A stretch of 48,939 nt of DNA from the NCBI GenBank assembly GCA_949283235.1, contig CASDRY010000011.1, forward strand, positions 1-48,939, given 5' to 3'. Source of the stretch: an uncultured Spirochaetales bacterium. Lineage in GTDB: Bacteria > Spirochaetota > Spirochaetia > Sphaerochaetales > Sphaerochaetaceae. Under the pieces are notes generated by a model. It ran no database searches and was not told the DNA's origin. It saw nothing but the letters and a program-made list of their open reading frames with translations. Position 1 is the first letter of the stretch. Each line of letters starts with the position of its first letter. The translations under genes and the position numbers were made by a program. This document shows positions 1-48,939 of this stretch, piece after piece.

Positions 1-963
1 ACGATAGTCATCAAACCTAATCTTGTAGTCTCTTCAGATCCGGAGAATGGGGAAACCACTCACACGAGTATAGTGAAGACTACAGTTGAGTATCTTCTCG
101 ATAATGGCTTCAGGAACATAACAATCGCAGAAGGTTCCTGGATCGGAGCATCCACCGAGGAATGCTTCAGAAAGCTTGGCTACTACGATATCAAAAAGGA
201 ATATGGAGTGCGTCTTGTCGATACAAAGAAGGACAAGTACAGGAAAGTCGCTCCAGCTGGTATCGAGATGGAGATCTCAACGACATTTCTTGACTCGGAT
301 TTCTTCATAAATATTCCTGTACTTAAAGGACATTGCCAGACGCTTATGACACATGCAATGAAGAATCTCAAGGGATGTCTCTCAGATAAATCAAAAAGGG
401 ATTTCCATCGCATGGGACTGAATTTGCCTATTGCCGCGCTCAATACTGTCCTGAAACCTGACCTGACAATTTCCGATGGAATCTGCGGGGACCTGGATTT
501 CGAGGAGGGAGGGAATCCTGTAGAGACAGACAGAATGATGTCTTCTGATAACCCTGTGCTTCTCGATGCCTATGCAGCCACTCTTATGGGATATAGCCCT
601 GATGAGATTGGATACATAAGGGAAGCAAGGAAGCTTGGGCTTATCGAAAGCTATGACTGGACCCTTAACGAGCTTTCAAAGCCAGTTGCTGGAAAAGCAA
701 AGCCAAAGGGAAGCGTAAAGCAGCTCTCAAGCTATACACTTCCAGATGAAGCATGTTCCGCATGTTATGCATCCCTTATAAGGGCACTGAAGATTTTCGA
801 GGAAGAAGGAGGAAAGATTCAGGAGAAGATAGCTATCGGGCAGGGATACAGAGGGAAAAGCCCAGAACTAGGTGTTGGCGCATGCTGCTCGAAAGCAAGG
901 ATAAACGTTAAGGGATGTCCTGCCAGTGCTGATGACATACTATCGATGTTAAGGAGTCTTTAA
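1..963 (+). CDS. DUF362 domain protein, 5'-truncated by window edge
   Basis: The reading frame is open from base 1 (TIVIKPNLVVSS...), so the true start lies upstream of the window; the GTG at 73 is internal. The VIKPNLV segment, the DGI-GDLDFEEGGNP segment and the VLLDAYAATLMGYSPDEI segment are typical of the DUF362 family. The C-terminal third has a cysteine-containing module (DEACSACY and GVGACCSKARINVKGCP). That could bind a metal or Fe-S cluster, but it is not a clean ferredoxin motif. It heads an apparent operon: its TAA overlaps the next ATG by one base (TAATG). The substrate is unknown; DUF362 proteins are poorly characterised. Confidence 0.8.
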   Translation, partial: TIVIKPNLVVSSDPENGETTHTSIVKTTVEYLLDNGFRNITIAEGSWIGASTEECFRKLGYYDIKKEYGVRLVDTKKDKYRKVAPAGIEMEISTTFLDSDFFINIPVLKGHCQTLMTHAMKNLKGCLSDKSKRDFHRMGLNLPIAALNTVLKPDLTISDGICGDLDFEEGGNPVETDRMMSSDNPVLLDAYAATLMGYSPDEIGYIREARKLGLIESYDWTLNELSKPVAGKAKPKGSVKQLSSYTLPDEACSACYASLIRALKIFEEEGGKIQEKIAIGQGYRGKSPELGVGACCSKARINVKGCPASADDILSMLRSL

Positions 964-1448
964 TGGTAATACGGGATGCAGTTAGTGAGGATGCTGAAGC
1001 TCTTGCTGATATCTATAGATACTACGTTGAAGAGACGGCAATCTCTTTTGAATATACAGCTCCGGACAAAGATGAGATGGAGAGAAGGAGAAAGACATAT
1101 TCAGATTTCTATCCCTATCTTGTCGCTGAGGAGAATGGTAAAGTCGTTGGATACGCATACGCTCATCCGTTTTCACAGCGTGCTGCATACTACAGAAGCG
1201 CTGAGATAACGATCTATCTCGATAAATCAGAGCTCCACCATGGTTATGGGAAAGCTCTTTACGATGAAATAGAGAGGAGACTGAAAGGAAGCGGTGTAAC
1301 TAATCTCTATGCTATCGTCATGTATCCAGGAGCTGGAAGCGTGGAGTTCCATGAGAAGATGGGCTACAGGATTGTCGGGAAGCTTACAGACTGCGGAGAG
1401 AAATTCGGGAAACTATGGTCGGTTGTCTACATGGAGAAGAGGATATGA
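963..1448 (+). CDS. GNAT N-acetyltransferase, phosphinothricin/MnaT-like
   Basis: The 161-residue protein spans a full GNAT fold. It opens with IRDAVSEDAEALADIYRYYVEETAISFE, the usual start of the Pat/MnaT (YncA-like) acyl-CoA N-acetyltransferases. It has the acetyl-CoA-binding stretch around residues 85-100 (LHHGYGKALYDEIE) and a C-terminal FHEKMGYRIVGKL segment. Family members acetylate small amines such as methionine sulfone or phosphinothricin; the substrate here is not predictable. The start overlaps the upstream stop (TAATG) and the end overlaps the TatD start (ATGA), so the three genes are translationally coupled. Confidence 0.85.
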   Translation: MVIRDAVSEDAEALADIYRYYVEETAISFEYTAPDKDEMERRRKTYSDFYPYLVAEENGKVVGYAYAHPFSQRAAYYRSAEITIYLDKSELHHGYGKALYDEIERRLKGSGVTNLYAIVMYPGAGSVEFHEKMGYRIVGKLTDCGEKFGKLWSVVYMEKRI

Positions 1449-2227
1449 TCATTGACAGCCATTTCCATTTCAGCTCGATGATGAGGAAAGGCATCGCTAC
1501 CCTTCCTGAGGACCTTATCGGAATAGATATCGGGACAGATGGAGGAGATGAGAGAGAAAGGATAGCTGTCCTTCCAAAGAGCAAGAATATATTCATATCA
1601 ATAGGATCGGGGCCTTGGGTACTGGATGATGAGAGCTATGAAAGCCCTGAGAAAGAAAGGGAGAAGCTTCTTGCGGATTACAATGAATTCGGATGCGATG
1701 CCATTGGTGAATGCGGTTATGATAATCATTGGGGATATGGCACTAAGGAGGAGCAGGAAAAGCTTTTCATGATGCAGCTTGAACTCGCATCAGAGCTGAT
1801 GCTACCGATCATAATCCACACCAGGGATGCCGACGAGGAGATTAAAGCAGCATTCGAGTCCGAAGCTTTCAGATGCCGAGGGATAATGCATTGCTTCTCC
1901 TCTGATATCTCACTTATGAGAAAGGCTCTGGATAAAGGCTTATACATCTCTTTTGCAGGAAATGTCACATACAAATCAAATGTGAAAATACAGGAAGCCG
2001 CAAAATATGTTCCTATTGACAGGATTCTCTATGAGACAGACTCCCCTTACCTTGCACCTCTCCCGATGAGAGGAAAGCCCTGCTGCCCGGAATATACTGA
2101 ATACACACTCGATTTCCTTTCCGCTCTGCGAGGAGAAGACAGGGAAAAGCTCAAGGAAGCAGTTAAAGATAATCTCTATGCGGTTTTACAGCGTGAGGAG
2201 AGTGTAAGAAAGCTCAGCCTTTCCTGA
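1445..2227 (+). CDS. tatD: TatD-family metal-dependent hydrolase/DNase
   Basis: The protein has 260 residues and the TatD TIM-barrel metal ligands in order: H6 and H8 (DSHFHF), E89 (GEC), H125 (IIIHTRD), H149 (MHCFSS) and D199 (ETDSP). Family members are 3'-5' exonucleases/DNases, and some may be D-tyr-tRNA-like hydrolases. I chose the ATG at 1445, which overlaps the GNAT stop as ATGA and starts directly at the canonical MIIDSH motif. An in-frame start 30 bases upstream would add a non-conserved tail. The 3' end overlaps the convergent gene by 42 bases. Confidence 0.93.
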   Translation: MIIDSHFHFSSMMRKGIATLPEDLIGIDIGTDGGDERERIAVLPKSKNIFISIGSGPWVLDDESYESPEKEREKLLADYNEFGCDAIGECGYDNHWGYGTKEEQEKLFMMQLELASELMLPIIIHTRDADEEIKAAFESEAFRCRGIMHCFSSDISLMRKALDKGLYISFAGNVTYKSNVKIQEAAKYVPIDRILYETDSPYLAPLPMRGKPCCPEYTEYTLDFLSALRGEDREKLKEAVKDNLYAVLQREESVRKLSLS

Positions 2228-2872
2228 TAAAAGATTTTCTATGGTGCTATCCCAATCGATGGAGACAGCATAGCTTATATCCGTTGTCTCCATTGCGGCA
2301 CTGTCTCGTACATCAAGCACAGCATTCCAATCATGATCAGACCTGAGAAGCTCCATTGAGGAAATAGGTGTGAGAACAAGAACATTTTCCGCATTGGCAA
2401 GAGATGCTTTCAGCGCATCAAGATTTGCAACAGAAACACGACCTGAATATGTCACGCTATCCAGCTCTGGCCTTACCTCTGAAAGATGAGAGAAGATTTC
2501 CTTTGCATAAGGATCCGATTCCTCGAAAAGAACCACAGGGTTTTCAAGTGATAACGCAGACTCCCACATTCTCCCCTCATCTATCTGCAGTACAGCAACA
2601 GGATTCTCCCCTTCTTCAGCTTCTCGTCCGAAAAGATAGGTGTTGGTGTTATCAGGAAGGGCAGCATCTGGTGCGGTTATCACGAGATCTGCATTCTCTG
2701 GAGCTGTCATTCTGTATTTCAGGATGTTTCCAGGTTCTGGAAGCTCATACCCAGGAGGGAATGACGAAGATGTCACAAAAGCAACAGCTGGCCTTGTGAA
2801 ATAGAAAACAGCACATATGAGCACTATAAAGAGAATAACTGCAGCTAATGCTACCAACACCTTCTTCCGCAT
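2186..2872 (-). CDS. Membrane-anchored protein of unknown function
   Basis: The 228-residue protein begins MRKKVLVALAAVILFIVLIC, a signal anchor or signal peptide. A soluble, probably extracytoplasmic domain follows. No family was recognised. A start 19 codons upstream (2929) is possible but would put a polar tail before the membrane segment. The start at 2872 is preferred because TTGATT-N17-TATTCT-N6-ATG lies directly before it, giving a leaderless transcript; neither start has a Shine-Dalgarno sequence. The alternating alpha/beta pattern with hydrophobic strands (ADLVITAP, NPVVLFEE, ENVLVLTP) suggests a Rossmann-like or periplasmic-binding-protein-like lobe, but this is only an impression. 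It is convergent with tatD and divergent from fba. Confidence 0.65.
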   Translation of the reverse strand: MRKKVLVALAAVILFIVLICAVFYFTRPAVAFVTSSSFPPGYELPEPGNILKYRMTAPENADLVITAPDAALPDNTNTYLFGREAEEGENPVAVLQIDEGRMWESALSLENPVVLFEESDPYAKEIFSHLSEVRPELDSVTYSGRVSVANLDALKASLANAENVLVLTPISSMELLRSDHDWNAVLDVRDSAAMETTDISYAVSIDWDSTIENLLSGKAELSYTLLTL

Positions 2873-2907
2873 ACTGAGAGAATACCTAGACTGAGAAGAT
2901 GAATCAA
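2873..2907 (-). promoter_or_regulatory. Leaderless promoter of the 2872 gene
   Basis: On the minus strand, TTGATT (2907-2902), a 17-base spacer, TATTCT (2884-2879) and exactly six bases precede the ATG at 2872. No Shine-Dalgarno sequence is present. The predicted transcription start coincides with the A of the ATG. The site is back to back with the fba promoter. Confidence 0.6.
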
Positions 2908-2914
2908 TTCCATG

Positions 2915-2944
2915 TTGACCGCATTCCATGCTATGGGATAGTCT
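2915..2944 (+). promoter_or_regulatory. Candidate fba promoter
   Basis: TTGACC (2915-2920), an 18-base spacer and TAGTCT (2939-2944) precede a short leader. That leader carries the AAGGAGG site before the ATG at 2975. The -10 is weak, so this is tentative. Confidence 0.4.
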
Positions 2945-2974
2945 TATCTAAGATAAGAACAAGGAGGCAGATCC

Positions 2975-3973
2975 ATGATCAGCTATAAGGAAGTAGGACT
3001 TGTCAATACACGAGACATGTTCGCAAAGGCAATGAAAGGCCAGTACGCCATCGGAGCCTTCAACTTCAACAATATGGAACAGATGCAGGCGATTATCGCA
3101 GCTTGTGTCGAGACAAAGGCACCTGTTATTCTTCAGGTTTCAAAGGGCGCAAGAGACTATGCCAACATCAACATTCTCCGCAACATGGCTCGCGGAAGCG
3201 TAGAGTACGCACATGAGCTTGGCTGTGATATCCCTATCGTTCTCCATCTCGATCACGGTGATTCTTTCCAGACAGCAAAGGATTGCATCGACAATGGATT
3301 CTCATCTGTCATGATTGATGGCTCACACCTTCCATATGAAGAGAATATCGCTCTTACAAGAAAGGTTGTTGAATATGCTCACGAGCATGATGTAACTGTA
3401 GAGGGAGAGCTTGGAGTTCTTGCAGGAATCGAAGATGAAGTATCTTCAGCTGTATCCCACTACACACGTCCAGAGGAAGTTGTAGACTTCTCAACACGCA
3501 CTGGTGTTGATTCTCTTGCAATCTCTATCGGAACAAGCCATGGCGCTTACAAGTTCACACCGGAGCAGTGCACAAGAAATGCAGAGGGAATTCTTATTCC
3601 ACCTCCGCTAAGATTCGACATCCTCGAGGAAATCGAGAAGGAGCTTCCAGGCTTCCCAATCGTTCTTCACGGAGCTTCCTCAGTTCCACAGGAGTATGTA
3701 AAGATTATCAACGAGCATGGCGGAAAGCTTGCTGACAGCGTAGGTATTCCAGAGGAGCAGCTCAGGAAGGCAGCTAAGTCTGCAGTCTGCAAGATCAATA
3801 TCGATTCCGATGGTCGTCTTGCAATGACAGCTACTATCAGAAGGATCTTCGATGAGAAACCAGCTGAGTTTGATCCTAGAAAGTATCTTGGACCAGCTCG
3901 TGAGGAGCTCAAGAAGATGTATATGCACAAGAATGTTGACGTTCTTGGCAGCGCAGGACATGCACTTGACTGA
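2975..3973 (+). CDS. fba: Class II fructose-1,6-bisphosphate aldolase
   Basis: The 332-residue enzyme cleaves fructose-1,6-bisphosphate to DHAP and glyceraldehyde-3-phosphate in glycolysis. Class II zinc enzyme hallmarks are visible: HLDHG with catalytic D93 and zinc ligand H94, VEGELG with E143/E145, GTSHGAYKF with H189, and VLHGASS with H232. The C-terminal extension of about 60 residues resembles the longer FbaA-type enzymes. A strong AAGGAGG site sits 7 to 8 bases before the ATG. It is transcribed alone, with a clear intrinsic terminator at 3987-4015. Codons are well adapted, consistent with high expression. Confidence 0.95.
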   Translation: MISYKEVGLVNTRDMFAKAMKGQYAIGAFNFNNMEQMQAIIAACVETKAPVILQVSKGARDYANINILRNMARGSVEYAHELGCDIPIVLHLDHGDSFQTAKDCIDNGFSSVMIDGSHLPYEENIALTRKVVEYAHEHDVTVEGELGVLAGIEDEVSSAVSHYTRPEEVVDFSTRTGVDSLAISIGTSHGAYKFTPEQCTRNAEGILIPPPLRFDILEEIEKELPGFPIVLHGASSVPQEYVKIINEHGGKLADSVGIPEEQLRKAAKSAVCKINIDSDGRLAMTATIRRIFDEKPAEFDPRKYLGPAREELKKMYMHKNVDVLGSAGHALD

Positions 3974-3986
3974 TGGAAGTACAAAG

Positions 3987-4015
3987 GGGACAGAGCAATC
4001 TGTCCCTGTTGCTTT
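3987..4015 (+). terminator. Intrinsic terminator after fba
   Basis: A perfect 8-bp stem (GGGACAGA 3987-3994, loop GCAA, TCTGTCCC 3999-4006) is followed by TGTTGCTTTT. It separates fba from infC. Confidence 0.85.
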
Positions 4016-4021
4016 TCCCTC

Positions 4022-4122
4022 TCGACAGAGTGAATCAGAATATGATATAAAGATTCGGTGTGATTCAGTCACGCCATTTCTTCATGTGAATAGGTCAGAT
4101 ATCTGTACTATAAGGAGTTCAG
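4022..4122 (+). promoter_or_regulatory. infC promoter and hairpin-bearing leader
   Basis: A candidate promoter TCGACA (4022-4027)-N18-TATAAA (4046-4051) is followed by a hairpin at the very 5' end of the predicted transcript (GGTGTGA 4057-4063, loop TTCAG, TCACGCC 4069-4075) and then ATTTCTTC. AAGGAG at 4112-4117 serves the TTG start at 4123. A short T-rich run after the hairpin allows attenuation, which is common in infC-rpmI-rplT leaders of other bacteria. No named L20-leader class was recognised. Confidence 0.45.
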
Positions 4123-4650
4123 TTGGCTACTAGGGAGCTTAGAATCAATCGGCAGATAAGAGCACATCAGGTGCTGGTTATCGATGAGAACGGTGTGCAG
4201 AGGGGCGTAATGAGCGTTCCTGAGGCCTGCCGCTTGGCAGATGAAGCGGGAATGGATCTTGTTGAGGTCTCCCCAAATGCAAATCCCCCGGTATGCAAGA
4301 TTCTCGATTTCGGCAGATACCGCTATGAGATGGAGAAGAAGTCCAGAGAGGCTAAGAAGAATCAGACTGTAGTCAAGATCAAGGAGATCAGGATGCAGCC
4401 TAAGATTGAAAAGCACGATCTGGAGACAAAGAGCAAGGCAATTGCTGAATTCCTCCAGCAGGGGAATAAAGTAAAGGTCTCAATCCGTTTCCGCGGACGT
4501 GAGCTTGCCCATCCAGAACTTGGAAAGGTTGTACTTGATAAGATTCTCGATGCTCTTACAGAGCTGGGAGTGCAGTATAATCTTGATAAGGGTGCTCTTA
4601 TGGAAGGAAAGATGATGAGCATGACAGTCTCCCCTTCCAAAGGAAAGTAA
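4123..4650 (+). CDS. infC: Translation initiation factor IF-3
   Basis: The 175-residue protein binds the 30S subunit and checks start codons. The N-terminal domain (RELRINRQIRAHQVLVIDENG) and the C-terminal KIKEIRMQPKIEKHDLETK segment are classic IF-3. The start is TTG at 4123, five bases after AAGGAG. Rare start codons on infC are an established autoregulation device: IF-3 rejects its own non-AUG start when abundant. No ATG gives the conserved N-terminus. It is first in the infC-rpmI-rplT operon. Confidence 0.95.
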   Translation: MATRELRINRQIRAHQVLVIDENGVQRGVMSVPEACRLADEAGMDLVEVSPNANPPVCKILDFGRYRYEMEKKSREAKKNQTVVKIKEIRMQPKIEKHDLETKSKAIAEFLQQGNKVKVSIRFRGRELAHPELGKVVLDKILDALTELGVQYNLDKGALMEGKMMSMTVSPSKGK

Positions 4651-4732
4651 AGATTCTCCGTATGGAGATGATATATCGTAGCTTCAGGGGTTCTTGTTCC
4701 CTGCGGCGCGAATAAGTGAGGTAGGTAATAAA

Positions 4733-4933
4733 ATGCCTAAGATGAAAACAAGAAAGTCAGCGTCCAAGCGCTACAAGGTGACGGGATCTGGCAAGGTGGC
4801 TTACAAGAAGATGGGCCTCCGCCATATTCTCACAAAGAAGAGCTCTAAGAGAAAGATGCACCTGAGACATGGTGGAATTCTTTCCCCAGTCGAACAGAAG
4901 AGAGCAAAGTCAATGCTCCCTTATGCTAATTAA
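4733..4933 (+). CDS. rpmI: Large-subunit ribosomal protein bL35
   Basis: The 66-residue basic protein begins [20 protein letters not shown], the conserved bL35 start, and ends LPYAN. The ATG at 4733 is chosen; an in-frame start 39 bases upstream would add a non-conserved extension. A small hairpin (CAGGG 4685-4689 / CCCTG 4699-4703) lies in the 82-base gap after infC. It may belong to an L20-responsive control element, but this is not shown. rplT follows after 14 bases. Confidence 0.95.
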
Positions 4934-4947
4934 GGAGTGTGTGAGAA

Positions 4948-5304
4948 ATGCCAAGAGCAGTAGACGGAACCAGGCGTTCGGATAGAAGGAAGAAGATCCT
5001 CAACCAGGCTAAAGGATATTGGGGAAGAAGAAGCACCAATCACCGCGTTGCAAAAGATGCTGTTGCAAAAGCAGGTCAGTACGCATATCGTGGAAGAAAG
5101 GAAAAGAAGAGAGATTTCAGAAAGCTTTGGATTGCAAGAATCTCTGCAGCAGTTCAGGCAGAAGGTCTTAACTACTCACAGTTCATGCATGGACTCAAGC
5201 TTATGAACAACACTCTCAACAGAAAGGCTCTTTCCAATATGGCTATCGAGGATAAGGCTGCATTTTCAGCACTCGTAGCAGAGGTTAAGAAGGCACTTGC
5301 CTAA
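4948..5304 (+). CDS. rplT: Large-subunit ribosomal protein bL20
   Basis: The 118-residue protein has the typical bL20 length and conserved segments (KILNQAKGYWGRRS, RKEKKRDFRKLWIARI, LNYSQFMHGLK). It binds 23S rRNA early in 50S assembly and in many bacteria represses its own operon. AAGGAG precedes the start at moderate spacing. It is co-transcribed with infC and rpmI. Confidence 0.97.
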   Translation: MPRAVDGTRRSDRRKKILNQAKGYWGRRSTNHRVAKDAVAKAGQYAYRGRKEKKRDFRKLWIARISAAVQAEGLNYSQFMHGLKLMNNTLNRKALSNMAIEDKAAFSALVAEVKKALA

Positions 5305-5313
5305 GGAGGTTTT

Positions 5314-5664
5314 ATGACCACGATTGAAAGCAGCAGGCTATTGCTAATGAGAGTACAGAAGGCGGTTGGACTTATCAAACACCTTCGCGATGAAAACAAG
5401 GAGCTTCAAGCTAGGTTCACACTTGTTGAGAATCATAATAAAGAGCTTCAGGATCTCTACGATAAGCTAAGCACAGATCAGGCTGCTATCGATCAGGCCA
5501 TTGCCTCAGCTCTCGAAGAGCTCGATACATCTCTCGGGGATCTCGAAGGTTTCGAGGATTTCGGAACTCTCGACTCCGAAGAGCTTTCCCAGGCAGAGGA
5601 TTTCTCTGCAGGAATCGATACAGATGATATGGATATCGAGACATTCGAGGACGAGGATCTCTAA
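5314..5664 (+). CDS. Small coiled-coil protein, ZapB-like
   Basis: The 116-residue protein follows rplT by nine bases with AAGGAGG, so it is the last gene of the ribosomal operon. Residues 10-75 form a heptad-patterned coiled coil (VQKAVGLIKHLRDENKELQ, NHNKELQDLYDKL). Residues 80-116 are a strongly acidic tail. Size, coiled coil and acidic character resemble ZapB-type cell-division accessory proteins. Similarity beyond composition cannot be judged, so the ZapB link is a weak inference. An intrinsic terminator follows. Confidence 0.7.
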   Translation: MTTIESSRLLLMRVQKAVGLIKHLRDENKELQARFTLVENHNKELQDLYDKLSTDQAAIDQAIASALEELDTSLGDLEGFEDFGTLDSEELSQAEDFSAGIDTDDMDIETFEDEDL

Positions 5665-5686
5665 GCTTTATTCCTTTGAGACAACG

Positions 5687-5715
5687 AGGAGGCAGAAATG
5701 CCTCCTTTTCTTGTT
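5687..5715 (+). terminator. Intrinsic terminator of the infC operon
   Basis: The stem AGGAGGCA (5687-5694), loop GAAA and TGCCTCCT (5699-5706) is followed by TTTCTTGTTT. Confidence 0.88.
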
Positions 5716-5832
5716 TCTCATTCATTTGATATCGACTTATTCAGATTTTTTCCTTCAAAACCTGACCAAAATCAGGACTTAGCGGGTATTACTTATAGGT
5801 GCATCTGATGGTGCTCCTAAAGGAGGCCTGCT

Positions 5833-6660
5833 ATGTGCGATCAACACACTACGGCAGATTATCGTGAAGAACTCAAAAGTGTCACGATGGAAGATGATTA
5901 CTTCTTCACTAAGTGCTTCAGCGGAGACAATGAATGCTCTGCTCTTATCCTGAGGATCATCCTGGACAGAGATGACCTGACAGTAGTCGAAGCAAGAACT
6001 CAGGACTGGATTCAGAATCTGGTAGGACACTCTGTCAAGCTTGATCTGTTCTGCCGCGACGCAGCGGGAAACATTTTTGATGTGGAAATCCAGAAGATTA
6101 AGGCAGGAGCAAGCAGCAGAAGGGCCCGCTTTTACAGCGCGGTGATGGATACGAGAAGCCTCGGAAAAGGAAAGAGCTATGATGATCTTCCTGAAAGCTA
6201 TGTGATATTCATCACCCATGAAGATGCCATAGGAGAAGGCCAGGCTGTCTATGAGATTGAAAGATATGTCAAAGGAACATGGAGAGAATACGGAGATGGA
6301 ACTCATATAATCCATGTGAGTGCCAATCTCACAGAGAAAGGAACGCCTCTTGGCAAGCTTATGCATGATTTAAGGTGTGCGGATCCAGATGAGATGCATT
6401 ATACTGAGCTAAGGAATAAGGCAAGATACTACAAGCAAACAGAAGAAGGAGTGGCGGAGATGAGTGCAGTATTTGAAGCGATAGCGGAAAGGATAAGAGT
6501 AAAGAGTTTCGAGGAAGGAGAATCTGATGGAATTATAAAAGGCCGCAAAGAAGTAGCTAAGAGCCTTATAGCAGATGGAACACCATTATCCAAGGTTTCA
6601 GAGCTTACGAACCTTTCAATTGATGAGGTGAATAATCTCAGAAAATCAATGTCTCTCTGA
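5833..6660 (+). CDS. Rpn/PD-(D/E)XK nuclease family transposase-like protein
   Basis: The 275-residue protein has the Rpn (recombination-promoting nuclease, PDDEXK_2) layout. It opens DDYFFTKCFSGDNECSALILRIIL, then carries LDLFCRDAAGNIFDVEIQ, where D71, E85 and Q87 form a D-...-ExQ variant of the catalytic core. Next is a RARFYSAVMD segment. The C-terminal part (about 215-275) is helical and ends in a small HTH-like stretch (SKVSELTNLSIDEVNNL). Such genes are often multicopy, and some relatives act in phage defence. AAAGGAGG precedes the ATG at 5833. Monocistronic. Confidence 0.88.
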   Translation: MCDQHTTADYREELKSVTMEDDYFFTKCFSGDNECSALILRIILDRDDLTVVEARTQDWIQNLVGHSVKLDLFCRDAAGNIFDVEIQKIKAGASSRRARFYSAVMDTRSLGKGKSYDDLPESYVIFITHEDAIGEGQAVYEIERYVKGTWREYGDGTHIIHVSANLTEKGTPLGKLMHDLRCADPDEMHYTELRNKARYYKQTEEGVAEMSAVFEAIAERIRVKSFEEGESDGIIKGRKEVAKSLIADGTPLSKVSELTNLSIDEVNNLRKSMSL

Positions 6661-6704
6661 GAATCGCAATAGAAATTTTCCTTACAGATCATAATGGACA
6701 TTGA

Positions 6705-6731
6705 GAAAGCTCTCCAAAACGGAGGGCTTTC
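6705..6731. other. Strong hairpin without T-tract
   Basis: An 11-bp stem with one G-U pair (GAAAGCTCTCC / GGAGGGCTTTC, loop AAAAC) lies 44 bases after the Rpn gene. It lacks a clear T-run on either strand, so it may be a weak or processed 3' end. The rest of 6661-6861 is AT-rich with no recognisable gene. Confidence 0.5.
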
Positions 6732-6861
6732 CTGCAGAATCAGGCCCTTTCATTTACCTGAATAACATTCCCAGTTCAAATAAAAGCAAATCATAAGATA
6801 CAACCTAAAAGGTTATATAAATAAATAGGATTAACGCTTTAACCCAACCTAATAGTTATGG

Positions 6862-7455
6862 TTATTCCTCATTATCAGGATTCTCTTCAGTAGCTTCATC
6901 TTGTGGATCTTTCGAAGATTCTTCTTCAGATTCTGCCTTGGAATAGAGGGAATAATCTGTATCCTCAGGATACATCTCATAGTATCTCCTGAATGTTTCC
7001 GAAAGCCTTATCCCTGCAGCTTCAGCATACTCCTCAAGCTTGAGCATTGTTATCGTCTTCGCCTTGTTCCTGAAGTCAACTCCGACTCCTGCTGTCTCCC
7101 TCTCAAGTGCCTTAGCCATATCAGAGCGGCATGTATCGGAGCCTGTATTCTCATTCATCATCTGCTGCATTACCCTCAGCATCTTCCATCTGGAATGGAC
7201 AATAGGAAAGAAATCTGAAGATGGTTCTATTCCATATAACCCCTCAGGACCTTTCTCTTCCAGTATTGAGAATGCTTCATATAGGTTTATCCCTAATGGA
7301 TAGAACAGAGCTTCGATAGTGGATAGGAGAGGGAACCAGCCATCTCCGTTATAGACGGAAGCAAGATATCCATAGGAAACCGAAGGAGCAATACCCCTTC
7401 TTTCATAAGCGATAAGGACATGCAGAAGCGCAGACCTTGTGAACAAACTATTCAC
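6862..7455 (-). CDS. Unknown protein with acidic C-terminal tail
   Basis: The 197-residue protein starts with MNSLFTRSALLHVLIAYERRG. The start is GTG at 7455, placed by a perfect AAGGAGG (7468-7462) six bases upstream. A longer frame open to 7593 would add a hydrophobic leader with no ribosome site. The body is helical and predicted soluble; the last 30 residues are very acidic (SEEESSKDPQDEATEENPDNEE). No family was recognised. There are no clear membrane segments with this start. It is convergent with the Rpn gene and divergent from the lipoprotein gene. Confidence 0.7.
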   Translation of the reverse strand: MNSLFTRSALLHVLIAYERRGIAPSVSYGYLASVYNGDGWFPLLSTIEALFYPLGINLYEAFSILEEKGPEGLYGIEPSSDFFPIVHSRWKMLRVMQQMMNENTGSDTCRSDMAKALERETAGVGVDFRNKAKTITMLKLEEYAEAAGIRLSETFRRYYEMYPEDTDYSLYSKAESEEESSKDPQDEATEENPDNEE

Positions 7456-7549
7456 AGAAAACCTCCTTTTTGCAATGACTGAAAACATCTTCGGACAGAA
7501 GATCATAAAAAGCAACATAAAATTCATAAATATTTTCAGAAAAAGGAAA

Positions 7550-7572
7550 TACGTGCGCATGCTACGTGCGCA
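7550..7572. repeat. Tandem 10-bp direct repeat TACGTGCGCA
   Basis: TACGTGCGCA occurs at 7550-7559 and 7563-7572, 13 bp apart and GC-rich inside an AT-rich gap. Each copy contains the palindrome TGCGCA. It sits between two divergent genes and could be a paired protein-binding site. The rest of 7456-7771 is AT-rich with only the poly-G promoter recognised. Confidence 0.5.
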
Positions 7573-7709
7573 CGAGGTGACCATGAAACACATCTAACTG
7601 TCAATATCAAAATCAACTTTTTCAGAAAAAATGAGAGAAATTTCAGATAACCGAAACATACCACCAATGGGTAGTAAATAAAATTTCAAGAAAAAAAAGA
7701 ACAAATGGC

Positions 7710-7740
7710 TTGACAAATCGCTACCGGGGGGGGGTAGGCT
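7710..7740 (+). promoter_or_regulatory. Promoter with nine-G tract in the spacer
   Basis: A consensus -35 TTGACA (7710-7715) is followed by a 19-base spacer whose last nine bases are all G (7726-7734), then a weak -10 TAGGCT (7735-7740). The predicted start near 7747 lies just before GGAGG (7759-7763) and the ATG at 7772. Losing two G would give the optimal 17-base spacing, so tract-length slippage should switch expression. Confidence 0.7.
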
Positions 7741-7771
7741 ATTTGCAGTAAATAATTCGGAGGAATACACA

Positions 7772-9034
7772 ATGAGAAAAATTCTTGTTGGTCTTATCGC
7801 AGCTATGATGCTTTTTGCTTTCACAGCATGCGAACCAAGCTCAATGACAGTGAACAACGTAAATGGTGTTCCTGTTGCAGCTACAATAACAAGTTCTGGT
7901 TCTTTCTATGCAGGAACTTCTGCAAATAATACACCAGTTGTTGTTAGCGTAACTTATGACAATGGCTATGTTCTTGAGAATGTAAATGCAAAGCTTGCAT
8001 CCACAGGAAATGTTAAAGCTGGTACAAACTATGGTACAGTTTCTATTCCTGTTGCAGATTCTTCTACAGGATCAGCACTTGATGTTTCATTTACAGGTAT
8101 TGCAGCAACAGAGCTTCGCCTTGCTCTTGATGAGGATGTAAAGGTTGAGTATGCAAAGGCTGATATCACATCAGAAACTGCAACTATTGATACAGATGGA
8201 GTAACAGCAACTCTTGTATATGCTGATGGACATGAGAGAACTCTGACATCAGATGTTTCTTATAAGTTCAACGGAACAGCAGCTGCTTCTTATCAGGATT
8301 CAACAGCAGTTATTGCAACAGTAACTGGAACAAACCTTACAGCTGATGATAAGGATCTTACAGCTGAGTACGCAATTGAAGTAACTGATTACACAGCTCC
8401 TGCAACAACTGTCACTGTAACATGGAATGTTCAGGTAGCAGATGAAGATGGAGAGTATACAAATTATAATTCTTCTTCAAATAAGCCATCTATTCTCTGG
8501 GGCGAGACTAAGTCAGATCTTCTTGCAAATATCAGAGTTCTTGCTACAACTACAACAAAAGTAGGAAATGGTGCTCCAACAACTACCACAGAGGTTCTTA
8601 CACAGGGTTCCGATTATCAGGTATATGGAATTCCATCAGGAGAACTTAAGACAGCTGGTTCATTTACAGTTGTTCCACTTGTAGATACTACAGGAACACC
8701 TGCAATTACATTTAGCGACACAACAGTTTCTTATGATGTTGTAGATGATGTAGATTGGAATTCTCTTTCTGTAACTTGGGCAGAGACTCCAAAGAATCTT
8801 AAGGTAGAAGGAACTCTCAGCACAACAAGTGGTGATGATGTAGTTGTTTCTCTCAAGAAGCTTAGTGGAACAGCAATTGATACAGGAGTAACTTTCTCTT
8901 ATATCGGAGTTTATTCATTCCCTGAGGAAGACTTCACTGCAGGTCAGTCTGTTTCACCTGTTGTAAAGGTTACATACGGCGACGAATTCAAGACAGCAAC
9001 ACTTTCAGCAAAGGCTCTTGGTGCTAAAGCTTAA
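7772..9034 (+). CDS. Secreted lipoprotein, beta-rich, putatively phase variable
   Basis: The 420-residue protein starts MRKILVGLIAAMMLFAFTAC, a lipoprotein signal peptide with Cys20 as the acylation site. The FTAC box has F at -3, which spirochaetal lipoboxes tolerate. The mature part is rich in T, V, S, D and G with short alternating strands. It looks like several Ig-like/Big beta-sandwich modules (for example residues 105-210, 212-325 and 330-420), but no named domain is certain. Aromatics are few and there are no further cysteines. Codons are noticeably more A/T-ending than in neighbours. Expression is probably controlled by the poly-G promoter directly upstream. The likely location is periplasmic or surface-exposed. 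GGAGG precedes the ATG. Confidence 0.85.
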   Translation: MRKILVGLIAAMMLFAFTACEPSSMTVNNVNGVPVAATITSSGSFYAGTSANNTPVVVSVTYDNGYVLENVNAKLASTGNVKAGTNYGTVSIPVADSSTGSALDVSFTGIAATELRLALDEDVKVEYAKADITSETATIDTDGVTATLVYADGHERTLTSDVSYKFNGTAAASYQDSTAVIATVTGTNLTADDKDLTAEYAIEVTDYTAPATTVTVTWNVQVADEDGEYTNYNSSSNKPSILWGETKSDLLANIRVLATTTTKVGNGAPTTTTEVLTQGSDYQVYGIPSGELKTAGSFTVVPLVDTTGTPAITFSDTTVSYDVVDDVDWNSLSVTWAETPKNLKVEGTLSTTSGDDVVVSLKKLSGTAIDTGVTFSYIGVYSFPEEDFTAGQSVSPVVKVTYGDEFKTATLSAKALGAKA

Positions 9035-9043
9035 TGATTTGAA

Positions 9044-9060
9044 CCCATGTTTTTCATGGG
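9044..9060 (+). other. Hairpin between lipoprotein and HTH genes
   Basis: CCCATG (9044-9049), a five-T loop and CATGGG (9055-9060) form a short perfect hairpin directly before AAGGAGG of the next gene. With no T-run after it, it may stabilise the upstream message rather than terminate. Confidence 0.5.
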
Positions 9061-9075
9061 AATAAGGAGGACGCT

Positions 9076-9282
9076 ATGGAAAACAAACCCACGTCCCTCC
9101 GTCAAAGGATTCCTAATGAGAAGCGTCAGGAATGCTTGAAGCTCTTTGAGCAGGGATACGGATACAAAAAGACCGCTCAGCTTGCAGGACTGAACACATA
9201 TACAGTCAGGGAGTATAAGCGGAAGTTCGCTGCAGGAGATATGTCCTGGGCGGACAGAGGCGGGAAGGTTCTTTCCGTCTGA
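9076..9282 (+). CDS. Small helix-turn-helix protein, transposase-OrfA-like
   Basis: The 68-residue protein contains one HTH (EKRQECLKLFEQGYGYKKTAQLAGLNTYTVREYKRKF, residues about 14-50) followed by a short basic tail with WADRGG. The motif resembles the N-terminal HTH of IS3/IS150-type transposase OrfA. No catalytic ORF, inverted repeats or target duplication are visible. It could be a domesticated fragment or a small regulator. AAGGAGG precedes the ATG, so it is probably translated, likely from the lipoprotein transcript. Confidence 0.65.
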   Translation: MENKPTSLRQRIPNEKRQECLKLFEQGYGYKKTAQLAGLNTYTVREYKRKFAAGDMSWADRGGKVLSV

Positions 9283-9295
9283 GAATAAAGATTAT

Positions 9296-9467
9296 GCTGG
9301 ATCAGGATTATTCCTGGTCCGGCTTTAAAGCTGGATATTACTCCTTCAGGACGCTGGGGGAATGATATAGATTCACCGTTTATGCGGTGAGGGGAGTGGA
9401 AGTCTCCCGCGACATTTTTATTTGAAGAGAGGTTCATCGTAGACCTATCTTCCGAAGTTTTTCTTTT
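9296..9467 (+). ncRNA. Candidate structured RNA or multi-hairpin 3' region
   Basis: Four hairpins follow one another. The first is a 12-bp stem with TTAT loop and two G-U pairs (9296-9307/9312-9323). The second is TCACCG/CGGTGA (9373-9378/9385-9390). The third abuts it, GGGAG/CTCCC (9392-9396/9404-9408). The last is a 10-bp stem with one mismatch (9424-9433/9443-9452) followed by CGAAG and TTTTTCTTTT, a good intrinsic terminator. No ORF fills the region. The first hairpin could simply end the upstream operon; the rest could be a small RNA. No known RNA family was recognised. Confidence 0.45.
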
Positions 9468-9511
9468 GTCCTCAGATGCTTAGGTGTCTGAGGCAAATTT
9501 ATTACCTTGCT

Positions 9512-9541
9512 TTGACTGTTAATCTTTATATTTGATATGAT
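9512..9541 (+). promoter_or_regulatory. Leaderless promoter of nadE
   Basis: TTGACT (9512-9517), an 18-base spacer and TATGAT (9536-9541) are followed by exactly six bases and the ATG at 9548. No Shine-Dalgarno sequence is present, so the transcript should start at or next to the initiation codon. Confidence 0.7.
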
Positions 9542-9547
9542 GCTGTT

Positions 9548-11458
9548 ATGAGAGATGGGTTTGTAAAGGTTGCGGCGGCATCTCCAGAGCTTAGAGTTGC
9601 CGATCCTGCTTACAATGCCGGAAAGATTGTAGATTTAATCAGAAAAGCTGAAGGCATTGGTGTTAAGGTTCTTGTTTTTCCCGAGCTAGCTATTACTGGA
9701 TATACATGTGGGGATCTCTTTTTTCAGAAAAGCTTGCAGAGAGCTGCAGATGACGCTTTGCTTTCGATAGTAAAAGATAGTGTTTCGTCTGACGCACTGG
9801 TTTTCGTTGGATATCCTTATTTATATAGAGGTAAGCTTTATAACACTGCTGCAGTAATAAAAAGCGGTAAGCTGCTTGCGCTTGTTCCAAAGAAGAACAT
9901 TCCTACATATGGGGAGTTCTATGAGACAAGATGGTTTGCTTCCTGGTCTGATGATAATACCATCGTTAAATTGTTCGATGATGATGTGATTCTTGGAAAT
10001 AAGATTATCTTTGATGCTTCATCTCCTTCAACATTGGCAATAGGCTGTGAAATCTGCGAGGATCTCTGGGTTCCGGAATCTCCATCTGTGCGTCTTGCCT
10101 TGAATGGCGCTACTGTCATTGTAAATCTTTCAGCTTCTGATGAGATCATAGGCAAAGAGGAGTATAGAAAGAATCTCATCTCATCTGTATCTGCGCGTCT
10201 TGCAGCTGGCTATATCTACGCAGATGCCTCAGATGGAGAAAGCACCACAGACATGGTCTTCACTGGAAGCAATATCATTGCGGAGAATGGATCTATCCTT
10301 ACATCTTCGATGTTCAGAAACAATGAGCTCACTGTTTCTGAAATAGACACTGATAAGCTTGTCTTTGAGCGTGGTAGGATGAATACCTTCTCATCAGAGG
10401 ACGATGATTATGCGCATCTTTCAGTTTCCTTCCATGAGGAGGAGACTAAGCTGACAAGGAGATTCCCGACTCATCCGTTTGTTCCTGCAGATGAGGATGA
10501 GAGGAACTCCAGATGTGAGGAAATCCTGACACTTCAGGCATATGGCTTGAAGAAGAGACTTGTAGCTGCTCATGCTTCAAAGGCAGTTGTCGGTCTTTCC
10601 GGGGGCTTGGATTCCACATTAGCACTTCTCGTTACTGTAAGGGCTTTTGATCTCCTAAGACGTGATAGAAAAGATATCATTGCTATAACAATGCCTTGTT
10701 TCGGTACAACTGAAAGGACCAGAACAAATGCCGAAAAGCTCGCGGAAGCTCTTGGTGTTGATTTCAGAACGATTAACATAACAAAGAGCGTGCTTCAGCA
10801 CTTTGAGGATATAGGGCAGAGTGTGGACGACCTTTCTGTAACATATGAAAACGGACAGGCTAGGGAAAGAACACAGGTGCTGATGGATGTTGCTAATAAA
10901 AATGGCGGCATTGTTATTGGTACAGGCGATCTTTCTGAGCTTGCGCTTGGATGGGCAACTTACAATGGTGACCATATGAGTATGTATGGTGTTAATTCCT
11001 CCATACCCAAGACCCTGGTCAGATACCTTGTGCGTCATACTGCTGACACGATGTCAAATGAGGCTTCTCTTGTCCTCTATGATATCCTTGCAACTCCTGT
11101 TTCCCCAGAGCTTCTTCCAGCTAAAGATGGACAGATATCACAGGTGACAGAAAATATTGTAGGACCTTATGAACTTCATGACTTCTTCCTTTATTACATG
11201 GTGCGTTTCGGATTCTCCCCAAGGAAGATATTCCGCATTGCCTGTGATTCCTTCAGGAGCGATTACTCTCCTGCATTCATCAAGAAATGGCTTGTGGTCT
11301 TTGTCCGTCGTTTCTTCCAGCAGCAGTTCAAGAGAAGCTGTCTTCCAGATGGACCAAAGGTTGGAACTGTCACGCTTTCTCCTCGATCAGATTGGAGAAT
11401 GCCTTCCGATGCCTCTTCAGATGCATGGCTGAAGGAAGCTGAGGCGATAGAAGCTTAA
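9548..11458 (+). CDS. nadE: Glutamine-dependent NAD+ synthetase
   Basis: The 636-residue two-domain enzyme makes NAD+ from deamido-NAD+, ATP and glutamine. Residues 1-290 form the nitrilase-type glutaminase with the E46 (FPELA), K115 (VPKKNIPTY) and C170 (EICEDLW) triad. The C-terminal synthetase carries the ATP-pyrophosphatase P-loop SGGLDST at 351-357 and the IGTGDLSELALGW segment. The length matches the long glutamine-dependent NadE class. The start lacks a ribosome site and lies six bases after TATGAT, so initiation is probably leaderless. It is convergent with the flavodoxin gene, with one base between stops. Confidence 0.95.
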   Translation: MRDGFVKVAAASPELRVADPAYNAGKIVDLIRKAEGIGVKVLVFPELAITGYTCGDLFFQKSLQRAADDALLSIVKDSVSSDALVFVGYPYLYRGKLYNTAAVIKSGKLLALVPKKNIPTYGEFYETRWFASWSDDNTIVKLFDDDVILGNKIIFDASSPSTLAIGCEICEDLWVPESPSVRLALNGATVIVNLSASDEIIGKEEYRKNLISSVSARLAAGYIYADASDGESTTDMVFTGSNIIAENGSILTSSMFRNNELTVSEIDTDKLVFERGRMNTFSSEDDDYAHLSVSFHEEETKLTRRFPTHPFVPADEDERNSRCEEILTLQAYGLKKRLVAAHASKAVVGLSGGLDSTLALLVTVRAFDLLRRDRKDIIAITMPCFGTTERTRTNAEKLAEALGVDFRTINITKSVLQHFEDIGQSVDDLSVTYENGQARERTQVLMDVANKNGGIVIGTGDLSELALGWATYNGDHMSMYGVNSSIPKTLVRYLVRHTADTMSNEASLVLYDILATPVSPELLPAKDGQISQVTENIVGPYELHDFFLYYMVRFGFSPRKIFRIACDSFRSDYSPAFIKKWLVVFVRRFFQQQFKRSCLPDGPKVGTVTLSPRSDWRMPSDASSDAWLKEAEAIEA

Positions 11459-11459
11459 A

Positions 11460-11981
11460 TCATATTCTGCTTTTCAGGTATTCGATAACAGGTCCTGCTG
11501 TTTCCAGGTTTATAAAGTCTATTCTCTCACCATAGGTGTTGAGAATGGACTGGTCTTCTTCATTTCTTGGACCTTTCTTCTTGATGTACTTGCAGAGCAT
11601 CCACATCATCGCTCTGTGCTTTGGAGACATAACCATGTAGTCCATACAGCCTCGCAGGTGGAAGACTCTTGTCCTTGCCTGAATGTCTGATGGTATTGAT
11701 TTATAAATATCCTTATCGATCTTCTCCGCGTTCGTTTGTTTCTCCGGATCTGCGATACCTACGGAAATGACAACCAACTCTGCTTGCTCTGGCAGTTTTG
11801 AGATGGCTTTTTTCAATCCAATCATAAATCCTGCATAGAGACCTCCCACGATTACAAGGCAATCTGCAGAGGCTGTATCAGCTGTATTGATGTCCTCAGC
11901 TTCCAGTGAAAGTGCTGCGGCTATATGCTGGGCATAGGTTTTAGAAGAGCCATAGACTGTGGAGTAGGTTATTTTGATCAT
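11460..11981 (-). CDS. HemG-like flavodoxin-domain protein
   Basis: The 173-residue protein has a flavodoxin fold with the FMN-phosphate loop STVYGSSKTYA near its N-terminus. The insert around residues 115-145 (HLRGCMDYMVMSPKHRAMMWMLCKYIKKKG) resembles the long loop of HemG-type protoporphyrinogen oxidases (flavodoxin_5). No other haem genes are in the window, so a general flavodoxin or menaquinone-linked role is possible. The ATG at 11981 follows GGAAGG; a longer frame to 12032 runs into the pseudogene and is rejected. The C-terminus is complete. Confidence 0.8.
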   Translation of the reverse strand: MIKITYSTVYGSSKTYAQHIAAALSLEAEDINTADTASADCLVIVGGLYAGFMIGLKKAISKLPEQAELVVISVGIADPEKQTNAEKIDKDIYKSIPSDIQARTRVFHLRGCMDYMVMSPKHRAMMWMLCKYIKKKGPRNEEDQSILNTYGERIDFINLETAGPVIEYLKSRI

Positions 11982-11985
11982 GATT

Positions 11986-12806
11986 TCATTTCCTTCCGAA
12001 GAGATTTTCTCCTGTAATGAGATGAATGTCATCCCGATTTTTCGCTATTGCTTCCAGATCTTCTGCAAAACCAGATTCTGAGAGGATGAAATAGATAGCC
12101 TCATCTTCTCCAACTAGGAGCATCTTCCTCATTCTTCTTGATTGGATTCGGAAAATCGATTCTGCTTCTGTGATATTATTATGCTTGTTAATGAAGCTCA
12201 GGTAATATGGAATACCTCCTGTGATTGCATGAGCGATTGCCCCGTCCTGTACATTCCATGAAGGAAGCATTTCAGCAGTTTCTGCCGTAGTGAACGGAAG
12301 AAGCTTTATCTGCACGTTCTTCTGCCATATAAAGAACTTTGTCGGCTGAGGATATTTTCCTCAATGAATCTTCTGGATGATCAGAGAGAATCAAAACAAG
12401 CTTAGTCTTTCGGAATACATCATCGGTATAATGCTGCAGAAGTCATATCATTTCTGGGCATGCTTCACACAAATAGAAAATTTCATCTATAGCGAAATAG
12501 AATTTTTCCTTTTCAGCTTTAATAGCAATATCAATCAAAGATTGAAATGAAGTCTGAATATACAAGTCATTCTGTGTTGTGTAGTCCAAGGGAGGCTGCT
12601 CAGGACATCAATTTCATCTGAGTTCTCTCAGTTCCATCCTCCATGGCTTCAAATTAGATTCCGTTTTTCCTTCTATGAAGGTATCGATCAGGAAAGATTT
12701 CCTACGCGGCGTCTGCCATATAGAACTACGAATTCAAACTTTTCGCTTTTCCAGCTTCTTCAAGCTTTCCTTGCTCTCTTTTCCTTCCTATGATACTTAA
12801 ATCGTG
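11986..12806 (-). pseudogene. Decayed ATP-binding protein (archaeal-ATPase/DUF234 type)
   Basis: Read on the minus strand in shifting frames, this stretch retains an ATPase_2-family protein. It has IIGRKRE near 12800, FVVLYGRRRVGKS (Walker A) near 12720, FYFAIDEIFYLCEACPEM (Walker B) near 12480 interrupted by a TGA, and KLVLILSDHPEDSL near 12390. The 109-codon open remnant at 12315-11986 contains LLPFTTAETAEMLP and AHAITGGIPYYLSF. The frame changes and stops rule out a full product, and the C-terminal domain is shortened. The gene is dead or dying; the remnant ORF itself is unlikely to be functional. Confidence 0.85.
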
Positions 12807-12827
12807 ATTTATAAAGTTATAATTTAA

Positions 12828-13862
12828 TCATTCCGGGTAGTATCTTATCTCTCCATCGGGAGTTTCGAAGATATATCTCTCCTTGCCGTTCTCTGTAATA
12901 GAACCCTTGTAGTAGGCATGCGTGAGTATTACTTTCCCGCCTCCCTGAGGAAGATCAGCTGTGTACTGAGGCATTCCAAGCCCTGACAACTCACTTCTGA
13001 TGTTCTTCTCGATTTCAAGACCTCTTTCAATACTGACTCTGAGATGGGATGTACCTCTCACAGGATCATCCTGGAATAGGTAGTAAGGTTTAATCCTTGT
13101 ATATAGGAGTTTATTTGAAAGCTCAATAAGTATGTTCTCATCATCGTTTACGCCTTTGAGAAGCACGCTTTGATTGAATGCCGGGATTCCCATATCTATA
13201 AATCTAGCTGTGGCTTTGATAGCTTTCTCTGTAAGTTCTGCAGGATGGTTGAATTGTGTCATGAGAAAGAAAGGCGCGTCATGGTTATGCTTCTTTATTA
13301 TTTCCATAAGGGAGTCTGTGAATCTCTCTGGATTCACTGCGACAGCTCTTGTGCATAAGCGGAATATGACGCTGGGGCAGTTTGTCTTGAATATTGAAAG
13401 GAGCATATCAAGATGGCTGTCGGAGAGTGTGAAGAGATCTCCTCCGGTAAGAAGCACTTCCTTTATCTCCTTATGCTCGGCGATATATTTGCTTGCTTCC
13501 TCGATTTCTTCTCTTGAAGCAGGGCCTATCATGTGCCCAGTCATTCTTCTTCTGAAGCAGTGGCGGCAATATGCAAAGCACTTGTCCGTTGTGAAGAATG
13601 CAGCTCTGTTTCTGTATCTGTGAACGAGTCTTTCCGTACCTTTGTGCTCTCTCTCTTCCTGTGGGTCCAGGCTTCCGACACTGTCTTCATTTTCCATTAT
13701 GCTTGGTACAAACTGATGCCTTATCCCATTTATTGGTAGAAGAGGGATTATATCATCGGAGATAAGAAGGGGAAGGGTATTCTCCCCATCTTCATCCCAT
13801 GCCTTCTCTTCATCGGCAAGTTCTATTATTCCTCTCAAATCTTCCAGCTTTGTTATTGCCAT
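12828..13862 (-). CDS. KamA-family radical SAM protein (lysine 2,3-aminomutase-like)
   Basis: The 344-residue enzyme has the radical SAM cluster C95-x3-C99-x2-C102 (CFAYCRHC) preceded by YRNRAAFFTTDK, and FRRRMTGH after it. GGDLF and the C-terminal DLPQGGGKVIL, with the PLP-binding lysine, mark the KamA/EpmB group. The length matches EpmB, which isomerises lysine to beta-lysine for EF-P modification, rather than full-length LAM (over 400). No epmA or efp is nearby, so the substrate role is open. The start sits six bases after TATAAA without a ribosome site (leaderless). It is divergent from the MFS gene. Confidence 0.88.
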   Translation of the reverse strand: MAITKLEDLRGIIELADEEKAWDEDGENTLPLLISDDIIPLLPINGIRHQFVPSIMENEDSVGSLDPQEEREHKGTERLVHRYRNRAAFFTTDKCFAYCRHCFRRRMTGHMIGPASREEIEEASKYIAEHKEIKEVLLTGGDLFTLSDSHLDMLLSIFKTNCPSVIFRLCTRAVAVNPERFTDSLMEIIKKHNHDAPFFLMTQFNHPAELTEKAIKATARFIDMGIPAFNQSVLLKGVNDDENILIELSNKLLYTRIKPYYLFQDDPVRGTSHLRVSIERGLEIEKNIRSELSGLGMPQYTADLPQGGGKVILTHAYYKGSITENGKERYIFETPDGEIRYYPE

Positions 13863-13897
13863 GCGGATTTTATAGCACTCGGAGTGTAATAGAGCAA
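13863..13897 (-). promoter_or_regulatory. Leaderless promoter of the KamA gene
   Basis: On the minus strand TTGCTC (13897-13892), a 17-base spacer, TATAAA (13874-13869) and six bases lead into the ATG at 13862. There is no Shine-Dalgarno sequence. Confidence 0.65.
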
Positions 13898-13943
13898 TGG
13901 AGCAATACTCACAAAATAATGTATGGTATGAAAAGGAGGAGTT

Positions 13944-15236
13944 ATGGCTGAAAAGAAAAGCCTCACAGGTTATTGGAGGACTACGTTCCTCATCGGACTC
14001 GGGTTCTTCACTATGGGCCTCATGGATCCGCTTTATGACAATTATATTCCGATGTTCCTCGGATACTATATTGATTCATCATCTCTTATCGGTGCTGTAA
14101 TGACACTGGATAATATCCTCGCGATATTCCTTATCCCTGTATTCTCAGCACTCTCTGATAGAACCAGAACCAGGATTGGAAGAAGAATGCCTTATATAGT
14201 GACGCTCCTTCCTCTTGCTGCTGTCTTCTTTGCTCTCGTTCCATTCTCTGCGCTTGAATCATTCCTGCTGCTTTTTGCCACTATTTTCTTCCTGAATATC
14301 TTCAAGCAGGCTGTGCGTGGTCCTGTTGTTGCACTTATGCCAGATATGGTTCCTGCAGATCTGAGAAGTGAGGCAAATGGGGTTATCAACACAATGGGTG
14401 GATTGGCTACTATTCTTGGAACGATCCTCCTTGCGAGGCTGATGGATGTTAAAATCAATCTTCCAGGTTTCGGAGAGGTTGATAAAATCCTTGCATTCCC
14501 TGTCGCTTCTGTATTTGTTCTATTAGCTGTGGTTCTTCTCTTCATCTTCGTGAAAGAAAACAAGAGCACTGTCTCAACGGAAGAGGAGAGGGAGGAAAAG
14601 CCCAAGGAACCCCTTCTTAAGAGCCTCAAGGAGATATTCTCAGAAAAAGAGAAGAGTGCTCTTTTCATACTCCTTTCCCTTCTTTGCTGGTTCATAGCTT
14701 ACCAGGGAATACTTCCTTTTGTAGGCGTTTATACGATGGAAGAGCTTGGAACGAGCGCTGGAACTGCCGCGCTATCATCGGGAATGGTAGGAGTAGCATA
14801 TGCCGCATTTGCAGTACCTTCAGGGAAATTCGCCCACAAGTATGGAAGGAAGAAGACCATAAGAGGAGCGCTTCTTGCTATTGTCATAATCCTCCTGCTT
14901 GTCTTCCTCCACGGAACGCTGACAGCTGGAATGAACGCAACATTCCGTCTCATCTCGTTCTGGGTGCTTCTCTTCCTCTTCGGTATCTTCTGGGTAACTG
15001 TAGTCACCAATTCCTTCCCGATGCTTTGGCAGATGGCTGATTACCAGACAATAGGAGTCTATACAGGAGCTTATTATTTCTTCTCCCAGCTTGCCTCAAT
15101 CGTGGCACCACCTCTTGCTGGAGGCGCTATAGACCTCTTTGGATACCCTGCATTGTTCATCTTCGGTCTTGTATTCATGTTCATAGCGCTTCTCTTGATG
15201 AGAAATGTGCATAGGGGAGAGCCAGAGGATGATTAA
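13944..15236 (+). CDS. MFS transporter, GPH/SLC45-like
   Basis: The 430-residue inner-membrane protein has about 12 hydrophobic segments. The cytoplasmic loop SDRTRTRIGRRMPYI between TM2 and TM3 is the signature of the GPH/sucrose-transporter-like branch. KFAHKYGRKKTIRGA is the symmetric loop in the second half. A charged central loop (residues about 205-235) separates the halves. These carriers usually import sugars or glycosides with a cation; the substrate is not predictable. AAGGAGG precedes the ATG. It is convergent with fucO and shares a terminator. Confidence 0.88.
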   Translation: MAEKKSLTGYWRTTFLIGLGFFTMGLMDPLYDNYIPMFLGYYIDSSSLIGAVMTLDNILAIFLIPVFSALSDRTRTRIGRRMPYIVTLLPLAAVFFALVPFSALESFLLLFATIFFLNIFKQAVRGPVVALMPDMVPADLRSEANGVINTMGGLATILGTILLARLMDVKINLPGFGEVDKILAFPVASVFVLLAVVLLFIFVKENKSTVSTEEEREEKPKEPLLKSLKEIFSEKEKSALFILLSLLCWFIAYQGILPFVGVYTMEELGTSAGTAALSSGMVGVAYAAFAVPSGKFAHKYGRKKTIRGALLAIVIILLLVFLHGTLTAGMNATFRLISFWVLLFLFGIFWVTVVTNSFPMLWQMADYQTIGVYTGAYYFFSQLASIVAPPLAGGAIDLFGYPALFIFGLVFMFIALLLMRNVHRGEPEDD

Positions 15237-15245
15237 TGGAAAGCA

Positions 15246-15267
15246 AAACCGGCATTTCTGCCGGTTT
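15246..15267. terminator. Bidirectional terminator between MFS and fucO
   Basis: A 9-bp perfect stem (AAACCGGCA, loop TTTC, TGCCGGTTT) is flanked by T-rich sequence on both strands. It serves both convergent genes. Confidence 0.82.
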
Positions 15268-15271
15268 CTGC

Positions 15272-16420
15272 TTACTTCATTATCTTTCTGAAAAGTGCTT
15301 TGAAATCATCAATTGAAGCCTCTTTCGGATTTCCTGGAGCGCATGCATCAGCTGCGGCACTCTTTGCAAGGAAATCGAGATCCTCTTCCTTGATGGCATC
15401 CATCTTTTCAGGAATACCTACATCCTTGGAAAGCTGCTTTACCGCATCTACAGCTGCCTTTCTGTATTCTTCCTGGGACATCGAATCGACGCCTTTCACA
15501 CCCATTGCTCTTGCAATCTCGCGGTATTTCTCTCCAGTTGTATCAGCATTGAATTCCATTACGATAGGAAGCATCATAGCGCAGGCAACTCCATGAGGTG
15601 TGTCATAAACAGCTCCAAGGGTATGAGCCATAGAGTGTGCAATGCCAAGACCTACATTCGAGAAGCCCATTCCAGCAATATACTGACCAAGAGCCATTTC
15701 CTTCTTGCCTTCCGGCTCTCCATTTACAGAAGCTCTGAGAGAGCGTGCAATAATCTCAATAGCTTTGAGATGGAACATATCTGTCATCTCCCAGGCAGCT
15801 TTTGTTGTGTATCCCTCGATAGCATGTGTGAGAGCATCCATTCCAGTTGCTGCTGTAAGGCTCTTTGGCATTGTTGCCATCATATCTGGATCCACAACAG
15901 CTACAATTGGCATGTCATGTGGGTCTACACAGACAAACTTCCTCTTCTTCTGAACATCTGTAATGACGTAATTGATTGTTACCTCAGCAGCTGTACCTGC
16001 TGTTGTCGGAACTGCAATGATCGGGGTACATGGATTCTTTGTAGGAGCTGTGCCTTCAAGACTTCTTACATCCTCGAACTCTGGATTAGCTATTATGATT
16101 CCGATAGCTTTTGCTGTATCCATGGAGCTACCACCACCGATAGCTACGATGCAGTCAGTACCAGCTTCCTTGAATGAATTTACACCATGCTGAACATTCT
16201 CGATAGTCGGATTTGCCTTGATATCTGTATAAAGTGAATATGGGATTCCTGCTTCATCAAGCACATCTGTGACTTTCTTTGTCACTCCGAATTTGACAAG
16301 ATCTGGATCTGAGCATACGAATGCCTTCTTGAATCCTCTTGCCTTGATTTCCGTAGCGATTTCCTTAATTGCTCCGCTTCCATGATAGGAAGTCTCATTG
16401 AGCATGATTCTGTTTGCCAT
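15272..16420 (-). CDS. fucO: Lactaldehyde reductase (iron-containing alcohol dehydrogenase)
   Basis: The 382-residue protein has the same length as E. coli FucO and closely similar segments (MANRIMLNET, AIGGGSSMDTAKAIG, NNPEF-like NPEFEDVRSLEG, TTAGTAAEVTINYVITD, KFVCVDPHD). Metal ligands are D195, H199, H262 and H276, each one position before the E. coli ligands. It reduces L-lactaldehyde to 1,2-propanediol with NADH in fucose or rhamnose fermentation. GAGGAGG precedes the ATG. The other fucose/rhamnose catabolic genes are not in the window. 16421-16610 is an AT-rich gap with no gene seen. Confidence 0.93.
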   Translation of the reverse strand: MANRIMLNETSYHGSGAIKEIATEIKARGFKKAFVCSDPDLVKFGVTKKVTDVLDEAGIPYSLYTDIKANPTIENVQHGVNSFKEAGTDCIVAIGGGSSMDTAKAIGIIIANPEFEDVRSLEGTAPTKNPCTPIIAVPTTAGTAAEVTINYVITDVQKKRKFVCVDPHDMPIVAVVDPDMMATMPKSLTAATGMDALTHAIEGYTTKAAWEMTDMFHLKAIEIIARSLRASVNGEPEGKKEMALGQYIAGMGFSNVGLGIAHSMAHTLGAVYDTPHGVACAMMLPIVMEFNADTTGEKYREIARAMGVKGVDSMSQEEYRKAAVDAVKQLSKDVGIPEKMDAIKEEDLDFLAKSAAADACAPGNPKEASIDDFKALFRKIMK

Positions 16421-16610
16421 GATTATCCTCCTCTCGGAATATAGTCATCATTCGTGTAATCGGAAAGGATGGGTAATATCATAAAATAAAAACAGCGTAT
16501 AAGGATTCTATGAAAGCAATTTCATAAATGTATGCTGTGCCATTTGTTCCGGTTTTGTTGGGCAAATCGTGTGTTGCCAAGAATAAGAGGGAAGTATACC
16601 ATCCAGAGAT

Positions 16611-17123
16611 ATGTTGGATATATATAAAATAGGAGACGAAGTACTCACTGAGAAGTGCTCGGATATAAAAGAATTCGATGAAGCTCTTAAGATGCTTTCT
16701 GATGCGATGATCGATACCCTGGAAGAGGCTGATGGTGTTGGGCTTGCTGGTCCTCAGGTTGGGGTTTCGAAGAAAATCTTCGTTGTGCATATCAGAGGGG
16801 AGGAGCCTATTGTCTTCATCAATCCTTCGATAATCTCAACAAGCATCGAAACAGGTGTTTATGAGGAGGGGTGTCTTTCAATTCCTGGTGTATACCATGA
16901 TGTAGTCCGTCCACTGCGAGTAACAGTTCAGGCTCAGGATGTGAAAGGCAAGCCATTCACTATAGAGGCAGATGGACTCCTCGCAAGAGTCATTCAGCAT
17001 GAGAATGATCATCTATATGGTAAACTCTATATAGATCATCTTGATGAAAGGGAAAGGGAGAAGGTTCTTCGCTCCTACGAGAAGAAGAACAGGATAAGAC
17101 GCAAGCAGAAGGCGAGGGTCTGA
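16611..17123 (+). CDS. def: Peptide deformylase
   Basis: The 170-residue metallo-amidase removes the formyl group from nascent proteins. Motif 1 is GVGLAGPQVG (42-51), motif 2 is EEGCLS (C88 metal ligand) and motif 3 is QHENDH (H130, E131, H134). It starts MLDIYKIGDEVL as usual. The ribosome site is poor, and TATACC lies ten bases before the ATG, so a very short leader is likely. The stop overlaps the fmt start (TGATG), coupling the two formyl-Met enzymes. Confidence 0.95.
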   Translation: MLDIYKIGDEVLTEKCSDIKEFDEALKMLSDAMIDTLEEADGVGLAGPQVGVSKKIFVVHIRGEEPIVFINPSIISTSIETGVYEEGCLSIPGVYHDVVRPLRVTVQAQDVKGKPFTIEADGLLARVIQHENDHLYGKLYIDHLDEREREKVLRSYEKKNRIRRKQKARV

Positions 17124-18049
17124 TGAGAATCGTATATGCAGCTACAGGAACAATAGCTATTCCTCTCTTGGAAGCTCTTGCGGAAAGAGGTCTTATCGCA
17201 CTTGTGGTAACAGCCCCAGATGCTCCAGGGAAAAGGGGAAAGACATTGATTCCGTCCCCGGTGAAGGTTCGTGCGCTTGAGCTGGGGCTAGAGGTTTATC
17301 AGCCGGAAAGCATCAAGAAGAATGAGAGGGCGCATATAGCATCGTTTGAGGCTGATACGCTTCTTTCATTCTGCTGTGGCAAGATATTCGGACCGAAATT
17401 CCTCTCGATCTTTAAGGAAACATATAATGTCCATCCATCTCTTCTTCCTCTGTATCGTGGTCCATCGCCTATTTATCAGGCGATAAGAAATGGCGACAGG
17501 GAAACTGGCATATCTCTACAGAAGATAGGGCTAGGAGTTGATGAGGGCGATATCTTCAGCACATTGAGAATATCTCTCGATGGCACTGAAACTGAAGAGA
17601 GCCTTTCTGAGAAGGTTTCGAAGCTTGTTCCTGATTTCGTTCTTCCTGTCCTCCTTGATGAGAATAGGAAAGCTATGAAGCAGGAAGAGGAGCCATCATT
17701 CACATCTTTCATAACAAAAGAAGATGGAAGAATTGATTTCTCTGCTACGGCATTTTCAGTACATTCACAGATAAGGGCATGTTATCCTTGGCCTAAGGCT
17801 TATGCGCTTCTCGATGGCTCTCCTCTGTATTTAACTGGAGTTTATGGAAGTGCCTTTGATATCATCAAAGAAAATCCAGAGGAAAAGCCCGGAACTATAG
17901 TATCATTTGAGAAGGGAAAGGGCCTGAAGATAGCTTTTACAGATGGGTATCTTTATATCAACAAGGTTCTTCCTCCGATGAAGAAGGAGATGGATGCTGC
18001 CTCGTTTATAAATGGCAGACGTGATGTGATAGGGAAGGTTCTTGAATAG
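17123..18049 (+). CDS. fmt: Methionyl-tRNA formyltransferase
   Basis: The 308-residue enzyme formylates Met-tRNAfMet with 10-formyl-THF. The N-terminal domain has the NVHPSLLPLYRGPSPIYQAI motif and GLGVDEGDIF, giving the family's N-H-D catalytic set. The C-terminal OB-like domain (about 205-308) has CYPWPKAYALL. The length is typical. It is translationally coupled to def and followed after nine bases by the patatin gene with its own AGGAGG. Confidence 0.95.
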   Translation: MRIVYAATGTIAIPLLEALAERGLIALVVTAPDAPGKRGKTLIPSPVKVRALELGLEVYQPESIKKNERAHIASFEADTLLSFCCGKIFGPKFLSIFKETYNVHPSLLPLYRGPSPIYQAIRNGDRETGISLQKIGLGVDEGDIFSTLRISLDGTETEESLSEKVSKLVPDFVLPVLLDENRKAMKQEEEPSFTSFITKEDGRIDFSATAFSVHSQIRACYPWPKAYALLDGSPLYLTGVYGSAFDIIKENPEEKPGTIVSFEKGKGLKIAFTDGYLYINKVLPPMKKEMDAASFINGRRDVIGKVLE

Positions 18050-18058
18050 GAGGTTACA

Positions 18059-20230
18059 ATGAAGAAGCGGATTCTTGTTTTCATACTGGTGCTTTTCTCT
18101 CTGCTGAGTCTGCTTCCAGCCTCGATTTTCCGTCCTCGTTTTGCCCTTGTTCTTTCAGGCGGCGGTGCAAAAGGCATTGCTCATATTCCAGTGCTCAAGG
18201 AGCTTGACCGTCGTGGAATCGTCCCTGATATGGTAATCGGGACAAGCATGGGAGCTGTTATTGGGAGCTTGTATGCTGCAGGGTATTCTGGAGAGGAACT
18301 TGAAGAGCTTGTTAAAGATACCGATCTGATGAGTTATTTCCTTCATCTATATGCTGTCCGTGGTTCTGACACGATTCCAAGTCCTTTCACTGATTACGAT
18401 ACTAATCTTCTCACAGTAGAGTTTGGATCTTCTGGTATCGGAGCTTCGAATGGTCTTATCGATGATCAATACATAAATGGATTTCTGCGCCGGCATCTTT
18501 CCAAAGTCCTCTCAGTAAAGGATTTTAATGATCTTTCGATTCCTTTCAGGGCTATCGGAGCTGATATAACGAACAAAAGGAAGGTGGTCTTTTCTTCCGG
18601 TTCTCTCTTTGATGCTGTAAGGGCTTCAATGGCTATTCCTGTAATCTTTGCCCCAGTTCAGCTTGAGGACGGAAGTTTCATCATCGATGGCGGTCTTGAA
18701 GATAATCTTCCGACCGATGTCGCTAGAGATCTCGGTGCTGATATAGTCCTTGCGGTGGACGTGAATGATGCCCGCCATATCCATGGTGACCATGCTAATG
18801 ATATGTCAACGCTCTCCGGGACATTTTCCCAGTTCTCTGATTACCTCACGGAACCAAATTCCATTGCAGGCTATGATGAGGCTGATTGGGTCATTGTCCC
18901 CGATACAGCAGCCTTCTCCTCCATGTCATTCGGTTCTGGAGAAGAGATTCTTGAAACAGGAGAGATTGCGGTTGAGGAGAATCTTGGAGTCTTCGATGAA
19001 ATCGAGAGGAGGCTTGAACGCTGGCTTCCTATGGAGAGGGCTAGCTATAGCTCGATACCAGCCCCTGAGATTGATCATGTAGTAATAGATGATGTCATTC
19101 CATCTTCATCGCTTTCGATGCTGCGCCCATATGAAGGGAGGCTGATGGATTATGAGACTATAACAGAGCTTGAGTCCACTCTTGATGATATTAGGCGGCA
19201 TGAGGGGCTGAAGGCTGTGACATATGAAATCGAGGATGGGGTTATCTACATTAAAGGGGAACGCTATCCATCGCTTTCTGGAAGCATCCATCTTGGTCTC
19301 ACTGGTGGAGTGGGTATCAGATACGATGGTTCGGGAGATAATAAGCCATTCTTCGCCTATACCCCTGATTTCACTATATCTGGGCGTATGGCTATTCTTG
19401 AACGCCTCGATTTCACCTATGGTGTTGTCGTTAATGAGGGAATAACTGTTGAAGCTGGAGTTTCCTATCCATTCCTTTCATCTGCGTTCCTCTATGGAGA
19501 TGCTGGAATAAAGTATGGACAGCAGTCTTATAACTCGATTCCAGGTACAGCGGGGTATACATTCAGCAATGATGTAGGACTCTTTATGAAAACAGGCATT
19601 GGGTATCTTCCTATAAGGAATTTCCGCCTCGATGCTGTCCTTGGTTTTGACTACACTTATCTTGGAAGTGATTTCAATAAACACTTTGTCTATCCATATA
19701 TAGGGCTTGGTTTCGTCTATGATGGTTATGATGGATCAAGTGCTGCTAACAATGGCTTTGAGACAACTGTTACATTTGAATTCGGTGGGGATTTCCCAGA
19801 GCCGGAATTGGCTTACTCCTTCAAGGCTGAGATGTTCGGAAGCTTCGGTCCTACCGATATCTTCAAATTCATCATCTCGGGAGAAACAGCTACTATAAGA
19901 AGAGCAATAGATCTCTCCGATGCCTATGTTTCAACAAATATGGGACTTACAGCTTCTGATTACCTCTATCTGATGGGTGGTATACGTCTGCCTCTTCCTC
20001 TATCAATCTTTGTCGATGCCGGTATTTTCTTCGAGATGTTCGGCGGAGAGCATGATGATATGGCTATTACAAGGGATCTGATTCCATACTCAGAGCTTTC
20101 CCTTGATAGAAATCAGATGGATATAGGAGGCTATGTAGGAGTTGGAGTTGCTACCTCCTTCGGTCAGATTACTGCAGCTCTTCATATCTCCATGACTCCA
20201 AGGGTTTCATTCATGATTGGAATTGAATGA
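18059..20230 (+). CDS. Patatin-like phospholipase with POTRA and outer-membrane barrel (type Vd-like)
   Basis: The 723-residue protein has four parts in order. A signal peptide covers 1-21. The patatin lipase domain (26-300) has oxyanion GGGAKG (34-39), nucleophile S63 in GTSMG and catalytic D210 in DGG. A POTRA-like segment covers about 330-410. The rest is a long beta-rich C-terminus with alternating aromatic strands consistent with an Omp85-type barrel. This is the PlpD/FplA (type Vd) architecture and length. The passenger is expected to hydrolyse phospholipids at the cell surface or be released. It sits directly behind def-fmt. Confidence 0.88.
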   Translation: MKKRILVFILVLFSLLSLLPASIFRPRFALVLSGGGAKGIAHIPVLKELDRRGIVPDMVIGTSMGAVIGSLYAAGYSGEELEELVKDTDLMSYFLHLYAVRGSDTIPSPFTDYDTNLLTVEFGSSGIGASNGLIDDQYINGFLRRHLSKVLSVKDFNDLSIPFRAIGADITNKRKVVFSSGSLFDAVRASMAIPVIFAPVQLEDGSFIIDGGLEDNLPTDVARDLGADIVLAVDVNDARHIHGDHANDMSTLSGTFSQFSDYLTEPNSIAGYDEADWVIVPDTAAFSSMSFGSGEEILETGEIAVEENLGVFDEIERRLERWLPMERASYSSIPAPEIDHVVIDDVIPSSSLSMLRPYEGRLMDYETITELESTLDDIRRHEGLKAVTYEIEDGVIYIKGERYPSLSGSIHLGLTGGVGIRYDGSGDNKPFFAYTPDFTISGRMAILERLDFTYGVVVNEGITVEAGVSYPFLSSAFLYGDAGIKYGQQSYNSIPGTAGYTFSNDVGLFMKTGIGYLPIRNFRLDAVLGFDYTYLGSDFNKHFVYPYIGLGFVYDGYDGSSAANNGFETTVTFEFGGDFPEPELAYSFKAEMFGSFGPTDIFKFIISGETATIRRAIDLSDAYVSTNMGLTASDYLYLMGGIRLPLPLSIFVDAGIFFEMFGGEHDDMAITRDLIPYSELSLDRNQMDIGGYVGVGVATSFGQITAALHISMTPRVSFMIGIE

Positions 20231-20318
20231 AATTGTGCAGAACTTGGGTATTTTTCTGAAAAATTGTTTCTTGAGATAGTAATATCTGGGAGATTAATAT
20301 TGATAGGCAGGAGTAATC

Positions 20319-23141
20319 ATGAAGACTGGAAAGTTTGTAGTTATCCTGCTTTTGGCAGCGACAATGGCACTTAATGCCGCTGCATCTGGAGATCCTGCAT
20401 ACAACCCGGCAACAGAACCAAGGCCTGAGGGTGCAGGAGTTTTCGATTATGTACCTCGCGATGGGGTTCAGCATCCAGAGACAGCTGCTGAATTCAATAA
20501 CATCCCTACAGTCACTTCTCTTCCTTCTCTTTTGGGTGAGAATGTTTATAAGGGAATTAATGTTGCAACAGGTGCATCGGTTACAAAGGAAGAGCTTCTC
20601 AAGGAGAACTCTGTTGTCATAACAGCATATGGTGCTGAAGAAGGCTATGATGCAGATGCTGTTAAGAATACGGATGCTATCAACGCAGCTATTGCTGATA
20701 TGGCAGCAGCCGGTGGTGGTACAGTTATAGTTCCTGACGGAATCTATAAGATGTACACAATCGTGCTTCAGAGCAATGTGAACATCTTCCTTGAAGATGA
20801 AGCCATAATCGTTGGTGCTCGTCCAGGGCTTGATGGCGGCAACTACCTTGAGCCAGAGGTTAATATCTACTTCGGTCTTCAGGACCATGGCCATTCATAC
20901 CTCAGAAACAGCATGATCTACGGAAAGGAAGTAGAGAATGTAATGATCTATGGCGAAGGAATGATTTCCGGTAGCTATGTAGATAAGAGAGGCTATACAT
21001 ACTTCACAGTATCGAGAAGAGACCCTGCAAATCCTGAGCTCAGAACGGATCCAGGTTATGTAGGTAACTGGGAGAACCCTGATGATATCGATAGCCTCGA
21101 TGATCAGGGATGGCATTTCTTCCTCTATGAGCAGCCAATCTGGAACAACGCTTCCAAGGGAATTGCTCTCATCGATTCGAAGAACATCGTTTTCAGTGGC
21201 TTTGATATGAGGGAAGCCGGACACTTTGCTATTATCACAACAGGCTGCAGCAATATCCTCTTTGAGAACATGGTCATTGATACAAACCGTGATGGTATGG
21301 ACATCGATGGAACAAGCAATGTGACAGTCCGCAACTGCTGGGTCAATGCTCCTCTCGATGATGCTATCTGTCTCAAGGCTTCTTTCGGTTCCGGCCGTCT
21401 TGATATCACACAGAATGTTCTTATCTACAACTGTGTAATAAGCGGCTATGATGCTGGTTCTGTTCTTGAAGCAACATTCTCCGAGAACAGACTTGAATCC
21501 GCTGCTGATGATATCAGAGGAACAAATGGAAGACTCAAGCTTGGAACAGAGGCAACAGGTGGTTTTGACAGAGTCACTATAGCTAATGTTCTCTTCTCGC
21601 ATAGCGAAGGTCTTAACCTTGAGTGTGTTGACTGCTCAAGCCTTACCAACATCATCGCAACTGATCTTTATATGACAGATGTTGTTGATTCCCCTGTTTA
21701 TATTCAGGTTGGAGACAGAGGCAGATACCCTGTTACAGGTCATTCGACAAGTGAGGAAGTCTATCCTGAGAATAGTGTTCGCAAGGATAATTCCGAGTAT
21801 GTTCTTCCTAATATCCCTGGAAAGTACCATACATTCCCCGCGATGCGCTATGCTCCTGCGACAAACTATGAGTATGTGACTGTAGCAGATGAAAGCGAGT
21901 TCAAGAGACCAGTTGCTGCCGATCCTATCTACATTAACTGGACTAATATCTACACCGATCCGGATACTGGAAAGAACTACGGATACAGATGGGATGCTTC
22001 CAGAAATGAGTATGTAGTCGATTGGGGCAATCAGCTGACAGATCAGGAGCTTTACGGCTATGGCAATGCCCTTGGTGGACCTTTTGCGGTTGTTGAGGAT
22101 ATCTATATCGGAAACCTCAAGGCTGTTGATGTAAATCCACGCTACCCGATTGAGATTGTAGGTCTTGTCTCCAGCAAGGTACAGAATGTCGTGCTTGAGA
22201 ATATCGATGTGACATACCGCGGTGGCCTTACTCTCGAGGATGCTGCAGAGCAGAGACAGATCAGAAGCACATGGACATTCACAGAAGATCATTCCCCTGT
22301 ATATTCACAGCAGTTCGGATGGCTTGCTGCACAGGCTGGACTTATTCCGAGAATGCAGTGGGATGCTGAGAATGGTGGATGGATTGAGAGTCCATACAAT
22401 GTACCAGAGCTTGTTCGTGACTATCCAGAGCCTGCACATTTCGGAATCCTTCCTGCATATGGTCTTTATGCGCGCCATGTTGATGGTCTTGAGCTAAGGA
22501 ATGTAAAGCTTGGCTATAGCTATATAGAGACACGTCCTGCTGTCGTTCTTGATGATGTAAGCGATGTAACAATTGATGAGAGTTCTGATTTCATGTCAGA
22601 TCCATCAACTACTGATGTCGTGCTTGTCGAGCAGAACTATAAGAGAAGAACAGGTTATGAATTCGTTCCAGATGAGCCATATTTCTCGACTTCTGTAACT
22701 GACTTCACCATCTCTGATAACCACAGTGTATCAACAGTGGCTGTTAACGCTCCAGAGCCGGGAACTCCTGCAGATAGTCTTTACAGTTATCCTACAGATC
22801 CTATTGCTGATGAGGAGTTTGTAAAGGCATACCTCGAGGAGGGTAGGGAGATTCCAAGAACAGTATGGAGACCATTCTTCGCTCCTATAAAGGATGCTGA
22901 GGCAGCTGCAGGGGACACAGTAGAGATTGCAATCGGATACTATAACCCAGCAGATGCAACAGGAACTATCTATCCTGTAGAGCTTACAGCTGTGTCTCTT
23001 CCAGAGGGTGCAGTATTCTCTGATGGCGTTCTTACATGGGCTATTCCTGAGGGAACTCCTAGTGGTGATTATCCTGCAGTATTCAACCTCACAGATGGAT
23101 TGAGTTCTGTTTCCAAGACTGTAGTAATTACAGTTGACTGA
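20319..23141 (+). CDS. Secreted GH28-like right-handed beta-helix glycosidase
   Basis: The 940-residue protein starts with a type I signal peptide (MKTGKFVVILLLAATMALNA, cleavage near AAA-SG). A pectate-lyase/GH28 parallel beta-helix covers about 95-480, with NRDGMDID (D325, D328), LDDAICLK (D347, D348) and RLKLGTEATGG (R405, K407). These correspond to the polygalacturonase motifs. The GHG motif is replaced by GYDAGSVLEATF, as in a broad subgroup of GH28 relatives. Extra beta-helix or beta-sandwich regions follow. A C-terminal He_PIG/Ig-like domain (about 855-940) may aid binding. It probably degrades pectin-like or other polyuronic polysaccharides; exact specificity is unknown. A CAGGAG site precedes the ATG. 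Confidence 0.85.
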   Translation: MKTGKFVVILLLAATMALNAAASGDPAYNPATEPRPEGAGVFDYVPRDGVQHPETAAEFNNIPTVTSLPSLLGENVYKGINVATGASVTKEELLKENSVVITAYGAEEGYDADAVKNTDAINAAIADMAAAGGGTVIVPDGIYKMYTIVLQSNVNIFLEDEAIIVGARPGLDGGNYLEPEVNIYFGLQDHGHSYLRNSMIYGKEVENVMIYGEGMISGSYVDKRGYTYFTVSRRDPANPELRTDPGYVGNWENPDDIDSLDDQGWHFFLYEQPIWNNASKGIALIDSKNIVFSGFDMREAGHFAIITTGCSNILFENMVIDTNRDGMDIDGTSNVTVRNCWVNAPLDDAICLKASFGSGRLDITQNVLIYNCVISGYDAGSVLEATFSENRLESAADDIRGTNGRLKLGTEATGGFDRVTIANVLFSHSEGLNLECVDCSSLTNIIATDLYMTDVVDSPVYIQVGDRGRYPVTGHSTSEEVYPENSVRKDNSEYVLPNIPGKYHTFPAMRYAPATNYEYVTVADESEFKRPVAADPIYINWTNIYTDPDTGKNYGYRWDASRNEYVVDWGNQLTDQELYGYGNALGGPFAVVEDIYIGNLKAVDVNPRYPIEIVGLVSSKVQNVVLENIDVTYRGGLTLEDAAEQRQIRSTWTFTEDHSPVYSQQFGWLAAQAGLIPRMQWDAENGGWIESPYNVPELVRDYPEPAHFGILPAYGLYARHVDGLELRNVKLGYSYIETRPAVVLDDVSDVTIDESSDFMSDPSTTDVVLVEQNYKRRTGYEFVPDEPYFSTSVTDFTISDNHSVSTVAVNAPEPGTPADSLYSYPTDPIADEEFVKAYLEEGREIPRTVWRPFFAPIKDAEAAAGDTVEIAIGYYNPADATGTIYPVELTAVSLPEGAVFSDGVLTWAIPEGTPSGDYPAVFNLTDGLSSVSKTVVITVD

Positions 23142-23158
23142 TAAAAAGCTCATTCATA

Positions 23159-23191
23159 GAGCCATTGTCTGTTATGGGCAATGGCTCTTTT
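23159..23191 (+). terminator. Intrinsic terminator after the GH28-like gene
   Basis: A 9-bp stem (GAGCCATTG 23159-23167 / CAATGGCTC 23179-23187) is followed by TTTT. It lies directly before the next promoter's TATAAT. Confidence 0.85.
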
Positions 23192-23195
23192 GCTG

Positions 23196-23207
23196 TATAA
23201 TCAAGGC
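23196..23207 (+). promoter_or_regulatory. -10 of leaderless GH43 transcript
   Basis: A perfect TATAAT (23196-23201) is followed by six bases and the ATG at 23208, with no Shine-Dalgarno sequence. The -35 is weak (TTATGG at 23172-23177, 18-base spacing). Confidence 0.55.
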
Positions 23208-24659
23208 ATGATACATAACCCTATAATTCCTGGTTTCAATCCTGATCCTTCCATCACCTTTGATGGCAAGAGATACATCATCGCAACATCTACATTCGAG
23301 TACTATCCTGGAGTTGCTTTATATACATCCTCAGATCTTTCTTCCTGGAAATATGAGACTTCCGTAATGACCTCTTCCAATGGGTTTTCACTTGAAGGGG
23401 TGAAGAACAGCAGTGGATTATATGCGGCAACAATACGCTTCCATAATGGGAAATACTACATGGTGACAACCAACAAAAATGGTTTCGGAAATTTCGTGTC
23501 TCATTCATCTTCCCTTCATGGGCCTTGGAGCGAGGCTCTGTTTATCAGCAAGGATGGAATAGATCCGAGTCTTCTTTTCCTCCCTGATGGAAGATGTTTT
23601 TATACTCAGAATGGGAAGGGTGGGCTTTTCGGAGCTTTTATAGATCCTGATAGCGGAAAGCTTCTTGAACCTCTTCGTCTTATCTCACCAGGTATTTCAG
23701 GTGTAGCTACAGAAGCTCCTCATATTTATATGAAAGATGGTCTTTACTACCTTGTATTTGCAGAAGGTGGAACAGAGTATGGGCATCATGCTCCTGTAGG
23801 ACGTTCTGAATCAATCTATGGACCATATGAATTGAGACTTGATCCGATTCTTTCCCATACAGACAGAAAGGGGCATGAAATACAGGCAACAGGACATGCT
23901 GATTTACTGGAACTTGAAGATGGTAGATGGATAGCTGTCTTTCTTGGAATAAGGGTTCCGGGAAGAGCACATTTACATAATCTTGGACGTGAGACATTCC
24001 TTGCAGATGTTACCTGGAAAGATGGCTGGCCTGTTATAGGGAAGAATGGAAGGGTAGAACTGGAGGAGGAGTCCTCTATTGAGACTGTTCCTATGGAAAA
24101 GGAGTATGTCAGATTTGATGAGGATTTATCATCTCGTCCTGTTCTTCGTGTCAGAGCGGAGAATGCATCAGACTATGATGTTTGTGAAGGCTCTCTGATG
24201 ATACATGGTAAGGATGCCCTTTCTGCAGAGTTCGGAGAACCGAGACTGCTGCTGCTTCGTCAGACATCTTTTGATTCTGTATTCAAAGCAACGCTCAGAA
24301 CAGATGGGACTCTCACAGGAAAAGCCGGTATCACAGTGTTCTACAATAGTGATTACCATGCAGATTTATTTGTGGAAAGAGATGGAGCTGAGCTGAAGAT
24401 TTCCTTCAGAAGGAAAATCCATGATCTTGAGACGATTGTATCTGTAAAGACTCTTCCTTCGGCCTCTTCCATATCTCTTTCAGTACAGAGTGATAAAGAG
24501 TGGTATAGATTCTTCGCAGATGACGTTGAGATAGGTAAGGCATCAAGCGCTTCCTTCTCAACAGAAGGAACTATGTACATGACATTCACTGGTACTCTCA
24601 TTGGTATATTCGCAGAGGAAGGAGATGGCATATTTCAGGATGGATTTGGGTTTATTTGA
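23208..24659 (+). CDS. GH43 glycosidase (xylosidase/arabinofuranosidase type)
   Basis: The 483-residue protein lacks a signal peptide, so it acts in the cytoplasm on imported oligosaccharides. Its five-bladed propeller starts with NPIIPGFNPDPSI, base D13. The second carboxylate is D119 (DGIDPSLLF) and the acid is E169 (ATEAPHIY). A C-terminal beta-sandwich (about 300-483) is typical of GH43 xylan beta-xylosidases and arabinofuranosidases, though this protein is slightly shorter. The ATG at 23208 is chosen because it starts at the conserved motif; an upstream in-frame ATG at 23181 lies inside the preceding terminator and promoter. Confidence 0.9.
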   Translation: MIHNPIIPGFNPDPSITFDGKRYIIATSTFEYYPGVALYTSSDLSSWKYETSVMTSSNGFSLEGVKNSSGLYAATIRFHNGKYYMVTTNKNGFGNFVSHSSSLHGPWSEALFISKDGIDPSLLFLPDGRCFYTQNGKGGLFGAFIDPDSGKLLEPLRLISPGISGVATEAPHIYMKDGLYYLVFAEGGTEYGHHAPVGRSESIYGPYELRLDPILSHTDRKGHEIQATGHADLLELEDGRWIAVFLGIRVPGRAHLHNLGRETFLADVTWKDGWPVIGKNGRVELEEESSIETVPMEKEYVRFDEDLSSRPVLRVRAENASDYDVCEGSLMIHGKDALSAEFGEPRLLLLRQTSFDSVFKATLRTDGTLTGKAGITVFYNSDYHADLFVERDGAELKISFRRKIHDLETIVSVKTLPSASSISLSVQSDKEWYRFFADDVEIGKASSASFSTEGTMYMTFTGTLIGIFAEEGDGIFQDGFGFI

Positions 24660-24729
24660 TGAAGATTATAGAAAATAATCCGATAAACCTTATCAACTTT
24701 TGAAGTTTGTAGGAAAATTCAATATAAAC

Positions 24730-24758
24730 TTTAAAAATTTTTGATTTATATGTAAAAT
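24730..24758 (+). promoter_or_regulatory. Leaderless promoter of the DUF4143 gene
   Basis: TTTAAA (24730-24735), a 17-base spacer and TAAAAT (24753-24758) are followed by six bases and the ATG at 24765. The gap 24660-24764 is strongly AT-rich and has no ribosome site. Confidence 0.55.
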
Positions 24759-24764
24759 ATCCAT

Positions 24765-25985
24765 ATGAAGATAAATAGACCCATCTATATTGAGCAGTTG
24801 CTGAAGTTGGCAGATATACCCTTGGTAAAGATAATCACTGGGGTAAGGCGTTCTGGAAAATCGACCCTTCTTTCTCTTCTTGCAGAAGCGCTTATCAAAA
24901 AAGGAATTGATAAGGATAGAGTTATTTACAGGAGATATACTTCATTCAAGGATGCAGAGATAAACGATAGTCTTTCCATGTATAAGGATATACAGGAGAT
25001 TACGAAGGGAAAGGGCAAGTGTTATCTTCTCCTTGATGAAGTTCAGGAAATCGAAGGATGGGAAAAGGTTGTTAACTCTTTATTCGAGGATGATGGTCAT
25101 AGCCTTTTTGTGACAGGTTCCAACTCAAAACTTCTCTCAGGAGAGCTTTCGACCTATCTTTCTGGACGATATATAGAAATACCTGTTTATCCTCTTTCCT
25201 TCGCAGAATTCAGAGTTTTCAGAAATGAGATAGGATTAGGTACTGATACAATCCATGACTATATCATTTCTGGAGGTTTTCCTATTCTGTCAACTGGAGA
25301 GTTTGATGATGATACTGCACATCAAATCCTATATGGAATTTACACTTCTATTGTAATCCGTGACATCCAGCGCCGTCATAAGATATCGAATTTCGATCTT
25401 TTTACAAGAGTTGTTTATTTTGTTGTTGATAACATGGGTAAAACATTTTCAGCTTCTTCTGTTATAAAGTTTCTGAAAGGGCAGGGAAGAGTACAGAATG
25501 TTGAGCAGATTTATGATTATCTGAAATGGCTGGAAGAAGCTTTTGTCATTTATAAATGTCAGCGATATGATGTGAGAGGAAGAGAAGTTCTTGCAACGCA
25601 GGAAAAGTATTATCTTGCAGACCATTCTCTTATCTATGGATTGAGAGGCTTCAGAGGTACAGATGTTGCTGCGATAATAGAAAACATTGTTTATATCGAG
25701 CTTCGTCGCCGTGGATACAAGGTATATGTCGGCAAGCTTTATGACAAGGAAATTGACTTTGTAGCTGAAAAGGAAGGAGGGAAGGAAAGACTGTATGTTC
25801 AGGTATGCAGGACTATGCCAGAATCTTCTGATAGGGAAATTTCTAATCTGAAAGCGATAAAAGATAATTATCCGAAGCTTGTCATCGTGCTTGATGATTA
25901 CGCTTCGGATAATTTCGATGGCATAAGGATAATTCCTTTAGCCTCTTTCCTGATGATTAACCATTCAGTTCAGAACCAAGCTTGA
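24765..25985 (+). CDS. AAA ATPase with DUF4143 domain
   Basis: The 406-residue protein has Walker A GVRRSGKST (27-35), Walker B LLLDEVQE (about 88-95) and the sensor segment TGSNSKLLSGELSTYLSGRY. The C-terminal half is the DUF4143 nuclease-like domain with IENIVYIELRRRGYKVYVGK and IDFVAEKEGG. This family is very common in gut anaerobes, usually as variable accessory genes of unknown role. The 3' end overlaps the convergent oxidoreductase gene by 29 bases. The start has leaderless geometry. Confidence 0.9.
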   Translation: MKINRPIYIEQLLKLADIPLVKIITGVRRSGKSTLLSLLAEALIKKGIDKDRVIYRRYTSFKDAEINDSLSMYKDIQEITKGKGKCYLLLDEVQEIEGWEKVVNSLFEDDGHSLFVTGSNSKLLSGELSTYLSGRYIEIPVYPLSFAEFRVFRNEIGLGTDTIHDYIISGGFPILSTGEFDDDTAHQILYGIYTSIVIRDIQRRHKISNFDLFTRVVYFVVDNMGKTFSASSVIKFLKGQGRVQNVEQIYDYLKWLEEAFVIYKCQRYDVRGREVLATQEKYYLADHSLIYGLRGFRGTDVAAIIENIVYIELRRRGYKVYVGKLYDKEIDFVAEKEGGKERLYVQVCRTMPESSDREISNLKAIKDNYPKLVIVLDDYASDNFDGIRIIPLASFLMINHSVQNQA

Positions 25986-26949
25986 TGCCCCAGACAGCGC
26001 GGAGTGCATCTGTTATTCTCAGTACTCTCAGTGTTTCGCTCCATGGCATTGCATCCGGCTCAAGCTTTCCTTTCTCGATAGCTTCTGCAGCGGCATCGAT
26101 TTCGTATTCATAACCATTGATCTTATGCTCGATCTTTATTGTTTCCTGAAGCACAGGAGGCCTGTCTGCGGAGTAGATCTTTATTTCCTCTGGGTTATTT
26201 ACATTCTCAACCTCTATTGAACCTTCTGTTCCGTAAATCCATCCCTTTCTGTCTGATACACACTCAGAATCGGAGAATAACGTTGCAGCAGCTCCTGATT
26301 CGAATGTGAAGCTGATTATATTCCTCAGATCGACACCTTCATCGCTCTTTACAGCAAGTCCTGACATCGATTTTATAGGGTCTCCTTCTCTTGCCATGAG
26401 AACGAAGTTGAGAGGGTATACTCCAACATCCATCAGAGCGCCTCCTCCAAGAGCTGGGTCTGCAATCCTTGGTTTATGTATGATCTTGTAGCCAAGATTC
26501 GCGGTAACAGTTGTTACTTTTCCGATGCGGCCTGATGCGATGATGTCGTTAATCATCTTTCGGGACGGCATATAGCGTGTCCAGATAGCTTCTCCGACAA
26601 ATACTTTCTTAGCCGCAGCTGCCTTGAATACTTCCTCAGCTTCCTTTGCATTGATGCAGAAAGCCTTCTCAGCAAGGATGTTCTTGCCATATTTTATAGC
26701 ATCCAGCATCTGAGAAGCATGGAAGGCATGCGGTGTAGCTACATAGACAAGCTGTACATCATTATCCTGATAAAGCTCTTCATAGGAGCCATAAGCTTTC
26801 TTTACACCGAAGCGGGATGCGAATTCCTCAGCTTTGGTTTTATCGCGGCTAGCAACAGCTTCTATTGTGATTCTGTCGCTCATTTTAAGCATAGTTGATG
26901 CAAGAGTTCCTGCAATATTGCCACATCCAATGATTCCGATTCTAAGCAT
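25957..26949 (-). CDS. Gfo/Idh/MocA-family NAD(P)-dependent oxidoreductase
   Basis: The 330-residue protein has an N-terminal Rossmann fold (IGIIGCGNIAGTLA), the AEKAF variant of the EKP motif and a C-terminal domain with GGGALMDVGVYPLNF. These enzymes oxidise or reduce sugars and their derivatives; closest in style are trans-dihydrodiol/xylose dehydrogenase-like proteins. It may act with the neighbouring glycosidases, but it is on the opposite strand. AAGGAGA precedes the ATG at 26949, and TATACT lies upstream as a -10. Confidence 0.92.
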   Translation of the reverse strand: MLRIGIIGCGNIAGTLASTMLKMSDRITIEAVASRDKTKAEEFASRFGVKKAYGSYEELYQDNDVQLVYVATPHAFHASQMLDAIKYGKNILAEKAFCINAKEAEEVFKAAAAKKVFVGEAIWTRYMPSRKMINDIIASGRIGKVTTVTANLGYKIIHKPRIADPALGGGALMDVGVYPLNFVLMAREGDPIKSMSGLAVKSDEGVDLRNIISFTFESGAAATLFSDSECVSDRKGWIYGTEGSIEVENVNNPEEIKIYSADRPPVLQETIKIEHKINGYEYEIDAAAEAIEKGKLEPDAMPWSETLRVLRITDALRAVWGIKLGSELNG

Positions 26950-27033
26950 TTGAATCTATCTCCTTGTAATTGAGTATAGCATGTGTGTGGTCGAATGGCA
27001 TTATTCCAGTTATAATCGGGGCAGGAGATTGCT

Positions 27034-30000
27034 GTGGACCCTCTTTTTTCAGATTTTGATTCCTTGTTATCTATGACAAAGGAAAAAGCAGAGAAAAACG
27101 TACAGGAAGCGCTGAATTATCTCAGGCTTGATTTCCGTAATCTAGGAATGATTATCAGTCAGTACCATCCTCTTGAAGTGCTGAAGATGGCTGCATGGGA
27201 GGAGCGACGCATAGAGCGTACAAAGACCCGGGAACCTCTGGCGGCTGCCACAGGGAGACTTCTGCCTGTTCTTCTTCAGTCGGTAGTCCAGAGTACTGTC
27301 TATGATGTGTCCCACGGAATCTCTACCAACAGGAATATAAAAGAAAAGGACTGGCAGAGAATCAGAAGCCTTTCAGAAGATGTTGCTAAGAGGCTCCTTC
27401 GCTCGATTGAATGCTACACGGTTCTTGCAGTGAAGAGCGGGAAGATTTCAGAGGAGACAGCTCCGGAATACAGAGAGCTTCTTTTCCTTGAAGCTTTCCC
27501 TCCTGTGGAGGACCTTGAGAGAATAGAAAGGCTTTCCTATATGACCTATGCTGCTATGATGGGAGCTGAGAGTACTGTCGAGGAGAAGTATGGGGCAAAG
27601 CCTGAAGTTCTTGTCGCTCAGATGCATAAGGTTATCAGGAGAGGACTTGAGGGCATAGATAAGCTTTCGGAAGAGGCTTCTGTGTACAAAGCTGAGGTCG
27701 AGACCTTGATGGCTCAGAAGCGAGCTGCAGATCCTACCAGGGTAATAACAGATGAGGATCTGATCCATGAAATCATAAAAGAGAATGGATGGGAAGCTAG
27801 GGTTTCAAGACTTGCAGGGGAGAGGGATGATTTTGATCTGTTCCGTCCTGATTTCGCAGCTAATCTTCCTAATAAAACGTATGAAGCGCTTTCTGTTTAT
27901 CCAGGAACCCTTGATATAAACGAGATGATGCTTAAAGGGCTCTGGCCAGCAACAATCTATCCTTTCCTTCATTTCGGTGATATGTACTTCTCCTTTGTCT
28001 CCCAGCATATCCAGTCATATAGTCTTAGGATAATGCAGGAGACAGCAGGGTTGTGTCTTCAGTTTACAGAAGCTACCAATGAGGCGCTTCGACTTATATT
28101 CAGGGAGACAGATGAGGTTGATGTCTATGCTTTTGATGGCAATAAAGTAGATGTTTCCATCAATCCGTCTTTGGTAGAAGTAAATGCGTTCACATCTCCA
28201 GAGCTCATACAATCCCGAATAATGAGAAGAAAAGAGGAAGGAAACAAGAAACCAAGCATAGGGCATAAAGCTCTGATTGTTGAGCCTGACGACTTTGAAG
28301 TTCTCAGGAAGGTTTCCGATGATGTATTTGCATCCTCCGCTTATTTCATAATCAAGTCATCGATAAAAGCTGAAGATAGGAAGATATTCTACAAGACAAT
28401 CTTCGGACAGCTCGAGATGCCGGAGCCAAGTGAATACGATGCTCTTATCGATCCTGATGAGATAGAGAATGAAGATAAGATGGATGATGATATCCTCGCT
28501 GATGATATCACAGATGAATATGAGTATGAGAGCGAGGATGAGGATGAGAAAGAGAAGGCTCTTGAGGAGAAGGAGAAACAGCTGGAGGAGAGTATCCCTG
28601 AGGATTACTCCGACTATGAGAGAAGCGCGGAGATCGCAAAGCTTTCCGAGAAGTATGAGCTTACCTCTGACATCATAAAGCGCGATGAGGAGATGGAAGC
28701 TGAGGCTGATGAGTACGAGAAGGAACTTGATGACGATGATTTCATCTACGACGAATCAGATGCTGATGATAACCCTGATGATGATGTAGATCCTGAAGCT
28801 GAGAAAATCTATGACGAGGCTGAACAGGATGATATCTATGCTGCCGAGGATAGCCCTGATCAGCTGACATTCTTTGATGAGCTTTTCGGGGAAGATGCTG
28901 AGGCGGAGAAGATAGCGGATGAGGAGTTCGCGGAAGAGGAAGAGGAGGAGTTTGCTGAATCCGAGGATGAAGCCGCGAAATTCTCCGCATCCAATGCTGA
29001 GCGGATAGCAAGTCCTTTTATACATGAAGCAAGCGATGATGATGAATCAGATGATTCTGTTCATTCTGCAAATGATGAGATGGATGATTTCCCTTGCTTT
29101 GATGATAAAACTCCAGCTGATTCTTCTTCCGCGGAAGCCAATGCAGAAGGCACTGAAAATGAAGAGGTATCGGAAGCTGATGATATTAATTCTGATTCCA
29201 ATGAAGTGATTTCAGGGAATACTGAAGAGATTTCCCCTGAAAAGAAAGAAGATGATTTTTCTTCAGCAGCAATGGAAGATTCGGTATCAGAAGAAACATC
29301 TCATGAAGAAAACTCTGAGAGTTCTGATAATGAAGAGGTCTCAGAGGATAATGATTCTGAAGAGGAGATAGCTTCCGCTTCTAGTGAAGTGGTTCCTGAG
29401 AACACTGAAGAAACTATTACAGAAACGATAGAAGATAACGTATCTTCAGAAGCAACGGAGGATGAAGAAACAACTTCTGAAAGCGTTGAAAATAAAGATG
29501 TTTCGGAAATGGCATCTGAATCAGCTGAATCCGAAGAAGAGACAGCTTCTGCTTCCAGTGAAATAATTTCTGATACCTCCGAAGAGGTTCCTTCGGAAAA
29601 AATAGAAGATGAGGTATCCTCAGTAGATGCAGCCGATGGGGAAGAAACATCTTCTGAAGAAAGCTCCGAAAGCTTTGGGAATGAAGAAGTTGCAGAAGGA
29701 ATATCTGGACCAGATGATTCCAAAGAGGAGATAGCTTCCGAGTCTGAAATTGCTGAGGACTCCGTATCTGCTAATGAAGATACAGAACAATCATCTGCAG
29801 AGAATGAGAAGGATTCAGAAGTTCTGGCAGATGCAGAAGAAACAACTGAATCCCTTATCGATAAAGGTCTTGTCAAACCTGTGGAGAGCGAAGGCGATGG
29901 TAGCGTATTCGTGATGACGGAAGCTGCTGCAATTCCTCAAGAGGAAGAGGCGGAAGAAGATGAAATCAGATTTGATGGAATCCTTGGAGAGATAGCTTCC

Positions 30001-30393
30001 CGTCTTGAAACAGATAGTCCATTCCTTTCTTTCCTGAAGATGGCGGATGAGGAGATGCTCTCATATCTTGAGAAGGTGTTGAAGTCCAGCTGGGAGAGAC
30101 AGAAGGCGGATGGAAAGGATAAGATGTTCTCGATCTATGATTATTCGATTTCCGTTGTAATATCAGCATCTCCTATCAATGACAGTCTTAAGAAAGATGG
30201 CTTATTGAACAATGCTGGAGCTGTTATGTACTCCAAGCATAAGGAGGAGTGGGACGCTCTTATCCTTGTTATCGATGATGATTTCTCAATCTCTGATGTG
30301 CTTGAGAAGAAAATCACACCAGATAGCTTCACGCCTTCAAACTGGAAAATCTGCAGGGTAGTTGGTCAGCAGCTTATAGAGCGAGGAAAGTGA
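27034..30393 (+). CDS. Large hyperacidic repeat protein of unknown function
   Basis: The 1119-residue protein has three parts. Residues 1-470 are a folded, mostly helical domain (HPLEVLKMAAWEERRIERTK, LSYMTYAAMMGAE). Residues about 475-985 are almost entirely D, E, S, A and T and must be disordered. Residues about 985-1119 are a small alpha/beta domain (MFSIYDYSISVVISASP, WDALILVIDDDF). There is no signal peptide or membrane segment, so it is cytoplasmic. Within the acidic part are three tandem repeats. The start is GTG at 27034 with CAGGAG upstream and TATAAT further up. It is the first gene of a three-gene operon; the stop overlaps the next ATG (TGATG). No family was recognised. Confidence 0.85.
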   Translation: MDPLFSDFDSLLSMTKEKAEKNVQEALNYLRLDFRNLGMIISQYHPLEVLKMAAWEERRIERTKTREPLAAATGRLLPVLLQSVVQSTVYDVSHGISTNRNIKEKDWQRIRSLSEDVAKRLLRSIECYTVLAVKSGKISEETAPEYRELLFLEAFPPVEDLERIERLSYMTYAAMMGAESTVEEKYGAKPEVLVAQMHKVIRRGLEGIDKLSEEASVYKAEVETLMAQKRAADPTRVITDEDLIHEIIKENGWEARVSRLAGERDDFDLFRPDFAANLPNKTYEALSVYPGTLDINEMMLKGLWPATIYPFLHFGDMYFSFVSQHIQSYSLRIMQETAGLCLQFTEATNEALRLIFRETDEVDVYAFDGNKVDVSINPSLVEVNAFTSPELIQSRIMRRKEEGNKKPSIGHKALIVEPDDFEVLRKVSDDVFASSAYFIIKSSIKAEDRKIFYKTIFGQLEMPEPSEYDALIDPDEIENEDKMDDDILADDITDEYEYESEDEDEKEKALEEKEKQLEESIPEDYSDYERSAEIAKLSEKYELTSDIIKRDEEMEAEADEYEKELDDDDFIYDESDADDNPDDDVDPEAEKIYDEAEQDDIYAAEDSPDQLTFFDELFGEDAEAEKIADEEFAEEEEEEFAESEDEAAKFSASNAERIASPFIHEASDDDESDDSVHSANDEMDDFPCFDDKTPADSSSAEANAEGTENEEVSEADDINSDSNEVISGNTEEISPEKKEDDFSSAAMEDSVSEETSHEENSESSDNEEVSEDNDSEEEIASASSEVVPENTEETITETIEDNVSSEATEDEETTSESVENKDVSEMASESAESEEETASASSEIISDTSEEVPSEKIEDEVSSVDAADGEETSSEESSESFGNEEVAEGISGPDDSKEEIASESEIAEDSVSANEDTEQSSAENEKDSEVLADAEETTESLIDKGLVKPVESEGDGSVFVMTEAAAIPQEEEAEEDEIRFDGILGEIASRLETDSPFLSFLKMADEEMLSYLEKVLKSSWERQKADGKDKMFSIYDYSISVVISASPINDSLKKDGLLNNAGAVMYSKHKEEWDALILVIDDDFSISDVLEKKITPDSFTPSNWKICRVVGQQLIERGK
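29188..29736 (+). repeat. Three tandem ~60-residue acidic repeats within the 27034 gene
   Basis: Residues 719-780, 781-838 and 839-901 align as repeats. Each opens S-x-x-S-E-[VI]-[IV] (SDSNEVI, SASSEVV, SASSEII) followed by a T/S-E-E box. The middle has [KI]-E-D-x-x-SS and a T/S-E-E-rich block. Each ends with EEEIA, EEETA or KEEIA. DNA conservation is visible but imperfect, so the expansion is not recent. Confidence 0.7.
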
Positions 30394-31166
30394 TGGATAA
30401 AGAAGCTCTGAAAGCAAGGTTTGAAGAAGCAAAGCGCATTGCAGATAAAGCTTCCCGCTTTCTTCTTTCTCATGAGAACCTCAGGAGTGAGATAAGCTCG
30501 AAAGCTGAGAATGATTATGTCACTTCTGCAGATAAGGAGTGTGAGCGTCTGATAATCTCCTCTATACAATCTGTATTCCCTGAAGATGGAATCTATGGAG
30601 AGGAGACAGGTGAGAGCGGAAGCCATGATTGCAGATGGATAATAGATCCGATTGATGGCACTGTTGATTTCATGGCCTCATTCCCTAATTACACAATCTC
30701 TATAGCTTTTCAGGATGAGGAAGGTCTTGCATTTGGAGTTGTTTCTGTCCCCAGACAGAATGAAGTCTTCTCCGCTTTGCGTGGAGAAGGTGCCTTCCTC
30801 AATGGCAAACCGATTAAGACAGATGAGAGAACTCCGTTGGGTAAGACGCTTGCAATACTTGTCCCTCCACATCGCCATCATGAGCTTCTGCATGGTTATA
30901 TAGAGAAAATGGAGAAATTCTATTACTTCGTCTCTGATATGAGATCCATAGGCTCTGCCGCTCTTTCTCTATGCTATGTAGCATCTGGCCGCTGTACTGT
31001 TTATTATGAACTCGGTCTTCATCTCTATGATATCGCGGCAGGTGTTGTAATCTTGAAAGAAGCTGGCGGGAAGGTATCGCTTTCGAAGAAGAATGAAGAG
31101 TGGATAGATGTAGCGGCTTCCTCTCATTCTGCATATGGGAAGATGATGGAGGTGGTCGATGATTGA
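30393..31166 (+). CDS. Inositol monophosphatase family protein
   Basis: The 257-residue Mg-dependent phosphatase carries GEETG (metal-binding Glu), IDPIDGTVDF (the DPxDGT metal loop) and LYDIAAGVVILKEAGG (the WDxAAG-like motif, with Y for W). Family substrates include inositol phosphates, fructose-1,6-bisphosphate and PAP. The ATG at 30393 overlaps the upstream stop as TGATG; the GTG one codon earlier is an alternative. The 3' end overlaps the HAD-RidA gene by eight bases. Confidence 0.9.
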   Translation: MDKEALKARFEEAKRIADKASRFLLSHENLRSEISSKAENDYVTSADKECERLIISSIQSVFPEDGIYGEETGESGSHDCRWIIDPIDGTVDFMASFPNYTISIAFQDEEGLAFGVVSVPRQNEVFSALRGEGAFLNGKPIKTDERTPLGKTLAILVPPHRHHELLHGYIEKMEKFYYFVSDMRSIGSAALSLCYVASGRCTVYYELGLHLYDIAAGVVILKEAGGKVSLSKKNEEWIDVAASSHSAYGKMMEVVDD

Positions 31167-32196
31167 GGCTGTCCTGTTTGACTTCGATGGGACTATTGCT
31201 GATTCTTCAGAGGGAATATTCCATACCGCTCTCTATACTGTAAGAAAGCTTGGTGTTGATAAGGAATATTCAGCAGAAGACCTGAGACGATTTGTCGGAC
31301 CACCTTTAAGACAGTGTTTTGTCGTCGCATTCAATCTTGATGAATCCCTCCTTGATGATGCTCTTGTTATCTACAGGGAGGAATATAACAAGCGTGGAAA
31401 ATACATGATGAAGCTTTATCCTGGAATAAAGGAAATGCTTGAAGCTTTGAAGGCAATAGGAATAAAGCTTGGTGTTGCTTCGTTTAAGTATGAAGGGCTT
31501 GTAAAGGAATGTCTTGATTATCTTGGAATTCTTAATCTTTTCGATAGCATTCATGGCTCATCGCTTACGGAGAATCTTACTAAAGGCGATATAATAAACA
31601 TGGTTCTCTCTGATCTTGGTGCAGAAAGGAAGAATGTGCTGATGGTCGGAGATACCGAGGCGGACCTGAATGGCGCAATTGCTGCAGGAACAGGATTTGC
31701 CGGGGTGACATATGGATTTGGTTTCAGACCAGGAGAGGTAAGAAAGGAGTATCCTTTTGCATCTTCTGCTGAAGAGCTTTTCGATATTATAAGAAAAATC
31801 AATGGAGGAAATATGATAGAGAAAATCGAAACAAAAGCAGCTCCTGCTGCTATCGGGCCATATAGCCAGGCGGTAAAGGCTAACGGAATGGTATTTGCTT
31901 CAGGGCAGATTCCTATCGATCCTGCAACTGGAGCTGTTGTAGAGGGCACTGCCGCTGATCAGGCAAAGCAGGTGTTCAAGAATGTGAAAGCTGTTCTTGA
32001 AGCAGCTGGAACTGATATCACAAAGGTTGTGAAGGCAACTGTATTCCTTGCTGATATGGCAGATTTCGGTTCAGTGAATGAAGTCTATAGCGAGGCTTTC
32101 AAGGACGCTCCTGTGCTTCCTGCACGTTCAGCTGTTGCTGTGAAGACACTGCCAAAGAATGTTCAGGTAGAAGTAGAAGTTATAGCACTTGCTTAA
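31159..32196 (+). CDS. HAD phosphatase-RidA fusion protein
   Basis: The 345-residue ORF joins two normally separate enzymes. Residues 1-215 are a HAD/phosphoglycolate-phosphatase-like hydrolase (nucleophile D8 in DFDGT, VGDTEAD near 160). Residues 219-345 are a complete RidA enamine/imine deaminase of 127 residues, with AIGPYSQAVKANGMVFASGQ and R323, which equals RidA Arg105. No stop separates them. GGAGG at 31804-31808 and ATG at 31813 at the RidA boundary form a normal start site, so RidA may also be made separately. Either the original HAD stop was lost, or the fusion is functional. It is the last gene of the operon. Confidence 0.9.
   Translation: MIEAVLFDFDGTIADSSEGIFHTALYTVRKLGVDKEYSAEDLRRFVGPPLRQCFVVAFNLDESLLDDALVIYREEYNKRGKYMMKLYPGIKEMLEALKAIGIKLGVASFKYEGLVKECLDYLGILNLFDSIHGSSLTENLTKGDIINMVLSDLGAERKNVLMVGDTEADLNGAIAAGTGFAGVTYGFGFRPGEVRKEYPFASSAEELFDIIRKINGGNMIEKIETKAAPAAIGPYSQAVKANGMVFASGQIPIDPATGAVVEGTAADQAKQVFKNVKAVLEAAGTDITKVVKATVFLADMADFGSVNEVYSEAFKDAPVLPARSAVAVKTLPKNVQVEVEVIALA
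31804..31815 (+). promoter_or_regulatory. Internal ribosome site and start for the RidA domain
   Basis: GGAGG (31804-31808) lies four bases before the in-frame ATG (31813), which begins MIEKIETKAAPAAIGPYS, the usual RidA N-terminus. It is expected to allow internal initiation of a 127-residue RidA. Confidence 0.6.
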
Positions 32197-32211
32197 TTAA
32201 GTCTTATAGAG

Positions 32212-32247
32212 CCTTCCTTTTGTATTCCAAGGGGAAGGTTTTCTTTT
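32212..32247 (+). terminator. Intrinsic terminator after the HAD-RidA gene
   Basis: An 11-bp stem with two G-U pairs (CCTTCCTTTTG / CAAGGGGAAGG, loop TATTC) is followed by TTTTCTTTT. Confidence 0.82.
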
Positions 32248-32251
32248 GAAT

Positions 32252-33154
32252 CTAATCAGAGGCGAGCTTTCTCATATTTGCAACATAAACCCCTGCTATG
32301 ATTATTCCGGCGCCTATCATCTGATAGATGGAGAAGGATTCTTTTAGAATAAGCGCGCCAGCTATTATGGATACAACAGTAGCAACTCCTATGAAAGATG
32401 ATGTCCTGTTTACTCCTATCCTTGATATAGCGGCGTTTGAAAGGAAGAAGGCAAGAATAGAGCAGCCAAGGCCCTGATAGATAATTGCAGACAAGAAATT
32501 GCTGTCAGTGAATGGGAGCTGAATAAGCTCTGAGAAATTATCATTCAGGACAGCTTCAGAGATAGCTGATATCGAGAAAAGCACAGCTCCTGAGATAAGC
32601 ATCGCATAGGTGATCTCAGCTTCAGTGAAAGCTGATGCTTTTTCAACTGACACACTATACAGAGCATATGATATGACTGCAATAAGAAGTGCTATGTATC
32701 CAGTTATCGATAAGCTTGTAGACATCCCGATAGCTAATACTGTCATGATTACGCCCATGAGAGTGATAACTATCCCGATAATCTGGGCTTTCGATGGAGC
32801 TTTCCTGAGAATAAGGGTAGAAGCTATCAGGGAGGCGATAGGAATACAGGCAAGGAATACTCCGCTTTCAGAGGCTGTCGTGTGGCTTATTCCCAGTGTT
32901 TCTGCAATGAAATAGATACATGGATTGAACAGGACTATAGCAAAAAGCTGCTTCAGAGACTTTCCTCTGTAATTGACTTTCACAATTCCAGCTGCGGCAC
33001 ATATGCTCATCACGATTACAGCGATGAGAAATCTCCATCCAAGTAGAGCAAGCTCACTTGCATTCTCTGTAGCCTGCTTTGTGAATATATAGCTGAGACC
33101 ATATAATGTCTCGCATCCAAGGGCACATAACGATCCAATCAATCCAGAGTTCAT
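32252..33154 (-). CDS. EamA/DMT-family transporter
   Basis: The 300-residue membrane protein has about ten hydrophobic helices in two EamA repeats (residues 5-140 and 150-295). The second repeat ends with GALILKESFSIYQMIGAGIIIAGVY, the typical DMT closing motif. Family members export metabolites or amino acids; the substrate is unknown. A GGAAGGGA ribosome site lies before the ATG at 33154. It is divergent from the helicase gene. Confidence 0.9.
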   Translation of the reverse strand: MNSGLIGSLCALGCETLYGLSYIFTKQATENASELALLGWRFLIAVIVMSICAAAGIVKVNYRGKSLKQLFAIVLFNPCIYFIAETLGISHTTASESGVFLACIPIASLIASTLILRKAPSKAQIIGIVITLMGVIMTVLAIGMSTSLSITGYIALLIAVISYALYSVSVEKASAFTEAEITYAMLISGAVLFSISAISEAVLNDNFSELIQLPFTDSNFLSAIIYQGLGCSILAFFLSNAAISRIGVNRTSSFIGVATVVSIIAGALILKESFSIYQMIGAGIIIAGVYVANMRKLASD

Positions 33155-33310
33155 TTCAGGCTTTCCCTTCCATATTTCTCAGAGATTCATTAATTCTATC
33201 AAGTGATGCTTTGTTATAGTCAATGACTGTAATCCATATCAATGTATGTTGAGTGTTTATAGATACTGTTTGTTAAGAAAGTAGGTTTTATGTGCTAAAA
33301 TTTGTTTGAT

Positions 33311-36034
33311 ATGGATAGATCTAAATGCTTGATATTCCTAAAGGACAGAGAGTGCACAGAGAGCATACTATCTATAACATTCAATAATAAGACACACCTC
33401 TATGATATTCATTTCACTGGCAATGATGGGAAAACTTACAGTTACAAAGAGTGTGATGTCAGGATATATAAGCCGGAGATACTTAATTCTTCATACCATT
33501 CTGTAACATACAACAATGCTGAATTCACAGGTCTAACAGGGATATATAGATACAAAGAGGCTGGATGCTGGTATTTGGAGAAAGGCGCAAAGCATTGGCT
33601 CATCAGTGATGACAATCTATCTGTATCGCATTCTGTACTTGATGACAAAGCTTCTTCTGCTGTTCTTGATTATCTGAAGGAGATTTCATTTGTAAATCCG
33701 ATAACAGATGAACAAGGAAATCGTATTCTTGCTAAACGATATAATCAGATTGATTTTGTCAGCGATGATTCCATGCTAGCAGGATATCTTTCTGGAAAGG
33801 ATGATTATTCGCAGCTTCCTGAACCTTCTGTGATTATCTTTCCATTTGGGTGCAATAAAAGCCAGAAGAAAGCTGTTCAGAATGCCTTGTCAAATAAGCT
33901 GAGTATCGTTCAAGGACCGCCTGGAACGGGAAAAACTCAGACGATACTTACAATCATTGCAAATCTGTTGCTGCAGAACAAAACTGTGGAGATAGTCTCG
34001 AATAACAACTCTGCGGTAGATAATGTCAGAGAAAAGCTAGAAAGCTATGGCCTGGCCTTCTTGCTGGCCTCTCTTGGAAGTTCTGAAAATAAAGCTCGGT
34101 TCATTTCGTCTCAGACAGGAGCCTATCCCGATATCTCAAACTGGCTCGCTTCTGATAAGGATATCTCCGCTTATATTGCAAAAGTAAATCAATTAAGCAA
34201 TGAGCTTGACCGCTACTTTGAAGCTAAGGAAACATTGCAGAATAGCATAACGGAAGCAGCCAAGCTTGAGCTTGAAAGTAAGCATTATTCTGACTTTATC
34301 GCAGAATCCAGTTCCTTATATGATCATTGCAAGAACAGTAGCAGTGCAAAGCTTATTTCCTTGCTTCAGGAATATGATTTTTATTTCAGCAAGCGAGATA
34401 GTTTCTCCTTTCTGAAAAGAATCATTGAGGTTTTCTTCCATAAGAATATCTCATGGCAGAAATCCTGCTGGAGGGGCAATCGGCTCCTTTCTTATCTGCA
34501 ATGGCAGTATTATCATTCGCGGAAAGAAGAAATACGTGAAGAGATAGATTCTTCCAGAAATATTATTGATTCCTTTGATATGGAGAAGCATCTGAAAGAG
34601 CTCTCGGAATTATCCTTGAAGATACTTAAAGCTGTATTATTCAATCGACTGAAAGGCAGGGAAGGAAGGGCTATTTTCACAGAAGAGGAGCTCTGGAAGA
34701 CGCCTGAAGCCATTCTTGCAGAATATCCAATAGTAACAAGTACTACATTTTCCGCCAAATCATCATTGAACTCAACGATGTATGATTATGTGATAATCGA
34801 TGAAGCTTCCCAATGTGATATCGCTGCGGGAGCACTTTCCTTGCTATCTGCAAGAAATGCTGTCATTGTCGGGGATAGCAAACAGCTTCAGAATGTGGTG
34901 ACAAGGGAGGATGAAGAGTATACAGAACGTGTTTTCAGAAAGTATTCACTTCCCGATGCATATCGATATTCTACTCATTCATTCCTGAATTCAATATGCG
35001 CAATCTTCCCTGATATTCCATCGGTTATGCTTCGTGAGCATTATCGTTGTCAGCCAAGGATAATCGGTTTCTGCAATGAGAAATTCTATAGCAATGATCT
35101 TGTGATAATGACTGAGGAGAAAGGCGAGGAAGATGAGATTGAATTGTTCCTCACAGCCCCTGGTTTTCATAGCAGGGAGCATTCAAATCTCAGACAGGCT
35201 GAAGTGATTGCCAAGGAAATCCTTCCAGCTCTCAGGGAAGAAGATGGAAGCATAGGAATAATTACTCCCTATCAGAATAATGTACGGCTTATTAGGGCGA
35301 TCATTGGACGTGATGATATCAAGGTAGATACAATCCACAGTTTCCAAGGGAGGGAAATGGATACAATCATATTCTCGACTTCGGATGATATCGTTACTGA
35401 GTTCTCTGATTCTCCAATGCTTCTGAATGTCGCTGTATCCCGTGCGAAACGCAGGTTTATTCTTGTAGCCTCATCAAATCCGCAGCCTAACAAGAGTAAT
35501 ATCAGGGATTTGATATCCTATATCTCCTATAACAATTTCCGTTCAATTGATTCTGGGATTCTGTCGGTATTCGATCTTCTTTACGAACAGGCAACTGCCG
35601 CTCGTCTTGAATTTCTCTCAAAGCACAGAAAGATTTCCATATACGATTCAGAGAATCTGATGTTTGGAATGCTTGAAGATATCCTCCATTCTCCTGAATT
35701 CATTGATTATGGTTTCAGAATAGTATGTCATTATCCGATAAGATATCTATTCGGTGATTCAGAACTTCTTTCAGATGAAGAGCGTTCTTATCTGTCGAAG
35801 ACAGGGACCCATGCTGATTTCCTGATATACAGGTCAATAGGAAAAGAGCCAGTCTGCGCTATTGAAGTTGATGGTTTCAATTACCATAAGAAGGGTAGTC
35901 AGCAATATGAACGAGACCAGCTCAAGAATTCGATATTTGGAAAATATAAGTTGCCTCTTCTTCGTTTCAGTACAAATGGAAGTGGAGAGGAACAAACTAT
36001 AAAAGCTTTTCTGAGAAGTTATGTCTCTTCCTGA
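33311..36034 (+). CDS. SF1 helicase (AAA_11/AAA_12) with C-terminal nuclease-like domain
   Basis: The 907-residue protein has a UPF1/DNA2-like helicase: motif I GPPGTGKT (202-209), motif II DEAS (497-500), VGDSKQLQNV, LREHYRCQPRI, TIHSFQGREMDTI and LNVAVSRAKRRF. The C-terminal 150 residues hold a DUF2726/Vsr-like PD-(D/E)XK core, HADFL (D836) followed by AIEVDGFNYH (E852, D854). A small N-terminal domain precedes the helicase. Such fusions are common in defence and DNA-repair contexts. The ATG at 33311 follows TAAAAT by nine bases with no ribosome site; a TTG at 33302 is less likely. Confidence 0.88.
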   Translation: MDRSKCLIFLKDRECTESILSITFNNKTHLYDIHFTGNDGKTYSYKECDVRIYKPEILNSSYHSVTYNNAEFTGLTGIYRYKEAGCWYLEKGAKHWLISDDNLSVSHSVLDDKASSAVLDYLKEISFVNPITDEQGNRILAKRYNQIDFVSDDSMLAGYLSGKDDYSQLPEPSVIIFPFGCNKSQKKAVQNALSNKLSIVQGPPGTGKTQTILTIIANLLLQNKTVEIVSNNNSAVDNVREKLESYGLAFLLASLGSSENKARFISSQTGAYPDISNWLASDKDISAYIAKVNQLSNELDRYFEAKETLQNSITEAAKLELESKHYSDFIAESSSLYDHCKNSSSAKLISLLQEYDFYFSKRDSFSFLKRIIEVFFHKNISWQKSCWRGNRLLSYLQWQYYHSRKEEIREEIDSSRNIIDSFDMEKHLKELSELSLKILKAVLFNRLKGREGRAIFTEEELWKTPEAILAEYPIVTSTTFSAKSSLNSTMYDYVIIDEASQCDIAAGALSLLSARNAVIVGDSKQLQNVVTREDEEYTERVFRKYSLPDAYRYSTHSFLNSICAIFPDIPSVMLREHYRCQPRIIGFCNEKFYSNDLVIMTEEKGEEDEIELFLTAPGFHSREHSNLRQAEVIAKEILPALREEDGSIGIITPYQNNVRLIRAIIGRDDIKVDTIHSFQGREMDTIIFSTSDDIVTEFSDSPMLLNVAVSRAKRRFILVASSNPQPNKSNIRDLISYISYNNFRSIDSGILSVFDLLYEQATAARLEFLSKHRKISIYDSENLMFGMLEDILHSPEFIDYGFRIVCHYPIRYLFGDSELLSDEERSYLSKTGTHADFLIYRSIGKEPVCAIEVDGFNYHKKGSQQYERDQLKNSIFGKYKLPLLRFSTNGSGEEQTIKAFLRSYVSS

Positions 36035-36040
36035 TTCAAG

Positions 36041-36069
36041 TTGATTCTCCCTTCAGGAATGACTATTAA
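36041..36069 (+). promoter_or_regulatory. Leaderless promoter of the YjbR gene
   Basis: TTGATT (36041-36046), a 17-base spacer and TATTAA (36064-36069) are followed by six bases and the ATG at 36076. It sits in the 41-base gap after the helicase, so the second gene has its own promoter. Confidence 0.65.
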
Positions 36070-36075
36070 TTGAAT

Positions 36076-36810
36076 ATGGAATCCCTTAGGAATGAAGTCA
36101 TTAATTATATCTCTGAAAAGTATAAAGCAGAAGCAGAATATCTATGGAGACGTTATCCGGATTATGCTGTTTTCAGGCATCAGGATAATAGCAAATGGTT
36201 TGCAGTCATAATGGATGTTCAGGGTGTTAAGCTTGGCCTTAATGATAGCATCAAGCATGATATTCTCAATCTCAAAGCTCCAGATATCTTCACATTTGAT
36301 GACCTTCTGCATAGAGAAGGAATTATTGAAGGGTATCATTTAAGAAAGGGAAACTGGTTCTCTGTATTTCTTGATGGAAGAGTTTCGATGGATGAACTTT
36401 CTTCTTTGATTGATATGAGCTATCAAGTGACGGCATCAAAGGCTAAGAAAGATGAATTCAGAGTGCCTAAGGAATGGCTCATTCCTGCTAATCCGAAGTA
36501 TTTTGATATCATTGATGCATTCAGAAAGTGTAATACCCTGACTTGGCATGAGATAAGGGGTGTAAGAAAGGGAGATACAGTATTCATTTATGTCACAGAA
36601 CCTGTCGGGGCAATCCTCTTCAGATGCCTTGTAACTGAAACTGATGTACCATCTGATGATGGCAGGAAGATTATTAGATTCAATCTCGAAAGAACGTATC
36701 CTGAAGATAAGTTCACACGTTCGATGATGTATGAGGAGCATGGAATTTACTCTGTAAGAGGGGCTAGAGGCGTTCCGTATTCGCTTTCTTGTCTCCTGAA
36801 TTCAGAATGA
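36076..36810 (+). CDS. MmcQ/YjbR-family protein with PUA/EVE-like C-terminal domain
   Basis: The 244-residue protein starts with a YjbR double-wing domain (1-115: EAEYLWRRYPDYAVFRHQDNSKWFAVIMDV, YHLRKGNWFSVFLDG). The C-terminal part (about 130-244) has WLIPANPKYFDIIDAF, GVRKGDTVFIYVTEPVGAILF and a basic ending. That looks like an EVE/PUA-like fold, which in other proteins reads modified bases. The fold assignment is inferred from pattern only. It follows the helicase-nuclease by 41 bases and may work with it. Confidence 0.8.
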   Translation: MESLRNEVINYISEKYKAEAEYLWRRYPDYAVFRHQDNSKWFAVIMDVQGVKLGLNDSIKHDILNLKAPDIFTFDDLLHREGIIEGYHLRKGNWFSVFLDGRVSMDELSSLIDMSYQVTASKAKKDEFRVPKEWLIPANPKYFDIIDAFRKCNTLTWHEIRGVRKGDTVFIYVTEPVGAILFRCLVTETDVPSDDGRKIIRFNLERTYPEDKFTRSMMYEEHGIYSVRGARGVPYSLSCLLNSE

Positions 36811-37117
36811 GTGGGAATCATACGGAGAAATGATAGAAAATTGGTGCGTAATTCTTTTCTAGCTGAATAATTATTCTTGGTATTTGCCAATCCGCTTCGA
36901 TAAATGTTTCAAATACTTTCCCAAATTGTATGGACAGAGAGGGGTGATGCATGTATTATGCCCCCGGTTTCTCTTTTTATTGTATATTGATGCATTAAGG
37001 AAACCTGGGTGGTTTTATGCTTCATTTTAGCCTTAAAACGCTATGATAAGTTGGGGCATATTGTTACTATGGGGCTGGCTGGATTACTCCGGGCAGTTTA
37101 ATTTTCAGAGGAGTGCG
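36811..37117 (+). other. Intergenic leader before the ABC transporter
   Basis: This 307-base gap has no credible ORF. GAGAGGGG (36937-36944) and CCCCCGGTTTCTC (36961-36973) followed by TTTTT form an imperfect terminator-like hairpin. TATGAT at 37042-37047 is a possible -10 for the transporter operon, leaving a leader of about 65 bases with GC-rich complementary blocks. GAGGAG before 37118 is the ribosome site. No known riboswitch was recognised. Confidence 0.4.
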
Positions 37118-38230
37118 ATGATAGAGATTAAGCACCTTAGGAAAGTATTCGATGATGATACCATCCCGCTGAAAGATATAGATATAACTATAAATGACGG
37201 CGATGTTATTTCAGTCATCGGACCATCGGGAACGGGGAAATCAACGCTTCTCAGATGCATTAACATGCTTACTGAGCCTACATCTGGAAGCATTATCGTT
37301 GATGGCCAGGACATCACTGCAAGAGGCTGCAATATCAATGAGATAAGAAAGAAGATGGGTATGGTTTTCCAGTCTTTCAATCTCTTTGGACACCTCACGA
37401 TAATCGAGAACATTATGAATCCTCAGATAACACTCCTTGGAAGGACCAAGCAGGAAGCATACGATAAAGCTATGTATCTTCTGCAGCAGGTTGGTCTTGC
37501 TTCCAAGGTTTTTGCTTATCCGGAGGAGCTTTCAGGCGGTCAGCAGCAGAGAATCGCAATAGCAAGAACTCTTGCCATGGACCCTGATATCATTCTGTTT
37601 GATGAGCCTACATCTGCGCTGGATCCTTCGATGATCGGAGAAGTTCAGTCCGTTATAAAGATGCTGGCAAAGAGCGGAAGAACGATGATGATCGTCACCC
37701 ATGAGATGGATTTTGCAAGGAAGATATCCAATCGCATCCTTTTCATGTACGATGGCTACATCTATGAGGAGGGAACTCCGAAGGAGATCTTCGAGCATCC
37801 TAAGCATGAGATAACTAAGAAGTTCATTCAGCGTCTTTCCTCGCTCACATACAAGATCCAGTCAACAGATTTCGATATCGAGGCGATGAATGAAGAGCTT
37901 AATGCATATGGTGAGAAGCTACTTATCGAGGCAGAGCGTCTCAGCAAGCTCTCCCTTGCATTGGAGGAAATCTGTATTAACAACATCGCAAGCAATTCCG
38001 ATGTCCCTGATATCCTTGTCAAGGTAGAGTACTCCGAGAAGCTCGATATCCTTTCCATGCTTATCTGCTACAAGGGAGAGAAGTTCGATGTTCATACATC
38101 TGCAAGCAAGCTCTTCCAGGATCTTCTTGCTGAACCTACTACAGAGGTTAAGCAGGATGATATCAAAGATGATCCTATGGGTTATGACCATGTCATCTCG
38201 ATGCGCTTCAGATGGGCGGAGGAGGAGTGA
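37118..38230 (+). CDS. Amino-acid ABC transporter ATPase with extra C-terminal domain
   Basis: The 370-residue protein's first 245 residues are a polar amino-acid (GlnQ/HisP) ATPase: Walker A GPSGTGKS (35-42), Q85, signature LSGGQ (138-142), D162-E163 and H195. The extra 120 residues (252-370) contain LALEEICINNI (E283, E284, N288, N289), resembling the N-box of RsbW-type histidine-kinase-like ATPases. LICYKGEKFD stands where the D-x-G-x-x-F box would be, so it is likely degenerate and regulatory. The ATG at 37118 is chosen by GAGGAG and the conserved MIEIKHLRKVF start; a longer frame to 37043 is rejected. The 3' end overlaps the permease gene by one base. Confidence 0.9.
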   Translation: MIEIKHLRKVFDDDTIPLKDIDITINDGDVISVIGPSGTGKSTLLRCINMLTEPTSGSIIVDGQDITARGCNINEIRKKMGMVFQSFNLFGHLTIIENIMNPQITLLGRTKQEAYDKAMYLLQQVGLASKVFAYPEELSGGQQQRIAIARTLAMDPDIILFDEPTSALDPSMIGEVQSVIKMLAKSGRTMMIVTHEMDFARKISNRILFMYDGYIYEEGTPKEIFEHPKHEITKKFIQRLSSLTYKIQSTDFDIEAMNEELNAYGEKLLIEAERLSKLSLALEEICINNIASNSDVPDILVKVEYSEKLDILSMLICYKGEKFDVHTSASKLFQDLLAEPTTEVKQDDIKDDPMGYDHVISMRFRWAEEE

Positions 38231-39729
38231 TGAAGAGGATTCTTGCATTTCTGATGGTATTCTTTGCCATCTTCACGCTCTCTGCTGTGGAATATACCAC
38301 CATTGAAGACCTCAATGGTCATGATATCGGAGTACAGACAGCTGTTCTTTATGAAGAGCTTATCCAGGATAGGGTTCCTGATAGCACATTCCAGTACTAT
38401 ACGATGCCTAATGATATGATCCTGGCGCTTCAGTCTGGTAAGATCGATGCCTATCTGATAGAGGAAGTAAGCTATGGAGTACAGAAGAAAAACCATCCTG
38501 AGCTTACAGTTCTCGAAGAGCCTGCTGGATACATCAACGCAACCTGTATCATTGGAAACAATGAAAGACAGGATAAGCTTCTCTCTGAGCTCAATGCGTT
38601 CATAGCTGAAAGCCACGCAAATGGTCTTCTTGCTGAGCTTTATGATTACTGGATTGCTGATTTCGATCCTGTCAATGATACCTGTGATGTAGGTGGATTC
38701 ACGGGAGAGAATGGGGTGATTTCCGTTGCTGTAGAGGGTGGTTATGAACCTTTCTCATTCATAAGCAATGGCCATATTTCAGGATTCGATGTTGATTTCA
38801 TCTGCCGCTTTGCTCGTGCATATGGCTATACACCTGAGTTCTATGAAGTTCCATTTGAGGCTATCGCTCCAGGTGTTGAGAGTGGTAAGTATGATATCGG
38901 AATGAATATCGTTGTATCGGAGGAGAGAAATGAGACCGGTACGCTTTCCGATGTCTATTACTCCACGCCTATCAGACTTGTAATAATGGGCGATGATGAG
39001 AGTTCTGTCGGTTTCTTCGATCAGCTCAAGCAGAGTTTTGAGAAGACCTTCCTTAGAGAATCAAGATGGCAGCTCTTCCTTCAGGGTGCTGGCATAACAA
39101 TCCTCATTACTGTCACATCTATCATAGCAGGAACAATTCTTGGCTTCCTTGTGTTCATGGTCTGCAGAAAGGGTGGAAAGATTTCAAATTCGATAACCAA
39201 TTTCTTCCTCTGGCTCATCCATGGAATGCCTACAGTCCTGCTTCTGATGATCCTTTACTACATCGTGTTCGGTTCATCTACACTCAGCGGGACATGGGTC
39301 TCTGTCGTTGGGTTCACATTGATGTTCGCTTGTTTCATGATTGATATGCTCCGTGTAGGTTGCCATGCAATAGGAAGGGGACAGTTCGAGGCATCCCGTG
39401 CTCTCGGTTATTCCGATAGCCAGAGCTTTTTCAGGATAATCCTTCCTCAGGCTGCTCAGCACTTCCTGCCTATTTACCGCAATGATGTCATAACACTTAT
39501 CAAGGAGACATCGGTTGTAGGTTACATAGCGGTTCTCGATCTGACGAAGATAAGCGATCTTGTCCGAAGCAGGACATATGAGGCGTTCTTCCCTCTTATC
39601 GTGACAGCAATCATGTACTTTGTGATCTCAGCTATTCTCATCCGCATTGTTAAGATGGTGGAGCATGCTATAGATCCAAGGAGAAGGAAGAAGGACAAGA
39701 TACTGAAAGGTATCAAGGAATGGGAGTAA
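38230..39729 (+). CDS. Amino-acid ABC transporter substrate-binding/permease fusion
   Basis: The 499-residue protein has a signal sequence (1-19) and then two substrate-binding lobes in reversed order. Residues 22-145 look like the second lobe of SBP_bac_3 (TIEDLNGHDIGVQTAV, LALQSGKIDAYLIEE). Residues 162-255 look like the first lobe (ISVAVEGGYEPFSF, ISGFDVDFICRFA, YDIGMNIVVSEER). Residues about 275-485 are a HisM/GlnP permease with the EAA loop (EASRALGYSDSQSFFRIILPQA). It forms an importer with the ATPase upstream, probably for a polar amino acid. The start overlaps the upstream stop. Confidence 0.9.
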   Translation: MKRILAFLMVFFAIFTLSAVEYTTIEDLNGHDIGVQTAVLYEELIQDRVPDSTFQYYTMPNDMILALQSGKIDAYLIEEVSYGVQKKNHPELTVLEEPAGYINATCIIGNNERQDKLLSELNAFIAESHANGLLAELYDYWIADFDPVNDTCDVGGFTGENGVISVAVEGGYEPFSFISNGHISGFDVDFICRFARAYGYTPEFYEVPFEAIAPGVESGKYDIGMNIVVSEERNETGTLSDVYYSTPIRLVIMGDDESSVGFFDQLKQSFEKTFLRESRWQLFLQGAGITILITVTSIIAGTILGFLVFMVCRKGGKISNSITNFFLWLIHGMPTVLLLMILYYIVFGSSTLSGTWVSVVGFTLMFACFMIDMLRVGCHAIGRGQFEASRALGYSDSQSFFRIILPQAAQHFLPIYRNDVITLIKETSVVGYIAVLDLTKISDLVRSRTYEAFFPLIVTAIMYFVISAILIRIVKMVEHAIDPRRRKKDKILKGIKEWE

Positions 39730-39793
39730 TAAGCTTCCCCATATAACTTCAGAATCGTTGTGAGTCGGTTGCGGCTTGCAACGATTTTTCTTT
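39718..39793 (+). repeat. Direct repeat copy 1: permease 3' end plus terminator
   Basis: The core 39743-39793 matches 40169-40219 at 48 of 51 positions without gaps. Weaker homology reaches back to GAATGGGAG at 39718, the last codons of the permease. The core is an intrinsic terminator: AATCGTTG and CAACGATT stems followed by TTTCTTT. Confidence 0.9.
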
Positions 39794-39845
39794 TGGTAAA
39801 TCCATGCCCATGGTTATGCTATAATTGAACTCCGCGGGGATTAAT

Positions 39846-40109
39846 ATGGGAAATCCAGTTTGGGTAGTGAAGAAAGTCATTCCTAGAAAAGATTATACTC
39901 TCCTGCTTACATTCGAAGATGGAAAGAATGGTGTTTATGATTTCAGGCCGAATCTTTCACGTTCAATATTCAAAAAGCAGCAGAATATAGATTTCTTCAT
40001 GCAAGCAAAGGCTTTATATGGTACTGTTGTTTGGCCTGATGATAGTGATATAGCCCCAGAGCTTCTTTACGAGAAATCTATTCCAACCAATACCGATGTT
40101 GATGGGTGA
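39846..40109 (+). CDS. DUF2442 domain protein (orphan antitoxin-like)
   Basis: The 87-residue protein has the DUF2442 pattern: WVVKKVIPRKDYTLLLTFEDGKNGVYDFRP and TVVWPDDSDIAPELLYE. DUF2442 proteins are often encoded beside DUF4160 as toxin-antitoxin-like pairs; no DUF4160 gene is present here, so this is an orphan. TATAAT at 39820-39825 and GGGGATT form its own expression signals; the ATG at 39846 is chosen because an upstream TTG lies inside the -10. The gene is bracketed by the direct repeats at 39743 and 40169, which marks it as an insertion between the permease and TetR genes. Confidence 0.85.
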   Translation: MGNPVWVVKKVIPRKDYTLLLTFEDGKNGVYDFRPNLSRSIFKKQQNIDFFMQAKALYGTVVWPDDSDIAPELLYEKSIPTNTDVDG

Positions 40110-40144
40110 GAATTATATATGGTGTGATTACATATGTTGTCATT

Positions 40145-40219
40145 GAATGGGAGGAGAAGATTTCCCGCATAGCTTCAGAATCGTTGTGAGTCGGTTGTGA
40201 CTTGCAACGATTTTTCTTT
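40145..40219 (+). repeat. Direct repeat copy 2: permease 3' end plus terminator
   Basis: The core 40169-40219 differs from 39743-39793 at three of 51 bases. It again forms the AATCGTTG/CAACGATT terminator with TTTCTTT, and is preceded by GAATGGGAG like the permease end. ATGCTATAAT occurs 13 bases after this copy and 22 bases after the first. Confidence 0.9.
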
Positions 40220-40260
40220 CATTATCCCTTTGATGCTATAATCTTGGAAAGGAAGGATAG

Positions 40261-40821
40261 ATGAGGGATATTACAAGAAAGGCTATAGCTGATGCCTTGA
40301 AAAGATTGCTTGCAGATAAACCGCTTTCCCGGATAACAGTTCAGGACATAGTCTCGGAGTGCGGGGTGAGCCGCATGACATTCTATTATCATTTCAGTGA
40401 TATCTACGATCTTGTCAGATGGATCATCTCCTATGACATAACAACCATTCTTTCAGGCAGGAAAACTCATGACACTTGGCAGGATGGCTTCCTGTCCATT
40501 TTCAAAGCCGTAGAGAAGGATCATGTCTTTGTTTTCAACGTCTACAACTCTATGAGCCGTGAACAGCTTGAGAGAAGCCTTACAGGTCCAGTAAGGGAGC
40601 TGCTGCTATCTGTTCTTCAGGAGACTGAATCATCTGGGAAGCTTAAGGAAGATGAGCTTTCATTCATTGCTTCCTTCTATGCTTATGCTTTCATCGGAGT
40701 TATGCTTGATTGGGTAGGTGATGGTATGAGGGAGAAGCCTGAACTCATGATAAAGCGTATTGAATGCATCATGTCTGGGAGCTTTGAGAATGCTGTCTCG
40801 CTCTTCTCATCCTTACAATAA
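40261..40821 (+). CDS. TetR/AcrR-family regulator
   Basis: The 186-residue protein has an N-terminal TetR HTH (TVQDIVSECGVSRMTFYYHFSDIYDLV, residues about 25-51). The C-terminal helical domain (GLM-like LSFIASFYAYAFIGVMLDWVGDGM) matches the TetR_C_8/DhaS-type group that binds small ligands. GGAAAGGAAGG precedes the ATG, with TATAAT at 40237-40242. It lies 91 bases before oleate hydratase on the same strand and probably controls it through the palindrome at its own stop codon. It might sense a fatty acid. Confidence 0.88.
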   Translation: MRDITRKAIADALKRLLADKPLSRITVQDIVSECGVSRMTFYYHFSDIYDLVRWIISYDITTILSGRKTHDTWQDGFLSIFKAVEKDHVFVFNVYNSMSREQLERSLTGPVRELLLSVLQETESSGKLKEDELSFIASFYAYAFIGVMLDWVGDGMREKPELMIKRIECIMSGSFENAVSLFSSLQ

Positions 40822-40835
40822 GACCTTGTTGTAAG
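40812..40835. promoter_or_regulatory. Putative TetR operator palindrome
   Basis: CTTACAATAA (40812-40821), GACC and TTGTTGTAAG (40826-40835) form a 24-bp inverted repeat with 9 of 10 matched pairs. It overlaps the TetR stop codon and precedes oleate hydratase. TATAAA at 40843 may be the -10 of the downstream promoter. Typical TetR operators have this size and symmetry. Confidence 0.55.
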
Positions 40836-40912
40836 ATATCCTTATAAATCCCATTCATTGTAAATTTCCAGTTCTGCTTTACTCCTGTAGTTTTTGCTCA
40901 GGAGGAAACAAA

Positions 40913-42688
40913 ATGTATCATTCAAGTGGAAATTATGAGGCTTTCGTAAAGCCAAGAAAGAATGCGTATGCGGATAGTAAATCAGCATACATCATCGGTT
41001 CTGGACTTGCGGCTTTATCTGCCGCAGCATTTCTTATAAGGGATGCCTATGTGGATGGCAGTAGGGTTCATATCATAGAGAAGGATCCTGTTCTCGGAGG
41101 TGCCTGTGATGGCTGGGCCTATGAAGGGCTTGGTTATGTAATGCGTGGCGGTCGTGAGATGGATAACCATTTCGAATGCATGTGGGATCTATATCGCTCA
41201 ATTCCATCAATAGAGAATGAGGGGATGAGTGTTCTTGATGAGTATTATTATCTGAATAAGGATGACCCGAATTATTCTCTGATGCGTACAACAATGAACA
41301 GAGGAGAAGATGGAAGAACAGATGGAAAGTTCGCCATCTCTGATAAAGGCCAGATGGAGATAATGAAGCTTTTCTTCACACCTGATGAGAAGCTTTATGA
41401 CAAGACTATCGAGGATGTTTTCTCGGATGAAGTCCTTAATAGCAATTTCTGGCTTTATTGGAGGACGATGTTCGCGTTTGAGAACTGGCATTCAGCGCTG
41501 GAGATGAAGATTTACATAAAGCGCTATATTCATCATGTTAAGGGCCTCCCTGATTTCTCCGCGCTGCGTTTCACTAAGTACAATCAGTATGAATCCATGA
41601 TTCTCCCTCTGCAGAGATATTTGGAAAGCCATGGTGTGGATATCATAACGGAGACCAAGGTTACCGATGTCAGATTCAGTGTCAAAGACGGAAGGAAACA
41701 GGCTGTTTCTATAACAATCCGTAATAGTGAAAGTGATCGTGTGATAGCCCTGTCAGAGGATGATCTTCTTTTCATCACTCCTGGGGGATGTGTTGAGAAT
41801 AGCACATTAGGAACACAGAATAGTCCTGCATTGTATCTCCCTGAGCTAAAGGAAGGTGGTGGCTGGGACCTTTGGAAGCGTATTGCTTCTCAGAGTGATG
41901 ATTTCGGTCATCCTGAGAAATTCTGCTCAGAGCCTGAGAAAACAACCTGGATGAGCGCTACTGTCACTCTCACTGATGATCGTGTTGTGCCTTATATCGA
42001 GAAGATTGCTAAACGAAATCCTCATACTGGAAGGGTAGTTACTGGAGGTATTGTTACTGCTCGTGATTCCTCATGGCTTTTAAGCTGGACTTTCAATAGA
42101 CAGCCTCAGTTCAGAGCTCAGAAGGATAATGAGCTTGTTGGCTGGATTTATGGTCTTTTCCCATTTGTGGAGGGCGATTATGTAAAGAAACCAATGCTTG
42201 AATGCACTGGCAAGGAGATAGCGATGGAGTGGCTGTATCATATGGGAGTGCCAGAGGCAGAGATAGAGGAGATTGCTGAGAACAGCTGCAATACAATCCC
42301 ATGCGTGATGCCGTACATTACAGCATTCTTCATGCCTAGAGCACTTGGAGATAGGCCTTATGTCGTTCCTGAAGGAGCTGTTAACTTTGCTTTCATAGGA
42401 CAGTTTGCTGAGACTGAACGTGATACTATCTTCACTACAGAGTACTCGATCAGAACGGCAATGGAAGCTGTTTACACCCTTATGGATGTCGATAGAGGTG
42501 TTCCTGAGGTATGGGGAAGTACCTACGATGTACGAGATCTTGTAAATGCAACAGTTGCGATAAGAGATGGTCATAAGCTGACTGAGATGGATCTTCCTCT
42601 GAAGGAGAAGCTTGCTGTAAAAGAACTGCTTAAGCGTATCTCAGGAAGTGATATCGAGAAGTTGTTGAAGAAGTATAATGCTATATGA
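40913..42688 (+). CDS. ohyA: Oleate hydratase (myosin-cross-reactive antigen family)
   Basis: The 591-residue FAD enzyme adds water to the cis-9 double bond of oleate to give 10-hydroxystearate. The FAD-binding start is AYIIGSGLAALSAAAFLIRDA (residues about 25-45), and the hallmark RGGREMDNHFECMWDL follows. Other family segments are YNQYESMILPLQRYL and FIGQFAETERDTIFTTEYS. The length is normal for the family. It is thought to detoxify host or plant unsaturated fatty acids at the membrane. A strong AGGAGG precedes the ATG. Its terminator and last codons are duplicated after the abiE cassette. Confidence 0.94.
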   Translation: MYHSSGNYEAFVKPRKNAYADSKSAYIIGSGLAALSAAAFLIRDAYVDGSRVHIIEKDPVLGGACDGWAYEGLGYVMRGGREMDNHFECMWDLYRSIPSIENEGMSVLDEYYYLNKDDPNYSLMRTTMNRGEDGRTDGKFAISDKGQMEIMKLFFTPDEKLYDKTIEDVFSDEVLNSNFWLYWRTMFAFENWHSALEMKIYIKRYIHHVKGLPDFSALRFTKYNQYESMILPLQRYLESHGVDIITETKVTDVRFSVKDGRKQAVSITIRNSESDRVIALSEDDLLFITPGGCVENSTLGTQNSPALYLPELKEGGGWDLWKRIASQSDDFGHPEKFCSEPEKTTWMSATVTLTDDRVVPYIEKIAKRNPHTGRVVTGGIVTARDSSWLLSWTFNRQPQFRAQKDNELVGWIYGLFPFVEGDYVKKPMLECTGKEIAMEWLYHMGVPEAEIEEIAENSCNTIPCVMPYITAFFMPRALGDRPYVVPEGAVNFAFIGQFAETERDTIFTTEYSIRTAMEAVYTLMDVDRGVPEVWGSTYDVRDLVNATVAIRDGHKLTEMDLPLKEKLAVKELLKRISGSDIEKLLKKYNAI

Positions 42689-42729
42689 GGTAGAGCCTCT
42701 GGATTGAAAGCAATCTGGAGGCTTCTTTC
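42678..42729 (+). repeat. Direct repeat copy 1: oleate hydratase 3' end plus terminator
   Basis: This 52-bp copy covers the last codons and stop of ohyA plus its terminator. The 12-bp stem with two G-U pairs runs AGCCTCTGGATT / AATCTGGAGGCT, followed by TTCTTT. It matches 44494-44545 at 48 of 52 positions with no gap; all four differences are G here and A there. Confidence 0.92.
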
Positions 42730-42839
42730 AGGTTAATTTCCAGCAAAACATGTAATGCACTTTGTGTAGATCCAGATACATAAATTATTTTCACAAGTCT
42801 ATAGCTGAAACATTAAACGGGGTAGTTACAATGCATATA

Positions 42840-42921
42840 TTGACGCATACCATATTTGCTATACAATGAAATTGCACTACTTTATCCTCTTATTGATGTA
42901 AATGCGGATAAACTAGTGCAA
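42840..42921 (+). promoter_or_regulatory. abiE promoter and inverted-repeat operator
   Basis: TTGACG (42840-42845)-N16-TACAAT (42862-42867) gives a start near 42874. The inverted repeat TTGCACTACTTTATCC (42872-42887) and GGATAAACTAGTGCAA (42906-42921) matches at 15 of 16 pairs around an 18-base spacer, at the very start of the message. AbiEi antitoxins are known to bind inverted repeats at their own promoter and repress the operon. The remaining part of 42730-42931 shows no gene. Confidence 0.75.
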
Positions 42922-42931
42922 ATGGTTTGTT

Positions 42932-43531
42932 ATGAAGCAGATTAACGAATACAAAATGATATTCGATTCTTATGGTGGCATGATGAGAACACGGGATCTT
43001 CAGAACGAGAAGATTCTGTATCGAACTTTGCATAAATTGATTGAACAGGGCTTTGTCGAAAAGGTTCGTTATGGCTATTACAGGTGGATTAATCTAAATG
43101 ATTTCAGTGAGGTTTGTGTTGTAATCAGGTTGTTTCCCGAGGCAATTCTTTGTATGGAGACTGCTTTGCGATATTATGGGTATAGTGATCGGAATCCTCT
43201 TAAGTGGCATTTAGCTGTCAGCAGAGATTTTAGTAAATCTAGATTCAACATCGACTATCCGTTTGTAAAACCTCATTATGTTAATTCTTCCTATCTGGAA
43301 ATTGGATTGAGCTATGGTGTAATTGATGGGCATAAGGTCCGAATATATGACAAAGAACGCGTAATCTGTGATTGCATGCGCTTCCGGAACAGAATGGATA
43401 AAGAAATCTTCAATAAAGCCATTCTGGGCTATATTAATGATCAAGGGAAAAATATCCCTCGACTAATGGAGTATGCAGAAGAACTGCGGGTCAAAAAAAC
43501 TGTAAAAGAGCTTATAGGAGTGTGGTTATAG
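42932..43531 (+). CDS. abiEi: AbiEi-type antitoxin
   Basis: The 199-residue protein has an N-terminal winged-helix domain (YGGMMRTRDLQNEKILYRTLHKLIEQGFVEKVRYGYYRW, residues about 15-55) followed by an AbiEi C-terminal domain (ALRYYGYSDRNPLKWHLAVSRD, KVRIYDKERVICDCMRF). AbiEi antagonises AbiEii and represses its own promoter. No Shine-Dalgarno sequence precedes the ATG; the leader holds the operator palindrome. The stop overlaps the toxin start by one base. Codon use and base composition are more AT-rich than the flanking ohyA gene, in keeping with acquisition. Confidence 0.88.
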   Translation: MKQINEYKMIFDSYGGMMRTRDLQNEKILYRTLHKLIEQGFVEKVRYGYYRWINLNDFSEVCVVIRLFPEAILCMETALRYYGYSDRNPLKWHLAVSRDFSKSRFNIDYPFVKPHYVNSSYLEIGLSYGVIDGHKVRIYDKERVICDCMRFRNRMDKEIFNKAILGYINDQGKNIPRLMEYAEELRVKKTVKELIGVWL

Positions 43532-44436
43532 TGGTAGATATTGCAGCTTCTGTGCTTATGAAGCTGAAAAACAAAGCTAGAGTATCTGGTATTAGTTATC
43601 AACAGTGTTTGCAGCTATTTCTTCAAGAAGAGTTCTTGCGTAGGCTTTCTGGTTCTCCGTATTCAAAAAACTTTGTCTTAAAGGGAGGGCTATTTATCTA
43701 TACTCTGACAAATTTTGAGAGTCGAGCTACTGTGGATGTAGATTTCCTAATGCATGGATTGAGCAATGATCTTGCTCATATGGACGATATTATTGCAGAA
43801 ATTCTTTCAGTGAATACCGGTAATGATTTCATTACGTTCAAAGCAGCAAACACAGTACAGATTGCCCCGCAGCGCAAATACCATGGTGTTAGTACGCAGA
43901 TTATCGGATGTATTAAGAATGTGCGTGTACCTTTTAATGTGGACATTGGGGTGGGCGATGTGATTATTCCGCATGCAGAGTTGCGGGAGATTAAAACACA
44001 GCTGGAAGGTTTTGCACGGCCTGAAATTCTTACATATTCTCTAGAAAGTACAATTGCGGAAAAATTTGATGCCATCATCCAGCGTTTTGAACTAACAGGT
44101 AGAATGAAAGACTTCTATGACATTTATTATCTGTCAAAAACATTTGATTTTGATGGATTGAAACTTCAGACTGCGATGCAGAAAACATTGCAAAATCGAG
44201 GAACTCAATATGAGAGAGATAGTCTTTCTCATGTGTTGGCCTTGGTAAAAAATGAGGATATGCAGATTAGATGGAGACATTTCCTGAAGACTTTGGGCAA
44301 TCCTGAAATAGAATTCTCTGAGATTATTCGAGGGATACAGGAATTTCTTTCTCCTATATGGGAGGCTATTTTTGCAGGAACGCAAATCCTTTACCACTGG
44401 AATGCTGAGACATTCAGTTGGGAATTGCAAAACTGA
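43531..44436 (+). CDS. abiEii: AbiEii-type nucleotidyltransferase toxin
   Basis: The 301-residue protein has the AbiEii/AbiGii fold. The motif LKGGLFIYTLTNFESRATVDVDFL carries the GG and the D-x-D metal ligands. A later ESTIAEKFDAIIQRF and GRMKDFYDIYYL hold the other conserved residues. Known relatives block translation or growth by modifying nucleotides or tRNA. The GTG at 43531 overlaps the antitoxin TAG by one base (TAGTG) and lies ten bases after AGGAG. A GTG nine bases earlier is an alternative. The cassette ends before the second terminator copy at 44494. Confidence 0.88.
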   Translation: MVDIAASVLMKLKNKARVSGISYQQCLQLFLQEEFLRRLSGSPYSKNFVLKGGLFIYTLTNFESRATVDVDFLMHGLSNDLAHMDDIIAEILSVNTGNDFITFKAANTVQIAPQRKYHGVSTQIIGCIKNVRVPFNVDIGVGDVIIPHAELREIKTQLEGFARPEILTYSLESTIAEKFDAIIQRFELTGRMKDFYDIYYLSKTFDFDGLKLQTAMQKTLQNRGTQYERDSLSHVLALVKNEDMQIRWRHFLKTLGNPEIEFSEIIRGIQEFLSPIWEAIFAGTQILYHWNAETFSWELQN

Positions 44437-44493
44437 TTTACTGATTGTATCAGCTTTGGGGAAAAGTTTGATACGAGAGTTTGTGATTGTCTG

Positions 44494-44545
44494 ATGCTAT
44501 ATAAAGTAAAGCCTCTGGATTAAAAGCAATCTGGAGGCTTCTTTC
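44494..44545 (+). repeat. Direct repeat copy 2: oleate-hydratase-type 3' end plus terminator
   Basis: This 52-bp copy matches 42678-42729 with four G-to-A differences. It lies 1816 bases from copy 1 and closes the abiE cassette, ending directly at the stop of the convergent aldo/keto reductase. Its stem also ends the abiE transcript. Confidence 0.92.
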
Positions 44546-45640
44546 TTATACTCCGAAATACTCAGATATCTCCATCATTCTCTGGTACTGGTTCACCTCA
44601 AATGGGCAGCGAGTGCTGCAATGACCGCAGCCTAAGCATTCTGAAGCGTGATGCTCAAGGGAGAGGTAATGCTCTTTTGCAAGTTCATCTCCTATTTTTG
44701 CAAGATCGTAGTATTTGTTGATGAGGGCTATATCAAGTTTTGCAGGGCAAGGCTGGCAATGGTTGCAATACACGCATCTGCCAGTAGCATCGGAAGGGGA
44801 GAATGTACCGATTTCAGAGTAGTCTTTCTCCTTCTCATCTGAATCAAAATAACTCAGGACATCCTTCACTTCATCAGGATTGGAGGCACCTGGAAGCACT
44901 GTAATGACGCTTTGTCTATCAAGGGCGTATTTTATTAGCTGGTTTTTCGTGAGTGCCTTTCCGAAAGGGGAGAGCTTCTCATCCAGCAGCTGACCGCCTG
45001 CAAAAGCCTTCATTACCGATATTCCGACACCCTCTTTCTCACAACGTCTGTAAAGATTTCTCCTTTCTTCATTTGTGCCTATGCCATATTCACCCTTTGC
45101 GAAATCATAGCAGGGGTTGATGGAGAACATAAGCATGTCAAGGATTTTCATATCAAGAAACTTCTCAGCAATAGCAGGTGTATGTGTCGATAGCCCTATA
45201 TGTTTGACCTCTCCTTCTGCTTTCAGCGAGAGGAGATTGGAGATGATTCCATTTCTTTCAATTGCTTCAAGGTCTTTCATCTCATCGATGCAATGAATGA
45301 AGCCAAAATCAATATAATCTGTTTTCAGGGTATCAAGCTGCCACTGGACAGAGCGCTTTATTCTCTCCTTGTCGGTTGTCCATCCATACTTTCCCTCAGA
45401 GTAATCTGCTCCGAAATGAATCTGGTAATATACCTTATTCCTGACACTTCCGAGAGCATTGTGACAAGCTTTGAAAGCGACAGAACCGCTTGATGCCAGA
45501 TCGAAGTAATTCACCCCACCTTCGAATGCAGCTTCTACTGTTCTTGTTGCGGTGTTCTCATCAATTATCCCTGTTGCAGCACTTCCAAGTCCTATTATGC
45601 TGATCTTCTCATTTCCATGAGGAAGCTTGCGGTATTCCAT
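44546..45640 (-). CDS. Aldo/keto reductase with C-terminal 4Fe-4S domain
   Basis: The 364-residue protein has an AKR TIM barrel (1-270: IIGLGSAATG, GGVNYFDLAS, DYIDFGFIHCID, GISVMKAFAGG). A ferredoxin-like tail follows with CVYCNHCQPCP and CLGCGHCSTRCPF, enough for two 4Fe-4S clusters. The AKR tetrad is incomplete: Asp is kept in FDLAS, but Tyr is missing (SSG follows) and QIHFG stands in place of the usual Lys strand. This Fe-S AKR subgroup probably uses different electron chemistry. AAGGTGAT precedes the ATG at 45640, which overlaps the upstream stop by one base. Confidence 0.9.
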   Translation of the reverse strand: MEYRKLPHGNEKISIIGLGSAATGIIDENTATRTVEAAFEGGVNYFDLASSGSVAFKACHNALGSVRNKVYYQIHFGADYSEGKYGWTTDKERIKRSVQWQLDTLKTDYIDFGFIHCIDEMKDLEAIERNGIISNLLSLKAEGEVKHIGLSTHTPAIAEKFLDMKILDMLMFSINPCYDFAKGEYGIGTNEERRNLYRRCEKEGVGISVMKAFAGGQLLDEKLSPFGKALTKNQLIKYALDRQSVITVLPGASNPDEVKDVLSYFDSDEKEKDYSEIGTFSPSDATGRCVYCNHCQPCPAKLDIALINKYYDLAKIGDELAKEHYLSLEHHASECLGCGHCSTRCPFEVNQYQRMMEISEYFGV

Positions 45641-45987
45641 CACATCACCTTGAAAGAAACAGCTGCATCCCACTTTCCTGCAGCTTTCTCAAGACCTTCC
45701 GTATTCCTGATCTTCCCGATTCTTGTATAGCTGTAAGTGGTATCGAAGGATTTGTAGAAAAGTACCAGACAGGAAGCTCCGAAGAGCATTATGTCTCCTT
45801 CCTCGATTCTACCGACAGTCTCGCTTTCTGCAGGAAGCTTTTTTGAAAGATAACGGCACTTCTCGTTGCCGTTTAGCTCTTCCATCTCGAATGAGAGGGG
45901 GAGCATTTTTGTAAATTCCTCTGCTGTCTTGTTATTTAGAAGATCTGCTATGAATTCTATTCCATTTACAGTTACTTTGATTTCCAT
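45640..45987 (-). CDS. Cyclophilin-like fold protein (DUF369 type)
   Basis: The 115-residue protein resembles the small cyclophilin-like proteins of the Cyclophil_like2/DUF369 group: MEIKVTVNGIEFIADLLNNKTAEEFTKMLPLSF, IEEGDIMLFGASCLVLFYKSF and YTRIGKI. Catalytic function is unknown. Its stop overlaps the aldo/keto reductase start. GGAGGA is separated from the ATG by CG and eight A, a homopolymer that could slip. Confidence 0.8.
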   Translation of the reverse strand: MEIKVTVNGIEFIADLLNNKTAEEFTKMLPLSFEMEELNGNEKCRYLSKKLPAESETVGRIEEGDIMLFGASCLVLFYKSFDTTYSYTRIGKIRNTEGLEKAAGKWDAAVSFKVM

Positions 45988-46140
45988 TTTTTTTTCGTCC
46001 TCCAGGGCTATCCCGATGAATAGCGAGAAGCCTTTTCAGCTGAGATTACAGGGCATATTGTATGCTCATTTGCTGTGACAATCCATTGAATATGGTGAAG
46101 AACTGCAATACCTACGATAAATAGCATGTTTGCCTACCCC

Positions 46141-46226
46141 TTGACTGAGTCGTTTATTCCATATATTTTCTTAGATTGTCCGATATTGACGGTAATAGGG
46201 TCTTCTGTTACCATCGACGGATGGTA
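46141..46226 (+). promoter_or_regulatory. Tandem rpmF-acpP promoters and perfect palindrome
   Basis: Promoter 1 is TTGACT (46141-46146)-N17-TATTTT (46164-46169). Promoter 2 is TTGACG (46186-46191)-N17-TACCAT (46209-46214). A perfect 18-bp palindrome, TACCATC-GACG-GATGGTA (46209-46226), overlaps the second -10 and the start region. It may be an operator for fatty-acid or ribosomal control. No repressor was identified. 45988-46140 holds no recognisable gene. Confidence 0.5.
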
Positions 46227-46248
46227 TAACAGAATAGAGAGGTGAGAA

Positions 46249-46434
46249 ATGGCAACGCCTAAGTATAAAACATCCAAGTCCAAGGCAGCATCAAGAAAAG
46301 CTGCAAATATGAAGCTCTCGGCACCAACTCTCTCAGAGTGCCAGACATGTGGAAATCTTATTCCTTCGCATCGCGTATGCCCGAAGTGTGGCTACTATGC
46401 AGGTAAGCCAGTTGTTGTAAAGGATGAGGAGTAA
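46249..46434 (+). CDS. rpmF: Large-subunit ribosomal protein bL32
   Basis: The 61-residue basic protein starts MATPKYKTSKSKAASRKAA and has a zinc ribbon (CQTCGNLIPSHRVCPKC). It is followed by acpP after three bases, whose ribosome site lies inside its last codons (AAGGATGAGGAG). GAGAGGTGAG precedes its own ATG. Confidence 0.95.
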   Translation: MATPKYKTSKSKAASRKAANMKLSAPTLSECQTCGNLIPSHRVCPKCGYYAGKPVVVKDEE

Positions 46435-46437
46435 TCT

Positions 46438-46680
46438 ATGACAGAGAACGAAGTATTCGATAAAGTAAAGGCTCTTGTTGTCGAGAAGCTCAATATCGAT
46501 CCGGCAAAGATTACAATGGATGCGGATTTCCGCAAGGATCTCGGAGCAGATAGTCTTGATACATACGAGCTTGTATATGCTATCGAAGAAGAGACTGGAA
46601 TCACAATCTCCGATGATATGGCAAATGAGTTCGAGACAGTAGGTGATGCTGTCCGCTATCTTGCTAAGGAACTGAAGTAA
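46438..46680 (+). CDS. acpP: Acyl carrier protein
   Basis: The 80-residue acidic protein has the phosphopantetheine serine S39 in GADSLDTYEL. It carries acyl chains in fatty acid synthesis. The rpmF-acpP-rnc order links ribosome, lipid and RNA processing genes as in many bacteria. No other fab genes are in the window. Confidence 0.96.
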   Translation: MTENEVFDKVKALVVEKLNIDPAKITMDADFRKDLGADSLDTYELVYAIEEETGITISDDMANEFETVGDAVRYLAKELK

Positions 46681-46681
46681 A

Positions 46682-47425
46682 TTGATTTCATACCTTGATA
46701 AGGCTCCCGCGCTCTCTCATGAGAGGAAAGGGGAGCTTTTTTCTTTTACAGAAAGCCTTGGGCTGACATTCAATGATTACAGACTCCTGAATCTGGCGTT
46801 CACCCATACTTCCTATGCAAATGAGTGCAAGGGTGAGGTTGATAACAACGAGAGACTGGAATTCCTTGGTGACAGCATTCTTGGCATGATAACAGCGGAA
46901 TACCTCTTTTCTTCATTCACCCGATTCCACGAGGGCGAGTTTTCCAAGATAAAGGCTGTGGTTGTTTCTGAAGAGAGTCTTTCGGAAATTGCCCTGTCCT
47001 TTCATTTTGATCGCTATATTCTCGTGGGGAGGGGCGAAAGAAGCCAGAAAGGTACAATGAAGAAGGCAATACTTGCAGATGCGCTTGAAGCTGTAATAGC
47101 CGCTCTTTATCTTGATCAGGGACTAGATACGGCGCGTCGTTTTGTTCTTTCATTCATTCCCGAGCAGGTCGAGAAGATGCTGGAGAACAAGCTCAGTTAC
47201 AAGGATTACAAGACGGAGCTTCAGGAGTATCTCCAGAAAAGAAGGGGGAAAGTCCCTCGCTATGTGATTGTCTCTCAGACAGGTCCTGACCATGCCCAGA
47301 CATTCCGCGTGAATGTTGAAATGGGAACCAAGAGCTTTGGTCCAGGTGAGGGTAAGAACAAGAAAGCCGCGGAGCAGGCTGCTGCGAAGATGGCTCTTAT
47401 CGCTCTTGGCATTGAGCGAGGCTGA
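46682..47425 (+). CDS. rnc: Ribonuclease III
   Basis: The 247-residue enzyme cleaves double-stranded RNA, including rRNA precursors. The signature NNERLEFLGDSILG holds E60 and D64; ADALEAVIAALYLDQG holds D133 and E136. A C-terminal dsRBD covers about 175-245 (YKTELQEYLQKRRGK, GEGKNKKAAEQAAAKMAL). The start is TTG at 46682, two bases after the acpP stop, with AAGGAA upstream. The 3' end overlaps the convergent nucleotidyltransferase gene by 29 bases. Confidence 0.95.
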   Translation: MISYLDKAPALSHERKGELFSFTESLGLTFNDYRLLNLAFTHTSYANECKGEVDNNERLEFLGDSILGMITAEYLFSSFTRFHEGEFSKIKAVVVSEESLSEIALSFHFDRYILVGRGERSQKGTMKKAILADALEAVIAALYLDQGLDTARRFVLSFIPEQVEKMLENKLSYKDYKTELQEYLQKRRGKVPRYVIVSQTGPDHAQTFRVNVEMGTKSFGPGEGKNKKAAEQAAAKMALIALGIERG

Positions 47426-48752
47426 TTGCTCTTTCTGAAAGATACTCTTCGGTATTGAGTGATGGATTCTCAATAACTTCATCAAGAAGCTTCTTGAGGA
47501 TATCGCCCATAAGAGGCCCTGGTTTTATTCCTAGGGCCTTCATTTTCTCTCCGTTTATCTTCAGGTCCTTTATAGAGAGTGCATTCTCATGTTCAAGCTC
47601 CGCATTGATTCTGTCTGCGAATGCAAGAAGATTATCAGGGATAGGTCTCATTCCGACAGTTGCTGACATATCCGCAACACGCAGAAAGAAGAGATTGTTG
47701 ATGTTCTCCACGCCAATTCTATTGATGAATCTTCTCACAGCGCTATCTGTCCAGTCAGGGGAGTAGGCGAACATATGGTTAGCTATCAGATGGCAGACAG
47801 CTTCTCTTTCCTCGTTGGATGTCTTCAGTCTCCTGAATATCTTGTCTGTAAGTGCTGCAGAGACTTTATCATGGCCGTAGAATGTCCACTCCCTATCATC
47901 TCCTTTTTCCCTTGTCTTGGTTTTCCCTATATCGTGGAAAAGGGCTGCAAGCTTGACTGTCATAGGGTAATCATGGTCTCTTGCACATTCCAGTGCTAAG
48001 AGGAGATGCTCATAGAGCGTTTCATGGTGCATCCCGCCTTGTTCAAAACCATAGGTTTCTGCAAGTTCCGGAAGGATGCACTCCATAATACCAGTCTTTC
48101 TCATAGCCTCCAGCCCCAGCCGAGGCTCCTTGCTGTTTATCAGCTTCCAGAGCTCTTCTTTTATCCTCTCTGCAGAGATTCTTGTTATTGTCTCGCTAAG
48201 TTTGCTCATTGCAGAAAGTGTTTCTTTTTCTATCTGGAAACCAAGCTGAGAGGAAAATCTGGCGGCTCTCATCATCCTGAGGGCATCTTCAGAGAATCTC
48301 TCCTCTGGATTTCCTATTGCCCTTATCATCTTCTTTTTCAGATCCTTCATTCCGTCATGAAAGTCCAGGATCTTCCCATCTGGAAGAGAAGCGGCGAATG
48401 CATTTATCGTGAAATCCCTTCTTTTTAGATCCTCTTCGAGGGATTTCACAAAGTGTACACTCTCGGGATGCCTTGAATCTTGGTAATCTCCCTCTGTGCG
48501 GAATGTCGTTATTTCATAGTGCTCACCATGGAATATAACTGTGACTGTACCATGCTTTATGCCTGTATCTATTGTTCTTCTGAAGAGTTTCTTTACTTCC
48601 CATGGTTCAGCATCTGTTGTGAAGTCATAGTCATTGTTCTCTTTACCGAGAATAAAATCACGCACAGCTCCTCCTACAAGGTATAGAGAGAAGCCTTCTT
48701 TCCTGAAAATCGATGCAAGGCTCGAGATTTCGTTGGAGATTTTCATTCGCAT
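47397..48752 (-). CDS. cca: CCA-adding/poly(A) polymerase-type tRNA nucleotidyltransferase
   Basis: The 451-residue class II nucleotidyltransferase has LVGGAVRDFILGKENNDYDFTTDA (catalytic Asp pair in DYDF), RRDFTINAFA, and an RNA-binding domain EDALRMMRAARF. A C-terminal HD domain (LAALFHDIGKTKTR, residues about 250-380) follows. The HD extension makes it either CCA-adding or a poly(A)-polymerase-like enzyme with phosphohydrolase activity. The start at 48752 (MRMKIS) is chosen because TATTCT lies exactly six bases upstream and no ribosome site exists; an ATG two codons later and an ORF start at 48776 are alternatives. Confidence 0.92.
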   Translation of the reverse strand: MRMKISNEISSLASIFRKEGFSLYLVGGAVRDFILGKENNDYDFTTDAEPWEVKKLFRRTIDTGIKHGTVTVIFHGEHYEITTFRTEGDYQDSRHPESVHFVKSLEEDLKRRDFTINAFAASLPDGKILDFHDGMKDLKKKMIRAIGNPEERFSEDALRMMRAARFSSQLGFQIEKETLSAMSKLSETITRISAERIKEELWKLINSKEPRLGLEAMRKTGIMECILPELAETYGFEQGGMHHETLYEHLLLALECARDHDYPMTVKLAALFHDIGKTKTREKGDDREWTFYGHDKVSAALTDKIFRRLKTSNEEREAVCHLIANHMFAYSPDWTDSAVRRFINRIGVENINNLFFLRVADMSATVGMRPIPDNLLAFADRINAELEHENALSIKDLKINGEKMKALGIKPGPLMGDILKKLLDEVIENPSLNTEEYLSERAISLAQCQER

Positions 48753-48764
48753 AGGAAAAGAATA
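48753..48764 (-). promoter_or_regulatory. -10 of leaderless cca transcript
   Basis: On the minus strand TATTCT (48764-48759) is followed by six bases and the ATG at 48752. The -35 region is weak (TTCTTT at 17-base spacing). Confidence 0.4.
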
Positions 48765-48808
48765 GCAGAAATACAAGGGATAAAGAAATCCTCTTCAATT
48801 CTTTACAT

Positions 48809-48938
48809 GTGATTGATGATACTTTTGCGCTTGGTATTTCAGTTACACCGAATATGTATTTCCGTACATCATTTCTGAATTCAGATATTATTAATGCCCG
48901 TATGCAGGATGTTTTCCTGAACATATTTGCAAACAATA
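48809..48938 (+). other. Possible partial ORF at right window edge
   Basis: A frame open from 48755 to the window end reads VIDDTFALGISVTPNMYFRTSFLNSD from a GTG at 48809. No ribosome site or family was recognised. It could be the start of a gene that continues beyond the window, a remnant, or chance. Confidence 0.25.
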
Positions 48939-48939
48939 A

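Follow-up and report, generated by a model that had tools for sequence, protein, structure and literature searches.

The window analysed here, a 48,939-nt stretch of DNA from an uncultured Spirochaetales bacterium, probably carries a phase-variable promoter of the sigma-70 type (we put the probability at roughly 0.75), in which a slippery G tract drives a lipoprotein-HTH (helix-turn-helix) operon and the spacing set by slippage switches each such unit independently. This reading is favoured because the same arrangement recurs, near-identical copies differ in their number of G residues and the length of the spacer is constrained. The poly-G promoter device would represent a genus-wide system in uncultured spirochaetes, with up to 14 sites per genome, a co-encoded predicted DNA-binding protein and divergent lipoproteins. 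As far as we are aware, the main spirochaete example of poly-G switching at promoters is Treponema pallidum.

Promoter architecture and the lipoprotein gene

The unit and its surroundings in the window comprise the following features:

5833-6660, + strand: PD-(D/E)XK nuclease family transposase-like protein, upstream of the unit (Pfam PF12784, E 2.4e-11)
6862-7593, - strand: divergent ORF without a family
7710-7715, + strand: -35 element TTGACA (direct reading), conserved in 14 copies in its own genome
7716-7725, + strand: pre-tract part of the spacer, AATCGCTACC, with TACC at its 3' end (direct reading)
7726-7734, + strand: G9 tract, total spacer 19 nt; tract lengths polymorphic among paralogues and orthologues
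7735-7740, + strand: -10 element TAGGCT, of the TAGnnT type usual in this promoter class
7759-7763, + strand: ribosome-binding site GGAGG of the lipoprotein gene
7772, + strand: lipoprotein start codon ATG
7772-9034, + strand: lipoprotein gene, 420 aa, with lipobox FTAC at residues 17-20
9044-9060, + strand: intercistronic stem-loop CCCATG-TTTTT-CATGGG, just 5' of the HTH ribosome-binding site (z -1.6, weak alone in the window)
9066-9070, + strand: ribosome-binding site GGAGG of the HTH gene
9076-9282, + strand: small helix-turn-helix gene, 68 aa, second in the predicted operon
9470-9493, + strand: terminator-like hairpin closing the unit
9512-9541: promoter-like site of the next gene (gene start 9548)

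TTGACA, the 19-nt spacer with nine G, TAGGCT, GGAGG and ATG follow one another in the order, and at exactly the coordinates, given in an earlier sequence-only reading of this DNA, and the G9 tract lies wholly inside the -35/-10 spacer. The claim that a promoter with a tract in its spacer stands ahead of a lipoprotein gene was borne out both by reading of the sequence and by genus-wide recurrence. The promoter, tract and lipoprotein of that reading stand, but its rule for promoter activity is not supported, and it overlooked the HTH operon and the genome-wide family. An Rfam search of the window for RNA elements returned no match.

The 420-aa ORF starts with MRKILVGLIAAMMLFAFTAC, a lipobox-type signal peptide (lipoboxes being called by pattern), and its product is a candidate surface lipoprotein. 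The mature protein is beta-rich in a poor structure model (mean pLDDT 51), and searches for a known family gave weak matches only. A homologue in another species shares 44-47% identity over its length and has a G11 tract. Pairwise comparison of the paralogues in the window genome gives median identities of 62% (signal peptides), 22.5% (mature parts) and 82% (HTH core), the corresponding values in the genome G032 being 65%, 23% and 68%. The divergent ORF at 6862-7593 also occurs beside the same type of lipoprotein at locus L147 (53% identity) and, as a distant relative, at L139; it was rejected as a general part of the unit, being present at just these two among the other loci examined.

Recurrence in the genome, genus and class

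The source genome (2.2 Mb in 147 contigs, with the window as contig C11) contains 23 G tracts of at least eight residues, of which 14 fall between TTGAC and TAnnnT, and all 14 of these precede a lipoprotein ORF. Putative G-tract lipoprotein promoters in this genome number about 15. The pattern TTGAC-N8..15-G7-TAnnnT was matched 181 times in the 36 genus genomes, and a stricter pattern was matched in 74 of 395 genomes of the class, in 20 genera; the reversed pattern gave none in either search. A run of at least eight G is not rare by itself: of 100 shuffled versions of the window (dinucleotide shuffling), 11 have as many matches, and an isolated G run lying by accident beside promoter-like hexamers could on that ground be envisaged. 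Genus-wide recurrence with zero matches to the reversed pattern, however, argues that the arrangement did not arise by chance, and a chance match was ruled out as the origin of the window promoter, its probability being negligible.

The arrangement is also found in other families of the Spirochaetia, including named Treponema records, and one family that uses it (f24) we take to be Treponema-like. The genus of the source organism includes Candidatus Ornithospirochaeta stercoravium, a name that rests on identical coordinates of the HTH copies in genome G029 and in that record (G404), and many of the relatives that have names are bins from gut and rumen. For Ornithospirochaeta and Sphaerochaeta, the literature searched contained no account of phase variation.

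Tract length and spacer length

As read from assemblies, mostly metagenome bins in which homopolymer lengths can be wrong, copies with the same -35 element, pre-tract and -10 element differ in their number of G residues (12/9, 10/9 and 9/8), and the pairs among near-identical paralogues overall are 12/8, 12/9, 11/9, 10/9 and 9/8. Two copies within one genome, L259 (G12) and L040 (G8), have 80 flanking bases that match at all but 2 positions, and in a pair of related genomes, orthologous regions with 98.4% identity over ~700 nt upstream carry G9 and G10. Tract length differs in nine of the 13 pairs with less than 3% flank divergence, which is an upper bound, since duplicates identical in both flanks and length were dropped. 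These differences support slippage as the cause of the differing G numbers. The proposal that the lipoprotein promoter is phase-variable is well supported by such comparison, near-identical paralogues and cross-species orthologues alike differing in tract length.

Among 147 sites of the genus, tracts of G9 (86), G10 (27) and G8 (24) were recorded, and the spacer is 19 nt at 66 sites and 18 nt at 37, the two lengths together making up 103 of the 147. Tracts of at least ten G occur behind 22 of 42 nine-nt pre-tracts and seven of 69 ten-nt pre-tracts (P=1.5e-6; sites and pairs are phylogenetically related and P values here and below are indicative), implying that the tract lengthens or shortens so as to keep the overall spacing constant. 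Uninterrupted tracts occur in 77 of the 94 classified HTH-anchored promoters. In 17 copies the tract is interrupted, ends in another base or has six G, and in 15 of these the spacer is 18 or 19 nt; six of them have the run broken by one T or A, and five of the six have a spacer of exactly 19 nt. Because interrupted or short tracts, which are expected to slip less, keep these lengths, the working spacer of this promoter class is most likely 18-19 nt, and spacers of 20-22 nt are probably weak. The excess of 18-19 nt may in part be due to common descent of one operon family. A second promoter class in the genus has spacers of 16-17 nt, and in g76 genomes of family f24 spacers of 14-16 nt occur at 43 of 50 sites.

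The usual optimum for a promoter spacer is 17 nt. The modal spacer of 19 nt exceeds it, which implies either that this lineage differs or that most copies are off. The prediction that nine G give low activity and that seven would restore 17-nt spacing is in line with the 17-nt rule of tp0126 and porA; neither the 103 of 147 sites nor the 15 of 17 less slippery tracts at 18-19 nt support it. Natural alleles, interrupted 'locked' tracts included, make the rule relating length to activity directly testable without culturing the organism.

Two further observations concern individual spacers. At L254, L266, L282 and L284 the spacer of the HTH operon contains two G6 blocks (of the AGGGGGGCAAAAAGGGGGG type) and its total is still 18-19 nt. 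In one species (genome G024; L258, L259, L261, L264, L265 and L040), five of the HTH-operon tracts sampled have G11-G12, with a spacer of 21-22 nt, and one has G8, with a spacer of 18 nt, as would be expected of a single active unit among silent ones.

The HTH gene and the predicted operon

The 68-aa protein encoded downstream of the lipoprotein is predicted as a trihelical HTH. Its best Pfam match, HTH_23, scores 19.7 bits against a curated cut-off of 24.6, and the best Foldseek hits (E 0.46) are paired-domain and IstA-like; no strong PDB match was obtained by sequence or by fold. Assignment of the ORF to an insertion-sequence HTH (HTH_23/HTH_Tnp_1) was rejected as falling below the family cut-off, as was identification with a named regulator or IS gene, the Pfam match being sub-threshold and those to PHROGs and NCBIfam weak. 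A profile built from 29 copies detected 159 copies of the family, spread over 22 of the 36 genomes of the genus; 24 genomes from other families had none. The number of HTH copies per genome follows that of G-tract promoters (Spearman 0.87).

Within an HTH-anchored set of 112 loci, G-seeded and unseeded mixed, the ORF directly ahead of the HTH gene has a lipobox, by pattern, in 107, and most have a promoter with a G-rich spacer. The intercistronic hairpin recurs with differing sequences in most paralogues (median z -3.6 over 56 operons). Lipoprotein gene, hairpin, HTH gene and terminator are predicted to form an operon, and the two genes would be co-transcribed. Of the sites with a readable promoter and downstream region, 48 have a spacer of 18-21 nt, 41 of them followed by the HTH gene, and 11 have a spacer of 15-17 nt, none of them followed by it (Fisher P=1.1e-7). 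This restriction to long spacers may reflect a single operon family by descent rather than a mechanistic link; both this genus and other families have G-tract promoters without an HTH gene.

Proposed mechanism and alternative explanations

Under the phase-variation model, slipped-strand mispairing at replication would add or remove G residues and so shift the -35 element relative to the -10 element. Each unit would then be strongly or weakly transcribed, independently of the other units, and the population would display changing sets of lipoproteins. The anatomy, the recurrence, the tract-length differences between near-identical copies, the spacer constraint and the gene order were observed, whereas that slippage causes the differences, that it alters transcription, that both genes share a transcript, that the proteins are surface-exposed and which length is on are inferred. 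The HTH protein might, in addition, be a dedicated regulator of the long-spacer G-tract promoters that binds WACC-G-tract-TAG, with the operons feeding back on themselves and their paralogues. Binding to these promoters is worth testing because the dinucleotide AC before the tract is near-invariant (spacer positions 8-9 in 68 of the 69 ten-base pre-tracts of the genus sites) and the HTH gene is restricted to long spacers, but such regulation is regarded as doubtful. Were it to hold, feedback would couple stochastic slippage to coordinated or mutually exclusive lipoprotein expression, and a single cassette would combine random switching with regulation.

The same near-invariant AC would also be expected if the G-rich spacer were chiefly a promoter or operator element of fixed form (WACC-G-tract-TAG) that RNA polymerase or some protein, perhaps the operon's own HTH protein, recognizes, with changes in length as incidental noise. 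The copies with interrupted tracts, which retain both the G-rich composition and the 18-19 nt length, fit such an element, as does the partition of the HTH gene by spacer (41 promoters with and seven without it at 18 nt or more, none with it at 17 nt or less). G-tract promoters that lack the HTH gene do not, however, and uninterrupted tracts would not be expected to prevail, nor lengths to differ between near-identical copies, if only a fixed element were maintained. This explanation is considered unlikely, a little more so than regulation by the HTH protein.

A considerably smaller likelihood is attached to the proposal that the tract is mainly a recombination target, the 5' block (tract, promoter and signal peptide) and the 3' block (HTH gene) acting as homology arms for exchange of the mature segment. 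The contrast within genomes between conserved ends (signal peptide 62-65% and HTH 68-82% median identity) and mature parts at about 23% is consistent with exchange, but fast evolution after duplication can also yield divergent mature parts. Shared blocks stop near the signal peptide in some pairs, contigs often break in the conserved blocks, as repeats would cause, and one copy (L017/L267) joins the usual downstream half of the promoter to a different upstream half lacking TTGACA. Such exchange is hypothetical, however, and the position of the tract exactly between -35 and -10 is needless for it. Phase variation through slippage within the spacer remains the preferred reading.

Comparison with known phase-variable systems

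In T. pallidum tp0126, a tested precedent, the poly-G tract lies between -35 and -10 with transcription best at 17 nt, that of porA lies in the -35/-10 spacer, where its length modulates transcription, and that of tprL spans part of the -10 element and does not set the spacer (PMC7864442). Like the promoter of tp0126, which encodes an OmpW homologue of the outer membrane in a spirochaete, that of the window has a poly-G tract between -35 and -10 whose length sets the spacer (PMC7864442). The window system differs in its number of units (about 15 in the genome), in its modal spacer (19 nt) and in the HTH gene encoded alongside, whereas tp0126 is a single gene, works best at 17 nt and has no reported lipoprotein-HTH operon. 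Neisseria meningitidis porA has a poly-G spacer tract too, and there its length modulates transcription (PMC7864442), but it is one porin gene from another phylum with an optimum of 17 nt. The T. pallidum tprE/G/J and tprL promoters are alike in that poly-G length alters the activity of a surface-protein gene promoter, as is proposed for the window; in tprE/G/J, however, eight or fewer G are permissive, and the tprL tract reaches into the -10 element, unlike that of the window. Its anatomy places the window promoter in the company of tp0126 and porA, not of the tpr promoters. The treponemal tpr analogy drawn earlier is imprecise, the closest case being tp0126 and the tprL tract spanning part of the -10.

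Several switched lipoproteins per genome are likewise a feature of the Mycoplasma Vlp system, in which conserved 5' ends are combined with divergent mature parts, and the window system, as proposed, would be similar to Vlp and Vpma in this respect. Vlp switching proceeds via A tracts and Vpma switching via recombination, and we know of no HTH gene in either system. For Vpma, several switched lipoproteins per genome are reported (PMC2268961).

Additional observations

In the source genome, G8-G9 tracts are also found in the first codons, or just 3' of the lipobox, of other lipoprotein genes (L002 1502, L004 1502 and L009 1502, on contigs C1, C7 and C13). At L002 and L004 the current tract length apparently leaves the start and the signal peptide in different reading frames, and these coding tracts suggest that translational phase variation is likely to occur too. 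Locus L267 (genome G000, contig C39) and L024 have common sequence from the G tract onward and L267 has no TTGACA upstream; L267 is possibly a promoterless or rearranged copy.

G-tract spacer promoters were also observed in non-spirochaetes, namely in a Selenomonadaceae record (L093 7198) and in Clostridia records (L057, L074 and L108), where the genes behind them are, by our own reading, flagellin-like and ABC-transporter-like. Many further G-tract matches occur in Clostridia and Bacilli bins labelled Lapin.
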